From NCBI GenBank assembly GCA_009777475.1, contig WRLU01000008.1, positions 1 through 64,000 of the forward strand: a DNA stretch of 64,000 nucleotides. The letters run 5' to 3'. This DNA comes from Oscillospiraceae bacterium (lineage in GTDB: Bacteria; Bacillota; Clostridia; Oscillospirales; UBA929). Position numbers and translations under genes: made by a program. Below the pieces are notes generated by a model. It was not told the origin of the DNA. It did not search any database and was given only the letters and a program-made list of their open reading frames with translations. This document shows positions 1 through 64,000 of this stretch, in pieces (positions within the stretch are counted from its first letter, which is position 1; every line of letters begins with the position of its first letter).

Positions 1-1
1 A

Positions 2-844
2 GTGCTATGGGATGAGATGTTAAACAGCGATGAAGGAGAAAAAATCAAGAAAATCCTTGCGATAGACGGCAAAACCCAGCGCGGCAATGGGAATAAGAAC
101 CAAAAAGCAAACCATATCGTCAGTGCGATAGATGAAAAAGGGTTTTGTCTTTTGGAAAAACGTGTGAGCGGAAAATCCAACGAAATAACCGCCATCCCTG
201 ATTTGCTGGACAATCTCAACATAAAAGGACACATCATCACAGCAGATGCTATGGGAACACAGCGGGAAATTGTGAAAAAGATACGGAAAAAGCGGGCGGA
301 TTATGTGCTTGCATTAAAAGGCAACCAAGAGAGTTTGCACGAAGACGTGAAGCTATATTTTGATGACCCAACTCTGTTGTCGTCTTGCGTCTATACAAAG
401 ACTCTTGAAAAAGCTCGTGGAGGCATTGAAAAGCGAGAATATTGGCAAACGGACGATATTGCTTGGTTAGCGCAGAAAAAAGACTGGTTGGGCTTAAAAT
501 CCATCGCCATGACACGCAACACCATAATCAAAAATGATATTGAAACATCAGAGACCCGGTATTTTATTAGCAGTTTGCCGCCGGATGCGGAAGAAATTGC
601 GCGGGCAATCAGGGGGCATTGGATGGTGGAAAGCCATCACTGGCACTTGGATGTAACCTTTCGGGAGGATGATAACCATACTCTTGAAAAACAAGCGGCG
701 TTCAACTTGAACATACTGAGAAAACTGGCGTTGAAAGTCTTGAAGATATTTGACATTGGGAAAAAGCCCATGAGCCTCAAACTGAAGCGTTTTTCAATCG
801 GAACCAACCCGGAAAAGCATTTGGAACGTATTCTCAATCTGTAA
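2..844 (+). CDS. ISAs1-family transposase, 5'-partial
   Basis: DDE transposase of the ISAs1 (H-repeat) family, which cuts and pastes its own insertion sequence. The 280 visible residues hold the whole catalytic core: the first Asp in LAIDGKTQRGN, the second in ITADAMGTQ, and the last acidic residue in the HWHLDVTFREDD block typical of the family, followed by a basic C-terminus. Family members are about 350-400 residues, so an N-terminal part of roughly 90 residues is missing because the window begins inside the gene. The GTG at position 2 is just the first in-frame start-like codon and not a trustworthy start. The reading frame is intact, so the element may be active. The next gene runs in the same direction but has its own promoter at 926-955. 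Confidence 0.9.
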   Translation: MLWDEMLNSDEGEKIKKILAIDGKTQRGNGNKNQKANHIVSAIDEKGFCLLEKRVSGKSNEITAIPDLLDNLNIKGHIITADAMGTQREIVKKIRKKRADYVLALKGNQESLHEDVKLYFDDPTLLSSCVYTKTLEKARGGIEKREYWQTDDIAWLAQKKDWLGLKSIAMTRNTIIKNDIETSETRYFISSLPPDAEEIARAIRGHWMVESHHWHLDVTFREDDNHTLEKQAAFNLNILRKLALKVLKIFDIGKKPMSLKLKRFSIGTNPEKHLERILNL

Positions 845-889
845 AAATGCTAAAAATTGAAGAACACCGAGGTTTGCGGGGATAACGCT

Positions 890-906
890 TTCATGCGTTT
901 GGCGTG
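890..906 (+). repeat. possible right end of the insertion sequence
   Basis: About 45 bp after the transposase stop lies ATGCGTTTGGCGTG preceded by TTC. It closely resembles each arm of the perfect inverted repeat at 58865-58896 (14 of 17 positions over the aligned stretch). A terminal inverted repeat would be expected at about this distance from the stop. The left end is outside the window, so the match to a partner end and any target duplication cannot be checked. Inference only. Confidence 0.3.
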
Positions 907-925
907 ATATGAAAGAAAGATTAGG

Positions 926-955
926 TTGACAGATTAGCCGCCGGTGTGTTATTAT
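926..955 (+). promoter_or_regulatory. sigma-A-type promoter for the envelope cassette
   Basis: TTGACA at 926-931 and TATTAT at 950-955, 18 bp apart, about 65 bp before the start at 1020. It lies just outside the insertion sequence and would drive the sulfatase-like gene and the two genes behind it. Confidence 0.65.
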
Positions 956-1019
956 GTCAGTGTTTTTTCGTTGAGGTTATCAAAGTGTCCTAAAGAGTAT
1001 GAGTATAAGAGGTGTCGCC

Positions 1020-3146
1020 ATGGATAAATGTGTGCAAAAAAAGACAAAATTAACAGTGAGCTTGACAGTGAGCTTGATGCTGAGCTTTACAGTGCTTCTC
1101 TTCGGCCCTCTGGAGATGTATTTTCCTAATTCAGGTGATTTGTGGTTTGAAATATCTATGATTATGTCTAGGATACTGGGAATATTTTTCGCAGGTTTTT
1201 TAGGACTGGCTGTCCTTTTATTCCTTGTGCCGGACAAGCTGTTTAAAATTGGCTCATGCCTGACATTCGGCCTCGCATTGGCATTTTATGTGCAGGCAAG
1301 CTTTTTGGCGAGAAACTATGGCCTGCTGGATGGCGATGATGTGGCATGGGACACGCTTGTCGGGTATGGTGTATTCAACACGGTGATTTGGCTTATATGC
1401 ATTCTTGCGCCACTGTTTTTGCTCAAGCTCTGCAATAAAAGCTTAGTCCGGTCATTGACTCTGGGAGCACTGCTGATAGTGGCCATGCAGTCGGCGGCTT
1501 TAACTCAGCTGATTGTCACTGCCGGGCCGAAGTCTGAAAGCCAGAACAAGATTCCAGTTTTCACTTATGATGGTGTATTTGAGCTTTCAGAAAAAGAAAA
1601 TATCATTGTCTTTGTCATTGATGCCATGGATGCCGGTTACTTTGAAGTGCTGATGAATCAAGAGCCTTGGTATAGGGAGAGACTCAAGGAATTCACCTAT
1701 TTTTCCGATATGATTTCAGGAGGTGCGCGTACCACTTATGGTGTTCCTTCCATGATGACCGGCAAGGTTTTCGGAAGGGAATACAACGGAGATTTTTATC
1801 AATACAAGCAGGATGCCTATGACAAGGTGCCGATATTCAAGGATTTGCATGAAGCCGGCTATGATACTCGGATGCTTTCGGTCCACAACCTTTTTACAGA
1901 GGACTTGCAGGAATACATCAAAAATTTCACTCCAAACGAAATACATCCCACCTCACGTTTGGGGCTTACTGGTCAGCTCTATAAGTTTGCTGGGTGTAAG
2001 TACCTTCCGCATTTTTTGAAAAAATACGTCTGGTTCTTTACAGAGGATTTCAATGATTACAAAAGACTTGAATCCAATGTCTTCAAAACAACCAGCAGCA
2101 ACAATTTCAAATTCCCCAAGGAAATGCGAGAACAGGAAATCACGTTGGGCCAGGAAGATAAGGTTTTCCGCTTGTATCATGTTTTTGGGGTACACGGACC
2201 GCTCAATATGAATGAACATGGCGAAAAAGTACCGGCAGAGGAAACTAGCATTTTACAGCAGGGTAGGGCATGGTTCAATGTTGTCTTTGAATATCTCGAC
2301 AGGCTCAAAGAGCTTGGAATTTATGACAGTGCCGACATTATCATCACATCCGACCATGGGGATGGATTTGGGAGAGAAGAGATTCTTTCCCCCCTGAACG
2401 CCAATCCTATGTTCCTGATCAAGCCATCCGATCATGACGGCGGGCTTGCGGAAACAACTGCCCCGGTTGCCTTCACAAACTTTCCGGCTACTATTGCATC
2501 CTTTTTCATGGATGATTACAGTGCGTACGGTCAAGGCGTGTTTGATGTTGACGAGGATGCCCGGATTGACCGCTATCATGTTGTTGGAACTAACTACGCC
2601 ACAAGCTATACCCAGGGAAAATACACCAGTGCCTCCAATGTGGTAGAGTTTGTGTTTGGCGGTAGTAGCAAGGAGCTTGATAAAATCACTGAGCTTGGTG
2701 AAATTATCCCGCCAAACTCCCAAAAATATAAATTTGGCACCGTGCTTGATTTCACATCTGCAACACGGAACGCCTACCCCTATGTGCAAGATGGTATTTT
2801 CCCTCTGGCAAACAGCGGCAGAACTCAGGGGCATGATGCAAGCATGAGATTTGAGCTGACCAAAAATACTAAGAAGGATTTACGTGTCAGTTTAGACTTT
2901 TATCTGGTCAACGGCGAACGGCACACCTTTGCTGTCTCCTGTGGCGGGGAGCAGTTGACTGATACGGTGCTGTCCAATGATGATTCCCCAGTTGAGTTTA
3001 TTGTTCCAAACCATTGTATCAAAGACGGTGCAATAGAGCTTAACTTCCATTTTGCAGATGCCGCATCGAATTATGATATTGGGTTAAGCGGCGGAAGAAT
3101 TCCCTATGCCTTCAAGTTCACGTCTATGGTTATAGATGAAAAGTAA
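1020..3146 (+). CDS. membrane-bound sulfatase-family (LTA-synthase-like) protein
   Basis: Alkaline-phosphatase/sulfatase superfamily enzyme with a multi-pass membrane N-terminus, the layout of phosphoglycerol and phosphoethanolamine transferases. About five hydrophobic segments fill residues 12-165. The catalytic domain follows: FVIDAMDA near 200 supplies the first metal ligand, ARTTYGVPSMMTG near 238 the nucleophilic Thr region, and ITSDHGDGFG near 443 the Asp-His metal pair. A C-terminal beta-rich region of about 130 residues is not assigned. The ATG at 1020 is preferred over an in-frame ATG at 999 because AGAGGTG sits just upstream of it. The two following genes are close and in the same direction, the last being a YidC-glycerophosphotransferase fusion, so a role in adding glycerol-phosphate-like groups to a surface polymer is likely. 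The exact substrate is unknown. Confidence 0.75.
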   Translation: MDKCVQKKTKLTVSLTVSLMLSFTVLLFGPLEMYFPNSGDLWFEISMIMSRILGIFFAGFLGLAVLLFLVPDKLFKIGSCLTFGLALAFYVQASFLARNYGLLDGDDVAWDTLVGYGVFNTVIWLICILAPLFLLKLCNKSLVRSLTLGALLIVAMQSAALTQLIVTAGPKSESQNKIPVFTYDGVFELSEKENIIVFVIDAMDAGYFEVLMNQEPWYRERLKEFTYFSDMISGGARTTYGVPSMMTGKVFGREYNGDFYQYKQDAYDKVPIFKDLHEAGYDTRMLSVHNLFTEDLQEYIKNFTPNEIHPTSRLGLTGQLYKFAGCKYLPHFLKKYVWFFTEDFNDYKRLESNVFKTTSSNNFKFPKEMREQEITLGQEDKVFRLYHVFGVHGPLNMNEHGEKVPAEETSILQQGRAWFNVVFEYLDRLKELGIYDSADIIITSDHGDGFGREEILSPLNANPMFLIKPSDHDGGLAETTAPVAFTNFPATIASFFMDDYSAYGQGVFDVDEDARIDRYHVVGTNYATSYTQGKYTSASNVVEFVFGGSSKELDKITELGEIIPPNSQKYKFGTVLDFTSATRNAYPYVQDGIFPLANSGRTQGHDASMRFELTKNTKKDLRVSLDFYLVNGERHTFAVSCGGEQLTDTVLSNDDSPVEFIVPNHCIKDGAIELNFHFADAASNYDIGLSGGRIPYAFKFTSMVIDEK

Positions 3147-3188
3147 TTTTCAGGGCAAATAGCCCTACATTGAAAGGAAGACTGAGCA

Positions 3189-3446
3189 ATGAAAAAAGTA
3201 ATGAGGATAGCATATTTTTCACTCTGTGTTGCGTGTATGCTCACGGTAAGTGCCTTTGCCTATCTTGATCCATCAACCACCACGGCACTGATTCAGCTCA
3301 TCGCCGGGCTTGCCGTAGCGGCTGGCGTAGGATTCGGGATATTCCGGCACAAAATCAAGCATCTGTTTCAAAAAAAAGACAAAACTCATGATTCAGGCGA
3401 GATCAAGGAGACCGGGGAAGCCAAAAGCGATGATATGTTTGATTAG
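3189..3446 (+). CDS. small membrane protein of the YLDPxT type
   Basis: An 85-residue protein with a signal or first membrane segment at residues 5-24, then AYLDPSTTTALIQL, a second hydrophobic segment at about 34-50, and a charged tail ending in acidic residues. Small proteins with a YLDPG/YLDPST turn between two membrane segments often sit beside polysaccharide or sulfatase-type transferase genes; their function is not established. It has the Shine-Dalgarno sequence AAGGAAG, lies 42 bp after the sulfatase-like gene and 45 bp before the fusion gene, and is surely cotranscribed. A helper or anchoring subunit for the neighbouring transferase is a guess. Confidence 0.65.
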   Translation: MKKVMRIAYFSLCVACMLTVSAFAYLDPSTTTALIQLIAGLAVAAGVGFGIFRHKIKHLFQKKDKTHDSGEIKETGEAKSDDMFD

Positions 3447-3491
3447 AGCTTACCTTAAGCGTGGGCGGGGATAGCTTCTGGAGGTATAGTA

Positions 3492-5627
3492 ATGGGCGCA
3501 ATACTTGATTTAATCATCGCGCAGCCGTTGGGGATTCTTATGAAGCTGTGTCTGGGGCTTTCGGCAAACTATGGACTTAGCATCATCTTGTTTACCTTTT
3601 TTGTCCGGTTAGTTTTTTTGCCGCTGGGTTTTTGGGTTCACAAAAACTCCATCAAGCAAATTCGCCTCAGGCCCATGCTGAACCGATTGGAAGCAGAGTA
3701 TATCTACGACAGAGACAAGTTTGCTGAAGAGCAAATGAAGCTGTATAAGCGCGAAAAATACAATCTTTTTGCAGGTTCGGTCCCCTTGCTGCTCCAGATT
3801 CCGCTGATTATCGGGTTAATTTCGGTCATATACAATCCGCTGACACATCTGCTGGGTATGGATAAGGGAATGGTTGAGGCCTTTGTGACTGTCACTGAAG
3901 AGATTGCCGGTGAAGACATTGGAATAGCACCTCAGCTAAAAACCGTAGAGCTTCTTAAAGACGATGCAAATATACCCCATTACATGACCATCATAGAGCA
4001 GCACCCCGAAGATGGTATTATGGGCGGTGCTGAACTAGTTCGCTCTAATATATACCAAATCAAAGCTCTTGATACTAATTTTTTTGGTCTGAACTTAGCA
4101 CAAACCGCTTCTGTTTTCACGTTTTCAGCATTGTGGCTAATACCGTTTTTTGCAGGTATTAGCGCGTTTATGCTATGTGTGTTGCAAAACAGAAACAACG
4201 TATTGCAAAAAGAACAGGGGTTTTGGGGCCTTTGGGGCATGACCGCTTTCCTGACTGCATTTTCTCTATATTTTGGCTTTGCCGTGCCGGCGGGTGTCGG
4301 ATTGTACTGGATCGTTGGAAATACGCTGAATATCGCTCAGATGTTTATGTTAAACGCTGTGTACAGCCCGGGAAGGTTTATTGATTATGATGACTTAGAG
4401 GAGAGCAAGGCTCTTCTGCAAAAGGCAAAAAAAGGGGTGCCAAAAAAACGCGCCGTCCTGTTTGACCAAAGCCCCCAAGGCAAACGCGAAAGGGCGGATT
4501 ACAAGAGGTTTTTCGCAACGCCTAGCGAGGATATGAAGTTAGTCTTTTATTCGGAAGGCGGCGGTTATTATAAATATTTCAAAAATATCATTGAGGTTAT
4601 CCTCAAAAATTCGGGCTTATCCGTGCATTACATTACAAGTGACCCGGAGGATCCTGTTTTTCAGATATGTGATCCACAATTCAAGCCGTATTACATAGGA
4701 GAGGCACGTCTTATTTCCTTGATGATGAAGATTACAGCCGACATGGTTGTGATGACCATGCCTGATTTACAGACATTCCATATCAAGCGGTCTTTGGTAC
4801 GAAAGGATGTTGAGTACGTATATGTTGACCATGGAGGGTTGAGCCTAAATATTGTTTTCAGACCTGGAGCGTTTGATTATTTTGACACGATTTTTGCCGT
4901 CAGTGAGCTGCAGGGGCGTGAAATCCGTGCCATGGAAAAATTGCGCGGCACAAAAAAGAAGGGCATTTTGAAATGCGGGTATGCTCAAATTGACAGCATG
5001 ATTGCTGCTTATGAATCAAAAGCGAAAAAAAATGAAAACCCAATCCCAGTTCTTTTGATTGCGCCAAGCTGGTCGGAGGACAATATTTTAGACAGCTGCT
5101 TAGATCCAATGCTAAACAAAATCCTTGATAAAGGCTGGAGGATTATCATCCGTCCCCATCCCATGTATATCAAACGCTTTCCCGACAAAATGAACCGGAT
5201 TATCTCCAAATATCAAGATAGGACAAATGAAGTATTCACTATCGAAACCGATTTTTCTTCTAACGCAACAGTATATTCAGCTGATTTGATGATTACTGAC
5301 TGGTCAGCAATTGCGGCGGAATTCAGCTTCACCACCCTGAAGCCCACACTGTTTGTTAACACTAAAATGAAAGTGCTCAACCCCGATTATGACAAAATTG
5401 AAATTGAGCCGTATATTATTACCGTCAGAGATATTGTCGGCATCTCAATTGAAAAAGAAGCCGTATCCCAAATTGATGGGGTTGTTGAGGATTTGTTGCG
5501 GCGGAAGGATGAATTTGCACAAGCTATCAAAGCCGAGCGCGAGAGCTATTACTATAATCTGGGCTGTAGCGGGAAGGTCGGTGCAAGGTATATTATTGAA
5601 AAGCTGGGCGGGGGAAATCTCAATTGA
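3492..5627 (+). CDS. YidC/Oxa1 insertase domain fused to CDP-glycerol glycerophosphotransferase
   Basis: A 711-residue two-domain protein. Residues 1 to about 292 are a YidC/Oxa1 membrane insertase: first membrane helix with the groove arginine (R39 in FFVRLVFLPL), the charged cytoplasmic hairpin at 50-90, the LLLQIPLIIGL segment near 99, and the last helices near 205-290 ending in VGLYWIVGNTLNIAQ. After a basic linker, residues 348-705 form a TagB/TagF-type glycerophosphotransferase with DHGG (447), IAPSWSED (523), IIRPHP (552) and ITDWSA (601), the motifs that bind CDP-glycerol and carry the catalytic His residues. Known TagF-type enzymes add glycerol-phosphate units at the inner membrane face. 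Joining one to an insertase is unusual. The start has a GGAGGT site. The frame continues smoothly through the junction, so this is not a sequencing join of two stop-separated genes. Confidence 0.85.
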   Translation: MGAILDLIIAQPLGILMKLCLGLSANYGLSIILFTFFVRLVFLPLGFWVHKNSIKQIRLRPMLNRLEAEYIYDRDKFAEEQMKLYKREKYNLFAGSVPLLLQIPLIIGLISVIYNPLTHLLGMDKGMVEAFVTVTEEIAGEDIGIAPQLKTVELLKDDANIPHYMTIIEQHPEDGIMGGAELVRSNIYQIKALDTNFFGLNLAQTASVFTFSALWLIPFFAGISAFMLCVLQNRNNVLQKEQGFWGLWGMTAFLTAFSLYFGFAVPAGVGLYWIVGNTLNIAQMFMLNAVYSPGRFIDYDDLEESKALLQKAKKGVPKKRAVLFDQSPQGKRERADYKRFFATPSEDMKLVFYSEGGGYYKYFKNIIEVILKNSGLSVHYITSDPEDPVFQICDPQFKPYYIGEARLISLMMKITADMVVMTMPDLQTFHIKRSLVRKDVEYVYVDHGGLSLNIVFRPGAFDYFDTIFAVSELQGREIRAMEKLRGTKKKGILKCGYAQIDSMIAAYESKAKKNENPIPVLLIAPSWSEDNILDSCLDPMLNKILDKGWRIIIRPHPMYIKRFPDKMNRIISKYQDRTNEVFTIETDFSSNATVYSADLMITDWSAIAAEFSFTTLKPTLFVNTKMKVLNPDYDKIEIEPYIITVRDIVGISIEKEAVSQIDGVVEDLLRRKDEFAQAIKAERESYYYNLGCSGKVGARYIIEKLGGGNLN

Positions 5628-6973
5628 AACGTTCTACCGTATTTTTTTGCTTAGACTGCGGAAACGAATATGCCAAATGGGCCGGGCAATGCCCGGCCTG
5701 TAGGGCGTGGAATACTTTAAGCGAGAAGCCGGTTGAAGCAAGAGTGCCCTCTGGGCCGCCGAGAAACCGGGACGTTGCAGAGCCGGTTAAGCTGTTTGAC
5801 ATCAGTATAGCCGATGAGACTCGTATTCCCACAGGTCTTTCTGAATTAGACCGTGTTTTGGGCGGCGGTGTAGTATCAGGGTCGCTTTGTCTGGTGTCGG
5901 GTGAACCCGGTATCGGCAAGTCCACCCTGCTTATGCAAATTTGCCGCGAATTGTGCAACCGCTGGAGTGTTTTGTATATATCAGGTGAGGAGTCGCCCCG
6001 GCAGCTACGGCTCAGAGGTGAGCGTCTTGGCGTTTCTCAGCTGTCGGTACTGGCGCAAACCGACCTTGATGATATTTTAGCATCGGTTAAAAGGCATAAA
6101 CCAAGGCTTTTGATTGTAGATTCCATACAAACATTATGCCGACAGGGATTAAATTCCACACCGGGGAGCCTAGCGCAGGTCCGCGAGTGTACCATGGCAC
6201 TTATGCGTTTGGCAAAATCCTCGGGGGTAACTGTATTTATCATAGGACACGTCAATAAAGAGGGCGCGGTTGCCGGACCTAAGGTTTTAGAGCATATGGT
6301 TGACTGTGTTTTGTACTTTGAAGGGGAACGCCACCTGCCCTACCGCATTTTGCGGGCATCTAAAAACCGTTTCGGCTCTACCCAGGAAATCGGCGTGTTT
6401 GAAATGGCTGACGAGGGCCTGCGTGAAGTCACCAATCCCTCCGAGACCCTTTTAGCAGGGCGCCCCATAAAGGCTCCGGGGAGCTGTGTTGCCTGTGTTA
6501 TGGAGGGTTCCCGTCCAATGTTATCGGAGATACAGGCTCTTTTGGCACCGACCGCATTCGGTGTTCCCCGCCGTACAGTTTCGGGCTTTGATTATAACCG
6601 GGCCATGCTGCTTTTGGCCGTTCTGGAAAAACGCGCCGGGATGTACACAGGCAACCAGGATGCTTATGTCAATGTAGTCGGGGGCCTGCGCCTGACCGAA
6701 ACAGCCTGCGATCTGCCAGCTATGTTAGCTATAGCATCCAGCTTTAAGGATGCCCCGCTGCCCGGGGATATGGCGGCATTTGGCGAGGTTGGACTGACCG
6801 GGGAGCTTAGGGGCGTGCCGTTTTCAGCCCAGCGTCTGGGAGAAATGTTTCGGCTGGGCTTTTTGAGGTGTGTTATCCCGGCGCAAAGCACAAAAAATAT
6901 AGAGATTCCCGATGGCTTGACAGTATTTCGCGCCAAAACCTTTAAGGATGCGTGTTCTTTTGCGTTTGCCTAG
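5624..6973 (+). CDS. radA: DNA repair protein RadA
   Basis: RadA (Sms), a RecA-like branch-migration helicase used in recombination repair. Its 449 residues match the usual length. In order: an N-terminal four-Cys zinc finger (CLDCGNEYAKWAGQCPAC, residues 9-26), the Walker A motif GEPGIGKST near 90, the RadA-specific KNRFG motif near 247, and a C-terminal Lon-protease-like domain without protease function. It starts with TTG and overlaps the end of the fusion gene by 4 bp, suggesting coupled translation, although the two functions are unrelated. Its last 32 bp overlap a small gene on the opposite strand. Confidence 0.95.
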   Translation: MKRSTVFFCLDCGNEYAKWAGQCPACRAWNTLSEKPVEARVPSGPPRNRDVAEPVKLFDISIADETRIPTGLSELDRVLGGGVVSGSLCLVSGEPGIGKSTLLMQICRELCNRWSVLYISGEESPRQLRLRGERLGVSQLSVLAQTDLDDILASVKRHKPRLLIVDSIQTLCRQGLNSTPGSLAQVRECTMALMRLAKSSGVTVFIIGHVNKEGAVAGPKVLEHMVDCVLYFEGERHLPYRILRASKNRFGSTQEIGVFEMADEGLREVTNPSETLLAGRPIKAPGSCVACVMEGSRPMLSEIQALLAPTAFGVPRRTVSGFDYNRAMLLLAVLEKRAGMYTGNQDAYVNVVGGLRLTETACDLPAMLAIASSFKDAPLPGDMAAFGEVGLTGELRGVPFSAQRLGEMFRLGFLRCVIPAQSTKNIEIPDGLTVFRAKTFKDACSFAFA

Positions 6974-7082
6974 GCACACAATACCGGCATTTGGAATTGC
7001 TTTTCTGTCCCGATGAACACGCCTGGGTCAGCTCGCATATGCCGCCGTTTTGATAGGTGCAATTTTGGGTACAAATAATCAC
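6942..7082 (-). CDS. tiny Cys-rich protein
   Basis: A 46-codon reading frame opposite the 3' end of radA. The peptide starts MIICTQNCTYQNGGIC and ends with CRYCVPR plus a polar tail, giving six Cys residues in paired spacing (CxxxC, C, C, CxxC). Very small proteins with a C-x3-C-x2-YQ-x-G-x-C-x-L pattern are common in Clostridia and are probably metal-binding; they have no proven function. The start is a GTG with a weak GGCGGGG-type site. The six regularly placed Cys codons and the family-like YQNGGIC pattern argue against chance, but the 32-bp overlap with radA and the lack of a clear promoter keep this tentative. Confidence 0.5.
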   Translation of the reverse strand: MIICTQNCTYQNGGICELTQACSSGQKSNSKCRYCVPRQTQKNTHP

Positions 7083-7159
7083 GCAACCCCGCCTTTCACA
7101 GCATGTAGGTAGTATGCCACAGAGAGGCAGAGAATATTAAGCTTTGCCATAAAAAAACC

Positions 7160-7206
7160 TTGACACTCCCATTGTATCCTGCTATACTTTCTCCTGGCAG
7201 GAAAAA
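7160..7206 (+). promoter_or_regulatory. nadA promoter inside a duplicated 46-bp block
   Basis: TTGACA at 7160-7165 and TATACT at 7183-7188 with an ideal 17-bp spacer. The whole stretch, from the -35 box through a CTCCTGGCAGGAAAAA run after the -10 box, recurs at 17681-17726 with only about four changes. The next gene is nadA, about 150 bp downstream. Positions 7207-7338 show no gene or clear structure. Confidence 0.75.
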
Positions 7207-7338
7207 ATCACAAAAGCTCCATGAATTGACCATAATCGGTTGATGCAAGAAAAGTCCAATTTTGGGAATGTCTTGAGGCTGCAATATCCAAGCCGTTCGG
7301 CCTATGGGAACAGATTCTTAGAAATGGGGTAAGTATAA

Positions 7339-8259
7339 ATGACTGTCAGGGAAATTCAAGATGAAATCATCCGTTTGAAGCAGGCGCAGGATATCTGCCT
7401 GCTGGCACACAGCTATCAGTCCCGGGAAATTGTTGAAGTTGCCGATATTACCGGCGATTCGTTTCAGCTGAGCCTTGCGGCAAAAGAGGCTAAGCAAAAA
7501 ACCGTTGTCATGTGCGGCGTGAAATTTATGGCTGAAACGGTAAAAATACTGTCTCCGGAAAAAAGGGTGATTTTAGCCCATCCTGAGGCAGGATGCCCTA
7601 TGGCGGAGCAGATGGACAAGGACCTAATTTCCGGCATTAAGGCTAAATACCCCCACCACACTATTGTGGCCTACATCAACACAACCGCCGGGCTTAAAAC
7701 TATCTGTGACGTATGTGTTACCTCGTCCTCTGCGGTTCACATCATAAAAAAAATCCCGAATGACAACATTCTCTTTCTTCCCGACCGCAATCTAGGTGCG
7801 TATGTTGCCGCGAAGCTGCCGGATAAAAGCATTCATCTTCTTCCGGGCGGTTGCCCCATTCATGCCGCGGTTGCCGCTTATGACGTACACAAGGCAAGGG
7901 CGGCGCATCCCGGCGCACTGTTGCTGGTGCACCCCGAATGCACCCCGGAGGTAACCGCACTTGCAGATTTCACCGGCTCAACCTCAGCTATTATGGATTA
8001 CGCCGTCAATAGCCAGCATTCAGAGTTTATTATAGGTACCGAAATCAGCATAGCGTGGCATCTGCAATACCGTTGCCCCGGTAAGAGGTTTTACTATCTT
8101 TCAAAGGAAATGATTTGCCCCAACATGAGAATTACTACCCTTATAGATCTGTTGGACTGTGTAAAGGGCATTGGCGGTCTTGAGATTGATTTGGATGAAA
8201 ACACCATAAAACAGGCCAGAGTGTGTATTGACAAAATGATTGAGTTGGGTGCGCCATGA
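7339..8259 (+). CDS. nadA: quinolinate synthase NadA
   Basis: NadA condenses iminoaspartate with dihydroxyacetone phosphate to quinolinate, the committed step of de novo NAD synthesis. The 306 residues match the short form of the family. The three Cys ligands of the oxygen-sensitive 4Fe-4S cluster are present: C86 in EAGCPMAE, C201 in VHPECTPE and C260 in EMICPNMRIT. The substrate-binding HSYQ and TSSSAV motifs are also seen. The partners nadB and nadC are not in the window. Its stop overlaps the start of mnmA by 4 bp (ATGA), so the two are translationally coupled. The promoter is at 7160. Confidence 0.95.
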   Translation: MTVREIQDEIIRLKQAQDICLLAHSYQSREIVEVADITGDSFQLSLAAKEAKQKTVVMCGVKFMAETVKILSPEKRVILAHPEAGCPMAEQMDKDLISGIKAKYPHHTIVAYINTTAGLKTICDVCVTSSSAVHIIKKIPNDNILFLPDRNLGAYVAAKLPDKSIHLLPGGCPIHAAVAAYDVHKARAAHPGALLLVHPECTPEVTALADFTGSTSAIMDYAVNSQHSEFIIGTEISIAWHLQYRCPGKRFYYLSKEMICPNMRITTLIDLLDCVKGIGGLEIDLDENTIKQARVCIDKMIELGAP

Positions 8260-9329
8260 GCAAAAGGGCCCTAATCGCCATGAGCGGCGGGGTTGACAGC
8301 TCAGTTGCCGCCTGCCTGGCGGCAGGACAGGGCTTTGAGTGCGCAGGGGCTACAATGAAGCTGTTTGCCAATGAGGATATAGGTGTTGACAGGGAAAAAA
8401 CCTGCTGTTCCCTTGAAGACGTAGAGGATGCCCGTGCCGTGGCTTACTCCCTCGGTATGGAGTACTATGTTTTTAATTTTACTCTTGATTTCAAAAAACA
8501 GGTCATCGGCAAATTCATAAGCGGCTATCAAAATGGGGCGACACCCAACCCCTGCATCGACTGCAACCGCTATATGAAATTTGAAAAGCTCCTGTCTAGG
8601 GCCTCAGAGCTTTCTTTTGACTATATTGTTACCGGGCATTATGCCAGGATTGAATATGATGCCGGGCAGGACAGGCACCTGCTCAAAAAAGCGGCGGATG
8701 AAAATAAGGACCAAAGCTATGTGCTGTATTCCATGACCCAGCCACAGCTTTCGCGTACATTGCTTCCGCTGGGCGGTCTTTGCAAGACTGAAATACGCCA
8801 AATTGCCCTCCGGCAGGGCTTTGTTAACGCGAAAAAACGGGACAGCCAGGACATTTGCTTTGTTCCCGGGGGCGATTATGCCAAATTTATTGAGCTTGCC
8901 TCCGGCAACGTGTGCCGTGAGGGTGATTTTGTTGACACAGGTGGGCGTGTGCTGGGCAGGCACAAGGGCTTAATACATTATACCATCGGCCAGCGCAGAG
9001 GGCTTGGGCTTGCCATGAAAACACCCATGTATGTACAGTCAAAAAACACAGAAGACAATACCGTGACCCTCTGCACTAACGATAAGCTGTTTTCCAAAAC
9101 GCTTACCGCGGCAGATTTCAACTGGATCGCCTGTGAACCACCCGGAGAACCGTTGCGCGTCAAGGCAAAAATACGCTATAGCCACCCGGGGGACTGGGCG
9201 GTGGCATGGGTATTGCCTGACGGCAAAGTGCATATTGAGTTTGACTGGCCACAGCGGGCAATTGCCAGGGGTCAGGCAGTGGTTTTGTATGACAACGATA
9301 TTGTTGTGGGCGGCGGCACAATTCAGTGA
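8256..9329 (+). CDS. mnmA: tRNA 2-thiouridylase MnmA
   Basis: MnmA adds sulfur to U34 of Lys, Glu and Gln tRNAs, using ATP and a sulfur relay from a cysteine desulfurase. At 357 residues it is the normal size. The PP-loop AMSGGVDSS is at residues 8-16, the first catalytic Cys in NPCIDCN near 91, and the second in SQDICFVPGG near 200, so both halves of the disulfide mechanism are kept. The central domain and the C-terminal beta-barrel with GQRRGLG are complete. It is coupled to nadA by a 4-bp overlap and ends just before a strong terminator. Confidence 0.96.
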   Translation: MSKRALIAMSGGVDSSVAACLAAGQGFECAGATMKLFANEDIGVDREKTCCSLEDVEDARAVAYSLGMEYYVFNFTLDFKKQVIGKFISGYQNGATPNPCIDCNRYMKFEKLLSRASELSFDYIVTGHYARIEYDAGQDRHLLKKAADENKDQSYVLYSMTQPQLSRTLLPLGGLCKTEIRQIALRQGFVNAKKRDSQDICFVPGGDYAKFIELASGNVCREGDFVDTGGRVLGRHKGLIHYTIGQRRGLGLAMKTPMYVQSKNTEDNTVTLCTNDKLFSKTLTAADFNWIACEPPGEPLRVKAKIRYSHPGDWAVAWVLPDGKVHIEFDWPQRAIARGQAVVLYDNDIVVGGGTIQ

Positions 9330-9353
9330 AAGGGCAGATTTTTTTCACGCGCA

Positions 9354-9387
9354 AAAAAGAAACCGCCGTACGGCGGTTTCTTTTTCG
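9354..9387. terminator. bidirectional terminator between mnmA and the secreted protein
   Basis: A perfect 12-bp inverted repeat (AAGAAACCGCCG, 2-nt loop, complement) at 9357-9382 is flanked by an A-run and a T-run, so it can end transcription from both sides. It serves the convergent mnmA and the gene at 9401-12322. Confidence 0.92.
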
Positions 9388-9400
9388 CGCTTTTAGTTGC

Positions 9401-12322
9401 TTATGATGGAAGACCATTCGTGGTCAGAACCGGCTGTGTGGGGGCTTTATTGCCCTTTGCTATGTCACAAAGGAACAAGTACTTGCCGCTTGCTACATTT
9501 TGCTTACCGGCAGTTTGCTGTACGCCATCAAGCCAGTGAGTAGCCTTGAGACCGAACTGTTTGCCTTTGAGGTCTCCGGTTCCCTTGAGAAGGCTCTTTA
9601 AGAAGGTTGTTGCATTAACCTTTTTAGGCGCACTGCCCGGTTGCCATGTGGTGCCGTTAGGATTGCTGGCAGCGGTTTTCCACCAATACTCGGTCTTAGC
9701 CACAACTTCTTTTCCGCCAACAACCTGAACAGGAGCTACGCAAACACCTTCTAACTGTCCCCATCCTGTGATTTCAGAGGTTTTGTCAGCCTTACCCTTG
9801 ACATCAGCTCTAGCGGCTACGGGATACGGTGCAACCGCAATGTCAATATCAGCAGAGGGGTAAGGTGTGGTCACGTTTTTCTTCTCTGCCAAAATCCACT
9901 TGCTACCTGAAGCCTGAGGATTCTTGCCTAAAAGAATGCTGTAGTTGATATAGGGCTTTTGGGTAGCCTTTTTGCGATCCTCGGTTTTGGGGAAGTCATA
10001 CTCAGCGGTGCCTACTTTGATCTTCAGCGTTGCCGACTTGTTGAGAACCTTGGAGAGCCAGCGGGCTTTGTCGGTTTTAACAGCCTTAAAGCCTTTGCCC
10101 TTAGGATTATTCTCAACCGAGGTGGGGGTTATCGGATTGCCGCTTGCATCTTCAAAACGTTCCTGGGTGAGGTTGAGGAAATAGCCTGCCGGGTTACTGG
10201 GAACTTTAATCTCCGTTGCTCTGCTAGTTATGCAATTTCCAGCACGAACCTGTACTAAGGTGCAGTTGTTGCATCCGGCACTCCTCGGGGCTGTCCAGGT
10301 GGGGGGATCATTAGTGAACCAGATGGACTCGATTTCAAGGGTTCCGAGACCGAAGGTATAGAAGCCTAAAACCCCGATATCCCTCTGTGCGACTGTTACT
10401 CTGTCTTCAGAGTCCACAACTGGGGTTTTAATAGCAGTCAGAGCGACAGGGATGTCCTGCCATTCATCGGTCAGGGTGTAATCGCTTTGCAGAATGTCTA
10501 TCCATCCCAGGTATGTCTCGTTTTCACGTTGAACAGAGATAGCGGTGTTGTTGGAGAAGGTGGGACCTGCGTTGCTGTTGCCCCTGGCGCGGATAACAAT
10601 GTGCGTGTAGTTCTCACCGATGCCGATCGCACGGTATACACCAGCGACCTGCCCGGCATATGCATCGCCGGTGGCAGAGGTGCGGTTGAGTGTCAGCTTG
10701 CCGTCAACGCCTAATGCAACACTGTCCCATGTATTAGGGGCTGAGGGATGGAAATAACGTGGCCTCCAGCCATCATCGGAGTCATAGTCATCTCTTTCAT
10801 CAGAGTGAGTGTACGGCAACCCATCAACATCAGCAATCTTATGCAGGCTGGGCCAGATGGGATCTGGAGCTGCAGGAGTGATCGGAGGGGGACCGGGGTC
10901 GCCGGGGTCTATTGCCGAGCCAACGAAGTCGAAGATATACGCTCCGTCAGAGGGGCCACCTGGGGTTCCGTCGCCCTTGGGCGGGAAGATGTTGGGGAAA
11001 TGCCAGTCGCCATAATTGGGAGTCGGCCCCGGCTCATCGCCACGCGGGTCAAAGTCTGGGTCGTTGGTAAACCAAAGACCAGAGACGGTCATCTTGCCTG
11101 GTTCAGGTGCTGTGTCTCCATCTCCGTAGGTAATAAATCCAACAGCAGCAACGTCAGACGTGTTAAGTGTGTTGGGACCATCAACGAGACCAGTACCCAG
11201 AGATATAGTAACATTAACAAAGTCGGTGTAACTCGGTGTATAATTACCCGTAAGATGAGCACCAGTTGAGTTTATCCACTCAAGATCGTCGTCATCTCCC
11301 TCAGAAAAGAATGCCAAGTTTAAGATGCCATCGCCCTTAACTCTGGCGATTAGGAAGCTGTAGTCCTCTTCAGCATTGACTGCACCTATGCTGCCTTTGT
11401 CATTCTCTGTTGATTCAACAATTTCAACAGGAGTTCCGGCAGTTGCTACGGTACCATTAGCGGGATGGAAGTAGCGTGCATCAACGCCAACTGTGCCGTA
11501 GGTTAAAGATGTACCCGCCTGCTCTGACTCTTTGAAGTCGAAGACGGTGTAGGCATCTACGGTGGGGGTGGTACCGCCTGTTAAGGTAGAGGTACCGACT
11601 ACGCCCAAAAAGCTACCCCAGCCTACTCCGTATTCCCAGGGAATGCCACCGCTGTTCCAGTTGGGGGTGCCAACTGTGTTGTCATGCGGGATTACGACTG
11701 AGCCAGCTTGGTACACCAGATTGTCTGTGGTTGCGTTATCCGTGAAGTACACATTGTCAATTGTCACATCGGTCGCGGCGTGACTGTGGAAAGTGACAGA
11801 AGCTATTTCACGAGCATCGAACGGAAGCATAATGGCGATTTTGCCGGTCGTGTTGCTGGTTGTGTACGCCGGGCTAACATCCTGTAGAATGTTGTTGAAG
11901 ACACCATCGTCCGGCTCGCCGGATGCTTTGTCTTCGTTGGCTTCGTCATCCTCCGCAGAGGTCAGGTGAACTTGTATGTTGCGCGTGTTCCCTGTGATGC
12001 CGATGACCATGTAGCCCCAGTCCTTGGTGACTTCATCAACGAGGCTAATGGTACCCAAGCTGTTGTAGCCTGTGCCAGAATCGACTACCAGCCCTGTGGC
12101 ATCAATGTCACCTATTGTCCCGATGGAATAGATGTTGTCTCCGCTGGTGGCATTGGTGTAAGTACCCGGATCACCGCTGTCTTCTGTTGCGTTGGCGAAG
12201 TCGAATACCGGGTAAAGGTCCCCCGCGGGAAGTGCCGCCAGCATAGTCAGCGGAACCAGGGACATGAGCATTGCAACGGCCACCGCCAATGCCCAAATTT
12301 TTCTTGTACGTTTCTGTCTCAT
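9401..12322 (-). CDS. large secreted protein, three FDF-WFTNDP domains plus shared C-terminal module
   Basis: A 973-residue secreted protein of unknown function. A basic signal peptide with a long hydrophobic core covers residues 1-33. Three related domains follow at about 38-194, 258-422 and 461-672; each opens with an FDF motif and closes with WFTNDP or the variant YFTDNA, and the second and third also share a RYFHP motif. Their beta-rich look suggests carbohydrate-binding jelly rolls, but that is inference. Pro/Gly-rich linkers separate them. Residues 708-973 form a basic module (GYFLNLTQER, INYSILL, SGSKWILAEKK, NATTFLKSLL, NKAPTQPV) shared with the proteins at 42906-46919 and 62768-64000. 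No LPxTG or S-layer repeat is seen. The start has a perfect AAGGAGG site. It is a single-gene unit with its own promoter and long leader. Confidence 0.8.
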   Translation of the reverse strand: MRQKRTRKIWALAVAVAMLMSLVPLTMLAALPAGDLYPVFDFANATEDSGDPGTYTNATSGDNIYSIGTIGDIDATGLVVDSGTGYNSLGTISLVDEVTKDWGYMVIGITGNTRNIQVHLTSAEDDEANEDKASGEPDDGVFNNILQDVSPAYTTSNTTGKIAIMLPFDAREIASVTFHSHAATDVTIDNVYFTDNATTDNLVYQAGSVVIPHDNTVGTPNWNSGGIPWEYGVGWGSFLGVVGTSTLTGGTTPTVDAYTVFDFKESEQAGTSLTYGTVGVDARYFHPANGTVATAGTPVEIVESTENDKGSIGAVNAEEDYSFLIARVKGDGILNLAFFSEGDDDDLEWINSTGAHLTGNYTPSYTDFVNVTISLGTGLVDGPNTLNTSDVAAVGFITYGDGDTAPEPGKMTVSGLWFTNDPDFDPRGDEPGPTPNYGDWHFPNIFPPKGDGTPGGPSDGAYIFDFVGSAIDPGDPGPPPITPAAPDPIWPSLHKIADVDGLPYTHSDERDDYDSDDGWRPRYFHPSAPNTWDSVALGVDGKLTLNRTSATGDAYAGQVAGVYRAIGIGENYTHIVIRARGNSNAGPTFSNNTAISVQRENETYLGWIDILQSDYTLTDEWQDIPVALTAIKTPVVDSEDRVTVAQRDIGVLGFYTFGLGTLEIESIWFTNDPPTWTAPRSAGCNNCTLVQVRAGNCITSRATEIKVPSNPAGYFLNLTQERFEDASGNPITPTSVENNPKGKGFKAVKTDKARWLSKVLNKSATLKIKVGTAEYDFPKTEDRKKATQKPYINYSILLGKNPQASGSKWILAEKKNVTTPYPSADIDIAVAPYPVAARADVKGKADKTSEITGWGQLEGVCVAPVQVVGGKEVVAKTEYWWKTAASNPNGTTWQPGSAPKKVNATTFLKSLLKGTGDLKGKQFGLKATHWLDGVQQTAGKQNVASGKYLFLCDIAKGNKAPTQPVLTTNGLPS

Positions 12323-12533
12323 ACCTAAGTTTCCTCCTTAAAATTTTTCCCTTTTATCAGGGAAATGTTTTTGCAGCACATATTCCATGGATTCTACCTC
12401 CCCGCCGTCAGCAACCCCGCAGGACCCAAACGGCCTGCCGGAGCTGCCGGGCGCCAACCACAGGCGGAAGCGGCAAAACACGCGGAACGCGCTGTGTGGC
12501 TCTGCTCTTTTCAGAGCTACTCTGCCACAGCTT
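12323..12533 (-). promoter_or_regulatory. long structured 5' leader of the secreted protein
   Basis: About 210 nt lie between the inferred transcription start (near 12533) and the ATG at 12322. Read on the minus strand the segment can form several GC-rich hairpins: a two-part one near 12500-12530 with GTGGC...GCCAC arms, one around GCGCGTTCCGCG, and one around GGCAGCTCCGGCAGGCC. It matches no riboswitch consensus that I know. It may only be a stable leader. Confidence 0.4.
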
Positions 12534-12539
12534 GTCTAC

Positions 12540-12568
12540 AGTATAGCATACGCCTTTTGGAAAAGCAA
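12540..12568 (-). promoter_or_regulatory. promoter of the secreted protein gene
   Basis: On the minus strand TTGCTT (12568-12563) and TATACT (12545-12540) are 17 bp apart. It is the only good promoter upstream of the gene at 9401-12322 and implies a leader of about 210 nt. Confidence 0.6.
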
Positions 12569-12675
12569 CCCCTAAAAGAAAAAATTTTTTAAAGGTACCT
12601 GCGCCGGTGTGCCGCTGTGGCTTTTCTCCGGTCTGCCGGATGATTTCCGGTGTGCGGCGGGCTTGAACAAAACGC

Positions 12676-12705
12676 TTGACAAGCCGGTGGGCGGTGCTGT
12701 ATAAT
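12676..12705 (+). promoter_or_regulatory. rpmH operon promoter
   Basis: TTGACA at 12676-12681 and a perfect TATAAT at 12700-12705, 18 bp apart, 68 bp before the rpmH start. Strong promoter expected for rpmH, rnpA and the genes after them. Confidence 0.85.
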
Positions 12706-12773
12706 GCCCTTGGTTATTTTTTTTGCCTTCCTGCCTGAGGGCGGAGGGGTATTTTAATGCAAGGAGTGTTTTT

Positions 12774-12908
12774 ATGGTTAGAACTTATCAGCCTAAAAAA
12801 AGGCAGCGTTCCAAGGAACACGGCTTCCGCAAACGCATGTCAACCCGCAATGGGCGCAAGGTTTTGGCACGCCGCCGCCTCAGGGGGCGCAAAATCCTCT
12901 CATCCTAA
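12774..12908 (+). CDS. rpmH: 50S ribosomal protein L34
   Basis: L34, a small basic protein of the large ribosomal subunit. The 44 residues are typical: [18 protein letters not shown], then the conserved [15 protein letters not shown] stretch and a GRKILSS end. The ATG at 12774 is chosen because AAGGAGTG lies at the right distance; an open frame extends upstream but its extra residues do not belong to L34. The stop overlaps the rnpA start by one base (TAATG). Confidence 0.96.
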
Positions 12909-13246
12909 TGCGTAAAACGGTGTCCCTTTCGGCCAACCGGGATTTCCGCAGGCTGTATGCCCGAGGCAGAAATACCGCGGGCTCCTGCCTTGCCGTTTAC
13001 TGCGCCAGGAACCGTCTGGGGCTCATCAGGCTGGGGCTGACTGTGAGCACCAAGCTGGGCGGCGCGGTGCAAAGGAACCGTATCCGCCGCCGGATAAAGG
13101 AGGCGTATCGCTTGCAGGAGGGCTTGTTTGTCCCCGGCTATGATATCGTTGTTGTTGCCCGGTTCAGGGCAAAGGCCGCTCCTTTCTCAGCTTTGCAAGG
13201 CGAGCTGCTCCTTTTAAGCCGCAGGCTGGGCATAGCCCGGCAATAA
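12908..13246 (+). CDS. rnpA: ribonuclease P protein component
   Basis: RnpA is the protein subunit of RNase P, which trims the 5' ends of precursor tRNAs. The 112 residues carry the family signature [15 protein letters not shown] (about residues 55-69), the RNA-binding RNR motif. The start follows the classical rpmH-rnpA order with one-base overlap, so the two are coupled. Confidence 0.95.
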
Positions 13247-13268
13247 AAGATTTACCCTCCGGGAGGCC

Positions 13269-13481
13269 ATGATGAAGCATCTGATTTTGCTGATGATACG
13301 CTGGTACCGCCGCTCAATATCGCCCAAGACCATCTCTGCCTGCCGTTTTAGTCCTACCTGCTCGGCATATGCCTGTGAGGCCATAGAAAAATACGGTGTA
13401 CTTAGAGGAGGGTGGCTGGCGGCCCGGCGGATCTTGAGATGCAACCCCCTCTGCAAGGATGGGTGGGACCCGGTTCCCTGA
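13269..13481 (+). CDS. yidD: membrane protein insertion efficiency factor YidD
   Basis: YidD is a small amphipathic protein that helps YidC insert membrane proteins. The 70 residues show the full signature: [20 protein letters not shown], the [14 protein letters not shown] block and a terminal WDPVP. Two ATG codons in a row (13269 and 13272) follow GGGAGG; either may be used. It sits between rnpA and yidC, as in most bacteria. Confidence 0.95.
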
Positions 13482-13509
13482 ACACACGTTGAGAAAGTTG
13501 GTTTAGCAC

Positions 13510-14721
13510 TTGGAATTTTTGAGTAGACTTGTTGACCCCTTTGCCTGGCTTTTGCGCTCTCTTTACAGCATGACCGGTTCATACGGAGTGGCGATTATCC
13601 TGTTCGGAATTGTTGTCAAGATGGTTTTGTTTTTTTTCGCCTTCAAGGCGAAAAAGGGCATGCTGAAGCAGCAGCGCTTGATGCCCAAGGTAACCGAGCT
13701 TCAAAAAAAATATAAAAATGACAGGGTGAAGCTGGGTCAGGAGCAGCAAAAGCTGTATGAACAGGAGGGCGTTTCCCCGACAGGCGGCTGCTTGTGGAAT
13801 TTTATACCTATGCCCATCATCATCGCCCTGTTTGGAATCATACGCCAGCCATTGCGTTATCTTTTGGGCATGGAGAGCACTCTTGTGCTTATGCTTATCG
13901 CCGCAGGTGCCCCGGGGGCGGCTGTTGTCCCTGATATGCCTGATGCCGCCGGATCAGCCGGCTACCAAGAGCTAGAGGCCTCCCAGACATGGGTGAGCAA
14001 TCAGCAGGAGGTTCAGGACTGGCTTTACGATGCCGATGCCGTACAGTCATGGGTTGACGAGGATGCCAGGCTGTGGGAGAGTGAAGACAAGGAAGAGAAG
14101 AAAAAATCACACTTAAAGGCCAATTCGGTGATTTTGCGGGGAGCAATTAAAAACCCCGAGGATGTTCAAAAAATGGCTCGTGAGATTGACACCAGATATG
14201 AGCCTATCAACTTCACCTTTCTTGGCATCTTTCAGTTAGGAAGGGTTCCGCGGAAGCCCTGGGATGGTCTTGATCTTTTAGCAATTCTTCCGGTTTTGTC
14301 GGCACTTGTTTCCTTTGCGTCGGCCATTATAATCCAAAAATTCGCGGTCGTTCAGTCCGCTCAGCCCCGGAACACAAGGCTTATGATGCTGTTGCTTGGG
14401 CCTGGCTTTAGCTTGTGGTTTGGGTTTATGCTGCCTGCGGCTCTGAGCCTGTACTGGATGACCCAAAATCTAATCGGGATACCGCAGGAGTACTTTTTAA
14501 CCAGGCATTTCAATGGAGTGCTTGACAGGGAGGACGCGGAAAAGCTTGCCCTTGAAGAACGCAAGAGGGAAGCAGAACTCAGGCAGCGCGAGGAGGACCG
14601 TAAACGCCGGGCTGAGCGTATTGCCGAAAAAAGCAAAAAGAAAAAACCGAAAAGATATAAAATGCAAAATTCCTTAGACACAACAGGCGGAGATGAATCT
14701 AAATTTGAAGGAGACGATTGA
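13510..14721 (+). CDS. yidC: membrane protein insertase YidC (housekeeping copy)
   Basis: YidC/Oxa1-type insertase of the cytoplasmic membrane, 403 residues. The first core helix is YGVAIILFGIVVKMVLFFFA near residues 25-45, followed by a charged cytoplasmic hairpin and PTGGCLWNFIPMPIIIALF near 85-105. An unusually long hydrophilic loop of about 115 residues (about 130-245, acidic and Trp-rich) separates the second and third core helices. The last helices are near 253-330 and the tail is a highly charged coiled-coil-like stretch rich in Glu, Arg and Lys. Where Gram-positive YidC normally has the groove Arg, this copy has Lys (K38). It has no lipobox. The start is TTG. It lies in the usual operon, 3 bp before jag. 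Confidence 0.93.
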   Translation: MEFLSRLVDPFAWLLRSLYSMTGSYGVAIILFGIVVKMVLFFFAFKAKKGMLKQQRLMPKVTELQKKYKNDRVKLGQEQQKLYEQEGVSPTGGCLWNFIPMPIIIALFGIIRQPLRYLLGMESTLVLMLIAAGAPGAAVVPDMPDAAGSAGYQELEASQTWVSNQQEVQDWLYDADAVQSWVDEDARLWESEDKEEKKKSHLKANSVILRGAIKNPEDVQKMAREIDTRYEPINFTFLGIFQLGRVPRKPWDGLDLLAILPVLSALVSFASAIIIQKFAVVQSAQPRNTRLMMLLLGPGFSLWFGFMLPAALSLYWMTQNLIGIPQEYFLTRHFNGVLDREDAEKLALEERKREAELRQREEDRKRRAERIAEKSKKKKPKRYKMQNSLDTTGGDESKFEGDD

Positions 14722-14724
14722 GTT

Positions 14725-15567
14725 TTGAGTAAAAGCATTGAATTTATGGGAAAAACTATAGAAGAAGCGATAAGCTCCGCGCTAAAGGAGCTGGGGGTAG
14801 AGCAGGATGCTGTCTCAATTGAGGTGCTCGAAAAACAGAAAAGCGGGTTTTTAGGAATTGGGTCCTCGCCTGCCAAAATACGCGCAACGCTGATTGTCAA
14901 TGAAACCCCCGAAGCCTCGCCAGAGAAAAGGGCCAAGCCTGCCGCAACGGTTCAGACAACTCCAAAACCGCCAATAGCCAAGCCGGATAGGGCAGGAATA
15001 TCCGCTCGCCCCATTGCTTCCTTTCCTAAAATCAGGAGTGATATAGGGTGCCGCGGAAGCTGGAACCAGGAAAGCGAGCCGCCTTCACCTGAGTTTACTG
15101 AAAAGGCTGTTTCCCTGCTAAATGGAATTTTGGGCCGGATGAATTTATCCGATCCCCCTCCGCGAGTGGAGGCAATCCAAAATGACCAGCATCTCCTTCT
15201 TGAGGTTTTCGGCGAAAATATGGGGCGGATGATAGGCCGCAGGGGTGATACATTAGATGCCCTTCAGCGGCTTGTCTCAGGGATTCTTAACCGTGACAAG
15301 GAAAAGCATACTCGTGTTGTAATTGATACCGAGCAATACCGGGAAAAGCGTGATACGGCATTGATCTCATTGGCGCACAGAACTGCCGCCAATGCCGTAC
15401 GCTACAAATCAAACCAAATATTAGATCCTATGAATGCTTATGCCCGACATGTGATTCACGCAACCTTGCAGGACAACCCCGAGGTTACTACACACTCTGT
15501 AGGCAACGAGCCGTTGCGCCGCATTGTTGTGGCGGTGCCTGGCGGTGCCAGAAAGTACAGGCAGTAG
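14725..15567 (+). CDS. jag: RNA-binding protein Jag/KhpB
   Basis: Jag (KhpB, EloR) binds RNA and takes part in control of cell elongation. Three parts can be seen in 280 residues: the Jag-N domain at 1-52 with the signature KSGFLGIGSSPAKI, a low-complexity Pro/Ala/Lys linker at 60-115, then a KH domain (about 120-205, with GRMIGRRGDTLDALQRLV) and an R3H domain (about 206-275, with RDTALISLAHRTA and HSVGNEPLRRIVV). It starts with TTG, 3 bp after yidC. The usual next genes mnmE and mnmG are absent; cell-wall genes follow. Confidence 0.93.
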   Translation: MSKSIEFMGKTIEEAISSALKELGVEQDAVSIEVLEKQKSGFLGIGSSPAKIRATLIVNETPEASPEKRAKPAATVQTTPKPPIAKPDRAGISARPIASFPKIRSDIGCRGSWNQESEPPSPEFTEKAVSLLNGILGRMNLSDPPPRVEAIQNDQHLLLEVFGENMGRMIGRRGDTLDALQRLVSGILNRDKEKHTRVVIDTEQYREKRDTALISLAHRTAANAVRYKSNQILDPMNAYARHVIHATLQDNPEVTTHSVGNEPLRRIVVAVPGGARKYRQ

Positions 15568-15627
15568 CTTTCTATCGAATAAACGCACCCCCTTTGTCAT
15601 AGGATGAGATGTAGGGAGGCGCGGGAT

Positions 15628-16398
15628 ATGAGATTTTCATCAAAAACCCAAAACCAGCTTTGCCTTTGCCTTTTGGCTTCTGTAGTGATTAGCTTGACAG
15701 GCCTGGCATTTTTCCAGCAACCGGGTGTATTGCCGGTGCAGGGCGTACCCACGCCAATGGCTTTTCCGGAAAGCCGTGTTTTGCCTCCGGTCCCGCTCTT
15801 TCGGTACGTCCCAGTTATAGACCCGGGGCATGGCGGGGTTGACGGAGGTGCGGTATCCCCAATCAGCGGCAAAAAGGAGAGCGAGTATAACTTAGACATA
15901 GGGTTAAAAAGCGAGGTTATACTGCGTTTTTTAGGGTTTAAGCCCATTTTGACCCGCGAAAGCGATGTTTCTTTGTATGATTTTGGGATTAGTGGTATAT
16001 CTAAAAAGAAAAGCTCCGACCTTAGGGCCAGGGCGAGGCTTGTTAATGGAATCGAAGGGGCTGTTTTGATAAGCATTCATCAAAACACATTCCCTGACCC
16101 TAAGTACGGCGGCGTTCAGGTTTTTCACAATGGAAGGGATAACAATCAGAGCTTTGCCGAGCTGATGCAGAATAGATTAAACCGTGAATTTCAAGGAAAG
16201 CGTAAGGCAAAGAAAACTGAGGTTTACCTTTTGAAAAAAGCGCTTTGCCCATCTATACTGGTGGAATGTGGGTTTTTGACTAACGCCGCAGATGAGGCTC
16301 TTCTGCGGAACGATGGTTACCAGAAGAGGTTTGCCGTGACCATGTGTGCCGCTTTGCTCGAATGGGACACTCCCCCTGTTGCTTCCCGGACAATTTAA
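15628..16398 (+). CDS. N-acetylmuramoyl-L-alanine amidase, CwlD-like
   Basis: Zinc amidase of the Amidase_3 family, which cuts the bond between N-acetylmuramic acid and the stem peptide. The four zinc and catalytic residues are clear: His in VIDPGHGGVDGG, Glu in KKESEYN, His in ISIHQN and the catalytic Glu in LVECGFLTN. A signal-anchor helix is at about residues 8-28. Size and layout fit CwlD, the enzyme that makes muramic lactam in the spore cortex, but a sporulation role cannot be read from sequence. The ATG at 15628 is chosen for its AGGGAGG site. It is followed after 41 bp by a SEDS protein. Confidence 0.87.
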   Translation: MRFSSKTQNQLCLCLLASVVISLTGLAFFQQPGVLPVQGVPTPMAFPESRVLPPVPLFRYVPVIDPGHGGVDGGAVSPISGKKESEYNLDIGLKSEVILRFLGFKPILTRESDVSLYDFGISGISKKKSSDLRARARLVNGIEGAVLISIHQNTFPDPKYGGVQVFHNGRDNNQSFAELMQNRLNREFQGKRKAKKTEVYLLKKALCPSILVECGFLTNAADEALLRNDGYQKRFAVTMCAALLEWDTPPVASRTI

Positions 16399-16439
16399 TC
16401 CCTATTTTTTTAGACACAGCCCAGGAGGTCTAGTGCCGT

Positions 16440-17600
16440 ATGTCACAAAATCCTTTCTTAAGATACGCTAAAAAGGTTGACTGGGTAATCTGGGCAGCTT
16501 GCCTAGGCTTGGCTTTTTTGAGTCTTGTGCTTATTTTAGGATTGTTGAGGAGCGAACACTCTTCAAGCCTGGGGCTGAGATCGGGCAACCTCTCAACCCA
16601 GGCTGTTGCTACAGTAATCGGTATATTAACAGCTCTGACAATCTCCCATATCCCCCACAAAATTATAACTGAATTATGGAAGTTTTATGTCCCGGCAGCA
16701 TACCTGTTTTTTATATCAAGCTTTATTTTTGGAGCGGCCACGGCGGCACGGCCTGAGGCTAGACGTTGGATTATTATCCCTGGAATTAACATGAGCGTTC
16801 AGCCTTCTGAGATTCTAAAGCTTGCATTTATTTTATCATTTGCCTTGCACATATATAAAGTACATCACCAGCTCAACCGTCCTAAGAATCTCATTTTGCT
16901 TTGCATTCACGGCATGATTCCGGTATTGCTCGTTCAATTGCAGGGAGATTCAGGGATGGCGCTGATGTTTTTGTGCGTATTTGTTTGCATGATGTTTGCG
17001 GCAGGGCTGAAATGGCGGTATTTCGCGGCGGCATCAGCTGCGGCTGTAATCATGATTCCTATTATGTGGACATTTGTGTTAAGTCCTATGCAGCAGAAAA
17101 GGATTTTGACCGTTCTAAATCCCTCTGAACTCGATATACAGGGGACGTATAATCAGCAATACTATACTTTTTTAGCTATAAGCTCGGGAAGGCTGACAGG
17201 AAACGGTCTTTTTGGGGAGCATATTTATGTGCCTGAAATGCACAACGACTTTATTTTCGCCTTCTTAGGAAGTGCTTTTGGATTTTTAGGCTGTATAGCT
17301 GTGCTGTTGATTTTGCTGACATTAAGCATAAAGATACTCATAAATTCCGCTAACGCCAAGGATATACGGGGACAGGTAATTTGCGCCGGGGTTTTCGGCA
17401 TGATTTTCTTCCAGTCGGCAATCAATATCGCCATGTGCCTCTCTTTTTTACCAGTCATAGGGAATTCGTTGCCGTTTTTATCCTGCGGAGGCTCCTCAAT
17501 GGTTACAAGCTTTGTGGGCGTGGGTCTAGTGCTGTCTGTTTACAGGCATACTCAGAAGAAAAAGAAAATCCCGAGTACCTTTTTGCCAGGCGGTAACTAG
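16440..17600 (+). CDS. SEDS-family peptidoglycan polymerase (RodA/FtsW/SpoVE)
   Basis: Ten-helix membrane protein of the SEDS family, which polymerises lipid II into glycan strands together with a class B penicillin-binding protein. Diagnostic parts are QPSEILKLAFILSFA near 120, QGDSGMALMF near 175, EMHNDFIFAFLGSAFGFLG near 263 (with the catalytic Asp of HNDF) and the C-terminal LPFLSCGGSSMVTSFVGVGL near 345. The 386 residues are normal. Which of RodA, FtsW or SpoVE it is cannot be decided. It follows the amidase in the same direction with an AGGAGG site and no terminator between. No partner PBP is visible. Confidence 0.88.
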   Translation: MSQNPFLRYAKKVDWVIWAACLGLAFLSLVLILGLLRSEHSSSLGLRSGNLSTQAVATVIGILTALTISHIPHKIITELWKFYVPAAYLFFISSFIFGAATAARPEARRWIIIPGINMSVQPSEILKLAFILSFALHIYKVHHQLNRPKNLILLCIHGMIPVLLVQLQGDSGMALMFLCVFVCMMFAAGLKWRYFAAASAAAVIMIPIMWTFVLSPMQQKRILTVLNPSELDIQGTYNQQYYTFLAISSGRLTGNGLFGEHIYVPEMHNDFIFAFLGSAFGFLGCIAVLLILLTLSIKILINSANAKDIRGQVICAGVFGMIFFQSAINIAMCLSFLPVIGNSLPFLSCGGSSMVTSFVGVGLVLSVYRHTQKKKKIPSTFLPGGN

Positions 17601-17680
17601 ATCGCCACCCGGAAAGCTAATTCGTCAATATACACCATGTAATTATGCATATTGAACCGTAAAAATATTCGTTGCCCCCC

Positions 17681-17726
17681 TTGACAGACCTATTGTATCC
17701 TGCTATACTTTCTCCCGGCAGGAAAA
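17681..17726 (+). promoter_or_regulatory. promoter P1 of the RCC1 gene, copy of the nadA promoter block
   Basis: TTGACA at 17681-17686 and TATACT at 17704-17709 with a 17-bp spacer. From the -35 box to the GGCAGGAAAAA run it copies the block at 7160-7206 with about four differences. The stretch 17601-17680, after the SEDS gene, shows nothing recognisable. Confidence 0.7.
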
Positions 17727-17741
17727 ACTGTGGAAAGGGGC

Positions 17742-17770
17742 TTGACAAATATGCTGAATTGTGCTAAAAT
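17742..17770 (+). promoter_or_regulatory. promoter P2 of the RCC1 gene
   Basis: TTGACA at 17742-17747 and TAAAAT at 17765-17770 with a 17-bp spacer, 61 bp downstream of P1. The predicted start near 17777 is at the first bases of the 5-bp tandem repeat. Confidence 0.7.
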
Positions 17771-17775
17771 CACTC

Positions 17776-17840
17776 AGACAAGACAAGACAAGACAAGACA
17801 AGACAAGACAAGACAAGACAAGACAAGACAAGACAAGACA
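17776..17840 (+). repeat. 13 perfect tandem copies of AGACA
   Basis: Sixty-five bases made of 13 uninterrupted AGACA units, beginning about 6 bases after the P2 -10 box. Perfect short repeats of this length are prone to copy-number change by strand slippage. They would form the very 5' end of the P2 transcript, so copy number would change leader length and not the protein. Confidence 0.95.
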
Positions 17841-17876
17841 GTTCGTCATGCCCTGAAACTGAATACTGATAACAAA

Positions 17877-17914
17877 GACGGCGGCTCTTCTATTAAGAAG
17901 GGCAGCCGTCTTTT
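17877..17914 (+). terminator. intrinsic terminator or attenuator in the RCC1 leader
   Basis: A 15-bp stem with one mismatch and one G-U pair (GACGGC...GCCGTC arms, loop ATTA) followed by TTTT. It lies between the promoters and the gene start, so it should stop many transcripts before the coding region. The alternative is that P1 and P2 make a short RNA of about 135-200 nt and the gene has another promoter. Confidence 0.75.
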
Positions 17915-17923
17915 GCTGTGCGT

Positions 17924-18007
17924 TTAAGCGGGAAATTCCCGCTTAACATAACCCCTCGCATTTCGCGGGAGGCACCCTCCTTGTAAAGGAGGGTAAAATT
18001 AAGGAGG
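17924..18007 (+). promoter_or_regulatory. palindromes around the RCC1 ribosome binding site
   Basis: Two perfect inverted repeats follow the terminator: TTAAGCGGGAA/TTCCCGCTTAA at 17924-17946 and ACCCTCCTT/AAGGAGGGT at 17974-17994. The second contains CCTCCTT, which can pair either with its own arm or with the true Shine-Dalgarno AAGGAGG at 18001-18007. This could hide or free the start site. It may also be a dispersed palindromic intergenic repeat. Confidence 0.55.
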
Positions 18008-18015
18008 ATTTTACC

Positions 18016-20535
18016 ATGATAACCACTGAAAGCCCCAAAAAACTAACCGCGCTTATTGTTGCGGCAGCTATGCTGCTTGCGCTGCTGCCCGGCATTTCGG
18101 GTATGCCCCTGTACGCCGCCGGAAGTGACGCTAAGTGGGACGGCCAGTCGGGCATTGCCCAGATTGCGGTTAGCGACTACAACAGCTATGCGATCAAGGT
18201 TGACGGCACACTGTGGGCGTGGGGAAGTAGTGATTTAGGTCGGCTGGGCGATGGCACAACAGCGGACAAAGCCGCTCCGGTACAGCTTGACGGCACAGAC
18301 TGGGCGAGTGTTTCGACTGGCGTCAACCACACCCTGGCACTCAAAAAAGACGGCACGCTGTGGGGCTGGGGAGCGAATAATGACGGCGAGCTGGGCGATG
18401 GCACAACGGTCGTAAAAATGGCTCCGGCACAGGTGGGCGATGACACAGACTGGGCAAGCGTTTCTGCTGGCTACGCGTATAGCCTGGCACTCAAGGATGA
18501 CGGCACGCTGTGGGAGTGGGGTAAGAATAGTGGTGCATTAACCCCTGTGCAGGTAGGCGGGGATGAGGACTGGGCCAGCGTTACGGCTGGCTACGACCAC
18601 ACCCTTGCGCTCAAGGATGACGGCACGCTGTGGGCGTGGGGAGCGAATGAGTTCGGTCAGCTGGGCATCGGCTCAACGGAGGACAGAAACACCCCGGTAC
18701 AGGTTGGCAGTGACACAGACTGGGCAAGTGCTGCGGCTAACGCGGCGGACAGCCTTGCACTCAAGACTGACGGCACACTGTGGCACTGGGGTAAGAATAG
18801 TGGTGCATTAACCCCTGTGCAGGTAGGCGAGGACGAGGACTGGGCCAGTGCTGCGATTGGCGTCTATGAGGGTATCCTCAACTTCATGGCACTCAAGACT
18901 GACGGCACACTGTGGGGCTGGGGAACTAATGCCAGCGGCCAGCTTGGTGACGGCACAACAACCCCCAGAGAAACCCCTGTGAAGGTAGGCAATGGAGACA
19001 CAGACTGGGCAAGCGTTTATGCTTCCGCTCACCATACCGTGGCACTGAAGACTGACGGCACACTGTGGGCCTGGGGACGGAATGGCAGCGGTGAGCTGGG
19101 GCTAGGCTCAAGGGACAACCAAACCACCACCCCTGCACAGGTTGGTCAGCCTGAGGACTGGGCAAGCGTTGCAGCTGGTGGCGTACATACCGTGGCACTC
19201 AAGTCTGACGGCACACTGTGGGCGTGGGGAAGTAATGAATACGGTCAGCTGGGCGATGGAACAACGGACGACAAAATCACCCCGGTACAGGTAGGCGGGG
19301 ACGATGACTGGGAGAGTGTTTCAGCTGGCGCCTTCCATACCGTGGCACTGAAGTCTGACGGCACCCTGTGGGGCTGGGGAGGGTTTAATCTTAGCCAAAG
19401 CACCCCGCTTCAGGTTGGCAGTGACGCAGACTGGGCAAGCGTTTCAGCTGGTGGCATGCACACCATGGCACTCAAGTCTGACGGCACGCTGTGGGCATGG
19501 GGAAGTAATACCAGCGGCCAGCTGGGCGACGGCACAAAGGTCAATCAAGCCACCCCGGTACAGGTAGGAAAAGACACAGACTGGGCGAGCGTTTCAGCCG
19601 GCAACAGCCACACCCTGGCACTCAAGACTGACGGCACGCTGTGGGGCTGGGGAGCGAATGGTCAGGGCGAGCTGGGCGATGGCACAACGGACGGCAAAAC
19701 CACCCCGGTACAGGTAGGCGGGGCTCGTGACTGGGAAAGCGTTTTTGCCGGTACCAACCGTACCCTGGCACTCAAGGCTGACGGCACACTGTGGGCGTGG
19801 GGACTTGGAGACCCCCTCCCTGCACAGATAGGCAGTGACGATAACTGGGAGAGCGTTTCTGCTGGCACCTTCCATACCGTGGCACTCAAGGCTGACGGCA
19901 CACTGTGGCAGTGGGGACACAATGACTTCGCCCCTGCCAAGGTGGGAGAGGCTAATGACTGGGCGATCGTTACGGCTGGCGCCAACCACACTATGGCATT
20001 CAAGGCTGACGGTACCCTGTGGGCATGGGGAGATAATGGGTTCGGCCAGCTGGGCAACGGAATACTTGAGCTTCCTAGTAACGGCAAGGCCACCCCTGTG
20101 AAGATTTTTACCCCAGAGAAGAAGCTGAGTCCAACCAGTGCACCCGCACCCACCAGCGCGCCAACCTCCGCGCCAACGTCCGCACCAACCACCCCTGCGC
20201 CGACACAGAAGCCGGCCGCGGCGGCAAAGGCGGCAAAGCCAAAGGTCACCAGCCCTAAGAAAACCAAAATCAGCGTGAAGAGGAAAAAGAAGCTGACGCT
20301 GAAAATCAAGGCCAAAAACATGGGCAAGGGCGGCAAGCTTACGTATCAGTGGCAGGCAAGCAAAAAACAAAAAAGCGGCTTTAAAAATATCAAAGGCAAG
20401 GCTGCAAAAAAGAAAAGCTACAAGCCTTCCACAAAGAAAAAAGGCAGAAAATTTTACCGCTGCCGTGTCACCCACACTGTAGGGAAAACGAAGAAGAACA
20501 GGGCCTCTAAGGTGTTCAGGGTTACGGTGAAATAG
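18016..20535 (+). CDS. secreted RCC1-repeat protein (14 units) with lysine-rich tail
   Basis: An 839-residue secreted protein of unknown binding target. A signal peptide covers about residues 1-35 (ending LYAAG). Then come 14 RCC1 (alpha-tubulin suppressor type) units, each centred on DGTLWxWG and most with GQLGDGTT and TPVQVG. Units 3, 5, 9, 12 and 13 are short, lacking the GQLGDGTT loop. Fourteen units would build two seven-bladed propellers. A Pro/Thr/Ser/Ala linker (TSAPTSAPTSAPTT) leads to an Ig-like C-terminal domain of about 120 residues that is extremely Lys-rich (KISVKRKKKLTLKIKAK, TYQWQASKK). No LPxTG is seen. The start has AAGGAGG at the right distance. The repeats are similar at DNA level too, so recombination between units is possible. 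Confidence 0.88.
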   Translation: MITTESPKKLTALIVAAAMLLALLPGISGMPLYAAGSDAKWDGQSGIAQIAVSDYNSYAIKVDGTLWAWGSSDLGRLGDGTTADKAAPVQLDGTDWASVSTGVNHTLALKKDGTLWGWGANNDGELGDGTTVVKMAPAQVGDDTDWASVSAGYAYSLALKDDGTLWEWGKNSGALTPVQVGGDEDWASVTAGYDHTLALKDDGTLWAWGANEFGQLGIGSTEDRNTPVQVGSDTDWASAAANAADSLALKTDGTLWHWGKNSGALTPVQVGEDEDWASAAIGVYEGILNFMALKTDGTLWGWGTNASGQLGDGTTTPRETPVKVGNGDTDWASVYASAHHTVALKTDGTLWAWGRNGSGELGLGSRDNQTTTPAQVGQPEDWASVAAGGVHTVALKSDGTLWAWGSNEYGQLGDGTTDDKITPVQVGGDDDWESVSAGAFHTVALKSDGTLWGWGGFNLSQSTPLQVGSDADWASVSAGGMHTMALKSDGTLWAWGSNTSGQLGDGTKVNQATPVQVGKDTDWASVSAGNSHTLALKTDGTLWGWGANGQGELGDGTTDGKTTPVQVGGARDWESVFAGTNRTLALKADGTLWAWGLGDPLPAQIGSDDNWESVSAGTFHTVALKADGTLWQWGHNDFAPAKVGEANDWAIVTAGANHTMAFKADGTLWAWGDNGFGQLGNGILELPSNGKATPVKIFTPEKKLSPTSAPAPTSAPTSAPTSAPTTPAPTQKPAAAAKAAKPKVTSPKKTKISVKRKKKLTLKIKAKNMGKGGKLTYQWQASKKQKSGFKNIKGKAAKKKSYKPSTKKKGRKFYRCRVTHTVGKTKKNRASKVFRVTVK

Positions 20536-20633
20536 AGAGGGTTCCCCGCTCCACAGCTATATATGCCATGTCGGGATATGAGACTTTTTTCCCCGGGAAA
20601 ATAAAAAATATCAAGATGCAGAATAAAAAAGTC

Positions 20634-20662
20634 TTGACATAGTTGATAGCATATGTTTTAAT
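20634..20662 (+). promoter_or_regulatory. promoter of the riboswitch and P-type ATPase
   Basis: TTGACA at 20634-20639 and TTTAAT at 20657-20662, 17 bp apart. Transcription would begin near 20669, just before the riboswitch. The stretch 20536-20633 holds no clear terminator or gene. Confidence 0.75.
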
Positions 20663-20682
20663 GCAGTGACAATAGAACATTC

Positions 20683-20770
20683 CGTGAGGGAGTAGTTTGC
20701 GCGGATTCGGATCCGTGTGTCAAGCCAACAATCCCGGTCGTCAGACCTGGCTTGCCTTAAATGACGAGAC
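20683..20770 (+). promoter_or_regulatory. manganese riboswitch (yybP-ykoY class)
   Basis: The conserved parts of the yybP-ykoY aptamer occur in order: GGGAGTAG near 20688, the CCGGTCGTCAGACCTGG arm at about 20734-20750, and TGACGAGACT at 20762-20771. This class binds Mn2+ and commonly controls manganese exporters, including P-type ATPases. The 3' end of the aptamer overlaps the 5' arm of the terminator that follows, the normal layout for a switch that turns the gene ON when Mn2+ is bound. The assignment is by eye. Confidence 0.87.
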
Positions 20771-20810
20771 TCATATATAAGCCCCGCAGGGCTTATATAT
20801 GAGTTTTTTA
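20769..20810 (+). terminator. riboswitch-controlled terminator
   Basis: A perfect 16-bp stem (ACTCATATATAAGCCC and its complement, loop CGCA) at 20769-20804 followed by TTTTTT. Its first bases belong to the aptamer's conserved GAGACT end, so aptamer folding and terminator folding exclude each other. Confidence 0.92.
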
Positions 20811-20857
20811 TTTTTCAGGGAATCTATTGAATACAGAAGCTTAAGGAGCGTACAGAC

Positions 20858-23503
20858 ATGAGAGATTTTTTAGAATCTAAAGAAAACCTGATTGAAATCC
20901 TGAACACCCACGCCGGCGATGGCCTGAGCAGAGGACAAGCCATAAAAAATGCTGAAAAATATGGAAAAAACCACCTGACAAAGGAAAAGCCGGAGGGCGT
21001 TTTCGGACGTATAAGGCATATACTTGCGGAACCATTGATTTTGCTACTGATTGCTGCCGGGGCGATTGCCGTTGCCGTAAATGTTATCGGTACCATAACC
21101 GGAGGACACACCGATTTTTTGGAATGCGCGGGGATTTTTGCCGCCATATCACTTACTATTGCAATAACGGTGGTTATGGAGGGGAAGAGTGCCAAGGCAT
21201 TTGAGGCACTCAACAAAATTAATGAGGATATTGCCATAAGAGCTATGCGGGAGGGCAACCCGGTTATCCTCCATCAAAAAGACGTTGTTCCTGGGGATAT
21301 ACTTTTGCTTTCAGCCGGCGACAAAATTCCTGCCGATTGCCGGCTGCTGGAGAGTACCGATTTAAGCGCGGACGAATCGGCACTTACTGGTGAAAGTGTC
21401 CCTGCCGGGAAAAACGCTCTAGCTACCTTTTCTGATGAAAAAACCCCGGTTGCCGAACGTGCCAATATGCTGTATTCAGGCACATATATAACCGGCGGGT
21501 TTGCCAAAGCTTTAGTTACCTCAGTAGGAGATAATACCGAATTCGGCAAAATCGCCCGCGAGCTTTCCGCAAAGGTAAACTCAACTACCCCTTTGCAGGA
21601 ACGTCTTGGGCGCTTAGGGAAAACAATCGCTGTTTTTGGTATTGTAGCCGCCGCGGTTGTATTCATCGCGCAAATACTCCATTTTTCCGGAAATGGCTTG
21701 AATATGACAGTTGTATTAGATGCTTTTCTTACCAGCATTGTTTTGATTGTAGCATCGGTGCCTGAGGGCCTGCCTACTATTGTTGCTGTTTCGCTGTCTC
21801 TTAATATTATTAAGCTTTCGCGAGAAAACGCTTTGGTTAAAAAGATGATTGCCTCTGAAACAGTAGGCTGTGTTAACATCATATGCTCAGATAAAACCGG
21901 AACCCTCACAGAAAATAAAATGACTGTGGTAAATGAAATAACAAATGCGTTTGTTTTTCAGAACATTTGTGTTAACAGCACGGCGGATGTAGGAGAAAAC
22001 GGCGTTTTTATAGGCAATCCAACAGAATGTGCCCTGATTAGCGCATCGGAAAAAGAGGACGGTTTAAATTACCGCAAATGCCGCCAAAGCATCGGGACTA
22101 TCCACTCCTTCCCTTTTTCTTCTGAGAAAAAATGTATGACCACATTGGCTAAGGAATCAGATGGTTATATAGCCTACAGCAAAGGCAGCCCGGAAAAAAT
22201 ACTTGCCTTCTGCACAATTAGTGAAGATGAATGTGCTGAAATTGAGGCAGAGATGAAAGAGTACCAGCAAAAGGCCTGCCGTATTATTGCCTTTGGGCAT
22301 AGGCTTTTTGACTCTTGCCCGGGTTTTGTGGAGGCAGAAATTGAAAGCGGTATGACGTTTGACGGCTTTGCCGCCATTGCCGATCCGCTCAGGGCAGACG
22401 TATTCGAGGCCGTGAAAAACTGCCGCTCGGCAGGTGTCTCCCTCAAAATCCTTACAGGCGACAATATACTCACAGCCTCTGCTGTTGCCAATGAATTGGG
22501 TGTATTAGATAAAAACGGCTCCGCCCTTGCGGGTGCCGTAGAGGCCCGGGAACTAGAACACTTGACTGATGAAGAATTAAGCAAACGGCTGGAATCCATA
22601 AAGGTTATCGCACGCAGTACCCCTTCAATCAAAATGAGGGTGGTTAAACTCCTTAAAAGCATGGGGAATGTGGTAGCTGTAACCGGCGACGGCATCAACG
22701 ATGCGCCCGCTTTGAAAAACGCAGATGTTGGGATTGCCATGGGGATCGCCGGTACAGAGGTTTCCAAGGAAGCCTGCGATATCGTACTGCTTGACGACTC
22801 TTTTTCTACTATTGTCAGGGCGATACACTGGGGACGTGGCATTTATGAAAACTTCAAGCGGTTTATTATTTTTCAGCTTACCGCTAATGTGTCATCGGTG
22901 ATGGTGGTTTTAGCATGTGTTTTGTTTGCCCCATTGTTGCCGGAATACGGCTTTATAGCACCATTTACTGCCCTTCAGCTACTATGGGTGAATATTATCA
23001 TGGATGGGCCGCCCGCCTTAACGCTAGGATTGGAACCGGTACACAAGAGTGTTATGACTCGTCCGCCTGTTAAACGGAGCGAAAATATTCTCTCAAAGGC
23101 GTTGCTTCTGCGTGTAGGGCTTACCGGGCTGTATATCACAATAATGGTTTTGGCGCAATACGCCTTTAATTTTCTGGGTGCCGATTATGGTGAAATGCAA
23201 ACAGTTATGTTTGCCCTGTTCTCGCTGTTTCAATTGTTCAACGCCTTTAATTGCCGGGAGCTTCATGGGGTCAGCATTTTCAAGAATATTCTCAAAAACC
23301 GCCCAATGATTTTTGTTGTAGGCTGCACTTTTATTATACAGGTTCTTATGATTCAGTTTGCCGGTGCGTTTTTTGGCACAGCACCACTGCCGCTTGCCAT
23401 GTGGGTTAAGGTGTTCGCCACGGCATTCAGCGTAATCGTTTTTTCAGAGCTTTTCAAGCTAGTCGTGTTTTTTCAGAAATTTTCAAAGCTAATGGTGCCT
23501 TGA
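20858..23503 (+). CDS. P-type cation ATPase, probable Mn2+ (or Ca2+) exporter
   Basis: P2A-type (PacL/SERCA-like) ATPase of 881 residues that pumps divalent cations out of the cell. All landmarks are present: N-terminal cation-ATPase domain, ALTGES in the actuator domain near 177, VPEGLP near 304, the phosphorylated Asp in CSDKTGTLTENKMT near 346, KGSPEK near 443, TGDGINDAPALKNADVGIAMG near 610, and a C-terminal set of six helices with QLLWVNIIMDGPPALTLG. Family members transport Ca2+ or Mn2+; the Mn2+ riboswitch directly upstream favours Mn2+. The start has AAGGAGC. It is followed by a bidirectional terminator and is monocistronic. Confidence 0.92.
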   Translation: MRDFLESKENLIEILNTHAGDGLSRGQAIKNAEKYGKNHLTKEKPEGVFGRIRHILAEPLILLLIAAGAIAVAVNVIGTITGGHTDFLECAGIFAAISLTIAITVVMEGKSAKAFEALNKINEDIAIRAMREGNPVILHQKDVVPGDILLLSAGDKIPADCRLLESTDLSADESALTGESVPAGKNALATFSDEKTPVAERANMLYSGTYITGGFAKALVTSVGDNTEFGKIARELSAKVNSTTPLQERLGRLGKTIAVFGIVAAAVVFIAQILHFSGNGLNMTVVLDAFLTSIVLIVASVPEGLPTIVAVSLSLNIIKLSRENALVKKMIASETVGCVNIICSDKTGTLTENKMTVVNEITNAFVFQNICVNSTADVGENGVFIGNPTECALISASEKEDGLNYRKCRQSIGTIHSFPFSSEKKCMTTLAKESDGYIAYSKGSPEKILAFCTISEDECAEIEAEMKEYQQKACRIIAFGHRLFDSCPGFVEAEIESGMTFDGFAAIADPLRADVFEAVKNCRSAGVSLKILTGDNILTASAVANELGVLDKNGSALAGAVEARELEHLTDEELSKRLESIKVIARSTPSIKMRVVKLLKSMGNVVAVTGDGINDAPALKNADVGIAMGIAGTEVSKEACDIVLLDDSFSTIVRAIHWGRGIYENFKRFIIFQLTANVSSVMVVLACVLFAPLLPEYGFIAPFTALQLLWVNIIMDGPPALTLGLEPVHKSVMTRPPVKRSENILSKALLLRVGLTGLYITIMVLAQYAFNFLGADYGEMQTVMFALFSLFQLFNAFNCRELHGVSIFKNILKNRPMIFVVGCTFIIQVLMIQFAGAFFGTAPLPLAMWVKVFATAFSVIVFSELFKLVVFFQKFSKLMVP

Positions 23504-23549
23504 TATATCTGCTTTTCATGTATTTACGAGTTTTTGGGACGAAAAGCTG

Positions 23550-23587
23550 AACCCTCATTTTCCGGCTCGCCGGAAAATGAGGGTTTT
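23550..23587. terminator. bidirectional terminator between the ATPase and fumarase genes
   Basis: A 16-bp inverted repeat (ACCCTCATTTTCCGG, loop CTCG, complement) ending in TTTT at 23584. The A-rich side gives a usable T-run on the other strand as well. It separates two convergent genes. Confidence 0.85.
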
Positions 23588-23608
23588 CGATGTATCCTTA
23601 AATAACCT

Positions 23609-24136
23609 TCACCGTTCGTAAATAGACCTGCCCCGGCAGTCAATAGCGACATAGAGGGGCATATTCTCAACTGTTAGAACACGGATTGCCTCGGTGCCTA
23701 AGTCCTCGAATGCAACAATCTCGCTCTTGACAACGCATTTTGCCATAACTGCCGCCGCGCCGCCGATCGCTGCCAGATAAAGCCCGGTATGCTGCTTAAT
23801 AGCATCAATTACGTCATCTGAACGTCCGCCCTTGCCTATCATAACGCCTAAACCTTCCTGTATAAGCCTGGGAGCGTACGCATCCATTCTCCCTGAGGTG
23901 GTAGGCCCGACAGGCCCGATTACTTTACCCGGTTTGGCGGGGCAGGGTCCGGCGTAATAAATAACTTGTCCGCGTATATCAAAAGGCAGAGGCTCCATTT
24001 GCTCCAAAAGCTCAACCAGACGCCGATGAGCGGCATCCCTGCCTGTGTAAATAATACCAGAAAGGGAAACCTTATCTCCAGCATGCAGGTCGACAATATC
24101 ACCTTTTAACAAGGGCGTTCTAATATTTTTTAACAT
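23609..24136 (-). CDS. Fe-S fumarate hydratase, beta (C-terminal) subunit
   Basis: Beta subunit of class I (4Fe-4S) fumarase or the related L-tartrate dehydratase; the two-subunit enzyme interconverts fumarate and malate. The 175 residues cover the complete beta domain, with the conserved HAGDKVSLSG, YTGRDAAHRR, IYYAGPCPA, GPTTSGRMD, GKGG and YLAAIGGAAA motifs. The cluster ligands are on the alpha subunit, which normally lies next to this gene but is not here: upstream is rpoB on the other strand. The alpha gene must be elsewhere, or this is a leftover copy. Start chosen with AAGGAGC 8 bp upstream. Confidence 0.9.
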   Translation of the reverse strand: MLKNIRTPLLKGDIVDLHAGDKVSLSGIIYTGRDAAHRRLVELLEQMEPLPFDIRGQVIYYAGPCPAKPGKVIGPVGPTTSGRMDAYAPRLIQEGLGVMIGKGGRSDDVIDAIKQHTGLYLAAIGGAAAVMAKCVVKSEIVAFEDLGTEAIRVLTVENMPLYVAIDCRGRSIYER

Positions 24137-24263
24137 GGTGAAATGCTCCTTTTTTGCCCGATTGGAATTCAGCCCAAAGGCCCAGCACTTCCGCTCACGG
24201 AGATGCCAGGCGTTTTGTTCACAAAAAGTTCACAAACCAGGCCCGAAAACCTTCAAAAAAATA

Positions 24264-24292
24264 TTGACACAAAAGGAAATCAATAATACAAT
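24264..24292 (+). promoter_or_regulatory. rpoB promoter
   Basis: TTGACA at 24264-24269 and TACAAT at 24287-24292 with a 17-bp spacer. The predicted start near 24299 leaves a leader of about 205 nt before rpoB. Confidence 0.8.
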
Positions 24293-24298
24293 GTAAGA

Positions 24299-24504
24299 TA
24301 ACTGCCTTGTTCTCGCCCGGAGCAGAGGGGGATACCCCAAAACTCCCGGACAACCGCAGTATAACACATTTTTCCCTATTAGACAAGGTGGGGGCGCGAT
24401 GCTCTATACACGCACCCTGGCGTGTCGAAGTGTACAGATAATGCTAACCCCTGATTTTTTATCCCGGGTTAGCGCAAGAATCAACTGAAGGAGTTGGCGG
24501 TTAA
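24299..24504 (+). promoter_or_regulatory. long leader of rpoB
   Basis: No protein is encoded here. Several stems are possible: CACGC/GCGTG near 24410-24425 and GCTAACCC/GGGTTAGC at 24443-24473, the latter just before the ribosome binding site AAGGAG. In many bacteria rpoB follows rplJ-rplL and a ribosomal-protein leader; here it stands alone, so this leader may be where its expression is set. I know no family that matches it. Confidence 0.4.
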
Positions 24505-27500
24505 ATGGTCAAAAACGTGCGCTATGGAAGAAGAGAACGCAAAAGTTACTCAAGACTTGACGAGGTCTTAGAGCTTCCCAACCTCATTGAGGTGCAGAAA
24601 AATTCCTACCAATGGTTTTTAGATGTCGGGCTGAAGCAGGTTTTCCGCGATGTAGCGTCTGTGTCTGACTATACCGGGAATTTGGAGCTTTCATTCATCG
24701 ATTATCTGCTGGAAAGCGAAACTAAATATTCGGTGTCCGAATGTAAGGAAAGGGATGCCACCTATGCGGCACCATTAAGAGTGCGGGTAAGGTTGCGCAA
24801 CAAAGAGACAGAGGAGATTAAAGAGCAAGAGATTTTTATGGGTGATTTTCCCCTGATGACCGACAGTGGCACCTTCATTGTCAATGGGGCAGAGAGGGTT
24901 ATTGTCTCGCAGATAGTACGCAGTCCGGGCGTGTATTACTTCCAGGAGGGGGAGCATTCGGCAGACAAGACCTTTTCTAGCACCATAATTCCTTATCGTG
25001 GTGCGTGGCTGGAGTATGAAACAGATATTAACGATATTTTTTATGTGAGGATTGATAAAAACCGAAAATTACCAATCACTGCTCTTATCCGCGCACTGGG
25101 CATATGTAGCGATACCGAAATTTTAGAACTTCTCGGAGGCGATGAGCGTATAGCCGCAACGCTTGAAAAGGATCCAAGCAAAACAGAAGAGGACGCTTTG
25201 CTTGAAATTTACCGCCGGATGCGTCCGGGTGAGCCGCCAACAGTGGAAAGTGCCAAGTCATTGATTGACAATTTATTTTTTGATCCCAAACGCTATGACT
25301 TATCCCTGGTTGGCAGATATAAATTTAACAAGAAGTTGTCATTTGCTCCTCGTATGACCGGCAAGACACTTTCGCGTCCGGTGGCGGATCCCCTGACCGG
25401 AGAGATTCTTGCTAATGCCGATACAGTTCTTGGCCGTACTCAGGTTTTAGAGCTTGAGAACAGAGGTGTCCGCGAGATGTGGGTCAACGTGGACGGCAGA
25501 GAAGTCAAAATTTTCAACAATGGAATGGTTGACATTTCGGGGTATATTGACTTTGATCCCAAGGAGGTTGGCATCAGAGAAAAGGTATGCTTTTCAGTTT
25601 TACAGGAAATCCTGGATTCGAACCCATCAGACATCCGGGAAGCACTTAGAGAGAGGGCTGTGGATCTTGTTCCAAATCATATCATCCATGACGATATTCT
25701 CTCATCCATAAACTATATTTGCGGACTTGCACACGGCATCGGCACAACCGATGACATAGACCACCTTGGCAATCGCCGCCTCCGTAGCGTGGGGGAGCTT
25801 TTGCAGAACCAGTTCCGCATAGGGTTTTCGCGTATGGAGCGTGTTATAAGGGAACGCATGACAATTCAGGATTTAGATATTGTTACGCCCCAAAGCCTGA
25901 TTAACATCCGCCCGGTAACGGCAGCAATAAAAGAGTTTTTCGGATCCAGTCCGCTATCCCAGTTCATGGATCAAACAAATCCATTGGCAGAGCTGACACA
26001 CAAGAGGCGTATGTCGGCACTGGGTCCGGGCGGCCTGTCAAGGGAGCGCGCAAACTTTGAGGTGCGTGACGTTCACTATAGTCACTATGGGCGCATGTGT
26101 CCCATTGAAACGCCCGAGGGGCCGAATATCGGGCTGATTTCCTATCTCTCAACATATGCCCGGATAAATGACTATGGCTTTATTGAATCGCCCATGCGAA
26201 AGGTTGAGCCTGAAACCCATAGGCTGACAGATGAGGTTGTATACATGACCGCAGATGTGGAGGATGAGTATGTTGTGGCGCAGGCAAACGAACCCGTGGA
26301 TAAAGATGGCAAATTTGTCAATGAACGAGTGACCTGCCGCGCAAGAGACATTGTTGAGGTTGAGAATGAGCGCATTGATTATGTTGATGTGTCCCCCAAG
26401 ATGATGGTTTCTGTAGCAACCGCTATGATTCCGTTTTTGGAAAACGATGATGCCAACCGTGCCTTGATGGGCTCCAATATGCAGCGTCAGGCGGTACCCC
26501 TTCTGGTAACCGAGGCACCTTATGTTGCCACCGGTATTGAATATCGGGCAGCCTGCGATTCCGGGGTAGTTGTATTGGCTCAAGGCGATGGTACGGTTGA
26601 GTATGTGTCGGCAAAGCTTATAAAGGTGAGACATGACGATACAAGCGAGGTTAAGGAATATAAAATTTCAAAGTTCGTAAGAAGCAATCAGGGTACCTGC
26701 GTAAATCAAAGACCCATTGTGAATAAGGGCGACAGGGTGAAAAAAGGCGACGTTCTGGCTGATGGACCCTCTACCGATGAAGGTGAAATTTCTTTGGGCA
26801 AGAACGCCTTGGTCGGCTTTATGACGTGGGAGGGCTACAACTATGAGGATGCTATTTTAATAAATGAACGCTTGGTTAAGGATGACGTCTTCACCTCGGT
26901 CCACATCGAAGAGTATGAGATTGAGTCGCGGGATACCAAGCTTGGCGGGGAAGAAATTACTCGTGATATTCCCAATGTGGGCGATGATGCCCTTAAAGAC
27001 CTTGATGATGGGGGTATTATCCGCATAGGTGCCGAGGTGCGTGCCGGGGATATTCTTGTTGGCAAGGTTACCCCTAAGGGAGAAACCGAGCTTACTCCCG
27101 AGGAACGCCTGTTGCGGGCTATTTTCGGTGAAAAGGCGCGTGAAGTACGCGATACATCTTTGCGTGTTCCCCACGGCGAATCCGGAACAGTGGTTGATGT
27201 TAAGGTTTTTACTCGTGAAAATGGGGATGAGCTTTCCCCTGGGGTTAACATGGGCGTATGTGTATACATTGCCCAAAAACGCAAAATTTCAGTAGGCGAC
27301 AAAATGGCAGGGCGTCATGGGAACAAGGGCGTGGTTTCCCGGATATTGCCTCAGGAGGATATGCCGTTTTTGCCAGACGGCACACCCTTGGACATTGTAC
27401 TCAACCCCTTAGGTGTCCCTTCTCGTATGAATATCGGCCAGGTTTTAGAGGTCCATCTCGGTTATGCGGCCCATGTTTTGGGCTGGCATGTTGCCAGTCC

Positions 27501-28263
27501 GGTATTTGACGGTGCCAACGAGATTGACATTGAAAACACCCTTCAGCTTGCAGGACTGCGCCAGGACGGCAAAAGCGTACTCTATGACGGCAGGAGCGGA
27601 GAGCCTTTTGACAATGAGGTTACTGTCGGGTATGTTTACTTTCTTAAGCTGCACCATCTTGTGGACGACAAAATACACGCACGCTCAACCGGCCCTTACA
27701 GTCTTGTAACTCAGCAACCGTTAGGAGGCAAGGCTCAGTTTGGTGGTCAGCGTTTTGGCGAAATGGAGGTCTGGGCGTTGGAGGCTTACGGTGCATCATA
27801 TGCTTTGCAGGAAATTTTAACAGTCAAGTCGGACGATATTGTGGGGCGTGTCAAAACCTACGAGTCCATTGTCAAGGGGCATAATGTACCCAAACCGGGG
27901 GTGCCTGAGTCATTCCGAGTGCTGATTAAGGAATTGCAGTCATTGGGCTTGGATGTGCGGGTGTTAGACAAGGCGATGCAGGAAATCGTTTTAGGGGATG
28001 ATGAGGAAGAAGATGCATTCGCACGCAATCCCCGCGCCTCGGAGCGTGAAGCTTATGTTGAAGACCAGGACATGGAAAAACGTGGATTCAGGGTGGGGGA
28101 ACTGACGGAAGACGACTTTTCCTATGAAAATGGGGAAGATGCTGATGATATTGATGACGTTGACATTGATGATGTTGACGTTGGTGACATTGATGATATT
28201 GATGATGAGGACGATGATGATATTGAAGCGGAGGAAGACGATATGGACGACAAAGCTGAATAG
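24505..28263 (+). CDS. rpoB: RNA polymerase beta subunit
   Basis: RpoB forms one side of the RNA polymerase active-site cleft. The 1252 residues are complete. The rifampicin region reads [21 protein letters not shown]...SALGPGG, with the Ser, Gln, Asp, His and Ser positions all of the drug-sensitive type. Other landmarks are [34 protein letters not shown] and [13 protein letters not shown]. The C-terminus departs from the norm: after the expected end near residue 1180 comes an acidic tail built from repeated DDID/DDVD units and ending in DDMDDKAE. It is followed after 98 bp by rpoC. Confidence 0.98.
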
Positions 28264-28361
28264 GTAAAGGAGGAAACCTAGTTGTGGAAAAAAATAGGAT
28301 TACGGGGCAAAGCCAGATATACGAGCAGTTAAAATAACTGTTGTGAAAGAAGGGGTTAAGC

Positions 28362-31300
28362 ATGGGGTACACAGATTTTGAAGCGGTAAAAATTGCATTA
28401 GCGTCACCTGAATTGATACGAGATTGGTCAAGAGGTGAGATCAGGAAGCCTGAAACAATCAACTACAGAACACTTAAACCCGAAAGGGAGGGGCTGTTCT
28501 GCGAAAAAATCTTCGGCCCGCAAAAGGATTGGGAGTGCTATTGCGGCAAATATAAAAAGATCCGCTATAAGGGGCGTATATGTGATCGTTGCGGCGTTGA
28601 GGTTACACGGAGCAAGGTCAGGCGTGATCGGATGGGTCACATCCAGCTTGCCGCACCGGTCAGTCATATATGGTATTTCAAAGGCATCCCATCAAGAATG
28701 GGTCTTATTTTGAATATGTCGCCTCGCGTTTTGGAAAAGGTGCTATATTTTGCGGCGTATATTGTTATTGATCCGGGTGATGCCCCACTGGACAAAAATC
28801 AGATTTTAACGGAAAAAGAATACAGTGATTTCAGGGAAAAATACGAGGATGACTTTGAGGCGGGGATGGGTGCCGAGGCAATAAAAAAGTTGCTTGAAAA
28901 AATCGACTGCGAGGCTCTTTCGCATGAACTGCGCGAGGAGCTGAAGGAGGCCTCCAGTCAGAAGAAAATGAGATTGATTAAGCGTTTGGAGGCTGTGGAT
29001 TCATTCCGAGTGTCAGGCAACCGCCCCGAATGGATGATTTTAGATGCGATACCGGTTATTCCTCCGGATCTGCGCCCGATGGTACAGCTAGATGGCGGGC
29101 GGTTTGCCACGAGCGATCTCAATGATTTGTACCGCAGGGTTATCAACCGCAATAATCGGCTTCTAAAGCTGTTGCAGCTTGGTGCGCCGGATATTATTGT
29201 ACGCAACGAAAAACGGATGCTGCAGGAAGCGGTTGATGCCCTTATTGATAACGGCAGGCGGGGGCGTCCGGTTACCGGGCCGAATAATCGTGCCCTCAAA
29301 AGCCTTTCCGATTTGCTCAAGGGCAAGCAGGGGCGATTCAGGCAGAACCTTCTGGGCAAGCGTGTTGACTATTCAGGTCGTTCGGTTATAGTGGTAGGCC
29401 CTGAACTGAAAATATATCAGTGCGGATTGCCTAAAGAGATGGCACTTGAGCTGTTCAAGCCGTTTGTTATGAAAAAATTAGTCGAAGACGGTGTTGCTAA
29501 CAATATCAAATCTGCAAAAAAAATGGTCGAGAGAACGCGGACAGAGGTGTGGGATGCTTTGGAGGTAGTTATCTCGGAGCACCCTGTCCTGCTCAACCGT
29601 GCCCCGACTTTGCACAGGCTGGGCATTCAGGCGTTCGAGCCGATATTGGTCGAAGGGCGTGCGCTAAAGCTTCATCCCCTTGTCTGCACAGCCTACAATG
29701 CCGACTTTGACGGAGACCAGATGGCAGTACACGTTCCACTCTCCGCTGAAGCTCAGGCGGAGGCGCGGTTTTTGATGCTTTCCGCAAATAATCTCCTTCA
29801 CCCTAAGGACGGTCGCCCGGTTACTGTGCCGACTCAGGATATGGTTCTGGGATCCTACTACCTGACCATGGAACGCCCCAATGAAAAGGGTGCGGGAAAA
29901 ATGTTCAGCAACAAACAGGAAGCTCTAATGGCATATAACAGCGGGGTTGTGGGCATCCATGCTCCGATTAAGGTGCGGTTTACTGGTGAATATCAAGGTG
30001 AAACAGTATCGCGTTTGGTTGACTGTACGGTAGGGCGTTTGATTTTCAATGAGCCGATTCCGCAGGATCTGGGCTATGTTGACCGAACCGATCCCGCGCG
30101 TATATTTGATTTGGAGATTTCATTTCTGGCAGGAAGCAAAGAACTTTCCCGCATCATCGACCGTTGCATAAAACAGCACGGATTTGCCAAAAGCGCGGAG
30201 GTGCTTGACAGAGTTAAGGCTCAGGGCTTCAGTTATTCTACCCAAGGCGCGATTACCATATCTATTTCTGATATGGTGGTTCCGGAAAATAAGCCTGAGC
30301 TTATCATGCAGTCTGAAAAAAAAGTTGCAGATATTGACCGTGAGTATCGCCGGGGATTTATTACCGCGGATGAGCGTTACCGCCTTGTGGTGAGGGAATG
30401 GGTTGATACCACTGATCGCGTCACCAAAGAGATGGAAAAAAATCTAAACAAGGACAACCCTATTTTTATGATGGCCCACTCAGGGGCGCGTTCAAGCATC
30501 AATCAGATTAGGCAATTGGCAGGAATGCGCGGGCTGATGGCAAACACAGCGGGAAAAACTATTGAAATCCCCATAAAATCTAATTTTCGCGAGGGTCTGA
30601 GTGTTTTAGAGTACTTTATATCTTCACGCGGAGCCAGAAAGGGCTTGGCGGATACCGCACTGCGTACGGCGGACTCCGGTTATTTGACGCGGCGGCTGGT
30701 TGATGTTTCTCAGGATGTTATCATCAGGGAGCTTGACTGCGGCACAACAGGAGGGATTGAGGTTTCGGACATTGGCGAGTCAGGTCAAATTATAGAGCCG
30801 CTGTCAGAGCGTCTTGTCGGACGCTTTGCGCTTGAGGATGTAAAAGACGATCAGGGCAAAACGGTTATTTACTCCGACACCATGTTATCTGAAAAGGATG
30901 CCGGGCTTGTAGAGGAAGCCGGAGTGAAAACAGTTAAAATCCGTTCCGTGCTTACCTGCCGTTCCCCTCATGGTGTTTGTGCCAAATGCTATGGGTCTAA
31001 CTTGGCAACTGGTGAGCCGGTAAATGTGGGGGAGAGTGTTGGGATTATTGCCGCTCAGTCCATTGGTGAGCCGGGTACCCAGCTAACTATGAGAACCTTC
31101 CATACTGGAGGAATCGCAACAAGCGAGGATATTACACAGGGTTTGCCCAGGGTTGAGGAATTGTTTGAGGCACGTAAGCCCAAAAGATGTGCCACTCTTT
31201 CCGAAATTGACGGCACGATAAGTATTGAGGAAGCTCGCAAAGGTGCGATTTGCGTGATTACGGTGACGAATAACGAAACCGCTGAGGTTAAAACCTATCA

Positions 31301-32108
31301 AATTCCGGCATCTGGCATGCTTAGGGCAAAAGCCGGTGACAGGGTGAGCAAGGGCGATATGCTTACCGAGGGTTCGTTAAATCCGCACGATATTTTGGCA
31401 ATTAAAGGCGAAAGTGCCGTACACAACTACCTGATCAGCGAGGTGCAGCATGTTTACCGTCAGCAGGGTGTTGACATAAACGACAAGCACATTGAAGTAA
31501 TCGCCCGGCAGATGATGAGGAAAATACGTGTTGAAAGTTCAGGGAATACCGGATTATTAATCGGTTCTATTGTGGATATATTCGAGTTTGAAAAGGCCAA
31601 TCAGGATATTCAGAACCGGATTGACGCAGGTGAGGCTGATTTGGAAAAGGCCGATGGAATGTTGCTCTTGCTGGGAATAACCAAGGCATCACTGGCAACC
31701 GAGAGCTTTTTGTCGGCGGCATCCTTCCAAGAAACAACGCGGGTTCTTACCGAGGCTGCCATACGAGGCAAGGTCGACAGATTGCTAGGGCTAAAAGAAA
31801 ACGTAATCATCGGCAAGCTTATCCCGGCAGGCTCAGGTATGGAAATGTACTCTGATTACGAGCTTGTAAAAACCCCACAAATTTATTCTGCTCAAGAAGA
31901 AAACGAATATGACGACGAACCGGAAATAGTCAGTCAGGATGAGTTGCCCAGCATAAGGGAGGTTACCGGAATGATGCCCGGCTCTGCCCCCATGGGAGCA
32001 ATAGCGCAGGCGTTGCTTGCCGCAGAGAGGGAAGCCCAAGAGGCAACGGAGGCCGAGGAACCTGCAGAGGGGGAACTTGCCGTTGAAGCCGTGGAGCCGC
32101 AAGACTAA
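28362..32108 (+). CDS. rpoC: RNA polymerase beta' subunit
   Basis: RpoC carries the catalytic magnesium site. The N-terminal zinc ribbon [20 protein letters not shown] (from residue 60), the active site [16 protein letters not shown] near 445, the bridge and trigger helix region with [18 protein letters not shown], and the second zinc site ([13 protein letters not shown]) are intact. At 1248 residues without the large insertion of proteobacterial enzymes it is the Gram-positive type. The tail of about 70 residues is Glu/Ala-rich. No terminator separates it from serC, 39 bp downstream. Confidence 0.98.
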
Positions 32109-32147
32109 AGGCAAAAAACTGAATTGATCTAAATAGGAGGGCATGAT

Positions 32148-33221
32148 ATGTCAAGAGTGTACAATTTTTCGGCGGGGCCGGCAATACTGCCCCAGGCTGT
32201 TCTTGAAAGAGCCGCAAAAGAAATGCTTGACTGGAACAATACCGGTATGTCGGTCATGGAGATGAGCCACCGATCCAAAACTTATATTGCCATATGTCAG
32301 GGCGTTGAGCAAAAACTGCGGGAGGTTATGGGCGTACCTGAGGATTATAAGGTTCTGTTTTTGCAAGGAGGGGCAACGCTTCAGTTTTCGGCTGTTCCGA
32401 TGAACTTGATTGCTCCTGGGGGCAAAGCGGATTACGCCGTGACAGGGAACTTTTCCAAAGCGGCACTAAAGGCTGCCCTGCGCTATGGTGAAATAAGTAC
32501 GGCGGTGGATACGGGAGATTACTCTGTAATTGAACCCCAGAACCAACTGAAGCTCGACCCAGAAGCATCTTATTTTCACTATTGCCACAATAACACGGTG
32601 TATGGAACTGTTTGGCCGTATATTCCCCAAACAGGAGCTGTCCCGGTAGTGAGCGATATGTCGTCCTGCATTTTATCTGAGCCGATTGACGTTTCAAAAT
32701 TTGGGCTGATATATGCCGGGGCGCAGAAAAATATGGGTCCGGCAGGATTAACTGTCGTTATCATAAAAGATGATCTCCTGGAGCGTCAGCCGCTTGCCGC
32801 TATGCCGGCACTGCTGTCATACAGGGAACAGGCGAAAGCCGAGTCAATGATGAACACTCCCCCTGCCTACGGTATTTACATTCTGGGGTTAGTTTTGGAT
32901 TGGATAGAAGGTTTAGGGGGATTAAAGGCTATGAGGCAACTCAACAAGAAAAAAGCGGCGTTGCTGTATAAAGCCATAGATGAATCTGAAACGTTTTCTT
33001 GCCCGGCAGAGGCTGGGTCAAGGTCTATGATGAATATAGTGTTCAAATCCGGCAGTGAAGAAACAGACAGTAAATTTATCAAGGAAGCTGCCGTAAAAGG
33101 GCTGGTTACCCTCAAAGGGCACAGAGCGGCAGGTGGCATGCGTGCTTCAATCTATAACGCTATGCCCATAGAGGGCGTGGAGAAGCTAGTTGAGTTTATC
33201 AGGACATTTAATACTAAATAG
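32148..33221 (+). CDS. serC: phosphoserine aminotransferase
   Basis: SerC transfers an amino group from glutamate to 3-phosphohydroxypyruvate, step two of serine synthesis; it may also serve pyridoxal phosphate synthesis. The N-terminal signature YNFSAGPAILP, the EMSHRSK motif, FLQGGATLQFSAVPMNL, and the PLP-lysine segment YAGAQKNMGPAG near 190 (Lys in AQKN) are present. The C-terminal GHRAAGGMRASIYNAMP binds the phosphate. The 357 residues are normal. The ATG has TAGGAGGG upstream. It lies close after rpoC, with serA two genes on. Confidence 0.95.
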   Translation: MSRVYNFSAGPAILPQAVLERAAKEMLDWNNTGMSVMEMSHRSKTYIAICQGVEQKLREVMGVPEDYKVLFLQGGATLQFSAVPMNLIAPGGKADYAVTGNFSKAALKAALRYGEISTAVDTGDYSVIEPQNQLKLDPEASYFHYCHNNTVYGTVWPYIPQTGAVPVVSDMSSCILSEPIDVSKFGLIYAGAQKNMGPAGLTVVIIKDDLLERQPLAAMPALLSYREQAKAESMMNTPPAYGIYILGLVLDWIEGLGGLKAMRQLNKKKAALLYKAIDESETFSCPAEAGSRSMMNIVFKSGSEETDSKFIKEAAVKGLVTLKGHRAAGGMRASIYNAMPIEGVEKLVEFIRTFNTK

Positions 33222-33332
33222 AAATAGAGGCAAACTCTAAAAAGCTGATCTTTCGGTTTGTTGGGGAATATGTGTCCGGTTATTCATGGCAAAAAATGCA
33301 AATATATCAAGTAGTAAGGGAGGTGCTTGTAT

Positions 33333-33530
33333 ATGAATTTTAACGGAAAAAGACTCTACAAAAAGCGCGGCGGCATGATTTGCGGGGTTTGCGCCGGTCT
33401 GGCGGAATACCTTGACGTGGATGTGACGATTGTCCGCTTGATTTGGGCGATTTGCTTTTTCACCGGCATAGGCTTTTTAGCCTATATTGCGGCGTCCCTC
33501 ATCATGCCGTTTGAAGACGAAATACGATAA
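33333..33530 (+). CDS. PspC-domain membrane protein
   Basis: A 65-residue PspC-family protein: KRLYKKRGGMICGVCAGLAEYLDVDVTIVRLIWA followed by a hydrophobic helix with GIGFLAYIAASLIMPFE. PspC proteins are linked to phage-shock-like envelope stress responses; small stand-alone forms are common in Bacillota and of unclear role. The ATG at 33333 is preferred to a TTG two codons earlier, because the AAGGGAGG site is at the proper distance from it. It sits between serC and serA. Confidence 0.88.
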   Translation: MNFNGKRLYKKRGGMICGVCAGLAEYLDVDVTIVRLIWAICFFTGIGFLAYIAASLIMPFEDEIR

Positions 33531-33574
33531 TTTATTTTCTTAGCACTGACAGATTAAAGGAGGAGGCAAAGGTT

Positions 33575-34732
33575 ATGTACACAGTAAGAGCCATAAATAA
33601 GATCGCTCAGGCAGGGTTGTCCCAACTGCCGGCGGAGCATTTCAGAATGGATGAAAATGCTCCTAATCCCGATGCTGTTTTAGTTCGCTCGGCTAAATTG
33701 CACGATATGCCCCTGGAGGATAAGCTTTTGTGCATTGCTCGCGCAGGTGCAGGTGTCAATAATATCCCTGTTGATGCATGCACAAAAAGAGGCATCGTGG
33801 TATTCAACACTCCGGGGGCAAATGCCAATGCGGTGAAGGAACTGGTTATTTGTTCGCTGTTTTTAGCATCCCGGAATATTATCGGGGGCATTGAGTGGTG
33901 CCGGGATCTGATAGGTGATGTGCCGGGTCAGGTAGAAAAGGGCAAGGCATCTTTTGTCGGACCCGAAATTTCAGGCAAAACACTTGGTATTATTGGAATA
34001 GGTGCCATTGGCGCGAATGTTGCCAATGCGGCCCATTATTTGGGGATGGATGTGTTAGGGTTTGACCCATATATTTCAGTGGATACCGCCTGGGGATTAT
34101 CAAGAAGTGTTCGTCGTGCCGGGGATTTGGAACAGATTCTCTCTGAATCCGATTACATCACGCTCAATTTGCCTTCTACCACCGAAACAAAGAAAAGCCT
34201 TTCGGATATGCTGCTCCGGGTCAAGCCTGGGGTGAGGATTATTAATATGGCGCGCGCAGACTTAATTAACGATGATGATATGCTGGCGGCATTGGATAGC
34301 GGAAAGGTCGCCCGGTATGTTACCGACTTTCCCACTGGCAAACTGATTTCTTGCGAAAATGTTGTTCCCATTCCCCATCTAGGCGCATCAACTCCGGAGA
34401 GCGAGGAGAATTGTTCGGTTATGGCGTGCAAAGAGCTTACTGAATATGTGCTGTTAGGTAACATTGTAAATTCAGTAAATTACCCCAGTGTGGTTATGCC
34501 TCACACACACGCCTGCAGGCTTTGCGTGTTCCATGAGAACATCCCTAATATGCTGTCGGATATTTCATCGGTCGTTTCAGGCTCTGGACTCAATATTGAG
34601 AATATGCTGTCGCGCAGCAAGGGTGATATGGCATATACCATCTTAGATTGTGCTGAATTACCGGACAGCGATGTTCTGGAATGTATCCGTACTCGCCAGG
34701 GAATAGTACGTGTAAGAATGCTTAAGGTTTAA
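33575..34732 (+). CDS. serA: D-3-phosphoglycerate dehydrogenase, short ACT form
   Basis: SerA oxidises 3-phosphoglycerate with NAD+, the first step of serine synthesis. The NAD-binding fold shows GKTLGIIGIGAIGANVA near 132, with the substrate-binding ARAGAGVNNIP near 57 and the catalytic His in PIPHLGASTPESEENC near 265. A C-terminal ACT domain (about 315-385), ending VRMLKV, should sense serine. The 385 residues correspond to the short form lacking the intervening domain. With serC just upstream it makes a serine operon unit. It has an AGGAGG site. Confidence 0.9.
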   Translation: MYTVRAINKIAQAGLSQLPAEHFRMDENAPNPDAVLVRSAKLHDMPLEDKLLCIARAGAGVNNIPVDACTKRGIVVFNTPGANANAVKELVICSLFLASRNIIGGIEWCRDLIGDVPGQVEKGKASFVGPEISGKTLGIIGIGAIGANVANAAHYLGMDVLGFDPYISVDTAWGLSRSVRRAGDLEQILSESDYITLNLPSTTETKKSLSDMLLRVKPGVRIINMARADLINDDDMLAALDSGKVARYVTDFPTGKLISCENVVPIPHLGASTPESEENCSVMACKELTEYVLLGNIVNSVNYPSVVMPHTHACRLCVFHENIPNMLSDISSVVSGSGLNIENMLSRSKGDMAYTILDCAELPDSDVLECIRTRQGIVRVRMLKV

Positions 34733-34888
34733 GATAAGTAACAAAGGCTTAATGTAGGAGGGGTGAAAATGTATACAGAATATACACAGAGTATTTATGA
34801 TAGACAGAGTATATAGCAGCAGGGCAAGGAGGTAAGAAAGGGCGATAATGTAAAAACAAAAATAATAAATTTTTTGAGGTGAATTTAC

Positions 34889-36784
34889 GTGGCTAAAAAG
34901 CAATTTAAGACAGATTCCAAACGGATTTTGGATTTAATGATCAACTCTGTGTATACACACCATGAAATTTTTCTGAGAGAACTGATTTCCAATGCCAGCG
35001 ATGCCATTGACAAGCTGTATTACCGTTCGATCTCCGATAATACGGTTGGTTTGGGCCGTCAAGACTATCAAATACTCCTGAAAACAGACAATAAAGCCCG
35101 CACTCTGACTATCTCAGACAATGGTTGCGGGATGAATGGGGATGAATTAGAAGAAAATTTGGGTGTTGTGGCACACAGCGATACCCTCCGCTTTCGTGAT
35201 GAAAAAGGGGATACCCCGGACATCGAAGCTATCGGACGCTTTGGTGTAGGGTTTTATTCCTCATTTATGGTGGCCGGCAAGGTGGAAGTAGTTTCACGCC
35301 CCTTTGGTAAGGATGAGTCATATATATGGTCATCGGAGGGTCCGGGCGGGTATACTATAGGGAAGGCAGGCAAGGAATCCCACGGAACCGACATTATTCT
35401 TTACTTAAAGCAGGATACGGAGGATGAAAACTACGGTAAGTATCTCGACCAATACACTATCAGGCAGCTGGTGGGGAAATATTCAGACTATATCCGCTAT
35501 CCAATTAAAATGGACATAGAAACACAAACGCTGAAGGAGGGTAGCGAGGACGAATATGAAACCATTTCCGAACGAAAAACACTGAACAGCATGGTTCCCA
35601 TTTGGCGCAGGAAAAAGGATGAGCTTTCAGATGATGAGTACCATAGCTTTTACAAATCTAAATTTATGGATTATCAAGCTCCGATTACGGTAATTCACTA
35701 TTCGGTGGAGGGAAGCCTGTCTTACAATGCGCTTTTGTATATACCCTCCTCTCTGCCTCCCAATTATTATTCCAAGGATTTTGAAAAAGGCCTGCAATTG
35801 TATGCAAGCGGTGTTTTAATTTCTGAAAAATGTCCGGAGCTACTCCCTGATTACTTCAGCTTTGCAAGAGGTTTGGTGGATTCCCAGGATATATCGCTTA
35901 ACATTTCGCGTGAAATGATTCAGCATGATCGTCAGCTGAAAACCATGGGTAAAAATATAGCAAAGAAAATAAAAAGTGAGTTGACTCGTCTCCTGGAGAG
36001 CGACAGGGAGGCCTACGAAAAATTCTACAAAGAATTCGGTGTACAGCTCAAATACGGTCTTTATTCGTCATACGGTGCCAACAGGGATGAATTACAGGAT
36101 TTGGTTTTGTTCAAATCCATAGTACAGGATAAAAACATCACCCTTAAGGAGTATGTTGACAATATGCCGGAGGGGCAGAAATATATCTACTATGTATGCG
36201 CTGATACGGCGGCTAAGGCGGCTATGATGCCCCAAACTGAACGAGTTAGGCAGAAGGGTTATGATATTTTGTGCCTTACCGATGATGTGGATGAATTTGC
36301 CATTAAAAGCCTAATGAAATATCAAGATAAGGAATTTCTCTCTGTTTCGGGTCAAGAATTAGATATGGACGATGCCGAGAAGGAGGAAGCAGATAAACTA
36401 AATAAGGAAAACAAAGAGCTTTTGGACTATATGTCCGAGTGCCTGGGTGACAAGGTTGAAAGCGTGGCGGTATCATCGCGTTTAGAACATCATCCTGTCT
36501 GTCTTTCTACAGAGGGGGATATTTCTCTTGAGATGGAAAAAATCCTTTCCGCCATGCCCACGAGCAATTTAGGAGGACTCAAAGCCAAGCGCAAGCTCGA
36601 AATAAACCATAAGCACCCGGTGTTCAAAGCACTCTCAAGCCTTGCAGAAACAGACAAAAGCAGACTGAAAACTTATACCAGCCTGCTCTACACCCAGGCA
36701 TTGCTCGTTGAGGGGCTGCCGATTGAGGATCCGGTTGATTTTTCCAATAAGGTTTGCGGCATGATGGCGGAGCTTGGAGCATAA
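34889..36784 (+). CDS. htpG: chaperone HtpG (Hsp90)
   Basis: HtpG is the bacterial Hsp90, an ATP-driven chaperone dimer. The 631 residues show the N-terminal GHKL ATP site: ELISNASDAIDKL near 31, ISDNGCGM near 80, and GRFGVGFYSSFMVA near 117. The middle domain has the catalytic Arg region SLNISREMIQHDRQL near 340, and the C-terminal dimerisation domain follows. It begins with GTG after a GAGGTG site. The 156 bp between serA and htpG contain no obvious heat-shock inverted repeat. Confidence 0.96.
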   Translation: MAKKQFKTDSKRILDLMINSVYTHHEIFLRELISNASDAIDKLYYRSISDNTVGLGRQDYQILLKTDNKARTLTISDNGCGMNGDELEENLGVVAHSDTLRFRDEKGDTPDIEAIGRFGVGFYSSFMVAGKVEVVSRPFGKDESYIWSSEGPGGYTIGKAGKESHGTDIILYLKQDTEDENYGKYLDQYTIRQLVGKYSDYIRYPIKMDIETQTLKEGSEDEYETISERKTLNSMVPIWRRKKDELSDDEYHSFYKSKFMDYQAPITVIHYSVEGSLSYNALLYIPSSLPPNYYSKDFEKGLQLYASGVLISEKCPELLPDYFSFARGLVDSQDISLNISREMIQHDRQLKTMGKNIAKKIKSELTRLLESDREAYEKFYKEFGVQLKYGLYSSYGANRDELQDLVLFKSIVQDKNITLKEYVDNMPEGQKYIYYVCADTAAKAAMMPQTERVRQKGYDILCLTDDVDEFAIKSLMKYQDKEFLSVSGQELDMDDAEKEEADKLNKENKELLDYMSECLGDKVESVAVSSRLEHHPVCLSTEGDISLEMEKILSAMPTSNLGGLKAKRKLEINHKHPVFKALSSLAETDKSRLKTYTSLLYTQALLVEGLPIEDPVDFSNKVCGMMAELGA

Positions 36785-36825
36785 TAGGTTTTTATGAATT
36801 TTAATAAAAATTTTCGTTTTTGCTC

Positions 36826-36854
36826 TTGACAGCTCTCGATGAAACAGTTAGTAT
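36826..36854 (+). promoter_or_regulatory. promoter of the sugar transport operon
   Basis: TTGACA at 36826-36831 and TAGTAT at 36849-36854, 17 bp apart, 91 bp before the first gene of the ABC transporter operon. Confidence 0.7.
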
Positions 36855-36897
36855 ATAGAGAGTGGCTAAGAAGAGTACCTCGTGGGCTTGTGCTGTG

Positions 36898-36911
36898 TGT
36901 AAACGCTAACC
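36898..36911 (+). promoter_or_regulatory. cre-like operator
   Basis: TGTAAACGCTAACC differs at one position from the catabolite-response consensus TGNAARCGNWWWCA. It lies downstream of the promoter and upstream of the first gene, where a LacI-family repressor such as CcpA would act as a roadblock. Assignment by pattern only; a specific sugar regulator is possible. Confidence 0.45.
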
Positions 36912-36945
36912 CTGAGAGGTGTCCAAAATTGAGGAGGAAAAAAGA

Positions 36946-38448
36946 ATGAAACTGCGTATTTCCATGATCGCCTTGGTTGCCGCTATGGCGGTACTTATGG
37001 CACTTACAATGACAGCATGTCAGTCGGACGAGGGTAATGATGCCGAGGATGAGCCTAGGCCAACGGTAGAGGTTGGTGATGAGGGTATAGTGTTTGATGG
37101 CGAAGAAAGAGTTCCCGACCCCAATCTCAGCGCGACCATTGGGATAGGTATATGGCCGCAGGAACACGAGGCCCAGGATGTTGCCATGCACAAGGCTATT
37201 GTGGATGACATGCTAGAATATTTTCCCAACGTTAAGTGCGAACCAGCATTTTATGCATATGAACCGGAAACATATACACCCATGGCGCAAGGCGGGAGAG
37301 CACCGACTATTTTCCAGCCCTGGCTTACCGAGCCTAAGCGTTTGATTGCCGCCGGAATTGTTGGCGATATTACAGATGAGCTTGGTCCTGACGGTGTGAA
37401 CTGGGCGAGGTATATGACTGAGAGCTATAGAAACATTTTGTCTGACAGCGAGGGCAGGATTTATGGAATTCCGCGGGACTCGTATGCGTTGGGTATGTAC
37501 ATCAACATCAACTTGTTTGAGCGAGCAGGCTTAGTGGATGCAAATGGCTTGCCCCAATACCCCAAAACCTTTGAGGAATTGTCCGTGGCCGCAAAAAAAA
37601 TTAAAGACGAAGCCGGGGTTGCGGGTTTTTGCTTGGTTGGTGCTGGTGCGCGTGCCGGAATGGAATTTACGAATGTGGCTTGGAATTTTGGTGCGGAGTT
37701 ACTCTATCAGGACGAGGGTACCGGGAAATGGATGGCAGGGCTGAACTCGGAAGAAGCTGTCGCCGCGTTGCAATGGCTCAAGGATCTGAAGTGGGAATAT
37801 GATGCCATTACCGATGACCCGCTTATGGAGACACAGGAAAAGGCATGCAATAAAGTAGGTACCGGGCTGGCGGCTATGTGCTTTGGGGCAAATGACTGGG
37901 TTAATGTACCGACAAAAACAGCAGGCCTTGACCCCTTGAAATTCGCACTTGTACCCGTTCCAAAGGGCCCTAACGGTGATCAGTATCTGCTGGGCGGTGG
38001 TACTACGTATATGTTCGCACCCAATGCTACATCCGATGAAAAAATTGCCGCCCTGCGCTATATTGAGTTTATGGGCAAGGCTCCGGTTGCTACCAAAGAG
38101 GCATTTGAGGGCTTGAAGAATGATGCTAAAAAGAATCTGGAATCCGGAATACCGATTATTCCGCGTATCCCTGCTTGGAATAACCCTAATTATGATAAAA
38201 TGGAGAAGGCCGCCCAAGAAGCCTATCGTAAGGAACAGGGTATTGATATGAGGCTGTATCAGGATTACTATGATGCGGTTGAGGTAGGCCTTAGGGCAGA
38301 GCCGACATATCTGGCGCAGGAAATGTACGCCGAGCTTGGCAGGGCTATTTCCAAGGTTTTGCGCGAGGAGGACAGGGACTGTAAGGACGTGCTTGACACT
38401 GCCCAGGAAAAATATCAAGGTTACTTAGACAATGATGTTAATGTATAA
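36946..38448 (+). CDS. sugar ABC transporter substrate-binding lipoprotein
   Basis: Extracellular solute-binding protein of the carbohydrate (family 1) type. A lipoprotein signal ends in the lipobox-like LTMTAC with the lipid-bearing Cys at about residue 25, followed by an acidic linker. The mature part has the expected pattern of the family, with an IYGIPRDSYALGMYINI segment and a late GTTYMFAPNATSDEKIAALRYIEF segment. The ATG at 36946 is chosen because GAGGAGG precedes it and the signal peptide starts there. The two permeases, a GH65 and a GH95 enzyme follow, so the ligand is likely a di- or oligosaccharide. No ATPase is encoded nearby; a shared one is expected. Confidence 0.9.
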   Translation: MKLRISMIALVAAMAVLMALTMTACQSDEGNDAEDEPRPTVEVGDEGIVFDGEERVPDPNLSATIGIGIWPQEHEAQDVAMHKAIVDDMLEYFPNVKCEPAFYAYEPETYTPMAQGGRAPTIFQPWLTEPKRLIAAGIVGDITDELGPDGVNWARYMTESYRNILSDSEGRIYGIPRDSYALGMYININLFERAGLVDANGLPQYPKTFEELSVAAKKIKDEAGVAGFCLVGAGARAGMEFTNVAWNFGAELLYQDEGTGKWMAGLNSEEAVAALQWLKDLKWEYDAITDDPLMETQEKACNKVGTGLAAMCFGANDWVNVPTKTAGLDPLKFALVPVPKGPNGDQYLLGGGTTYMFAPNATSDEKIAALRYIEFMGKAPVATKEAFEGLKNDAKKNLESGIPIIPRIPAWNNPNYDKMEKAAQEAYRKEQGIDMRLYQDYYDAVEVGLRAEPTYLAQEMYAELGRAISKVLREEDRDCKDVLDTAQEKYQGYLDNDVNV

Positions 38449-38511
38449 CGGCTGTAGCCGTCAGCAAAAAATCGGATTTCCCGGATCTATCCGGGGTGTG
38501 TAACACCCCGG
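38448..38511 (+). promoter_or_regulatory. intercistronic hairpins after the binding-protein gene
   Basis: ACGGCT/AGCCGT directly at the stop codon and CCGGGGTGT/ACACCCCGG at 38491-38511. Neither has a T-run. Such stems commonly protect the binding-protein part of the message, so that more binding protein than permease is made. Confidence 0.6.
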
Positions 38512-38557
38512 GAGAGCTGGGGGGTAGGGTAAAATTGAGAGATTAGGCGGTGAGTCG

Positions 38558-39451
38558 ATGCAGCACTCTAAGAGGTATTGGGCGGTCAAGAGCCATACCA
38601 TGAGTTGGCTTATTATATTGCCTAGCGTTGTTTTGTTCGGGTTTTTCATGTGGGCACCTCTCTTGGAAAGCATTAGGATGAGCTTTTCAGAGGTCAGGGG
38701 AGCCGAATATGTGAGGTTTTTGTGGTTTGACAACTACATATCGGTTTTCAATGACCCCGACTTCGGCTTTGCCATGCGAAATAATCTCATGTACGCGTTT
38801 TGGTCATTGGTGCTTGGGTTTGTAATCCCGATTATCATGGCTATGCTGATTGGCGAGGCGGCAAGAGGCCGCAGCTTTCTCCGCACCGCGGCATACTTCC
38901 CTAATATCATGCCGGGACTGGCGGCTATTATGCTGTGGCAGTTTTTCTTTACTGCCAGCAAAAACGGTGTATTGAATTCCATTGTATCCGCCTTTGGCGG
39001 GGAACCGAAGGAGTGGCTCACACCAGAGCTTGTGATTCCTGTCATAATTGTCATTATGACATGGAAGGGTGCGGGGGCAACTATGCTGATTTACATGGCG
39101 GGGCTTGCCGGGATTAACCCTGAGCTGTATGAGGCTGCCACTATTGACGGTGCGGGTGTTTTACGGAGGATACGGCACATTACCCTGCCGGCACTCTTCA
39201 ATCTGGCAAATACCCTGCTGATTTTGCAGGTTATTGCCGTGTTTCAGATAATGTACGAGCCTATGGTTCTGGGCAGGGGGGTACCCGAGGACTCGATATC
39301 CCTTATGCAACTGGTCTGGAAATACGCCTTCCAGTCTAGCGGATTTGAAAACGGTAAGGCGGCGGCTGTTTCAGTTCTTATCTCGGTTCTGCTGATTGTC
39401 TTCACCCTGCTGTACAGAAAGCTAAGCACACGTTCTAACGACTGGTCGTAA
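38558..39451 (+). CDS. sugar ABC transporter permease, MalF-like
   Basis: Membrane subunit of a carbohydrate importer, 297 residues with six predicted membrane helices. The conserved EAA loop that docks the ATPase reads EAATIDGAGVLRRIRHITLP near residue 190. N-terminal helix and ILPSVVLFGFFMWAPLLESIRMSF are typical of the MalF/UgpA group. It starts with ATG after a weak site, and is second in the operon between the binding protein and the MalG-like gene. Confidence 0.93.
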   Translation: MQHSKRYWAVKSHTMSWLIILPSVVLFGFFMWAPLLESIRMSFSEVRGAEYVRFLWFDNYISVFNDPDFGFAMRNNLMYAFWSLVLGFVIPIIMAMLIGEAARGRSFLRTAAYFPNIMPGLAAIMLWQFFFTASKNGVLNSIVSAFGGEPKEWLTPELVIPVIIVIMTWKGAGATMLIYMAGLAGINPELYEAATIDGAGVLRRIRHITLPALFNLANTLLILQVIAVFQIMYEPMVLGRGVPEDSISLMQLVWKYAFQSSGFENGKAAAVSVLISVLLIVFTLLYRKLSTRSNDWS

Positions 39452-39467
39452 GGGGAGGCTGAAGGAT

Positions 39468-40355
39468 ATGAGTAATAAATTGGAACGCACCGGGGTTATC
39501 CGTGAGTTTGATGTTAAAACGCCTCGTGTGAAGGCTGGCATTGCTTTTATATACTTGGCTTGTGCCGTGATAGTGGTCATTTCGCTTTATCCCCTTGTTT
39601 GGGCATTCCTTTCGGGCTTCAAGACCTATACTGAGTTTATGACTACTGGGGCTTTTTTGCCGGAAAACTTTGACTTGGCTCAATATGTGACCACATGGAA
39701 GGAATTGAAGTTTACAAAGAATTACTTAAACTCCCTCTGGTCGGTGGCAGGGTCGGTTGTTTGCGCTTTGGTTTTTAACGGTGTTTTGGCGTATGGGCTT
39801 TCAATTTTGAAGCCTAAAGGCTATAAGCTTGTTTTGGCACTGGTTATGATCTCCCTTTTGATTCCGGCAACAACCAGCTTGGTTCCGCTCTTCTTTAACA
39901 TTACGCGTATTGGTCTGGTTATCCCGACTTTCTCAGAGTTCTTCTGGCCACTTTGGCTAGCCACGGGTGCCATGCCTTTCTTTGTGGTCCTGTTTAAGCA
40001 GTTCTTTGATGATTTCCCGAAGTCTATAATTGAGGCAAGCCGTATTGATGGTTGCGGCTCTTTGCAAGTTTTTTACCGGATTGTCATGCCGATGTCCAAG
40101 CCGATTTGCGTTGTTGTAGCGATATACGCCATAAACGGCGCGTGGTCGGATTTCCTGTTGCCTTACCTAATCTTGCGCGGGTCACCCTGGGAAACGGTTA
40201 TGGTTCAGCTCTTTACTTACCAGCAGGCTTCACATGTTAACGAGATAGTTATATTGCGAGCCGTTGTTTTTGCGGTAATTCCGCCGATTTTACTGTTCCT
40301 GGCTTTCCAGAAGCAGCTCACCCAGAACTTAGTAAGCTCTGGCATAAAGGGTTGA
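39468..40355 (+). CDS. sugar ABC transporter permease, MalG-like
   Basis: Second membrane subunit of the same importer, 295 residues with six helices. Its EAA loop is EASRIDGCGSLQVFYRIVMP near residue 188, followed by MSKPICVVVAIYAINGAW, as in MalG/UgpE proteins. It starts 16 bp after the first permease with a GGGGAGG site, and the GH65 gene follows after 33 bp. Together they form a complete transmembrane pair. Confidence 0.93.
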   Translation: MSNKLERTGVIREFDVKTPRVKAGIAFIYLACAVIVVISLYPLVWAFLSGFKTYTEFMTTGAFLPENFDLAQYVTTWKELKFTKNYLNSLWSVAGSVVCALVFNGVLAYGLSILKPKGYKLVLALVMISLLIPATTSLVPLFFNITRIGLVIPTFSEFFWPLWLATGAMPFFVVLFKQFFDDFPKSIIEASRIDGCGSLQVFYRIVMPMSKPICVVVAIYAINGAWSDFLLPYLILRGSPWETVMVQLFTYQQASHVNEIVILRAVVFAVIPPILLFLAFQKQLTQNLVSSGIKG

Positions 40356-40388
40356 TGCCCTATTTCAAAATACGAGGGAGGATTATTT

Positions 40389-42695
40389 GTGGCAAAGGTT
40401 GCGGACAAATATTTTGAAACACATCCATGGAAAATCATTGAGAGAGGGTTTAACCCATCTTATTCGCGTGTAAGTGAGGCGATTTTCGCCCTATCCAATG
40501 AAAGCTTGGGTCTGAGGGGTTATTTTGACGAGGACGAGGAAGGGCTGGATTCCCTTCGCGGCTCGTATATCAATGGGGTATATGAATATGAAGATTTACA
40601 GAATTCTTATAAGGGGATTATAAACAGACGCCATTTTATGATTCCAACGGTCGACTGGCTGAAGACCAAAATCAAGGTTGATGGCAAACGGCTTAATTTA
40701 GCGATCAATAAATTCGAGAATTTTACTCGCATTTTGGACATGGAGGCGGGTACACTTGAGCGTAGCTTTGTCTGGCGTACAAAAACCGGAAAGGCACTCA
40801 AGATTACATTCCTGCGCTTTCTTGATATGCTTCACCCCGAACGTGCGTATCAGAGGCTTACCTTGGAGGCACTGAACTTTTCAGGGGAAATTGAATTAGA
40901 AACCGGCCTGAGCTTCCACTTGGAGCACGAGATGAAAGAAGAAAATTTTTGGAATCCGGTGCGCCGCTCCACAGGCGACAACAGCTGTGCTATTCAGTGC
41001 CGCACTACCTACTCGGGGCAAGAGGTCTTTGCTGCGGCACAGGTGTCGGTGTCGGTTCCGGTTACCACACAGGGTATGGAGCATGGAAGACTGGTTAAGC
41101 TAGGGGTATCTCTGCCGGTGGATCAGGGCAAGCCCATTGAAATAGATAAGTCTGTGGTTGTGCTGTTTGACGAAACTGAGCGGGACGAGCTTTGGCTTTC
41201 CGGGCAAAAGCTTTTTGAAAAAGCTCAGGCTGTTTCCTTGGGCGAGGCACTGGCGGCACAGAGGAAATATTGGAAAGAACATTGGAGTACCTCTGATATT
41301 CAGATTATGTCTGCCGATGATTCGGTTAGGGAGTGCGTGGAGCAGGAACAGCAGGGAATACGTTTTTGCATTTTTCAAATGGCACAAACCTACCGCGGAG
41401 GCCATGAGAAGCATAATATAGGGGCAAAGGGGCTCACCGGTGAGGCATATAACGGCCACGCTTTTTGGGATACAGAGGCTTGTTGTCTGCCGTTTTATCT
41501 CTTTACAAACCCAATAGCGGCAAAGAGTCTGCTTATGTTCCGTTACAACACCCTTGGTCAGGCAAAAAAACGTTCAAGGATGCTAGACTGCGAGGGTGCC
41601 TGTTATCCGGTGGCAACACTGAACGGCGAGGAAGCCTGCAATCTGTGGCAACACGCATCGCTTCAGCCCCAGCCTAGCACGGCGGTTGCCTATGGCATTT
41701 GGCACTATGTTCATCTAACCGGGGATGTTGATTTCCTTTGGGAATATGGTGCGGAAATGCTGATTGAAATATCCAGATACCTCAAAAGCCGCGCAAATCA
41801 GAATCCAAAAACTAAAAAATACGGCTATTACGGAGTTATGGGTCCTGATGAGTTTAAGTTAATGGTAAATAATAACGCATACACCAACTATATGGGAATG
41901 CGTAGCCTACAATATGCTGTGGAGGCCCTTGCCATGATGCAGAGGGAAAAGCCAGCCCGGTACGAGGATTTAACAATCAAAACCGAGCTGACTCCCGAAG
42001 AGATTGCAGTCTGGCAGGAGTATGCCGACAATATGTACATACCTCGCACCGAAGAGGGCTTGATTGAGCAGAATGACGGCTTCTTTGAGCTTCCCCACAC
42101 CGACATAAACGCTATTCATATGTCGGAGTTTCCTTTGTACAGCAACTGGTCATATGACCGTATTTACCGCACGGATATGATTAAGCAACCTGATGTGCTT
42201 ATGCTTCTGTATCTCTACAACAGCACCTTCTCATTGGAAGAAAAGCGGGTTAACTATGAGTATTATGAGCCGCGGACCATCCATGAATCCTCGCTTTCGC
42301 CCTCTATCCACTCAGTTTTGGCGTGTGAGCTTTCCAAAATGGATGAGGCAGTCAAGTTTTTTGGCTATGCTACGCGCTTGGATTTAGACAATTATAACCG
42401 TAACACCCGGGAGGGTCTGCATACAACTAGCATTGCCATGGCGTGGATAAATATTGTTTACGGCTTTGGCGGCTTGAGGAGTGACGGCGATGTGCTTGCC
42501 TTTGCCCCGCGTATGCCCGAGCGTTGGGGGGAAGTGAAGTTTTCCCTTACTTACAAGGAACGTTTAATCGGCGTGTCTATACAAAAGGATAAAACTAAAT
42601 TCTCCCTCAGATATGGCGACCCACTGGATTTACAGATTTACGGCAATCCCTATGTGCTGAACAAAAAAGGCATAGAGGTTGCAACGAGCCAGTAA
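40389..42695 (+). CDS. GH65 family disaccharide phosphorylase
   Basis: Cytoplasmic glycoside hydrolase family 65 enzyme of 768 residues with no signal peptide. Members split alpha-glucosides such as maltose, trehalose, kojibiose or nigerose with phosphate, giving beta-glucose 1-phosphate. An N-terminal beta-sandwich domain (about 1-270) precedes the alpha/alpha barrel. Signature sites are AYNGHAFWDTE near 345, the acid Glu in YGVMGPDEFK near 480, and IKQPDVLMLLYLY plus YYEPRTIHESSLSPSIHS near 600-640. Which sugar it uses cannot be read from sequence. It is last in the transporter operon and so probably processes the imported sugar. No beta-phosphoglucomutase is nearby. It starts with GTG. Confidence 0.9.
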   Translation: MAKVADKYFETHPWKIIERGFNPSYSRVSEAIFALSNESLGLRGYFDEDEEGLDSLRGSYINGVYEYEDLQNSYKGIINRRHFMIPTVDWLKTKIKVDGKRLNLAINKFENFTRILDMEAGTLERSFVWRTKTGKALKITFLRFLDMLHPERAYQRLTLEALNFSGEIELETGLSFHLEHEMKEENFWNPVRRSTGDNSCAIQCRTTYSGQEVFAAAQVSVSVPVTTQGMEHGRLVKLGVSLPVDQGKPIEIDKSVVVLFDETERDELWLSGQKLFEKAQAVSLGEALAAQRKYWKEHWSTSDIQIMSADDSVRECVEQEQQGIRFCIFQMAQTYRGGHEKHNIGAKGLTGEAYNGHAFWDTEACCLPFYLFTNPIAAKSLLMFRYNTLGQAKKRSRMLDCEGACYPVATLNGEEACNLWQHASLQPQPSTAVAYGIWHYVHLTGDVDFLWEYGAEMLIEISRYLKSRANQNPKTKKYGYYGVMGPDEFKLMVNNNAYTNYMGMRSLQYAVEALAMMQREKPARYEDLTIKTELTPEEIAVWQEYADNMYIPRTEEGLIEQNDGFFELPHTDINAIHMSEFPLYSNWSYDRIYRTDMIKQPDVLMLLYLYNSTFSLEEKRVNYEYYEPRTIHESSLSPSIHSVLACELSKMDEAVKFFGYATRLDLDNYNRNTREGLHTTSIAMAWINIVYGFGGLRSDGDVLAFAPRMPERWGEVKFSLTYKERLIGVSIQKDKTKFSLRYGDPLDLQIYGNPYVLNKKGIEVATSQ

Positions 42696-42704
42696 AGCAA
42701 TGCG

Positions 42705-42745
42705 GCGGCTGTCTTTCCGTAGAGGGAAGGATAGCCGCTTGTTTT
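42705..42745 (+). terminator. terminator of the transporter-GH65 operon
   Basis: A 14-bp stem (GCGGCTGTCTTTCC with near-perfect complement, loop around GTAGAG) followed by TTGTTTTT, directly after the GH65 stop. Confidence 0.85.
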
Positions 42746-42842
42746 TGCCCAGTACCCGATAAAACCGATAGCGATGTGTGCGGAATAAGTAGAGGCTTAC
42801 CTGGGGGAGAGAAATCTAAATGGGAGGCTTGGCGGCTGAGAT

Positions 42843-42871
42843 TTGACATAAAGAAGCGGCAGTGGTATCAT
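42843..42871 (+). promoter_or_regulatory. promoter of the GH95 gene
   Basis: TTGACA at 42843-42848 and TATCAT at 42866-42871 with a 17-bp spacer, 35 bp before the start codon. With the terminator at 42705 it shows that the GH95 gene is transcribed on its own. Confidence 0.7.
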
Positions 42872-42905
42872 TTAAGAAGGAGTGAAAAAAACAGGAGGGA
42901 TTGAT

Positions 42906-45900
42906 ATGTTTAAAAAAGTTCTTGCCATTTTCGTTTTGACCGCATTGGTTTGCGGTCTATTTTCCTTGGCGGTTCCTTTGCCGCCTGTTGCCGGGGCGGC
43001 AACTCAGCCGCCATTACGTCTCAGGTATGATAGTCCTGCCGATTTGGAAAAATGGGAGCAGGAAGCCCTTCCCTTGGGTAATGGGCGCATGGGAGCCATG
43101 GTGTTCGGCGGGATAGCCGAGGATCGCATACAGATCAACGAGCATACTGTCTGGTCGGGTGGCCCGGGCGCTCTTGCTAATTACTCCCAGGCGAGACTTG
43201 GCAGCAGGGGCAGCTCAACGGTTAAGAATGCTTTAGAAGCCCTTCAGGATTCCATTCAGAGCAAGGTCAGCAATCTTTCCGGCGGGGATTACCCTGGTTA
43301 CTACCCAAATGAGGAGTATTTGGGGGACAGAGGCTTGGCATTGCAGGAACAAAGCCTTTTAGAGCAGCTCGAAGGCAATAGGGGAGGGAGCTTCGGATCA
43401 TATCAGACGCTAGGGGATATTTGGATAAATGACCCCGTTTACTCAAAGGCAAGGGTTAGCGGCTACTCGGCAAGCCATGAGCCGGGCAATGCGGGTGAAC
43501 GCTCGGGCAACTTGTTTGACGGCAACACCGCAACCAAATACTACGCGGGAGACAATCCTCCCATGCCCATAGTCTTTACCTGGAGTTACGACAAAGCAAT
43601 TACCGCCCAAGCTTACGCAATAGGCTCGGGTAACGATGTACCGGAACGCGATCCAATGGTTTGGGTGCTTGAAGGGGGCAACAGCGCGTCAGGCCCATGG
43701 AACACGCTCAATACGCAAGACAGGGCTGAGCACTTTGCCAATAGAGGCACGCTATATACCTTTGGCATTGCTTCCGGCAACCAAGGTAGCTATCGGTATT
43801 ACAGGCTAACGGTTACCGCCACAGGCGGGTCGCCGTTGCAGTTCTCTGAAATACAGCTAAACGAAACAGGGCAAGCAGTACCTCCCCAAGCTTCTTCTTA
43901 CGAACGCTGGCTAGATATAGACAGCGCCGTTGCGGGTGAACAGTTCACTGTTGGAGGCGTTACATATACCAAGGAATATTTTATCAGCAACCCGGGCAAT
44001 ATCATGGCTATCAGGATGGCGGCAAGTCAACAAGGTGCCCTTACTCGTGACATTGAGATCAGAACACCCCAGCCTGCCGTAACAATAACATCTTCCGGAA
44101 ATACAATTACCATGCAGGGTTGCCCCGGTGACCATAGCCAGCCAGACCGTCTGCTATTTGCTAAACAGGTCAGGGTCATAAATACCGGAGGAACTGTTGA
44201 GGCAAGCGGTAGCACAATTAAGGTTTCAGGTGCCGACTCGATGCTTATCTTAATGAGTGCAGGGAGCAACTATTTTCAGCAAACAGATGGCAGCGACAAT
44301 TACTTTTACACCCAGGATCCGGATGTTGTTTTGTCTGCCGTAAGTAGCCGTGTAAATACAGCATCCGCAAGCAACTATTGGCAGCTAAAGGATGCGCACA
44401 CATCTGATTATAAGGAATTGTTTGACCGTGTAAAGCTGAATCTTAACAATGCTGCTGAGGTAAATAGCATGACCACCGATGTTCTGCGGTCGAGATACCC
44501 CAGCGGCAACACTGCCGCTCAAAATAGCTACCTTGAAATTCTGTACTACCAATTTGGACGATATCTGCTAATTTCTTCATCAAGAGCCGGTCCCGGTTCG
44601 CTTCCTGCCAATTTGCAAGGAATTTGGGCGGATGGTCTGACCCCGCCGTGGGCATCTGATTACCACGCAAACATCAACGTACAGATGAACTACTGGCCGG
44701 CTCACCAGGCAAATCTTTCGGAGTGCGCAGAGCCTATGGTCGGGTTCATCAAAAGCCTTGTGAAGCGCGGCGAACAGACAGCACAGCATTTTCACCGCAA
44801 CCCAAACGGCGGAAATGTCAGGGGCTGGACTACTTACCATGAAAATAACATATGGGGGTTTGCCGCACCATCCTCCGGATGGCATCAGGGATTTTATTTT
44901 CCTGCGGCGGCGGCATGGCTGTGTCAGGATTTGTGGGAACAGTATCAATTTACCCAGAATATCAGTTTTTTGGAGGCCAATTATGACGCCATGCTACAGG
45001 CCGCACTATTTTGGGTTGACACTCTCTGGACAGACAGCCGTGACGGCAGTCTTGTTGCCAATCCGGGATTTTCTCCCGAGCATGGCGCATTTTCGCTAGG
45101 GGTTTCTTCTGATCAGGCAATCATCTGGGAGTTATTTGACATGGTGGAAAAGGCAAGCGGCGTTCTTGGATTGGCTTCTGCCGAGCTTAATCAGGTCAAG
45201 GAGGCCAAAGCCAGACTACATCTACCTCAAATAGGATCACAGGGCCACTATCTTGAATGGAAAGATGAACAAAGCATGGATATTACTGGCAACGACAATC
45301 CTGCCGGGCTTCGTAAAATTAACGGTGACGCGCAAGTTGGCCTGGGCGGCAAGCATCGGCACGTTAACCAGCTTCACGGACTGCACCCAGGCACATTAGC
45401 GATAGCTGGGCGTCCCGAAGACACAGAAAATCTTACCGCTATGCAAAAAACGCTTGAAACACGCGGTGATGGCGGTACCGGTTGGAGTATGGCTTGGAAA
45501 ATTAATTTCTGGGCACGCCTACGCAACGGCAACCGCGCCGGAGCTATGGTCAATCAGATTATTCAGAATTCAACCCTTCCCAACTTGTTTGACACTCATC
45601 CTCCTTTCCAGATTGACGGCAATTTTGGTGCCGCCGCCGGAATTAGCGAAATGATGCTTCAAAGCCAGGGCGGCTCAATTGACTTATTGCCATCTATTCC
45701 GAGTATGTGGGATAACGGTTCGGTTTCCGGATTGAAAGCCCGGGGCAATTTTGAGGTTGATATGGCCTGGGCTAACCAAAAACTACAAATAGCCGATATA
45801 AAAGCTATTTCTGGCGGAAGATGTGTTTTGAGTTATGAGGGTCTTGGCAATTTGCAATTTGTCAATTTTGCTATAGAGAAAATTGACAACGATACAATTT

Positions 45901-46919
45901 CGATTGCTGTTCAGCCGGGTGATACTGTGACCGTAGATATAAACGCAGGAACTGTTAATTCCACATCAGCAGTAGCTGTCAGTACGCCTCATCCCTCCTC
46001 ATCCCCCACGATTTCTCCCTCATCAACGCCTATTCCGTCCTTCCCGCCTCAGCCCGGGGATGCACTTACCCTTGAGCAGCTTCGCGCCGGTCATGGCTTA
46101 GACTACGGAATGCCGGACATTAAAGTTCCGGCGGAGGGGGATGTATCCGGTTACTTTATTAATTTAACACAGGAAAGGGTTGAAACACCAAACGGCACCT
46201 TTTCTGGGGCTGGCTACACCGCCAATGGCAAAGCAGGTAAAAAAGACATTTCCTCCGAGCTTGTCAAGCTGCTTAACAAAGAGTTAACCCTTGTCATAAC
46301 GGATGGAGGGGCAACGATTGCATTTCCCAAAATCAATGCCCGGCCCAAGCTTGATAAGTCAGACAAAATGGCTGTTAATTATAGCGTGCTGGCAGTCAAT
46401 AGCCCCACTGGCCCACAGGGTAGCAAATGGGCACTGGCTCCGAAAAACACGGATAATATTTCCGAAAAATACGATGTTGGTGTTGCCAATTATGGGGAAA
46501 ATGGGAGTGAACCCAAGCCTGTTAAAAATCCGGCAGTCACCCCGCTCAAATGGGGCAGGATTGATTCTGGCAAGGGGGTGCAGATTGCCGGTTTGCAGAT
46601 GGTGAATAGCAAGCCTAAGGTTTTGAAAACGGTGTACTACTACAGGAATCCCCCTTTGGATACAGATGGCTACACCCCTGCAAGCAAATCCGGGAGGGTT
46701 AGCGTTACCACCTTCAACAAAGCTCTGAAATCGGTTGCAAAGGCCCCGCCTAAAAACCAGCTAAGCTTCAAAATTGGGGCATTTATAAACGGCATAGAGC
46801 AGACAGATAAAGGTAAAAGGGATGTATACGATGGCGACCTTATATGGTTCGGCGGCGGCAAAAAAGCTCCTACTGCACCTGTTGCAGTTAGCGGCGTTGG
46901 CATGGTCAGACAGCCTTAA
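42906..46919 (+). CDS. secreted GH95 alpha-L-fucosidase-like enzyme with F5/8C insert and shared C-terminal module
   Basis: Glycoside hydrolase family 95 protein of 1337 residues; known members remove terminal fucose or galactose from glycans. A signal peptide covers residues 1-32. The GH95 N-terminal domain starts with PLGNGRMGAMVFGG near 57 and is interrupted at about 182-320 by a discoidin (F5/8 type C, CBM32-like) domain. In the catalytic barrel the Asn pair is in HANINVQMNYWP, the acid Glu in GFSPEHGAFS and the Asp in FQIDGNFGAAAG, so it should be active. A Pro/Ser/Thr linker precedes the last 256 residues, which match the C-termini of the proteins at 9401-12322 and 62768-64000 (GYFINLTQER, VNYSVLAV, GSKWALAPK, KKAPTAPV). 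The ATG at 42906 has AGGAGGG; an upstream GTG would add unlikely residues. Confidence 0.92.
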   Translation: MFKKVLAIFVLTALVCGLFSLAVPLPPVAGAATQPPLRLRYDSPADLEKWEQEALPLGNGRMGAMVFGGIAEDRIQINEHTVWSGGPGALANYSQARLGSRGSSTVKNALEALQDSIQSKVSNLSGGDYPGYYPNEEYLGDRGLALQEQSLLEQLEGNRGGSFGSYQTLGDIWINDPVYSKARVSGYSASHEPGNAGERSGNLFDGNTATKYYAGDNPPMPIVFTWSYDKAITAQAYAIGSGNDVPERDPMVWVLEGGNSASGPWNTLNTQDRAEHFANRGTLYTFGIASGNQGSYRYYRLTVTATGGSPLQFSEIQLNETGQAVPPQASSYERWLDIDSAVAGEQFTVGGVTYTKEYFISNPGNIMAIRMAASQQGALTRDIEIRTPQPAVTITSSGNTITMQGCPGDHSQPDRLLFAKQVRVINTGGTVEASGSTIKVSGADSMLILMSAGSNYFQQTDGSDNYFYTQDPDVVLSAVSSRVNTASASNYWQLKDAHTSDYKELFDRVKLNLNNAAEVNSMTTDVLRSRYPSGNTAAQNSYLEILYYQFGRYLLISSSRAGPGSLPANLQGIWADGLTPPWASDYHANINVQMNYWPAHQANLSECAEPMVGFIKSLVKRGEQTAQHFHRNPNGGNVRGWTTYHENNIWGFAAPSSGWHQGFYFPAAAAWLCQDLWEQYQFTQNISFLEANYDAMLQAALFWVDTLWTDSRDGSLVANPGFSPEHGAFSLGVSSDQAIIWELFDMVEKASGVLGLASAELNQVKEAKARLHLPQIGSQGHYLEWKDEQSMDITGNDNPAGLRKINGDAQVGLGGKHRHVNQLHGLHPGTLAIAGRPEDTENLTAMQKTLETRGDGGTGWSMAWKINFWARLRNGNRAGAMVNQIIQNSTLPNLFDTHPPFQIDGNFGAAAGISEMMLQSQGGSIDLLPSIPSMWDNGSVSGLKARGNFEVDMAWANQKLQIADIKAISGGRCVLSYEGLGNLQFVNFAIEKIDNDTISIAVQPGDTVTVDINAGTVNSTSAVAVSTPHPSSSPTISPSSTPIPSFPPQPGDALTLEQLRAGHGLDYGMPDIKVPAEGDVSGYFINLTQERVETPNGTFSGAGYTANGKAGKKDISSELVKLLNKELTLVITDGGATIAFPKINARPKLDKSDKMAVNYSVLAVNSPTGPQGSKWALAPKNTDNISEKYDVGVANYGENGSEPKPVKNPAVTPLKWGRIDSGKGVQIAGLQMVNSKPKVLKTVYYYRNPPLDTDGYTPASKSGRVSVTTFNKALKSVAKAPPKNQLSFKIGAFINGIEQTDKGKRDVYDGDLIWFGGGKKAPTAPVAVSGVGMVRQP

Positions 46920-46945
46920 CCGCAATTTGAGAGGAGCTTTTTTAC

Positions 46946-48439
46946 ATGCCAACAGGTAATATTTACGTTGCTTTATTGATATGCATAGGGCTTATGCTCA
47001 TACTTTTGACAGTAGGGGTAGTTGTTGCCGTACGTACGGCGCGTATCAAGCCGCGCAGCCTTCCTTCTCCCCGCCGCCCCTCATACGATCAAGAAGCAGT
47101 TGCCAGGGTTACTGAAGCTTTGAGTAACTTGATTCGGTTTCAAACTGTATCCAATCCCGGTTCGGCCCAGGGTGATTCGGAAGCATTTTTGAATATGTGG
47201 AGATATTTACAAAACAGATACCCATTGTGCCACGAACATCTTGAATGCGAACAGGTAAATAGTTTTTCCCTCCTCTATCGTTGGGTGTCTCCTGATCCTA
47301 AGGGGGATCCGATCATGCTGTGTGCTCATATGGACTGTGCTGTTGCTGCCGGAACTTGGAAACATCCTCCATTTGCCGGTAAGGTGGAGGGTGGTTTTGT
47401 CTGGGGCAGAGGGGCTTTGAGCGGCAAAGCTAATTTGACCTGTGTCCTGGAGGTCATTGAAAGTCTGCTGTCAACAAAGGCACAGGTCGGACGCGATGTA
47501 TACTTAGCATTCGGCCATGATAAGGAAATGGGAGGGGTGCAAGGGGCGGGTCAGATTGCCCAGCTTTTAGCATCGAGAGGGATCCGGTTTTCAATGATTT
47601 TAGACGAAGGCAACCCTATTTCAGACAGTGCTTTGCCAATCAGTTGCCCGGTAATTGAAGTAGGGGTAGCTGAAAAGGGAAACATAAACGTAAGACTTTC
47701 TGCAATTGGTGAATGTGGCAGCTCCGCTGAACCGCCCGAGCATACTTCACTAAGCTTTATCAGCGAGGCATTATGCCGGGTTGCATTTCGCGCCCAAAAA
47801 GCCAGGCTGTCACCGGTCATAAAGGATACCCTTAAGGGCTTAGCTCCTTGGTTACCATACAAAAGCCGGATGCTAATAACTAATTTATGGTTATTTAGAA
47901 GGGCCTTTTTGAAAAAACTTCGCCAAAATTCCCGAACCGCACCGTTGGTATGCTCTACCGTTGCCGCTGTTATGTCATCATGCGGTCACAGTCCGGGTGT
48001 ACTTCCGCCGATTGCTGAGGCTATTCTTAATATTAGGGTATTGCCCGGGGATAATGAGCGGATACTTATGGTGTGGCTTGATGCTCTTATTGCAGACTTG
48101 CCTATGAAAACCGAGGTTTTATTTTCGGCAAACCCCTCTAAGGTTTCAGACTATCATGGGGAAGAATACCAGATGCTTACAGCCTCGCTGTGTGATGCAT
48201 TCGATACTCTTCCGGTTATACCTATTTTACAATGCGCTGGAAGTGATGCAAAATACTATGAGCCCCTCTGCTCCTGTGTTTTTAGGATGTCGCCCTTTAT
48301 TGTTGCCCCTGGTGACAGAAAGGGTATATGCGGCAACAATGAGCGGGTATCAGTACCTTCGTTGGGCGCGGGTGTTCAGTTTTACCGCAGCTTTATTGAG
48401 CGGGCGGCGTTAGTTAAGGCTCCGCCCGGCGATGCATGA
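46946..48439 (+). CDS. membrane-anchored M20 peptidase homologue lacking catalytic residues
   Basis: M20 metallopeptidase fold (carboxypeptidase S/PM20D1 type), 497 residues, with an N-terminal membrane helix at about 7-29. The family pattern is easy to follow but key sites are changed. The first metal His is kept (H128 in CAHMDC) and so is the Asp in LDEGN (D220). The bridging Asp of WGRGALDDK is Ser159, the general-base Glu of GHDEE is Lys193, and the last metal His of HGxNER is Cys462. The dimer-interface His of GGHSS is also gone. Catalysis with the usual two-zinc mechanism therefore looks impossible. The frame is intact. It may bind peptides or acyl-amino acids without cutting. It begins 27 bp after the GH95 gene. 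Confidence 0.82.
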   Translation: MPTGNIYVALLICIGLMLILLTVGVVVAVRTARIKPRSLPSPRRPSYDQEAVARVTEALSNLIRFQTVSNPGSAQGDSEAFLNMWRYLQNRYPLCHEHLECEQVNSFSLLYRWVSPDPKGDPIMLCAHMDCAVAAGTWKHPPFAGKVEGGFVWGRGALSGKANLTCVLEVIESLLSTKAQVGRDVYLAFGHDKEMGGVQGAGQIAQLLASRGIRFSMILDEGNPISDSALPISCPVIEVGVAEKGNINVRLSAIGECGSSAEPPEHTSLSFISEALCRVAFRAQKARLSPVIKDTLKGLAPWLPYKSRMLITNLWLFRRAFLKKLRQNSRTAPLVCSTVAAVMSSCGHSPGVLPPIAEAILNIRVLPGDNERILMVWLDALIADLPMKTEVLFSANPSKVSDYHGEEYQMLTASLCDAFDTLPVIPILQCAGSDAKYYEPLCSCVFRMSPFIVAPGDRKGICGNNERVSVPSLGAGVQFYRSFIERAALVKAPPGDA

Positions 48440-48520
48440 TGTGCCATGACTTTCATATCAGAATAAACCAACAGAGGTCAAACAATTATTGGCTTATAAA
48501 TTAAAGGAGGAAATTGATAC

Positions 48521-49813
48521 ATGAAAGCATACTGGGAGCCTGAGAAGGAAACTATGAGCAAGGATGCGCTTGTCGCGCTACAAAACAGGCGATTGGAAAG
48601 ACAACTGGAGGCTGTCTATAAAAATGTGCTCCCATACAAGGAAAAGATGGTAAAGTCAGGGGTCGAGCCGGGGGATATAAAAGGTATTGAGGATTTGCAC
48701 AAGCTGCCCTTTACCGTTAAAACAGATTTGCGCGATAATTACCCTTACGGCCTGTTTGCTACACCTATGCGCGATGTAGTGAGAATTCACGCATCTTCCG
48801 GAACTACCGGAAAGCAAACGGTTGTAGGGTATACCCAGGATGATATTGCCATATGGAATGAGTGTATGGCTCGTTCCTTAACTATGACCGGCGCAACGAA
48901 GGATGATGTTGTTCATGTGTCTTACGGTTACGGCTTGTTTACCGGGGGCTTAGGCGGTCATTATGGCGGTGAAGCAATTGGTGCCGCCACAGTGCCGGCA
49001 TCGGTGGGCAACACCAAGCGGCAGTTGCAGATGTTTGAGGATTTTGGCTCCACCGTGTTGCTCTGTACTCCTTCTTACGCAATGTACTTAGGGGAAATGG
49101 TAGAAAACGCCGGGATTAAAGAGAAACTTAAACTTCGCATAGGTGTTCACGGCGCAGAACCCTGGACAGAGGGTCTTAGGGAGCAAATCGAACAGGCACT
49201 AGGCTTGATCTGCTACGATATCTTCGGCTTGTCTGAAATATGTGGACCAGGGGTATCATGTGAGTGTCAGGCGCGTGATGGGCTGCACGTGCAGGAAGAC
49301 CATTTTTACCCTGAGATAATCGACCCGGTCACCGGAGAGCCTCAGCCGGATAATGTGCCGGGCGAGTTGGTTTTCACCTGCCTCACCAAACAGGCCCTGC
49401 CGCTGATTCGTTACAATACCCGGGATATCACCACATTGACCCATCAGCCATGTTCATGCGGGCGTACGATGGTGCGTATGGGCAAAATCACCGGGCGTAC
49501 CGATGATATGCTGATAATCAGGGGAGTGAATGTCTTTCCTTCGCAGATAGAAAGTGTGCTTATGGAAATCCCGGAGGCCTCCCCGAATTATTTTATAACG
49601 GTTGACAGGGAGAATAATTTAGACACCTTAGAGGTTCAGGTAGAGCTTAGGGAGTTTTCAGATGAGATTCGCCTTATGTCGCACCTGGAGGAAAGAATCA
49701 CCCATGAGATTTTAAGCATATTAGGCATATCCGTGAAAGTAATCTTGACTGCGCCTGGAACTATTGCACGCAGTGAGGGCAAGGCTAAGCGGGTTCAGGA
49801 TAATCGAAAATAG
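48521..49813 (+). CDS. paaK: phenylacetate-CoA ligase family protein
   Basis: AMP-forming acyl-CoA ligase of the PaaK type, 430 residues, which activates aryl acids such as phenylacetate with ATP and CoA. It has the N-terminal YWEPEKETMSKDAL opening, the P-loop-like ASSGTTGKQTVVGYT near 98, the DIFGLSEICGPGVS block near 235, and GRTDDMLIIRGVNVFPSQIE near 327. In anaerobes such proteins may recycle indole- or phenyl-acetate during amino acid fermentation. It has a strong AAAGGAGG site and is followed by a tandem-ACT protein, a pairing seen in many anaerobes. Confidence 0.93.
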   Translation: MKAYWEPEKETMSKDALVALQNRRLERQLEAVYKNVLPYKEKMVKSGVEPGDIKGIEDLHKLPFTVKTDLRDNYPYGLFATPMRDVVRIHASSGTTGKQTVVGYTQDDIAIWNECMARSLTMTGATKDDVVHVSYGYGLFTGGLGGHYGGEAIGAATVPASVGNTKRQLQMFEDFGSTVLLCTPSYAMYLGEMVENAGIKEKLKLRIGVHGAEPWTEGLREQIEQALGLICYDIFGLSEICGPGVSCECQARDGLHVQEDHFYPEIIDPVTGEPQPDNVPGELVFTCLTKQALPLIRYNTRDITTLTHQPCSCGRTMVRMGKITGRTDDMLIIRGVNVFPSQIESVLMEIPEASPNYFITVDRENNLDTLEVQVELREFSDEIRLMSHLEERITHEILSILGISVKVILTAPGTIARSEGKAKRVQDNRK

Positions 49814-49826
49814 GAGGAAGTAAATT

Positions 49827-50258
49827 ATGTTAATTGATCAAGTCTCGGTTTTTGTACGCAATAGCCCCGGTCAGCTTGAAACGGTTATGAGTGTTTTAGA
49901 GGGAGGTGGCATTGATATTAGGGCGTTGTCATTGGCGGATACGAGCGATTTTGGCATATTGAGGATTATTGTAAACAATCCAGGCGAAGCTCTTGATGTG
50001 CTTCAGAAAAATGGAGTGATGGCTAAAATCACGGAGGTTATCGCGGTAAAGCTTGACGATAAGCCAGGCGGATTGCAAAGAGTGTTGTCCGTACTTTCCG
50101 GAAAGGGCATTTCTGTCGAATACATCTATGCCTTTATTACAAGGAAGGATCAGGATGCCTGCGTTATTATGCGTGTTGAAAATAATGCCGATGCCGTTGT
50201 TGCCCTTAAAGGTGCCTCAATAGCCCTTTTGCCCCCGGAGGATATATATGGGCTTTGA
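49827..50258 (+). CDS. tandem ACT-domain protein
   Basis: A 143-residue protein made of two ACT domains (about 1-68 and 70-143), with the typical QVSVFVRNSPGQLETVMSVLEGGGI opening and the second KLDDKPGGLQRVLSVL unit. ACT domains bind amino acids or other small molecules. Proteins of this type sit right after paaK genes and probably sense an aromatic amino acid or acid. The start has AGGAGG. It overlaps the next gene by 11 bp. Confidence 0.9.
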   Translation: MLIDQVSVFVRNSPGQLETVMSVLEGGGIDIRALSLADTSDFGILRIIVNNPGEALDVLQKNGVMAKITEVIAVKLDDKPGGLQRVLSVLSGKGISVEYIYAFITRKDQDACVIMRVENNADAVVALKGASIALLPPEDIYGL

Positions 50259-51471
50259 TGAAATATGCAATACCGCTGAACTCAACGCATTGTCTTTGTT
50301 TCGGGAAATAGATAAAACAGCATATCAAAACACCCAGAAGGTATGGAGTGCTTTTCATAAAAACCGTGTTTCGGACAGTCATTTTGCAGGGACAACCGGA
50401 TACGGCTATGACGATGCCGGAAGGGAAGCCCTTGACAAGGTGATGGCAGAGATAATGGGATGCGAGGACGCTATTGTCCGTGTTCAATTTGTCAGCGGAA
50501 CACACGCTATTGCCTGTGCACTGAAGGCTGCTTCCCCCAACGGGGAGGGATATTTAAGCGTGATAGGCGATCCGTATGATACACTGCGCGGCATACTTCC
50601 TTATACCGCCGTTCTGCCCACTAAAATGGGCGAGGTGGATTTTCCAGCTGTAAGAGAAGCGATTTTGAGGGAAGAGCCCCCGGCGGTACTGATTCAGCGT
50701 TCGCGAGGATATTCAAACCGTAAATCCTTGTCAGCAGATACCATCGGGGAGCTGGTCCGTTTGATAAAATCGTGTGACCCATCAATTGTCGCGGTGGTTG
50801 ATAATTGCTATGCCGAATTTACGGAAATAGCAGAACCGGGAACGTCAGGAGCCGACCTTGTTGCAGGATCGCTGATTAAAAATCCGGGCGGTGGCTTGGC
50901 TGTGACTGGCGGGTATATTGCCGGGAAGCAAGAGCTTGTCACTAAAGCCGCCGATCACCTGACCGCTCCTGGCATAGGCAGGGGGGTAGGCTCATCCTTA
51001 GGTCAGAACAGGCTACTGTTTCAAGGGCTGTTTACCGCACCCCACGTAGTGGCGCAGGCACTTAAAACGGCGATTTTCTGTGCTGGGGTTATGGAGCAAA
51101 TGGGCTTTTCCGTATCTCCGCTACCGTGTGAAGATAGGGTAGATATTACACAAATGATTTCATTTGAAACCCGAGAGCAATTACTCTCATTTGTCAGGGG
51201 CATCCAAAAGGGGAGCCCGGTAGATAGCTTTGTCAGGCCTGAGCCTTGGGCTATGCCTGGTTACCATGACGAGGTAATCATGGCGGCAGGGACATTTATA
51301 CAGGGTGCCTCAATTGAGCTGTCTTGCGATGCACCTATAAGGGAGCCGTTTTGTGCGTATATGCAGGGCGGACTTACATATGAAGCTGGAAAGCTAGGGG
51401 TTATGACTGCTGTTGCTGAAATTTTAGGGTGGGATAAAATTCAAGCTAGAGGTGAAAAAAATGAAAAATAG
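50248..51471 (+). CDS. methionine gamma-lyase family (YnbB/aluminium-resistance type) PLP protein
   Basis: PLP-dependent fold-type I protein of 407 residues, belonging to the group named methionine gamma-lyase family or aluminium resistance protein; its true reaction is not known. The FAGTTGYGYDDAGREALDKVMAEI and VQFVSGTHAIA segments near the N-terminus, VVDNCYAEF, and the PLP-lysine segment AGSLIKNPGGGLAVTGGYIAG near 208 are characteristic. The ATG overlaps the ACT gene by 11 bp and has a CGGAGG site, so translation is coupled. Confidence 0.88.
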   Translation: MGFDEICNTAELNALSLFREIDKTAYQNTQKVWSAFHKNRVSDSHFAGTTGYGYDDAGREALDKVMAEIMGCEDAIVRVQFVSGTHAIACALKAASPNGEGYLSVIGDPYDTLRGILPYTAVLPTKMGEVDFPAVREAILREEPPAVLIQRSRGYSNRKSLSADTIGELVRLIKSCDPSIVAVVDNCYAEFTEIAEPGTSGADLVAGSLIKNPGGGLAVTGGYIAGKQELVTKAADHLTAPGIGRGVGSSLGQNRLLFQGLFTAPHVVAQALKTAIFCAGVMEQMGFSVSPLPCEDRVDITQMISFETREQLLSFVRGIQKGSPVDSFVRPEPWAMPGYHDEVIMAAGTFIQGASIELSCDAPIREPFCAYMQGGLTYEAGKLGVMTAVAEILGWDKIQARGEKNEK

Positions 51472-52654
51472 AGTTAATTTAGCAACGCTGGCTGTTTTGA
51501 TAGCACTTACGGCAGTAACGTCAGGAGTTATTGTCCAATGGTATGTTATGGAGAACGTCAATAGCGACCTTGATGAATATTATCAGGAACGGAGGGAGCT
51601 AAAGGCCTTTATGGAGGCAAAGGAAAAGATAGAAAAGGAGTTTGTGGGTGAATATGATGCCGAAAAACTCATGCACGGTGCCATAGAGGGGATGGTGGGG
51701 ACATTGGGAGATCAATGGTCTCATTATTGGACCCCCGATTCCTTCAGGACACATACAGAGGATCTCGGTGCAGGCATCGGTGCGGAGTTAAAGCCGGCAG
51801 GGGATAACAGTGGAATGGAAATTGCGGCGATTGAGAAAAATTCACCTGCGGCAAAGGCACAGCTGAAAATCGGGGATGTAATCACTGAAATCGATGGCAA
51901 AGATACCAAAAATGCCGATGATGCGGCTCAGTGGCTTAAAGGCGAGGAGTATACTGATGTTGAAATAACTATTTTGCGTGATGGAAAAGAAAAGAATTAC
52001 ACTATTATGCGTGAACGGATAACCAAGGAATTGCTCAACCATAAAATTCTCAATTCCGCAGGATATATACAGATAGGCAGATTTGAAAACCGTGTAGATA
52101 CCGAGTTCATAGACACTGTAGACCAGCTTATATCCGGAGGGGTTAAGGGGTTGGTTGTTGATGTCAGAAATAATCCGGGCGGAGAACTGAAGATTTTGCG
52201 GCCAATGCTCAACCATCTGCTTGATGACAATGGACCGCGGGGCGATGGCACATTAATCTCCCTAAAATATAAAGACGGTTCAGAAGAGACCTTGTACTCG
52301 GAGGGGAAGGGCGTTGAAACTCCATTGGTTGTTTTGGTTAACAACGACAGCTACAGTGCGGCTGAGTTTTTTGCCGCCTGCCTGCAGGAGTTTAACAGGG
52401 CAGAAATAGTCGGAGAAAAAACCGGGGGCAAGGGTCATGCTCAAAGCACCTTCCAGCTTTCCGATGGTAGCGGGATATTGTTCTCTACAAGCGAATATTT
52501 TACCCCAAGCGGAAAAAGCCTTGCTGAAACCGGAATGATGCCCGATCACGAAATACCCATGACCCAAGACGAAAAAATGTTAATTGGCAGCGCAGAGCCG
52601 GAAAAAGACAAGCAGCTTCAAAAAGCACTGCAGCTGCTGGGGGCGATAAGCTGA
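51461..52654 (+). CDS. S41 family carboxy-terminal processing protease
   Basis: Membrane-anchored serine protease of the CtpA/Prc family, 397 residues. A signal-anchor helix is at about 6-26. A PDZ domain follows (about 85-170, with IEKNSPAAKAQLKIGDVITEIDG). In the catalytic domain the Ser is in NNDSYSAAEFF and the Lys in VGEKTGGKG, the Ser-Lys pair of the family. It trims C-termini of exported proteins. The ATG at 51461 is used because AGAGGTG fits it; a GTG 9 bp upstream is too close. It overlaps the preceding gene by 11 bp and the biotin ligase gene by one base. Confidence 0.92.
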   Translation: MKNRVNLATLAVLIALTAVTSGVIVQWYVMENVNSDLDEYYQERRELKAFMEAKEKIEKEFVGEYDAEKLMHGAIEGMVGTLGDQWSHYWTPDSFRTHTEDLGAGIGAELKPAGDNSGMEIAAIEKNSPAAKAQLKIGDVITEIDGKDTKNADDAAQWLKGEEYTDVEITILRDGKEKNYTIMRERITKELLNHKILNSAGYIQIGRFENRVDTEFIDTVDQLISGGVKGLVVDVRNNPGGELKILRPMLNHLLDDNGPRGDGTLISLKYKDGSEETLYSEGKGVETPLVVLVNNDSYSAAEFFAACLQEFNRAEIVGEKTGGKGHAQSTFQLSDGSGILFSTSEYFTPSGKSLAETGMMPDHEIPMTQDEKMLIGSAEPEKDKQLQKALQLLGAIS

Positions 52655-53415
52655 TGGATATTCAACCTTACCTAAGGACCCGGCAATGCCAGGTTGAGTG
52701 GTACCATTGCCTGGAATCAACAAATAAGACAGCAAGAGAAAAAGCTAATAACGGCGCATTACACGGCACCGTTATTATCGCAAATAGTCAGACCGCCGGC
52801 AAGGGGAAATTTGGGAAAAATTTTTTTTCCCCGGCAGGACTGGGGCTGTATATGAGCCTTATTCTTTTACCCCAACAGATGAACCTTGACCCTTTGTTAA
52901 CCACAATCTATGCCGGGGTATCGGTCTGTCAGGCAATAGAAGAATTGACAGAATTGGTGCCGGGTATCAAATGGGCAAATGATATTTTAATAAATGGGAG
53001 GAAAATTTGCGGGATTTTAACTGAAACCGGGGTCGCAGCGAAGAATAGAAGTCGATGGATAGTTTTGGGCATAGGTGTTAATATCTCAATACCGGAGGAA
53101 GCTTTTCCGCAAGAAATACAGAACAGAGCCGCCAGCCTCTTTCTGTCAGGTGTACCGTCACCGGAAACAAAAGAGCGTTTAGCCGCGGGAATTATAGACC
53201 GTATACTAAGCAGTGAGGCTCCGGCTTCGGGTGAAATTATTGGGCAGTATAAGCAAAGGCTTGTTATGTTGGGGCAAATGATAACCGTAACCGGAATGGG
53301 TGAGCCGTATAACGCCTTGGCTGTGGACGTGGATAAGTCAGGCGGTTTGGTTATACGCAAAAACAACGGTAGCATGTCTGTCTTATCCTCCGGGGAAATA
53401 TTTGAGTTCAAATAA
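52654..53415 (+). CDS. birA: biotin-[acetyl-CoA-carboxylase] ligase, catalytic form
   Basis: Attaches biotin to carboxylase subunits by way of biotinyl-AMP. The 253 residues contain the catalytic domain with ESTNKTAREKA near 22, the biotin-binding QTAGKGKFGKNFFSP near 46 (Lys replaces the usual Arg at two positions), KWANDILINGRKICGIL near 108 and GIGVNIS near 138, plus the small C-terminal beta domain. The DNA-binding N-terminus of bifunctional BirA is missing, so it should not act as a repressor. TGATG overlap couples it to the protease gene. Confidence 0.92.
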   Translation: MDIQPYLRTRQCQVEWYHCLESTNKTAREKANNGALHGTVIIANSQTAGKGKFGKNFFSPAGLGLYMSLILLPQQMNLDPLLTTIYAGVSVCQAIEELTELVPGIKWANDILINGRKICGILTETGVAAKNRSRWIVLGIGVNISIPEEAFPQEIQNRAASLFLSGVPSPETKERLAAGIIDRILSSEAPASGEIIGQYKQRLVMLGQMITVTGMGEPYNALAVDVDKSGGLVIRKNNGSMSVLSSGEIFEFK

Positions 53416-53428
53416 ATTTTTTTAATTC

Positions 53429-53457
53429 TTGTCTGAGTCTCGGAAAAGAGCTATAAT
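53429..53457 (+). promoter_or_regulatory. promoter of the leucine-rich-repeat gene
   Basis: TTGTCT at 53429-53434 and a perfect TATAAT at 53452-53457, 17 bp apart, 39 bp before the TTG start. Confidence 0.7.
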
Positions 53458-53496
53458 GTGTAGCAGATGTTTTATTGAAGATCGGGAGGGGTTGTA

Positions 53497-55209
53497 TTGA
53501 AGAGGCACACTGTTTTTGTGATTTTAGCGGCTGGAGTGGTTCTTTTTTCCGCTTTCAAACTGTTTGGCAATGGAATACTCGGTATTTACTATGAGAGTGC
53601 GTCCAAGGCCGCGGCAAGCTCCGGAGATGTCTTACGGTCAGCGGATTTTCTATTTGAAAAATTAAAAAGCAGGCCTAAAGACGAGGCTCTTCGGTTGCGA
53701 GTATGCCAAAAATATCTTGATGCCGGCAATACATCGCGTGCTGAATATGTGCTGTTTAGCGGCATAGAGGAAGCCGGTCAAAGCACAGTGCTGTACGCTA
53801 AGCTTTCTCAGGTATACGTTTTGCAGGATAAACTGAGGGATGCTGTCGAATTGCTTGACGGCATCCAAATGCCCAATATTGCCGCCGAAATTGCCGCTAT
53901 TCGACCTCCCAGACCAAGCTTTGCCCGACAGCCGGGTACATACAATGAGATGATACCGCTTGAACTAGATGCACAGGGTCAAACTATTTATTACTCTATT
54001 GATGGGGAAATTCCATCCACTGAAAAAGAATTTATCAAGCGTGTCGACCTTTCTCCCGGGAAAAATAAGGTTATGGCTGTAGCCGTAAATCAACAGGGGT
54101 TAGTTTCCGCTTGGTCGGAGGGCGAATATGTCCTTAAGGACATTGTGCTTCCTTATTATTGCAAAGATCCTGAAATAGAGAAGCTGATCCGCCAAACTAT
54201 TAAAAAACCTGATGGGTATCTCTATACAAGCGATTTATGGAAAATCAAAACACTTAAAAGCAGTAAAAAAGCTAACTTTAAGACGTTAGACGACCTATTA
54301 GAATGTACAGGGCTGACAACCCTTGAGCTTCAAGGCACAAACCAATCCTGCGACATATCGGTGTTAGCCGAGGTTCCCATGCTGCAAACAATCAGATTGC
54401 AGCATATGGGGGTGTCATCGTTGGATTTGGAGGCATTGAAGGGGCTTTCTGACCTCAAAACACTAGACCTATCTTATAATGCTATAGGGAATCTTGATGC
54501 ATTGCCTGCCATTTCCGGCTTGGTTAGTTTAAATTTAACCGGAAACAGTATTTTAGAGGCAACGCAGTTGTCGTCGCTTAAAAATCTCACAAACCTAAAT
54601 TTAACACAAAATGCTCTCTCAGACACAACGCCCATAGGCAAGCTTATCAATCTGAAAAGCCTGAATTTATCGGAAAATCGGCTCAGCTACTTAAATGGGC
54701 TGTCGGCTTTGCCGGAGCTGGAGTCGCTGGATGTTTCACGCAATCCGCTGCTCACCTCTCTAGACGGTGTTTTCCGGCTTCCCAGATTGAAAACACTGAT
54801 AGCAAGCAATTGCGGCCTGGAATCTCTTCCAAAGGCTTCAAACATTTCATTGCCGAAGCTACAAAGTCTTGATATTACCGGCAATAAAGTGGGAAACATC
54901 AAAGGCTTGAGCAAGGCAGGGGATTTAGTCGAATTAAAAATAGCTCAGAACAGGGTACCGGATTTAAAGGCTCTGGAGAAAATGAACAAATTAAGAACCT
55001 TGGATGCCGACAAAAACAAAATCAGCTCGGTGTCACCGCTCAAGAACCTGAGCTCACTTTCTGTTTTGCGTGTTGAAAACAACAGCATAACAACACTATT
55101 GCCTTTAAAGGGTTGCCCATCACTACGAGAGGTATTTGCATTCGGAAACAGCATAAAGGATCCGGCAGATGCCTTTGCCGGATCAAATATCAAGGTATTT
55201 AGGACGTAG
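53497..55209 (+). CDS. membrane-anchored TPR-like/leucine-rich-repeat protein
   Basis: A 570-residue exported protein of unknown role. An N-terminal signal-anchor is at 5-25. Residues 30-125 form helical TPR-like repeats (LRLRVCQKYLDAGNTSRAEY and the next unit). Residues about 145-215 match the small beta domain seen at the end of chitobiases (IYYSIDGEIPSTEKEFI). From about 260 to 560 there are a dozen internalin-like leucine-rich repeats of about 22 residues (LTTLELQGTN, LKTLDLSYNAI, LVSLNLTGNSI and so on). Such repeats usually bind proteins. There is no sorting signal. The start is TTG with GGGAGG. It faces the histidine kinase gene, only 26 bp away, without a visible terminator. Confidence 0.87.
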   Translation: MKRHTVFVILAAGVVLFSAFKLFGNGILGIYYESASKAAASSGDVLRSADFLFEKLKSRPKDEALRLRVCQKYLDAGNTSRAEYVLFSGIEEAGQSTVLYAKLSQVYVLQDKLRDAVELLDGIQMPNIAAEIAAIRPPRPSFARQPGTYNEMIPLELDAQGQTIYYSIDGEIPSTEKEFIKRVDLSPGKNKVMAVAVNQQGLVSAWSEGEYVLKDIVLPYYCKDPEIEKLIRQTIKKPDGYLYTSDLWKIKTLKSSKKANFKTLDDLLECTGLTTLELQGTNQSCDISVLAEVPMLQTIRLQHMGVSSLDLEALKGLSDLKTLDLSYNAIGNLDALPAISGLVSLNLTGNSILEATQLSSLKNLTNLNLTQNALSDTTPIGKLINLKSLNLSENRLSYLNGLSALPELESLDVSRNPLLTSLDGVFRLPRLKTLIASNCGLESLPKASNISLPKLQSLDITGNKVGNIKGLSKAGDLVELKIAQNRVPDLKALEKMNKLRTLDADKNKISSVSPLKNLSSLSVLRVENNSITTLLPLKGCPSLREVFAFGNSIKDPADAFAGSNIKVFRT

Positions 55210-55235
55210 GCCTCGGAAGGGGACTAAACAACTGC

Positions 55236-57746
55236 CTATGGGAGGTTTCTGAGTTCCTCTAAAACCCCTGTTGCTTTTTCAAAATCAAACTCCTTAAATG
55301 CCCATAGGGCCTCTTCAATCATCTTGTCTGTCTCTGCACCGAAGCTACAGGGGGTTAAACTGTCTAGGGCTTCAATGGCTGAATCCTGATTAAACTCATT
55401 TGCCGCGGAAAGTGCTTTATCAAGATTTTCACGCAATAACGCCGGATCTCCCGGAGTTTTTTCAATCGTGCCTTCCAAATCGGTAAAAATATCTGAAAGC
55501 TTAACTTGAAGAGAGAGAATCTCATCCTTAAATCCCGGGAAATTTTCCATGCAGAAATCTAACTCACTGTTTTTCGAGGATTCTTCAAGCTTAAATGCAA
55601 TTTCAGACAGCTTTTTCGCGCCAACAGTAGCCAACGCTCCTTTCATTGCATGTACCGCAATAGAAAATGCCTCCAAATCTGATCCTGCTAAAAAAGATGA
55701 CATTTTGTCACAATCTGAGTTCAAGCTTCTGCAAAGCGATTCTAACGCCGTATGGTACATTTTTTCATCGCTGGCAACGTGTCGCAACCCGATTTTTGAG
55801 TTGATTTCATCAATATCGCCAACCCTGTCTAAAAAACTGTCCCCTGAAGGCTCTTTTACATCGGTAGGCTGCTTATAATCGTTCTCTTGAAAATCTGCAA
55901 TTTGCTCAATTTTTTCATGCGGCAACCACTTTTCAAGAACCTCGTATAAAAACTGGCTGTCAATCGGCTTTGAGATAAATCCGTTGAAACCATGAGCTAA
56001 AAACATCTCCTTGGCACCATGGACAGCGTTTGCTGTCAAGGCAATAATGGGCAGATTTTTATATTTTTTATTCATCTCTCTTATTTGGGAGACAGAGAGA
56101 TTTTTATGCCGCTCACTCAGTTTTCGTATATGGGCAGTTGTTTCTATTCCGTCCATTTCCGGCATCATGTGATCCATGAATATAATGTCGTAATCATTTT
56201 TCATAATCATATCAAGTGCTTCCTTGCCCGAAATAGCCGTTTCGGCTTCAATTTTCAGCAAACCAAGCAGACCCTGGGCAACCTTTAGGTTAAATGTGTT
56301 ATCATCTACAACTAAAACATTGGCCATCGGAGCGTAAAACGGCTGTATCCGCTTTTCGACCTTCACGTGGCTTATGTTTGCCTTATCGCCCTCAACTATC
56401 GGTATGGAAACAGTAAAAACGGTGCCTTCACCGCAAACGCTCGAAACTGTTATGCTTCCGCCCATCATTTCCGTAAATGTTTTGCTTATTGAAAGACCTA
56501 GCCCTGTTCCTACAATACCTCTGTTTTTAACTGTATTGCTTTGCTCGAATGGGACAAACAGCTTTTCCATGTCCTCTTGGGCTATGCCCATGCCGGTATC
56601 CTTGATTTCAAACATCAGCATATTATCATGAGAAACGTAAGCAGTTAAGGTAACTCCGCCGTTTTCGGTGAATTTTACAGCATTACCGATGATATTGGTA
56701 AGAACCTGCCGGAGCCGTATGTCATCGCCGAAAAGAGCCTTAGGAATATTGGAGTCGCACTCGAAGTTGAATTTTAGCCCTTTCTTTTGGGTTACAAATT
56801 CAAACATTGAGGTAATATTGTCAATAAAAATATCAAAATCATAATCTACCGGATTAAGCTCTAATTTACCGGACTCGATTTTAGACAGATCTAAAATATC
56901 GTTTATAATAGACAGAAGGGAGTGTGACGAAAAGTTTATATCGTTGGCAAAGTCCATCTGGCGGCTGTTGAGCGGTTCATTTAATAAGAGCTCAGACATG
57001 CCTATAATGGCATTCATAGGTGTTCGTATTTCGTGGCTCATGTTTGCTAAAAACTGAGTTTTCACCTGAGACGTATCCTCAGTACGCTTTATATAGTTGA
57101 CTACTACTTTCAAAACGATAAATATAATCCCAAGCAACATAACCGCCATAACAGCAAATACTACAATAAAATAACGTATGCTACCAACAATTGTTCCTCT
57201 GTCAACGCCCACCCCGGCTATACCGAGTAAATTGCCGTTTTCATCTAAAATAGGGGCCCAGCCGGCGACTAAAAGACCGTGTGGCTCTTGAAAATACTCA
57301 AGCACGCCCGAACGCTTGGCCTGAAAAATTTCAATACCATCGGGGGATATATCATCTATTTTTCCCAACAGAAAATAATTGTACTCTTCAAAAGAGTCAA
57401 CTCCAAAAATATATTCCATTCGATCATCACTTATCCGGTTTGCCGTAAAAATAAACCGCACATCATCCGCAGATTCTTTAATCTCATTAAGAACCCGCTG
57501 AATATTTTCATAGTATTCCGATTTTACGTCCCGTGTATTCAAAAAATTCCGATAACCATCCAAATCCTCCGACAAAAAGGATGAAACGGATATTGCCACA
57601 TCTCTGGACGCATTGCCGAATTGGGTTTGCACAATATCCCCGAGGGCTGTGTATGTAACAAGGCAAACTATCAACAAAATGGCAAACAAAAAAGACATTA
57701 CTGATATAACAAGGCGATTTTTATAGTTATAATGCAAAAAAGACAT
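55236..57746 (-). CDS. hybrid sensor histidine kinase (HK-REC-HPt)
   Basis: Membrane sensor kinase with a full internal phosphorelay, 836 residues. Two membrane helices (about 13-35 and 190-215) enclose an extracellular Cache-like sensor domain of about 150 residues. The phospho-accepting His is in NMSHEIRTPMNAI near 238; the ATP-binding domain has IIGNAVKFTE and the G-boxes DTGMGI and GTGLGLSI. A receiver domain follows with Asp in IIFMDHMMPEMDG near 525, then an HPt domain with His in AVHAMKGALATVG near 698 and a helical tail of about 80 residues. The ATG at 57746 has AGGAGG; an upstream TTG would swallow that site. A response regulator gene lies directly upstream on the same strand, a likely partner. 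Confidence 0.92.
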   Translation of the reverse strand: MSFLHYNYKNRLVISVMSFLFAILLIVCLVTYTALGDIVQTQFGNASRDVAISVSSFLSEDLDGYRNFLNTRDVKSEYYENIQRVLNEIKESADDVRFIFTANRISDDRMEYIFGVDSFEEYNYFLLGKIDDISPDGIEIFQAKRSGVLEYFQEPHGLLVAGWAPILDENGNLLGIAGVGVDRGTIVGSIRYFIVVFAVMAVMLLGIIFIVLKVVVNYIKRTEDTSQVKTQFLANMSHEIRTPMNAIIGMSELLLNEPLNSRQMDFANDINFSSHSLLSIINDILDLSKIESGKLELNPVDYDFDIFIDNITSMFEFVTQKKGLKFNFECDSNIPKALFGDDIRLRQVLTNIIGNAVKFTENGGVTLTAYVSHDNMLMFEIKDTGMGIAQEDMEKLFVPFEQSNTVKNRGIVGTGLGLSISKTFTEMMGGSITVSSVCGEGTVFTVSIPIVEGDKANISHVKVEKRIQPFYAPMANVLVVDDNTFNLKVAQGLLGLLKIEAETAISGKEALDMIMKNDYDIIFMDHMMPEMDGIETTAHIRKLSERHKNLSVSQIREMNKKYKNLPIIALTANAVHGAKEMFLAHGFNGFISKPIDSQFLYEVLEKWLPHEKIEQIADFQENDYKQPTDVKEPSGDSFLDRVGDIDEINSKIGLRHVASDEKMYHTALESLCRSLNSDCDKMSSFLAGSDLEAFSIAVHAMKGALATVGAKKLSEIAFKLEESSKNSELDFCMENFPGFKDEILSLQVKLSDIFTDLEGTIEKTPGDPALLRENLDKALSAANEFNQDSAIEALDSLTPCSFGAETDKMIEEALWAFKEFDFEKATGVLEELRNLP

Positions 57747-57924
57747 AATCAGACCTCCTATCGCATCCAAACCTGTTCACATAGTCTCCCGTCACACTCC
57801 GTTGAAATTCCCCGCCGGGGGGCAAGCACACCTGCGAAATTTCGCCTTGACCAACGAAAATCCACTCGAAATCAACAGCTCTGTCTATAGGGGCAGGTTC
57901 TTAGTTTATAAAAGGAGGGTTGCC

Positions 57925-58749
57925 TCAATCTTTTTTTACGGTGTGTTTTATTATGTGCTTTTTAATCCTGGCAATGACCTGCTCCTTGTCAAAGGGCTTT
58001 ACTATGAAATCTGAACCGCCCGACTCGATTGCCTTGATTACGTACGATCTCTTATCGTTTGAGGTTAGAAAGATAATCGGTGCCTTATGACCGCCTTCCC
58101 TAATTTTTCCGGCAAGCTCAAAGCCATCCATATCAGGCATATCTATATCCAAAATGAAAAGGTCTGGGCTGTTGCTTTTGAGGAAAAGCAATGCCGTTTT
58201 GGAGGAATTGACACAAGTCAGCTTATATGCAGTATCACGGAGGGTTTCCTTTAGGATATCCAAAAAGAACGCCCTGTCGTCAACCGCTAATATGCTCTTG
58301 ACATCACCATCGTCTTCAAGAACCTCCGCCTTTTCTTTTTCTTCTCTTTCCCTCCGTTCGGCTTCATCCTTTTTTACGTCAATGGCAAGCATCTGCAGAT
58401 CTATTGAAAGAGTAAGGATTGACCCAGTCAATATGTCTACCGCATCTTCTATTTCCTGAGAATTTTTTTCCTTTTTTTGCAATATGTCTATTTGCTCTTG
58501 GCAGGACAACGCCAAAGGGCCGGCGTAAATATCCAGCAACATATCACGTACATCAGTAAGCGATCGTATGAGCAGACCATATTCCTGGCTCTTTATTGAC
58601 TCTTCGACTTGCTCTCGCAAACCGGAGATATTCTCAACGAATGCATTCAGGGATTGAAGGTAGGCGTTAAGCTTATTGGGATCCATCTTTTCAATTTTTT
58701 CAGAAATCACCAAGCCAGGAATCTCAAGCAGACGTCCCTTGATATTCAT
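57925..58749 (-). CDS. response regulator with degenerate HPt-like N-terminus
   Basis: A 274-residue regulator without a DNA-binding domain. The C-terminal receiver (about 148-270) has the acidic pair in LAVDDRAFF, the phosphorylated Asp in FILDIDMPDMDG near 202, Thr in IIFLTSNDK and Lys in VKPFDKEQV. The N-terminal 120 residues are helical and laid out like an HPt domain (IPGLVISEKI start, YLQSLNAFVENISGLREQVE), but where HPt proteins have HxLKG it has SLTDVRDML, so no phospho-His. A charged coiled-coil linker joins the two. It probably signals through protein contacts. It is 178 bp upstream of the hybrid kinase gene in the same direction; that gap shows no clear promoter, so both may share one transcript. 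Confidence 0.85.
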   Translation of the reverse strand: MNIKGRLLEIPGLVISEKIEKMDPNKLNAYLQSLNAFVENISGLREQVEESIKSQEYGLLIRSLTDVRDMLLDIYAGPLALSCQEQIDILQKKEKNSQEIEDAVDILTGSILTLSIDLQMLAIDVKKDEAERREREEKEKAEVLEDDGDVKSILAVDDRAFFLDILKETLRDTAYKLTCVNSSKTALLFLKSNSPDLFILDIDMPDMDGFELAGKIREGGHKAPIIFLTSNDKRSYVIKAIESGGSDFIVKPFDKEQVIARIKKHIIKHTVKKD

Positions 58750-58816
58750 TTCACAATCACATCCTTAAATTCGTTATAAACGCGGCGTACAAACCAGCCA
58801 AGAGTATCTAAACAGC

Positions 58817-58845
58817 ATTATAACTTATGCAAACGAAAAAATCAA
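58817..58845 (-). promoter_or_regulatory. promoter of the response regulator and kinase genes
   Basis: On the minus strand TTGATT (58845-58840) and a perfect TATAAT (58822-58817) with a 17-bp spacer, about 70 bp before the regulator's ATG. Confidence 0.75.
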
Positions 58846-58864
58846 TACCCTCTTTTCAAATGAT

Positions 58865-58896
58865 ACACGGCAAACGCATGAATGCGTTTGCCGTGT
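58865..58896. repeat. perfect 14-bp inverted repeat between divergent promoters
   Basis: ACACGGCAAACGCA, loop TGAA, and its exact complement. There is no T-run on either strand, so it is not a normal terminator. It lies midway between the regulator promoter and the proB promoter, where an operator would be expected. Each arm also resembles the presumed insertion-sequence end at 890-906. Confidence 0.85.
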
Positions 58897-58914
58897 GAAT
58901 GGCTGATTTTGGAC

Positions 58915-58943
58915 TTGACATGACATGCGGCATCTATTATAAT
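58915..58943 (+). promoter_or_regulatory. consensus promoter of proB
   Basis: TTGACA at 58915-58920 and TATAAT at 58938-58943, exactly 17 bp apart, both boxes perfect. Drives proB and probably the two genes after it. Confidence 0.9.
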
Positions 58944-58984
58944 CCAGTCGGACCTAATCTTGCATATTTGAGGGGTGCATACCG

Positions 58985-59785
58985 GTGAAGTTGAAAAAAC
59001 GCATTGTGGTTAAAGTGGGGACCAGTACTATCATATCTAAAAATGGGAAGGCAAATTTATCGCGGTTAAAATGGCTGGCTTTAGTTTTGTCGGATTTACA
59101 AAAAAAAGGAGATGAGGTTGTCTTGGTGACCTCAGGATCTATCGGCTTGGGGGCATCTGCTTTAGAAAAATCGCTTTCAGGCAGAGATAAGGCCCTTTTT
59201 ACCCTTGCTCAAAAACAAGCCGCTGCCGCCGTAGGTCAAAGCCGCCTTATGCGCCTGTATAGCGAGTGTTTTTCTAAATACGACAAAACAGTGGCACAGA
59301 TTTTGTTAACACGAGGTGATTTAGACCAAAAAGAACGCCGAGGGGCATTGCTTAATACCATAAACACATTGATTTCGTGCGGTATATTACCTATTGTTAA
59401 TGAGAATGACTCTGTTTGCCCTGAAGAAATCTCAGACAAAGGGGTTTTTGGAGATAATGACACTTTATCGGCAGAGGCTGCTCGTTTGATCAAGGCTGAT
59501 TTGTTAGTTCTGCTCACCGATACCGATGGATTTTACACCTCAGATCCCAACAGCGACATAGGCGCGACAAAAATTAACAGAGTTTGTGAGATTACAGATG
59601 ACCTTAGGAGCAGTGCATCTGGTACAGGAACCGCTCGTGGTACCGGAGGAATGCAGACCAAGCTTGATGCCGGCGAGATCGCACTGGACGGCGGCTTTGA
59701 CATGGTCATAGCCCACGGCGGGGATCCCACTGTTTTATATGCTATACTAAGCGGTGAGGATGCGGGGACATTATTCAGAAGGTAA
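58985..59785 (+). CDS. proB: glutamate 5-kinase
   Basis: ProB phosphorylates glutamate, the first and feedback-controlled step of proline synthesis. The 266 residues form an amino-acid-kinase domain: VVKVGTSTI at the start, LVTSGSIGLGASAL near 52, NENDSVCPEEI near 137, FGDNDTLSAEAA near 155 and GTARGTGGMQTKLDAGEIA near 213. The C-terminal PUA domain found in longer ProB proteins is absent, as in many Bacillota. It starts with GTG. A secreted repeat protein gene separates it from proA. Confidence 0.95.
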   Translation: MKLKKRIVVKVGTSTIISKNGKANLSRLKWLALVLSDLQKKGDEVVLVTSGSIGLGASALEKSLSGRDKALFTLAQKQAAAAVGQSRLMRLYSECFSKYDKTVAQILLTRGDLDQKERRGALLNTINTLISCGILPIVNENDSVCPEEISDKGVFGDNDTLSAEAARLIKADLLVLLTDTDGFYTSDPNSDIGATKINRVCEITDDLRSSASGTGTARGTGGMQTKLDAGEIALDGGFDMVIAHGGDPTVLYAILSGEDAGTLFRR

Positions 59786-59820
59786 ATATAAAGAATTTTA
59801 CAAAAAAAGGAGAAATTATT

Positions 59821-61398
59821 ATGTCAAAACGTACCGTAGCTCTGGTGCTTGCGCTTCTCATGTTGCTGGCGGATGTTATCCCTTCTGTGATGCCGGGGGC
59901 TGAGGCAGCGGTAAGCGCACCGGCTTCCCTAAAGCCCAAATACGGCTCAAATGGAAAATTTATCGCTCCAGTCAAGCCTCCTGCAAAGGACTCTGTGGCC
60001 ATATCCAATTTGGCTGAATTGAGAAAATTTCGGTCAGAGGTGGGCGTGAAGAATAGCAAATACCACCTAACCGCCGACATTGACCTGTCAGGCGTTGAGT
60101 GGAAACCACCCCAGATGCATGACGGAATCTTTGATGGTCAGGGATTTGTCATCCGCAATCTCAAAATTACAAAAAAGAAAGGTGAGGCAGGTTTTTTTGA
60201 GCATATATCGAATTCAACGGTTAAAAACCTTGGCTTTGAAGGAACAAAGCTCAGTGCTAACAATGCCGGGGCAGTTAGTAGTGGTAACGTTAGCGGCAGC
60301 GTAATTGACAATTGCTACAATGCCGGCTCAATCTCAGCCGTTGTTGCCGGGGGGATTGCTGTTGAGGCTGTGGGCAACAGCAAAATTAGCAACTGCTATA
60401 ATACAGGGTCTATATCTGCCGTGGTTAAAAAAGGCTGGCCGCAGGCGGCGGGTATAGTTGTGGGTACCCATGATAATGCTGGAAATGTATACAGTGGTTC
60501 CGCCAAAGGAATTGCTAAAATAATCAATTGCTATAATACCGGCACCGTGTCTGCACTGTCTAAGGGGAAAATTAAACATACAAGCACAAATAATAGGGGG
60601 CGTGCTGCGGGGATTACCCTTGGTCAATTTGGCGGCGGTCCTAAGGTGAGTAGTTGCTACAATGCCGGCAAAATCCTCGCCACAGAGGCTTTCGGAATCT
60701 CACAGAAGGCACACAGTATCAGATCATGTTACAATACAGGTGCCATTAGAGGTGCGGATGCCTGTGGGATTGGCAATGCAAAGGAAATCAGCGATTGCTT
60801 TAACACAGGGGCAATATCGGCATCTTTTTCCAATCCTTCAGTTTTTACGGCAAGCATCGCACTGGGAATCGGGGGTGCCAGGAATATGAAAAATTGTTAT
60901 AATACAGGCACTGTATCGGCATATGCCTCTAAAGGGACATCCGCTTCTGCCGCAGGCATTGGTGAAATTGGAATTACGGAGGCCTTCCGTGATTGCTACA
61001 ATACCGGCCCAGTGAACGCAACCTCTAAAAGATATGCGGTAGCGGGGGGCATTAGTGCGGGGGGAAGCTCAATGAATGGGAAAGCCGCTGAATTAAGCAG
61101 CTGCTATAATGCCGGAAAGGTACGTGCGCGTGCCAAAACCTCCTATGCGGGAGGGATTATGGGCTGGAATGGCATGGTTAAAATCAAAAATTGTTATTGG
61201 AGCAAGAAAAGCGCGAAAAAAGGCGTTGGATATTATTATGAGAATTATAAGCCTAAAAAAGGAGGTGCTAAGCCGCTCAATGCCAGAAAAATGAAGAAAA
61301 AGTCCTCTTATAAGGGCTTTGATTTTAAGAAGGCCTGGGTATTGACCAAGGGGAAAAACAAAGGCTTCCCGGTTTTGAGGGCATTTAACAAGAAATAG
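59821..61398 (+). CDS. secreted CYNTG/GLUG-repeat protein
   Basis: A 525-residue secreted protein of unknown function. After a signal peptide (about 1-31) comes a segment seen in many clostridial surface proteins (YHLTADIDLSGVEWKPP, FDGQGFVIRNLKI). Then follow about ten GLUG-like units of 25-50 residues, each containing CYNTG, CYNAG or CFNTG preceded by a short I/V-x-x/N and followed by S/A-rich text; the last unit is changed to CYWSKK. These should build a beta-solenoid with a stacked row of Cys. The tail of about 70 residues is very Lys-rich. The gene starts with AAGGAG upstream, 35 bp after proB, and ends 34 bp before proA, so it is embedded in the proline operon. Confidence 0.88.
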   Translation: MSKRTVALVLALLMLLADVIPSVMPGAEAAVSAPASLKPKYGSNGKFIAPVKPPAKDSVAISNLAELRKFRSEVGVKNSKYHLTADIDLSGVEWKPPQMHDGIFDGQGFVIRNLKITKKKGEAGFFEHISNSTVKNLGFEGTKLSANNAGAVSSGNVSGSVIDNCYNAGSISAVVAGGIAVEAVGNSKISNCYNTGSISAVVKKGWPQAAGIVVGTHDNAGNVYSGSAKGIAKIINCYNTGTVSALSKGKIKHTSTNNRGRAAGITLGQFGGGPKVSSCYNAGKILATEAFGISQKAHSIRSCYNTGAIRGADACGIGNAKEISDCFNTGAISASFSNPSVFTASIALGIGGARNMKNCYNTGTVSAYASKGTSASAAGIGEIGITEAFRDCYNTGPVNATSKRYAVAGGISAGGSSMNGKAAELSSCYNAGKVRARAKTSYAGGIMGWNGMVKIKNCYWSKKSAKKGVGYYYENYKPKKGGAKPLNARKMKKKSSYKGFDFKKAWVLTKGKNKGFPVLRAFNKK

Positions 61399-61432
61399 AC
61401 CGGCTAAATTAAAAATGAAAGTAGGAAAACAT

Positions 61433-62680
61433 ATGACCACAGTACGCGAATTGGCTCAGCGGTGCAAAAAAGCCTCCGCTGCCTTTGGTAACCTGCGGAG
61501 CGGCGATAAAAACAAGCTTTTAGAGGCATTAGCTCTGGTTCTGCTTGAAAAAAGGGGTTTTATAAAAACAGAAAATCAAAAAGACATACTTCTAGCCAAG
61601 GAAAATGGTTTAACAGATGCAATGATTGACCGGCTGAGATTGACTGATGCCAGGATTGACGGTATGGCTGGAGGCATCCGCAAGGTCATTGCCCTGCCCG
61701 ATCCGGTCGGCGGACAAGATGGCGCGTACAGGCATCCTGAGGGTATGCTTATCGCGCGGCAGCGTGTACCGCTTGGCGTTGTGGGCATGATTTATGAATC
61801 GCGTCCCAATGTTACTGTTGATTCGGCAACCCTTTGCCTGAAATCAGGCAATGCCTGCCTGTTACGCGGCGGCAAGGAAGCCATACACTCAAATATTGCC
61901 TTGTCAGAGCTGATTCGCAAAGCCCTGAAGCACTGTGATTTATCGGAAGATTTGGTTTGCCTGGTCACCGATACCAACCGTCAGTCTGCTGTGGATATGA
62001 TGGGACTGACCGGGCTTTTGGATGTTTTGATTCCCAGGGGCGGTGCCGGACTGATTAACGCGGTGGTTGAAAACTCCCGGGTGCCGGTTATTGAAACCGG
62101 TGTAGGCAACTGTCATGTGTATGTTGATAATCAAGCTGATTTGAGAATGGCAACAGATATTACGGTCAACGCCAAGTGTTCCCGCCCCTCAGTATGCAAT
62201 GCCGCCGAAACCCTTTTGGTTGGCAGTGATATTGCCCTAAAATTTTTGCCCTTGGTTCAAAAAGGGCTGGAAGCGTATAATGTGCGGCTCCATGGCTGCC
62301 CGGAAACTATTTCCATACTCGGAGATTCCGTTATTCCGGCAACAGAGGACGACTGGGGCAAGGAGTATTTAGACTATGACCTTGCCGTGCGTGTGGTTTC
62401 AGGAGTGGATGAAGCCATAGAGCATATAGGAAAATACACATCCGGACACTCCGAGTGCATTGTAACCGAAAGCTACAAAAACGCCAGGACATTCTGTGAG
62501 GGCATTGATGCCGCCGCCGTATATGTAAATGCCTCAACACGGTATAGCGATGGCGAGGAATTCGGCATGGGTGCCGAAATCGGGATTTCAACCCAAAAGC
62601 TTCATGTTCGCGGCCCTATGGGATTAGAACACCTAACGACTGTCAAATATATCATACAGGGCAATGGGGAGATCCGCTAA
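61433..62680 (+). CDS. proA: gamma-glutamyl phosphate reductase
   Basis: ProA reduces gamma-glutamyl phosphate with NADPH to glutamate semialdehyde, step two of proline synthesis. The 415 residues include PLGVVGMIYESRPNVT near 108, LKSGNACLLRGGKEA near 135, the IPRGGAGLINAVVENSRVPVIETGVGNCH stretch split near 200-225, the catalytic Cys in NAKCSRPSVCNA, and EEFGMGAEIGISTQKLHVRGPMG near the end. ATG at 61433 is preferred because TAGGAA precedes it; an ATG 18 bp earlier lacks a site. Followed by a strong terminator. Confidence 0.95.
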   Translation: MTTVRELAQRCKKASAAFGNLRSGDKNKLLEALALVLLEKRGFIKTENQKDILLAKENGLTDAMIDRLRLTDARIDGMAGGIRKVIALPDPVGGQDGAYRHPEGMLIARQRVPLGVVGMIYESRPNVTVDSATLCLKSGNACLLRGGKEAIHSNIALSELIRKALKHCDLSEDLVCLVTDTNRQSAVDMMGLTGLLDVLIPRGGAGLINAVVENSRVPVIETGVGNCHVYVDNQADLRMATDITVNAKCSRPSVCNAAETLLVGSDIALKFLPLVQKGLEAYNVRLHGCPETISILGDSVIPATEDDWGKEYLDYDLAVRVVSGVDEAIEHIGKYTSGHSECIVTESYKNARTFCEGIDAAAVYVNASTRYSDGEEFGMGAEIGISTQKLHVRGPMGLEHLTTVKYIIQGNGEIR

Positions 62681-62695
62681 CCCCAGAAAAATCAC

Positions 62696-62736
62696 AAAAA
62701 ACATATAACCGCCAGTCAGGCGGTTATATGTTTTTT
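62696..62736. terminator. bidirectional terminator after proA
   Basis: ACATATAACCGCC, loop AGTCA, exact complement, flanked by A6 and T6. It ends proA on one strand and the secreted protein gene at 62768-64000 on the other. Confidence 0.93.
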
Positions 62737-62767
62737 ACTGTACTCACTGACTAACTGCTTTACCCAT

Positions 62768-64000
62768 TTACGACAGCGGGCCTATTTCGCTTTGAGGCTT
62801 TTTAAGCGTAGGGGCTTTCCAGACGGTAACATCCTTTATGCCCTCCGGCAGTGTAACAGTCACCTTGGCATCCCTGGCAAATAGAAGCTGACCCGGCTCT
62901 ATGGCAACGGCTGCGTTTTTGTCAGCCGGGGTCAGGGTGGGTGCGGCAATCCCGGAGGCCTCCAGCTCATTGAGAGACCCCGCGAAAATCATATCGCCTT
63001 TTTTAAGCTTGACAGCTCCCGCCTTTGACTTGTAGTTTGGTTTTTTTGGTATGCCCTTAACACTGCCTACATTGTTTGTATTAAGAATCCTTTTGATTTT
63101 GCTGGCAGCGGTATAGGTTTTACTGCCATCGGGGGCAATATGCTCCTGGGGTGCCTTTCTGATGAAATAGCTGATTTCGCGTGTTATATCTTTATTTTTA
63201 ACACTGTAGCCGTTGCACTGGGTGGCACTGAAGACATCATCTGAGCAATCGCCCTCGTGACCGCATTCCCAAAACTTTCCGAAGCCGTTTTCGTTAACAA
63301 CCTTTTTATTGTCGGCACCGGAAATTCCGACCTCAAGCTCTTTTTTGCTCTCTCTGGGTGGGATCAGCGCCTTGCCGTCTTTTTTCAAAACCAGCCATTT
63401 TCCCGATGTTTTGCCTGTCCAGTCAGCACCATATGTGTAGTTGATTTGTGTTTTTGGAAATTTGGCGCGCTTGCTGATATTGGGGAACGCCAAAATGCGG
63501 GCATTGGCAGGCGGCTTCTTGGTACCCTTTTCAATAGCCTCATCCGACAGTCTTAGGCTGAGGTCCTTGCCAAGAATCTTGGCGAAATTGTTCTTTTGCT
63601 TGTCGGAGGTCCTTGTGTTAAACGGATTTTTATTGTGACCCATATTTTGCTGGTCATTCTTGATGGTCTTCCATCTATTGCCTCCATCAACACTGTATGA
63701 CTTGATGGTATAGCCCTCGGGAAGCTGAATAGCTTCACTGCTTAGGTCTATGGCGAGCCCTTGGACAATTTCCCATGTGGTAACAATGCCCGTGTTCTCG
63801 TCCTCCCCGATGTCAGCACTGCTATTGATGGAAGTTGCTCCCTTCACTTGATAACCCTGAACTACAATAGGAGGCTGGGTATAGTCAATGTCAGCCCCGT
63901 CAGAGTCAACCAGCTTGGCGTAAAGGGTCATGTTTCCTTTAACTGTGTCTTTAGTAAAATCCCATTTTACAGTGCGGTGCCAGTCGCTGTACCAGCCAAG
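62768..64000 (-). CDS. secreted protein, C-terminal part, with Flg_new-type repeat and shared C-terminal module
   Basis: The frame is open to the window edge, so the N-terminus is missing; 410 residues are visible. The first, ending in GNMTLYAKLVDSDG, look like the end of a Listeria-Bacteroides (Flg_new, InlB B-type) repeat, in which GWYSD and TLYAK are typical. Further on, the pattern of the module shared with the proteins at 9401-12322 and 42906-46919 recurs in weaker form: ILGKDLSLRL, ILAFPNISKR, INYTYGADW, SGKWLVLKK, ITREISYFIRK and KKGDMIFAG. A Cys-rich insert (ECGHEGDCSDD, TQCNG) is unique to this copy. The C-terminus PQSEIGPLS has no sorting motif. It is probably a cell-surface protein; an ATG at 63931 exists but is internal. 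Confidence 0.78.
   Translation of the reverse strand, partial: LGWYSDWHRTVKWDFTKDTVKGNMTLYAKLVDSDGADIDYTQPPIVVQGYQVKGATSINSSADIGEDENTGIVTTWEIVQGLAIDLSSEAIQLPEGYTIKSYSVDGGNRWKTIKNDQQNMGHNKNPFNTRTSDKQKNNFAKILGKDLSLRLSDEAIEKGTKKPPANARILAFPNISKRAKFPKTQINYTYGADWTGKTSGKWLVLKKDGKALIPPRESKKELEVGISGADNKKVVNENGFGKFWECGHEGDCSDDVFSATQCNGYSVKNKDITREISYFIRKAPQEHIAPDGSKTYTAASKIKRILNTNNVGSVKGIPKKPNYKSKAGAVKLKKGDMIFAGSLNELEASGIAAPTLTPADKNAAVAIEPGQLLFARDAKVTVTLPEGIKDVTVWKAPTLKKPQSEIGPLS

Follow-up and report, generated by a model that had tools for sequence, protein, structure and literature searches.

Secreted proteins of an Oscillospiraceae bacterium without SLH domains end in a strongly basic module: a candidate surface anchor

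Non-covalent wall anchors are usually regarded as stable traits of a lineage. The T9SS C-terminal domain of Bacteroidota is a beta-rich domain that is found on many secreted proteins. Attachment through SLH domains (PF00395) is tied to pyruvylation by CsaB, which makes the ligand of these domains (PMC6030368), and families of wall proteins are held non-covalently by repeated modules such as CWB2 (PF04122) and GW/SH3-8 (PF13457) (PMC5817068). A tested precedent for attachment to teichoic acid is the surface protein SlpA of Lactobacillus, which is bound by a C-terminal, highly positive domain (PMC11181022).

The module described here is an undescribed family that is strongly basic and occupies the C-termini of secreted enzymes and adhesins; no description of it was found in the open-access literature searched. 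It was identified in a window, a stretch of 64,000 nucleotides of contig C8; the genome has a size of 2.2 Mb and is assembled into 78 contigs (99.25% complete, 0.04% contaminated). Judging from sequence, we give a probability of about 0.6 to the reading that the module is a non-covalent surface anchor, which replaces SLH domains and binds an anionic polymer of the cell wall.

The module in the window and in the genome

Three proteins encoded in the window carry the module:

9401–12322, (-) strand: FDF-type secreted protein of 973 aa, module carrier, passenger without a Pfam match
9413–10195, (-) strand: its C-terminal module (profile match 9419–10189)
42882–46919, (+) strand: GH95-type secreted glycosidase (PF22124, E 6e-137) with a Pro/Ser/Thr linker and the module at its end
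46140–46898, (+) strand: C-terminal module of the GH95-type glycosidase (profile match 46143–46889)
62768–64000, (-) strand: C-terminal part of a GLUG/Flg_new protein (L084), the reading frame of which runs past the window
62771–63769, (-) strand: module of the GLUG/Flg_new protein, divergent and rich in inserts (profile match 62783–63763; leave-one-out E 2e-47)

The third reading frame encodes 1045 aa in full on contig C8. The earlier note had placed the glycosidase gene at 42906–46919; the gene and its tail stand, but the first start codon is at 42882. The tails of the first two proteins align pairwise over their full length with 91 identities in 264 positions (34%, E 4e-28). Profiles built with one sequence left out recover all three tails of the window with E values of 2.8e-51, 5.2e-53, and 2.1e-47, the last being that of the GLUG/Flg_new protein; these values are scaled to 10,000 sequences, and the best shuffled-sequence controls reached about 1 to 20. 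Shuffled versions of the third tail gave E values above 10 in the same type of search. The common tail proposed for all three proteins is thus confirmed. The third tail had been called a weaker version of the other two; its membership is upheld by the profile but not by its pairwise comparison with the first tail, where the best E value, 0.29, is not significant.

A profile built from 39 copies of the module finds 83 matches in the genome, of which 46 are complete, 22 are broken at contig ends, and 15 are partial or divergent. The genome encodes about 50 or more module proteins, and the module is almost always their last part: 49 of approximately 53 copies that could be judged are terminal and end about a dozen residues or fewer before the stop codon. 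The module is internal in three to four proteins. Signal-peptide-like N-termini were recognized by a simple rule in 37 of the 40 genes with a complete start. The passengers include glycosidases of families GH95, GH43, and GH28, subtilase, papain-type protease, pectate-lyase-like, GLUG, LRR_5, RCC1, Flg_new, and Big_2 proteins; most passengers are not glycosidases but other types such as GLUG, LRR, and RCC1 proteins and proteases. Many copies follow a linker rich in proline and threonine and a CCIDYS..DIIV motif, and many are only 20–30% identical to one another.

The module has no relative in Pfam, NCBIfam, or the PDB. When 39 modules were compared with Pfam (E<=0.1), neither SlpA (PF03217) nor GW (PF13457) was matched, and no CWB2 (PF04122) repeats were detected. 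Weak matches to S-l_SbsC_C (E 0.013) and CcmL (E 0.007) were treated as chance.

The earlier note regarded the tail as a means of either surface retention or export. The role in export is not supported, because the module proteins already have Sec-type signal peptides, and the C-terminal sequences (KKAASAKQTVG, KAPTQPV, and similar) also led to its rejection. These termini contain neither a sorting motif nor a membrane span. The genome encodes two sortases; however, LPXTG-type attachment of the module proteins by sortase was likewise rejected on the C-terminal sequences. The C-terminus of one sortase (L256:1045-2256, (-) strand) resembles the last domain of the module, and the same protein has an EVYN..KWGG domain that is seen behind internal modules in relatives.

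Predicted fold, charge, and spread of the module

Modelling with AF2 gave a poor result for the window tail (pLDDT 53), and that model is not used here. The model of the relative L145, built from 11 sequences, has a pLDDT of 83 and apparently contains three tandem beta-sandwich domains. Profile–profile alignment of the thirds of the module matched only the overlap shared by them, without a threefold sequence repeat, and the three-domain organization is therefore read from the structure model. A Foldseek search with the L145 model returned generic FN3/Ig matches, the best with an E value of 4e-4 to the Ig-FN3 part of contactin, and VIA-align gave a Z of about 6 on its last domain, also to generic FN3/Ig folds. 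Thus, according to the model, the module looks like three tandem lysine-rich beta-sandwich domains.

The median pI of the module is 9.7 (8.95–10.2) and its median net charge is +17, whereas the median pI of the passengers is 4.6. All 43 proteins tested combine a module of pI above 8.5 with a passenger of pI below 7. Basic C-termini are not a general property of such proteins, because six SLH ends from congeners have pI values of 4.1–6.1.

FN3/Ig-like folds are frequent protein binders, and the module may accordingly dock on a dedicated protein receptor of the cell surface, in the manner of a dockerin or on an S-layer-like protein. The module-related end of sortase L256 would be in line with such docking; however, no repeated receptor domain was noticed in a non-systematic inspection, and the polarity of charge together with the 20–30% identity of many copies suggests a loose contact rather than a lock-and-key one. 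We consider docking on a receptor quite improbable.

The DNA of the linker and module is 80–92% identical within a gene subgroup despite the different passengers, which indicates recent movement between genes; for L052 and L064 the identity is 92.5% over 560 bp. Linker and module would thus form a DNA cassette that spreads to new passengers by duplication and recombination. Together with the terminal position, the signal peptides, and the varied upstream parts (for example GH95, subtilase, LRR, RCC1, and GLUG), this shared DNA bears out, for this genome, the claims of the earlier note that the module is a mobile C-terminal part of secreted proteins and that the sequences upstream of it are unrelated. 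Several contigs end inside the module in exact common tracts of 127 bp, a length that would correspond to the k-mer used in assembly; the module is therefore among the repeats that broke the assembly, and its true copy number is uncertain. The 22 matches at contig ends are on contigs C2, C6, C7, C10, C11, C25, C29, C30, C34, C40, C41, C46, C48, C53, C54, C58, C66, C67, and C70. The regions upstream of L045 and L056, otherwise unrelated module genes, have an identical stretch of about 100 bp in common, perhaps a joint promoter or leader.

Of the 295 genomes from the order, 12 contain the module, and all but one of these belong to the same family. No other genome with the module was found among 391 sampled from the class, nor were distant homologues. 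A scan of named genomes gave matches in Oscillospiraceae MAGs with the sample names Th196, Nt197, and Cx337, which we take to be termite-gut samples. In relatives, too, terminal modules are basic, with a median pI of 9.6. The module had been expected always to stand last, and internal copies were to count against it as a terminal module; the expectation agrees with 49 of approximately 53 copies in this genome, but internal copies do occur, in three to four of its proteins and, among relatives, in 21 of 44. The internal copies in relatives suggest that anchoring may be a derived use: the module may first have served as a general domain outside the cell, and its recruitment as an anchor would have come later.

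Absence of SLH domains and CsaB

No SLH domain (PF00395) was found in a search of the whole genome, whereas its five congeners have 43, 12, 39, 92, and 28, and the other family members tested have 3–120 each. CsaB (TIGR03609) has no match in this 99.25% complete genome and is present in five of five congeners. The absence of csaB alone could be a gap in the MAG, but that of SLH domains could not easily be, since the former rests on one gene and the latter on dozens. The loss of SLH domains, the loss of CsaB, and the expansion of the module are a single evolutionary event, as the full switch is seen in one genome.

Relatives with the module also own SLH proteins, so that both systems are present together. 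The two appear to be mutually exclusive within a protein: SLH is not among the 25 commonest of 30 families in 43 full-length module proteins of SLH-owning relatives, which leaves room for one weak single match, nor is it listed among 50 module proteins of this genome. It could be argued that the module is a mere stalk built of Ig-like domains, the copies of which arose by selfish duplication and by gene conversion, as its three modelled beta-sandwich domains, the near-identical DNA tracts between genes, and the internal positions in relatives would allow. Nevertheless, a stalk should precede something, whereas the module ends the protein after a flexible linker, has not been found joined to SLH, and expanded together with the loss of a known anchor; a stalk function is therefore very improbable.

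Passengers of the same kinds have exchanged their ends. Among secreted RCC1-type proteins of relatives, SLH is present in eight of eight checked, and an RCC1 passenger is joined to the module in L063 of this genome and in copies from genomes G001 and G003. An SLH-GLUG protein of G001 matches seven GLUG-module proteins here, including that at 62768–64000. An orthologue swap was also sought for the papain-like passenger, which had no match in relatives. Surface retention, as put forward in the earlier note, is in line with the loss of SLH and CsaB and with the exchange of passengers, and is itself a prediction.

An unlikely alternative is a ligand outside the cell: the basic module would attach to a polyanion such as a plant, humic, or mucus polymer and, in the manner of a carbohydrate-binding module (CBM), would keep enzymes on food particles instead of on the cell. 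The strong positive charge and the presence of GH95, GH43, GH28, and pectate-lyase-like enzymes among the passengers are compatible with it. However, the majority of passengers are not glycosidases (GLUG, LRR, RCC1, proteases), the same passenger types in relatives carry SLH, which is a wall anchor, and the disappearance of SLH and CsaB would be left unexplained.

Binding to the wall itself would involve an anionic polymer, and two genes bear on its nature. Contig C9 encodes a TarF-like glycerophosphotransferase (L274:7776-9317, (+) strand) that matches PF04464 with an E value of 1e-102 and the TarF model with an E value of 7e-86, which is below the curated cut-off; it is the one convincing teichoic-acid gene found. 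A short stretch at the C-terminus of this protein is TagD-like (glycerol-3-phosphate cytidylyltransferase, E 5e-4). PF04464 is absent from all five congeners, and is also found in two other genomes, weakly in G007 and clearly in G025. The second gene is in the window, which also encodes a second type of basic tail:

3492–5627, (+) strand: fusion of a YidC-type insertase (PF02096, E 2e-33) with a glycerophosphotransferase-like C-terminal domain (PF04464, E 3e-8, weak)
20221–20532, (+) strand: second basic tail, lysine-rich, pI 11.6, unrelated to the module, on the RCC1 secreted protein at 17947–20532

The fusion protein is possibly part of phosphopolymer synthesis, and together with the TarF-like gene it suggests a glycerol-phosphate wall polymer. 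A second YidC-like reading frame is located at 13507–14718. The second basic tail is Ig-like and lysine-rich (pI about 11–12), with 16 matches in this genome and none in 21 relatives; it is borne by RCC1 and other secreted proteins (17947–20532; L240, L241, L275-L281).

Anchoring by the module would proceed as follows. The protein would be secreted by the Sec pathway, and the basic module would bind electrostatically to an anionic wall polymer, so that the acidic passenger would face outward. A polymer of the glycerol-phosphate teichoic-acid type would be the most likely ligand, because the pyruvylated polymer bound by SLH would no longer be made. In this species the module would thus take over the task that SLH domains have in its closest relatives.

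Comparison with described anchors

It is possible, with slightly less than even odds, that the whole surface display was replaced in one species of the genus: SLH domains and the pathway to their pyruvylated ligand were lost, and their place on passengers of like types was taken by the basic three-domain anchor and the second basic tail, together with teichoic-acid-type polymer synthesis. The genus allows a direct comparison of six species, five with SLH and CsaB and one that is without both but has the expansion of the module. This opens the questions of how dozens of surface proteins change their anchor, whether the ligand or the module came first, and whether charge alone is enough. Anchoring by the module would also indicate where dozens of secreted gut-bacterial enzymes and adhesins that lack annotation are likely to be located.

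The T9SS C-terminal domain is, like the module, C-terminal, beta-rich, and present on many secreted proteins; however, the host of the module belongs to the Bacillota (Oscillospirales), and neither cleavage nor an export machine of its own is in evidence. Closer in use are the SLH domains that depend on the CsaB-pyruvylated polymer. Both are recurrent terminal modules on many unrelated secreted passengers, of the same types in relatives, and both attach non-covalently, which in the case of the module is predicted. By contrast, the sequences of the two do not match, the SLH ends examined are acidic whereas the module is basic and a predicted beta-sandwich, and CsaB is absent here. The teichoic-acid-binding (TAB) domain of SlpA shares with the module both the C-terminal position and the highly positive charge; it is, however, carried by S-layer proteins, whereas the module is carried by dozens of different proteins.
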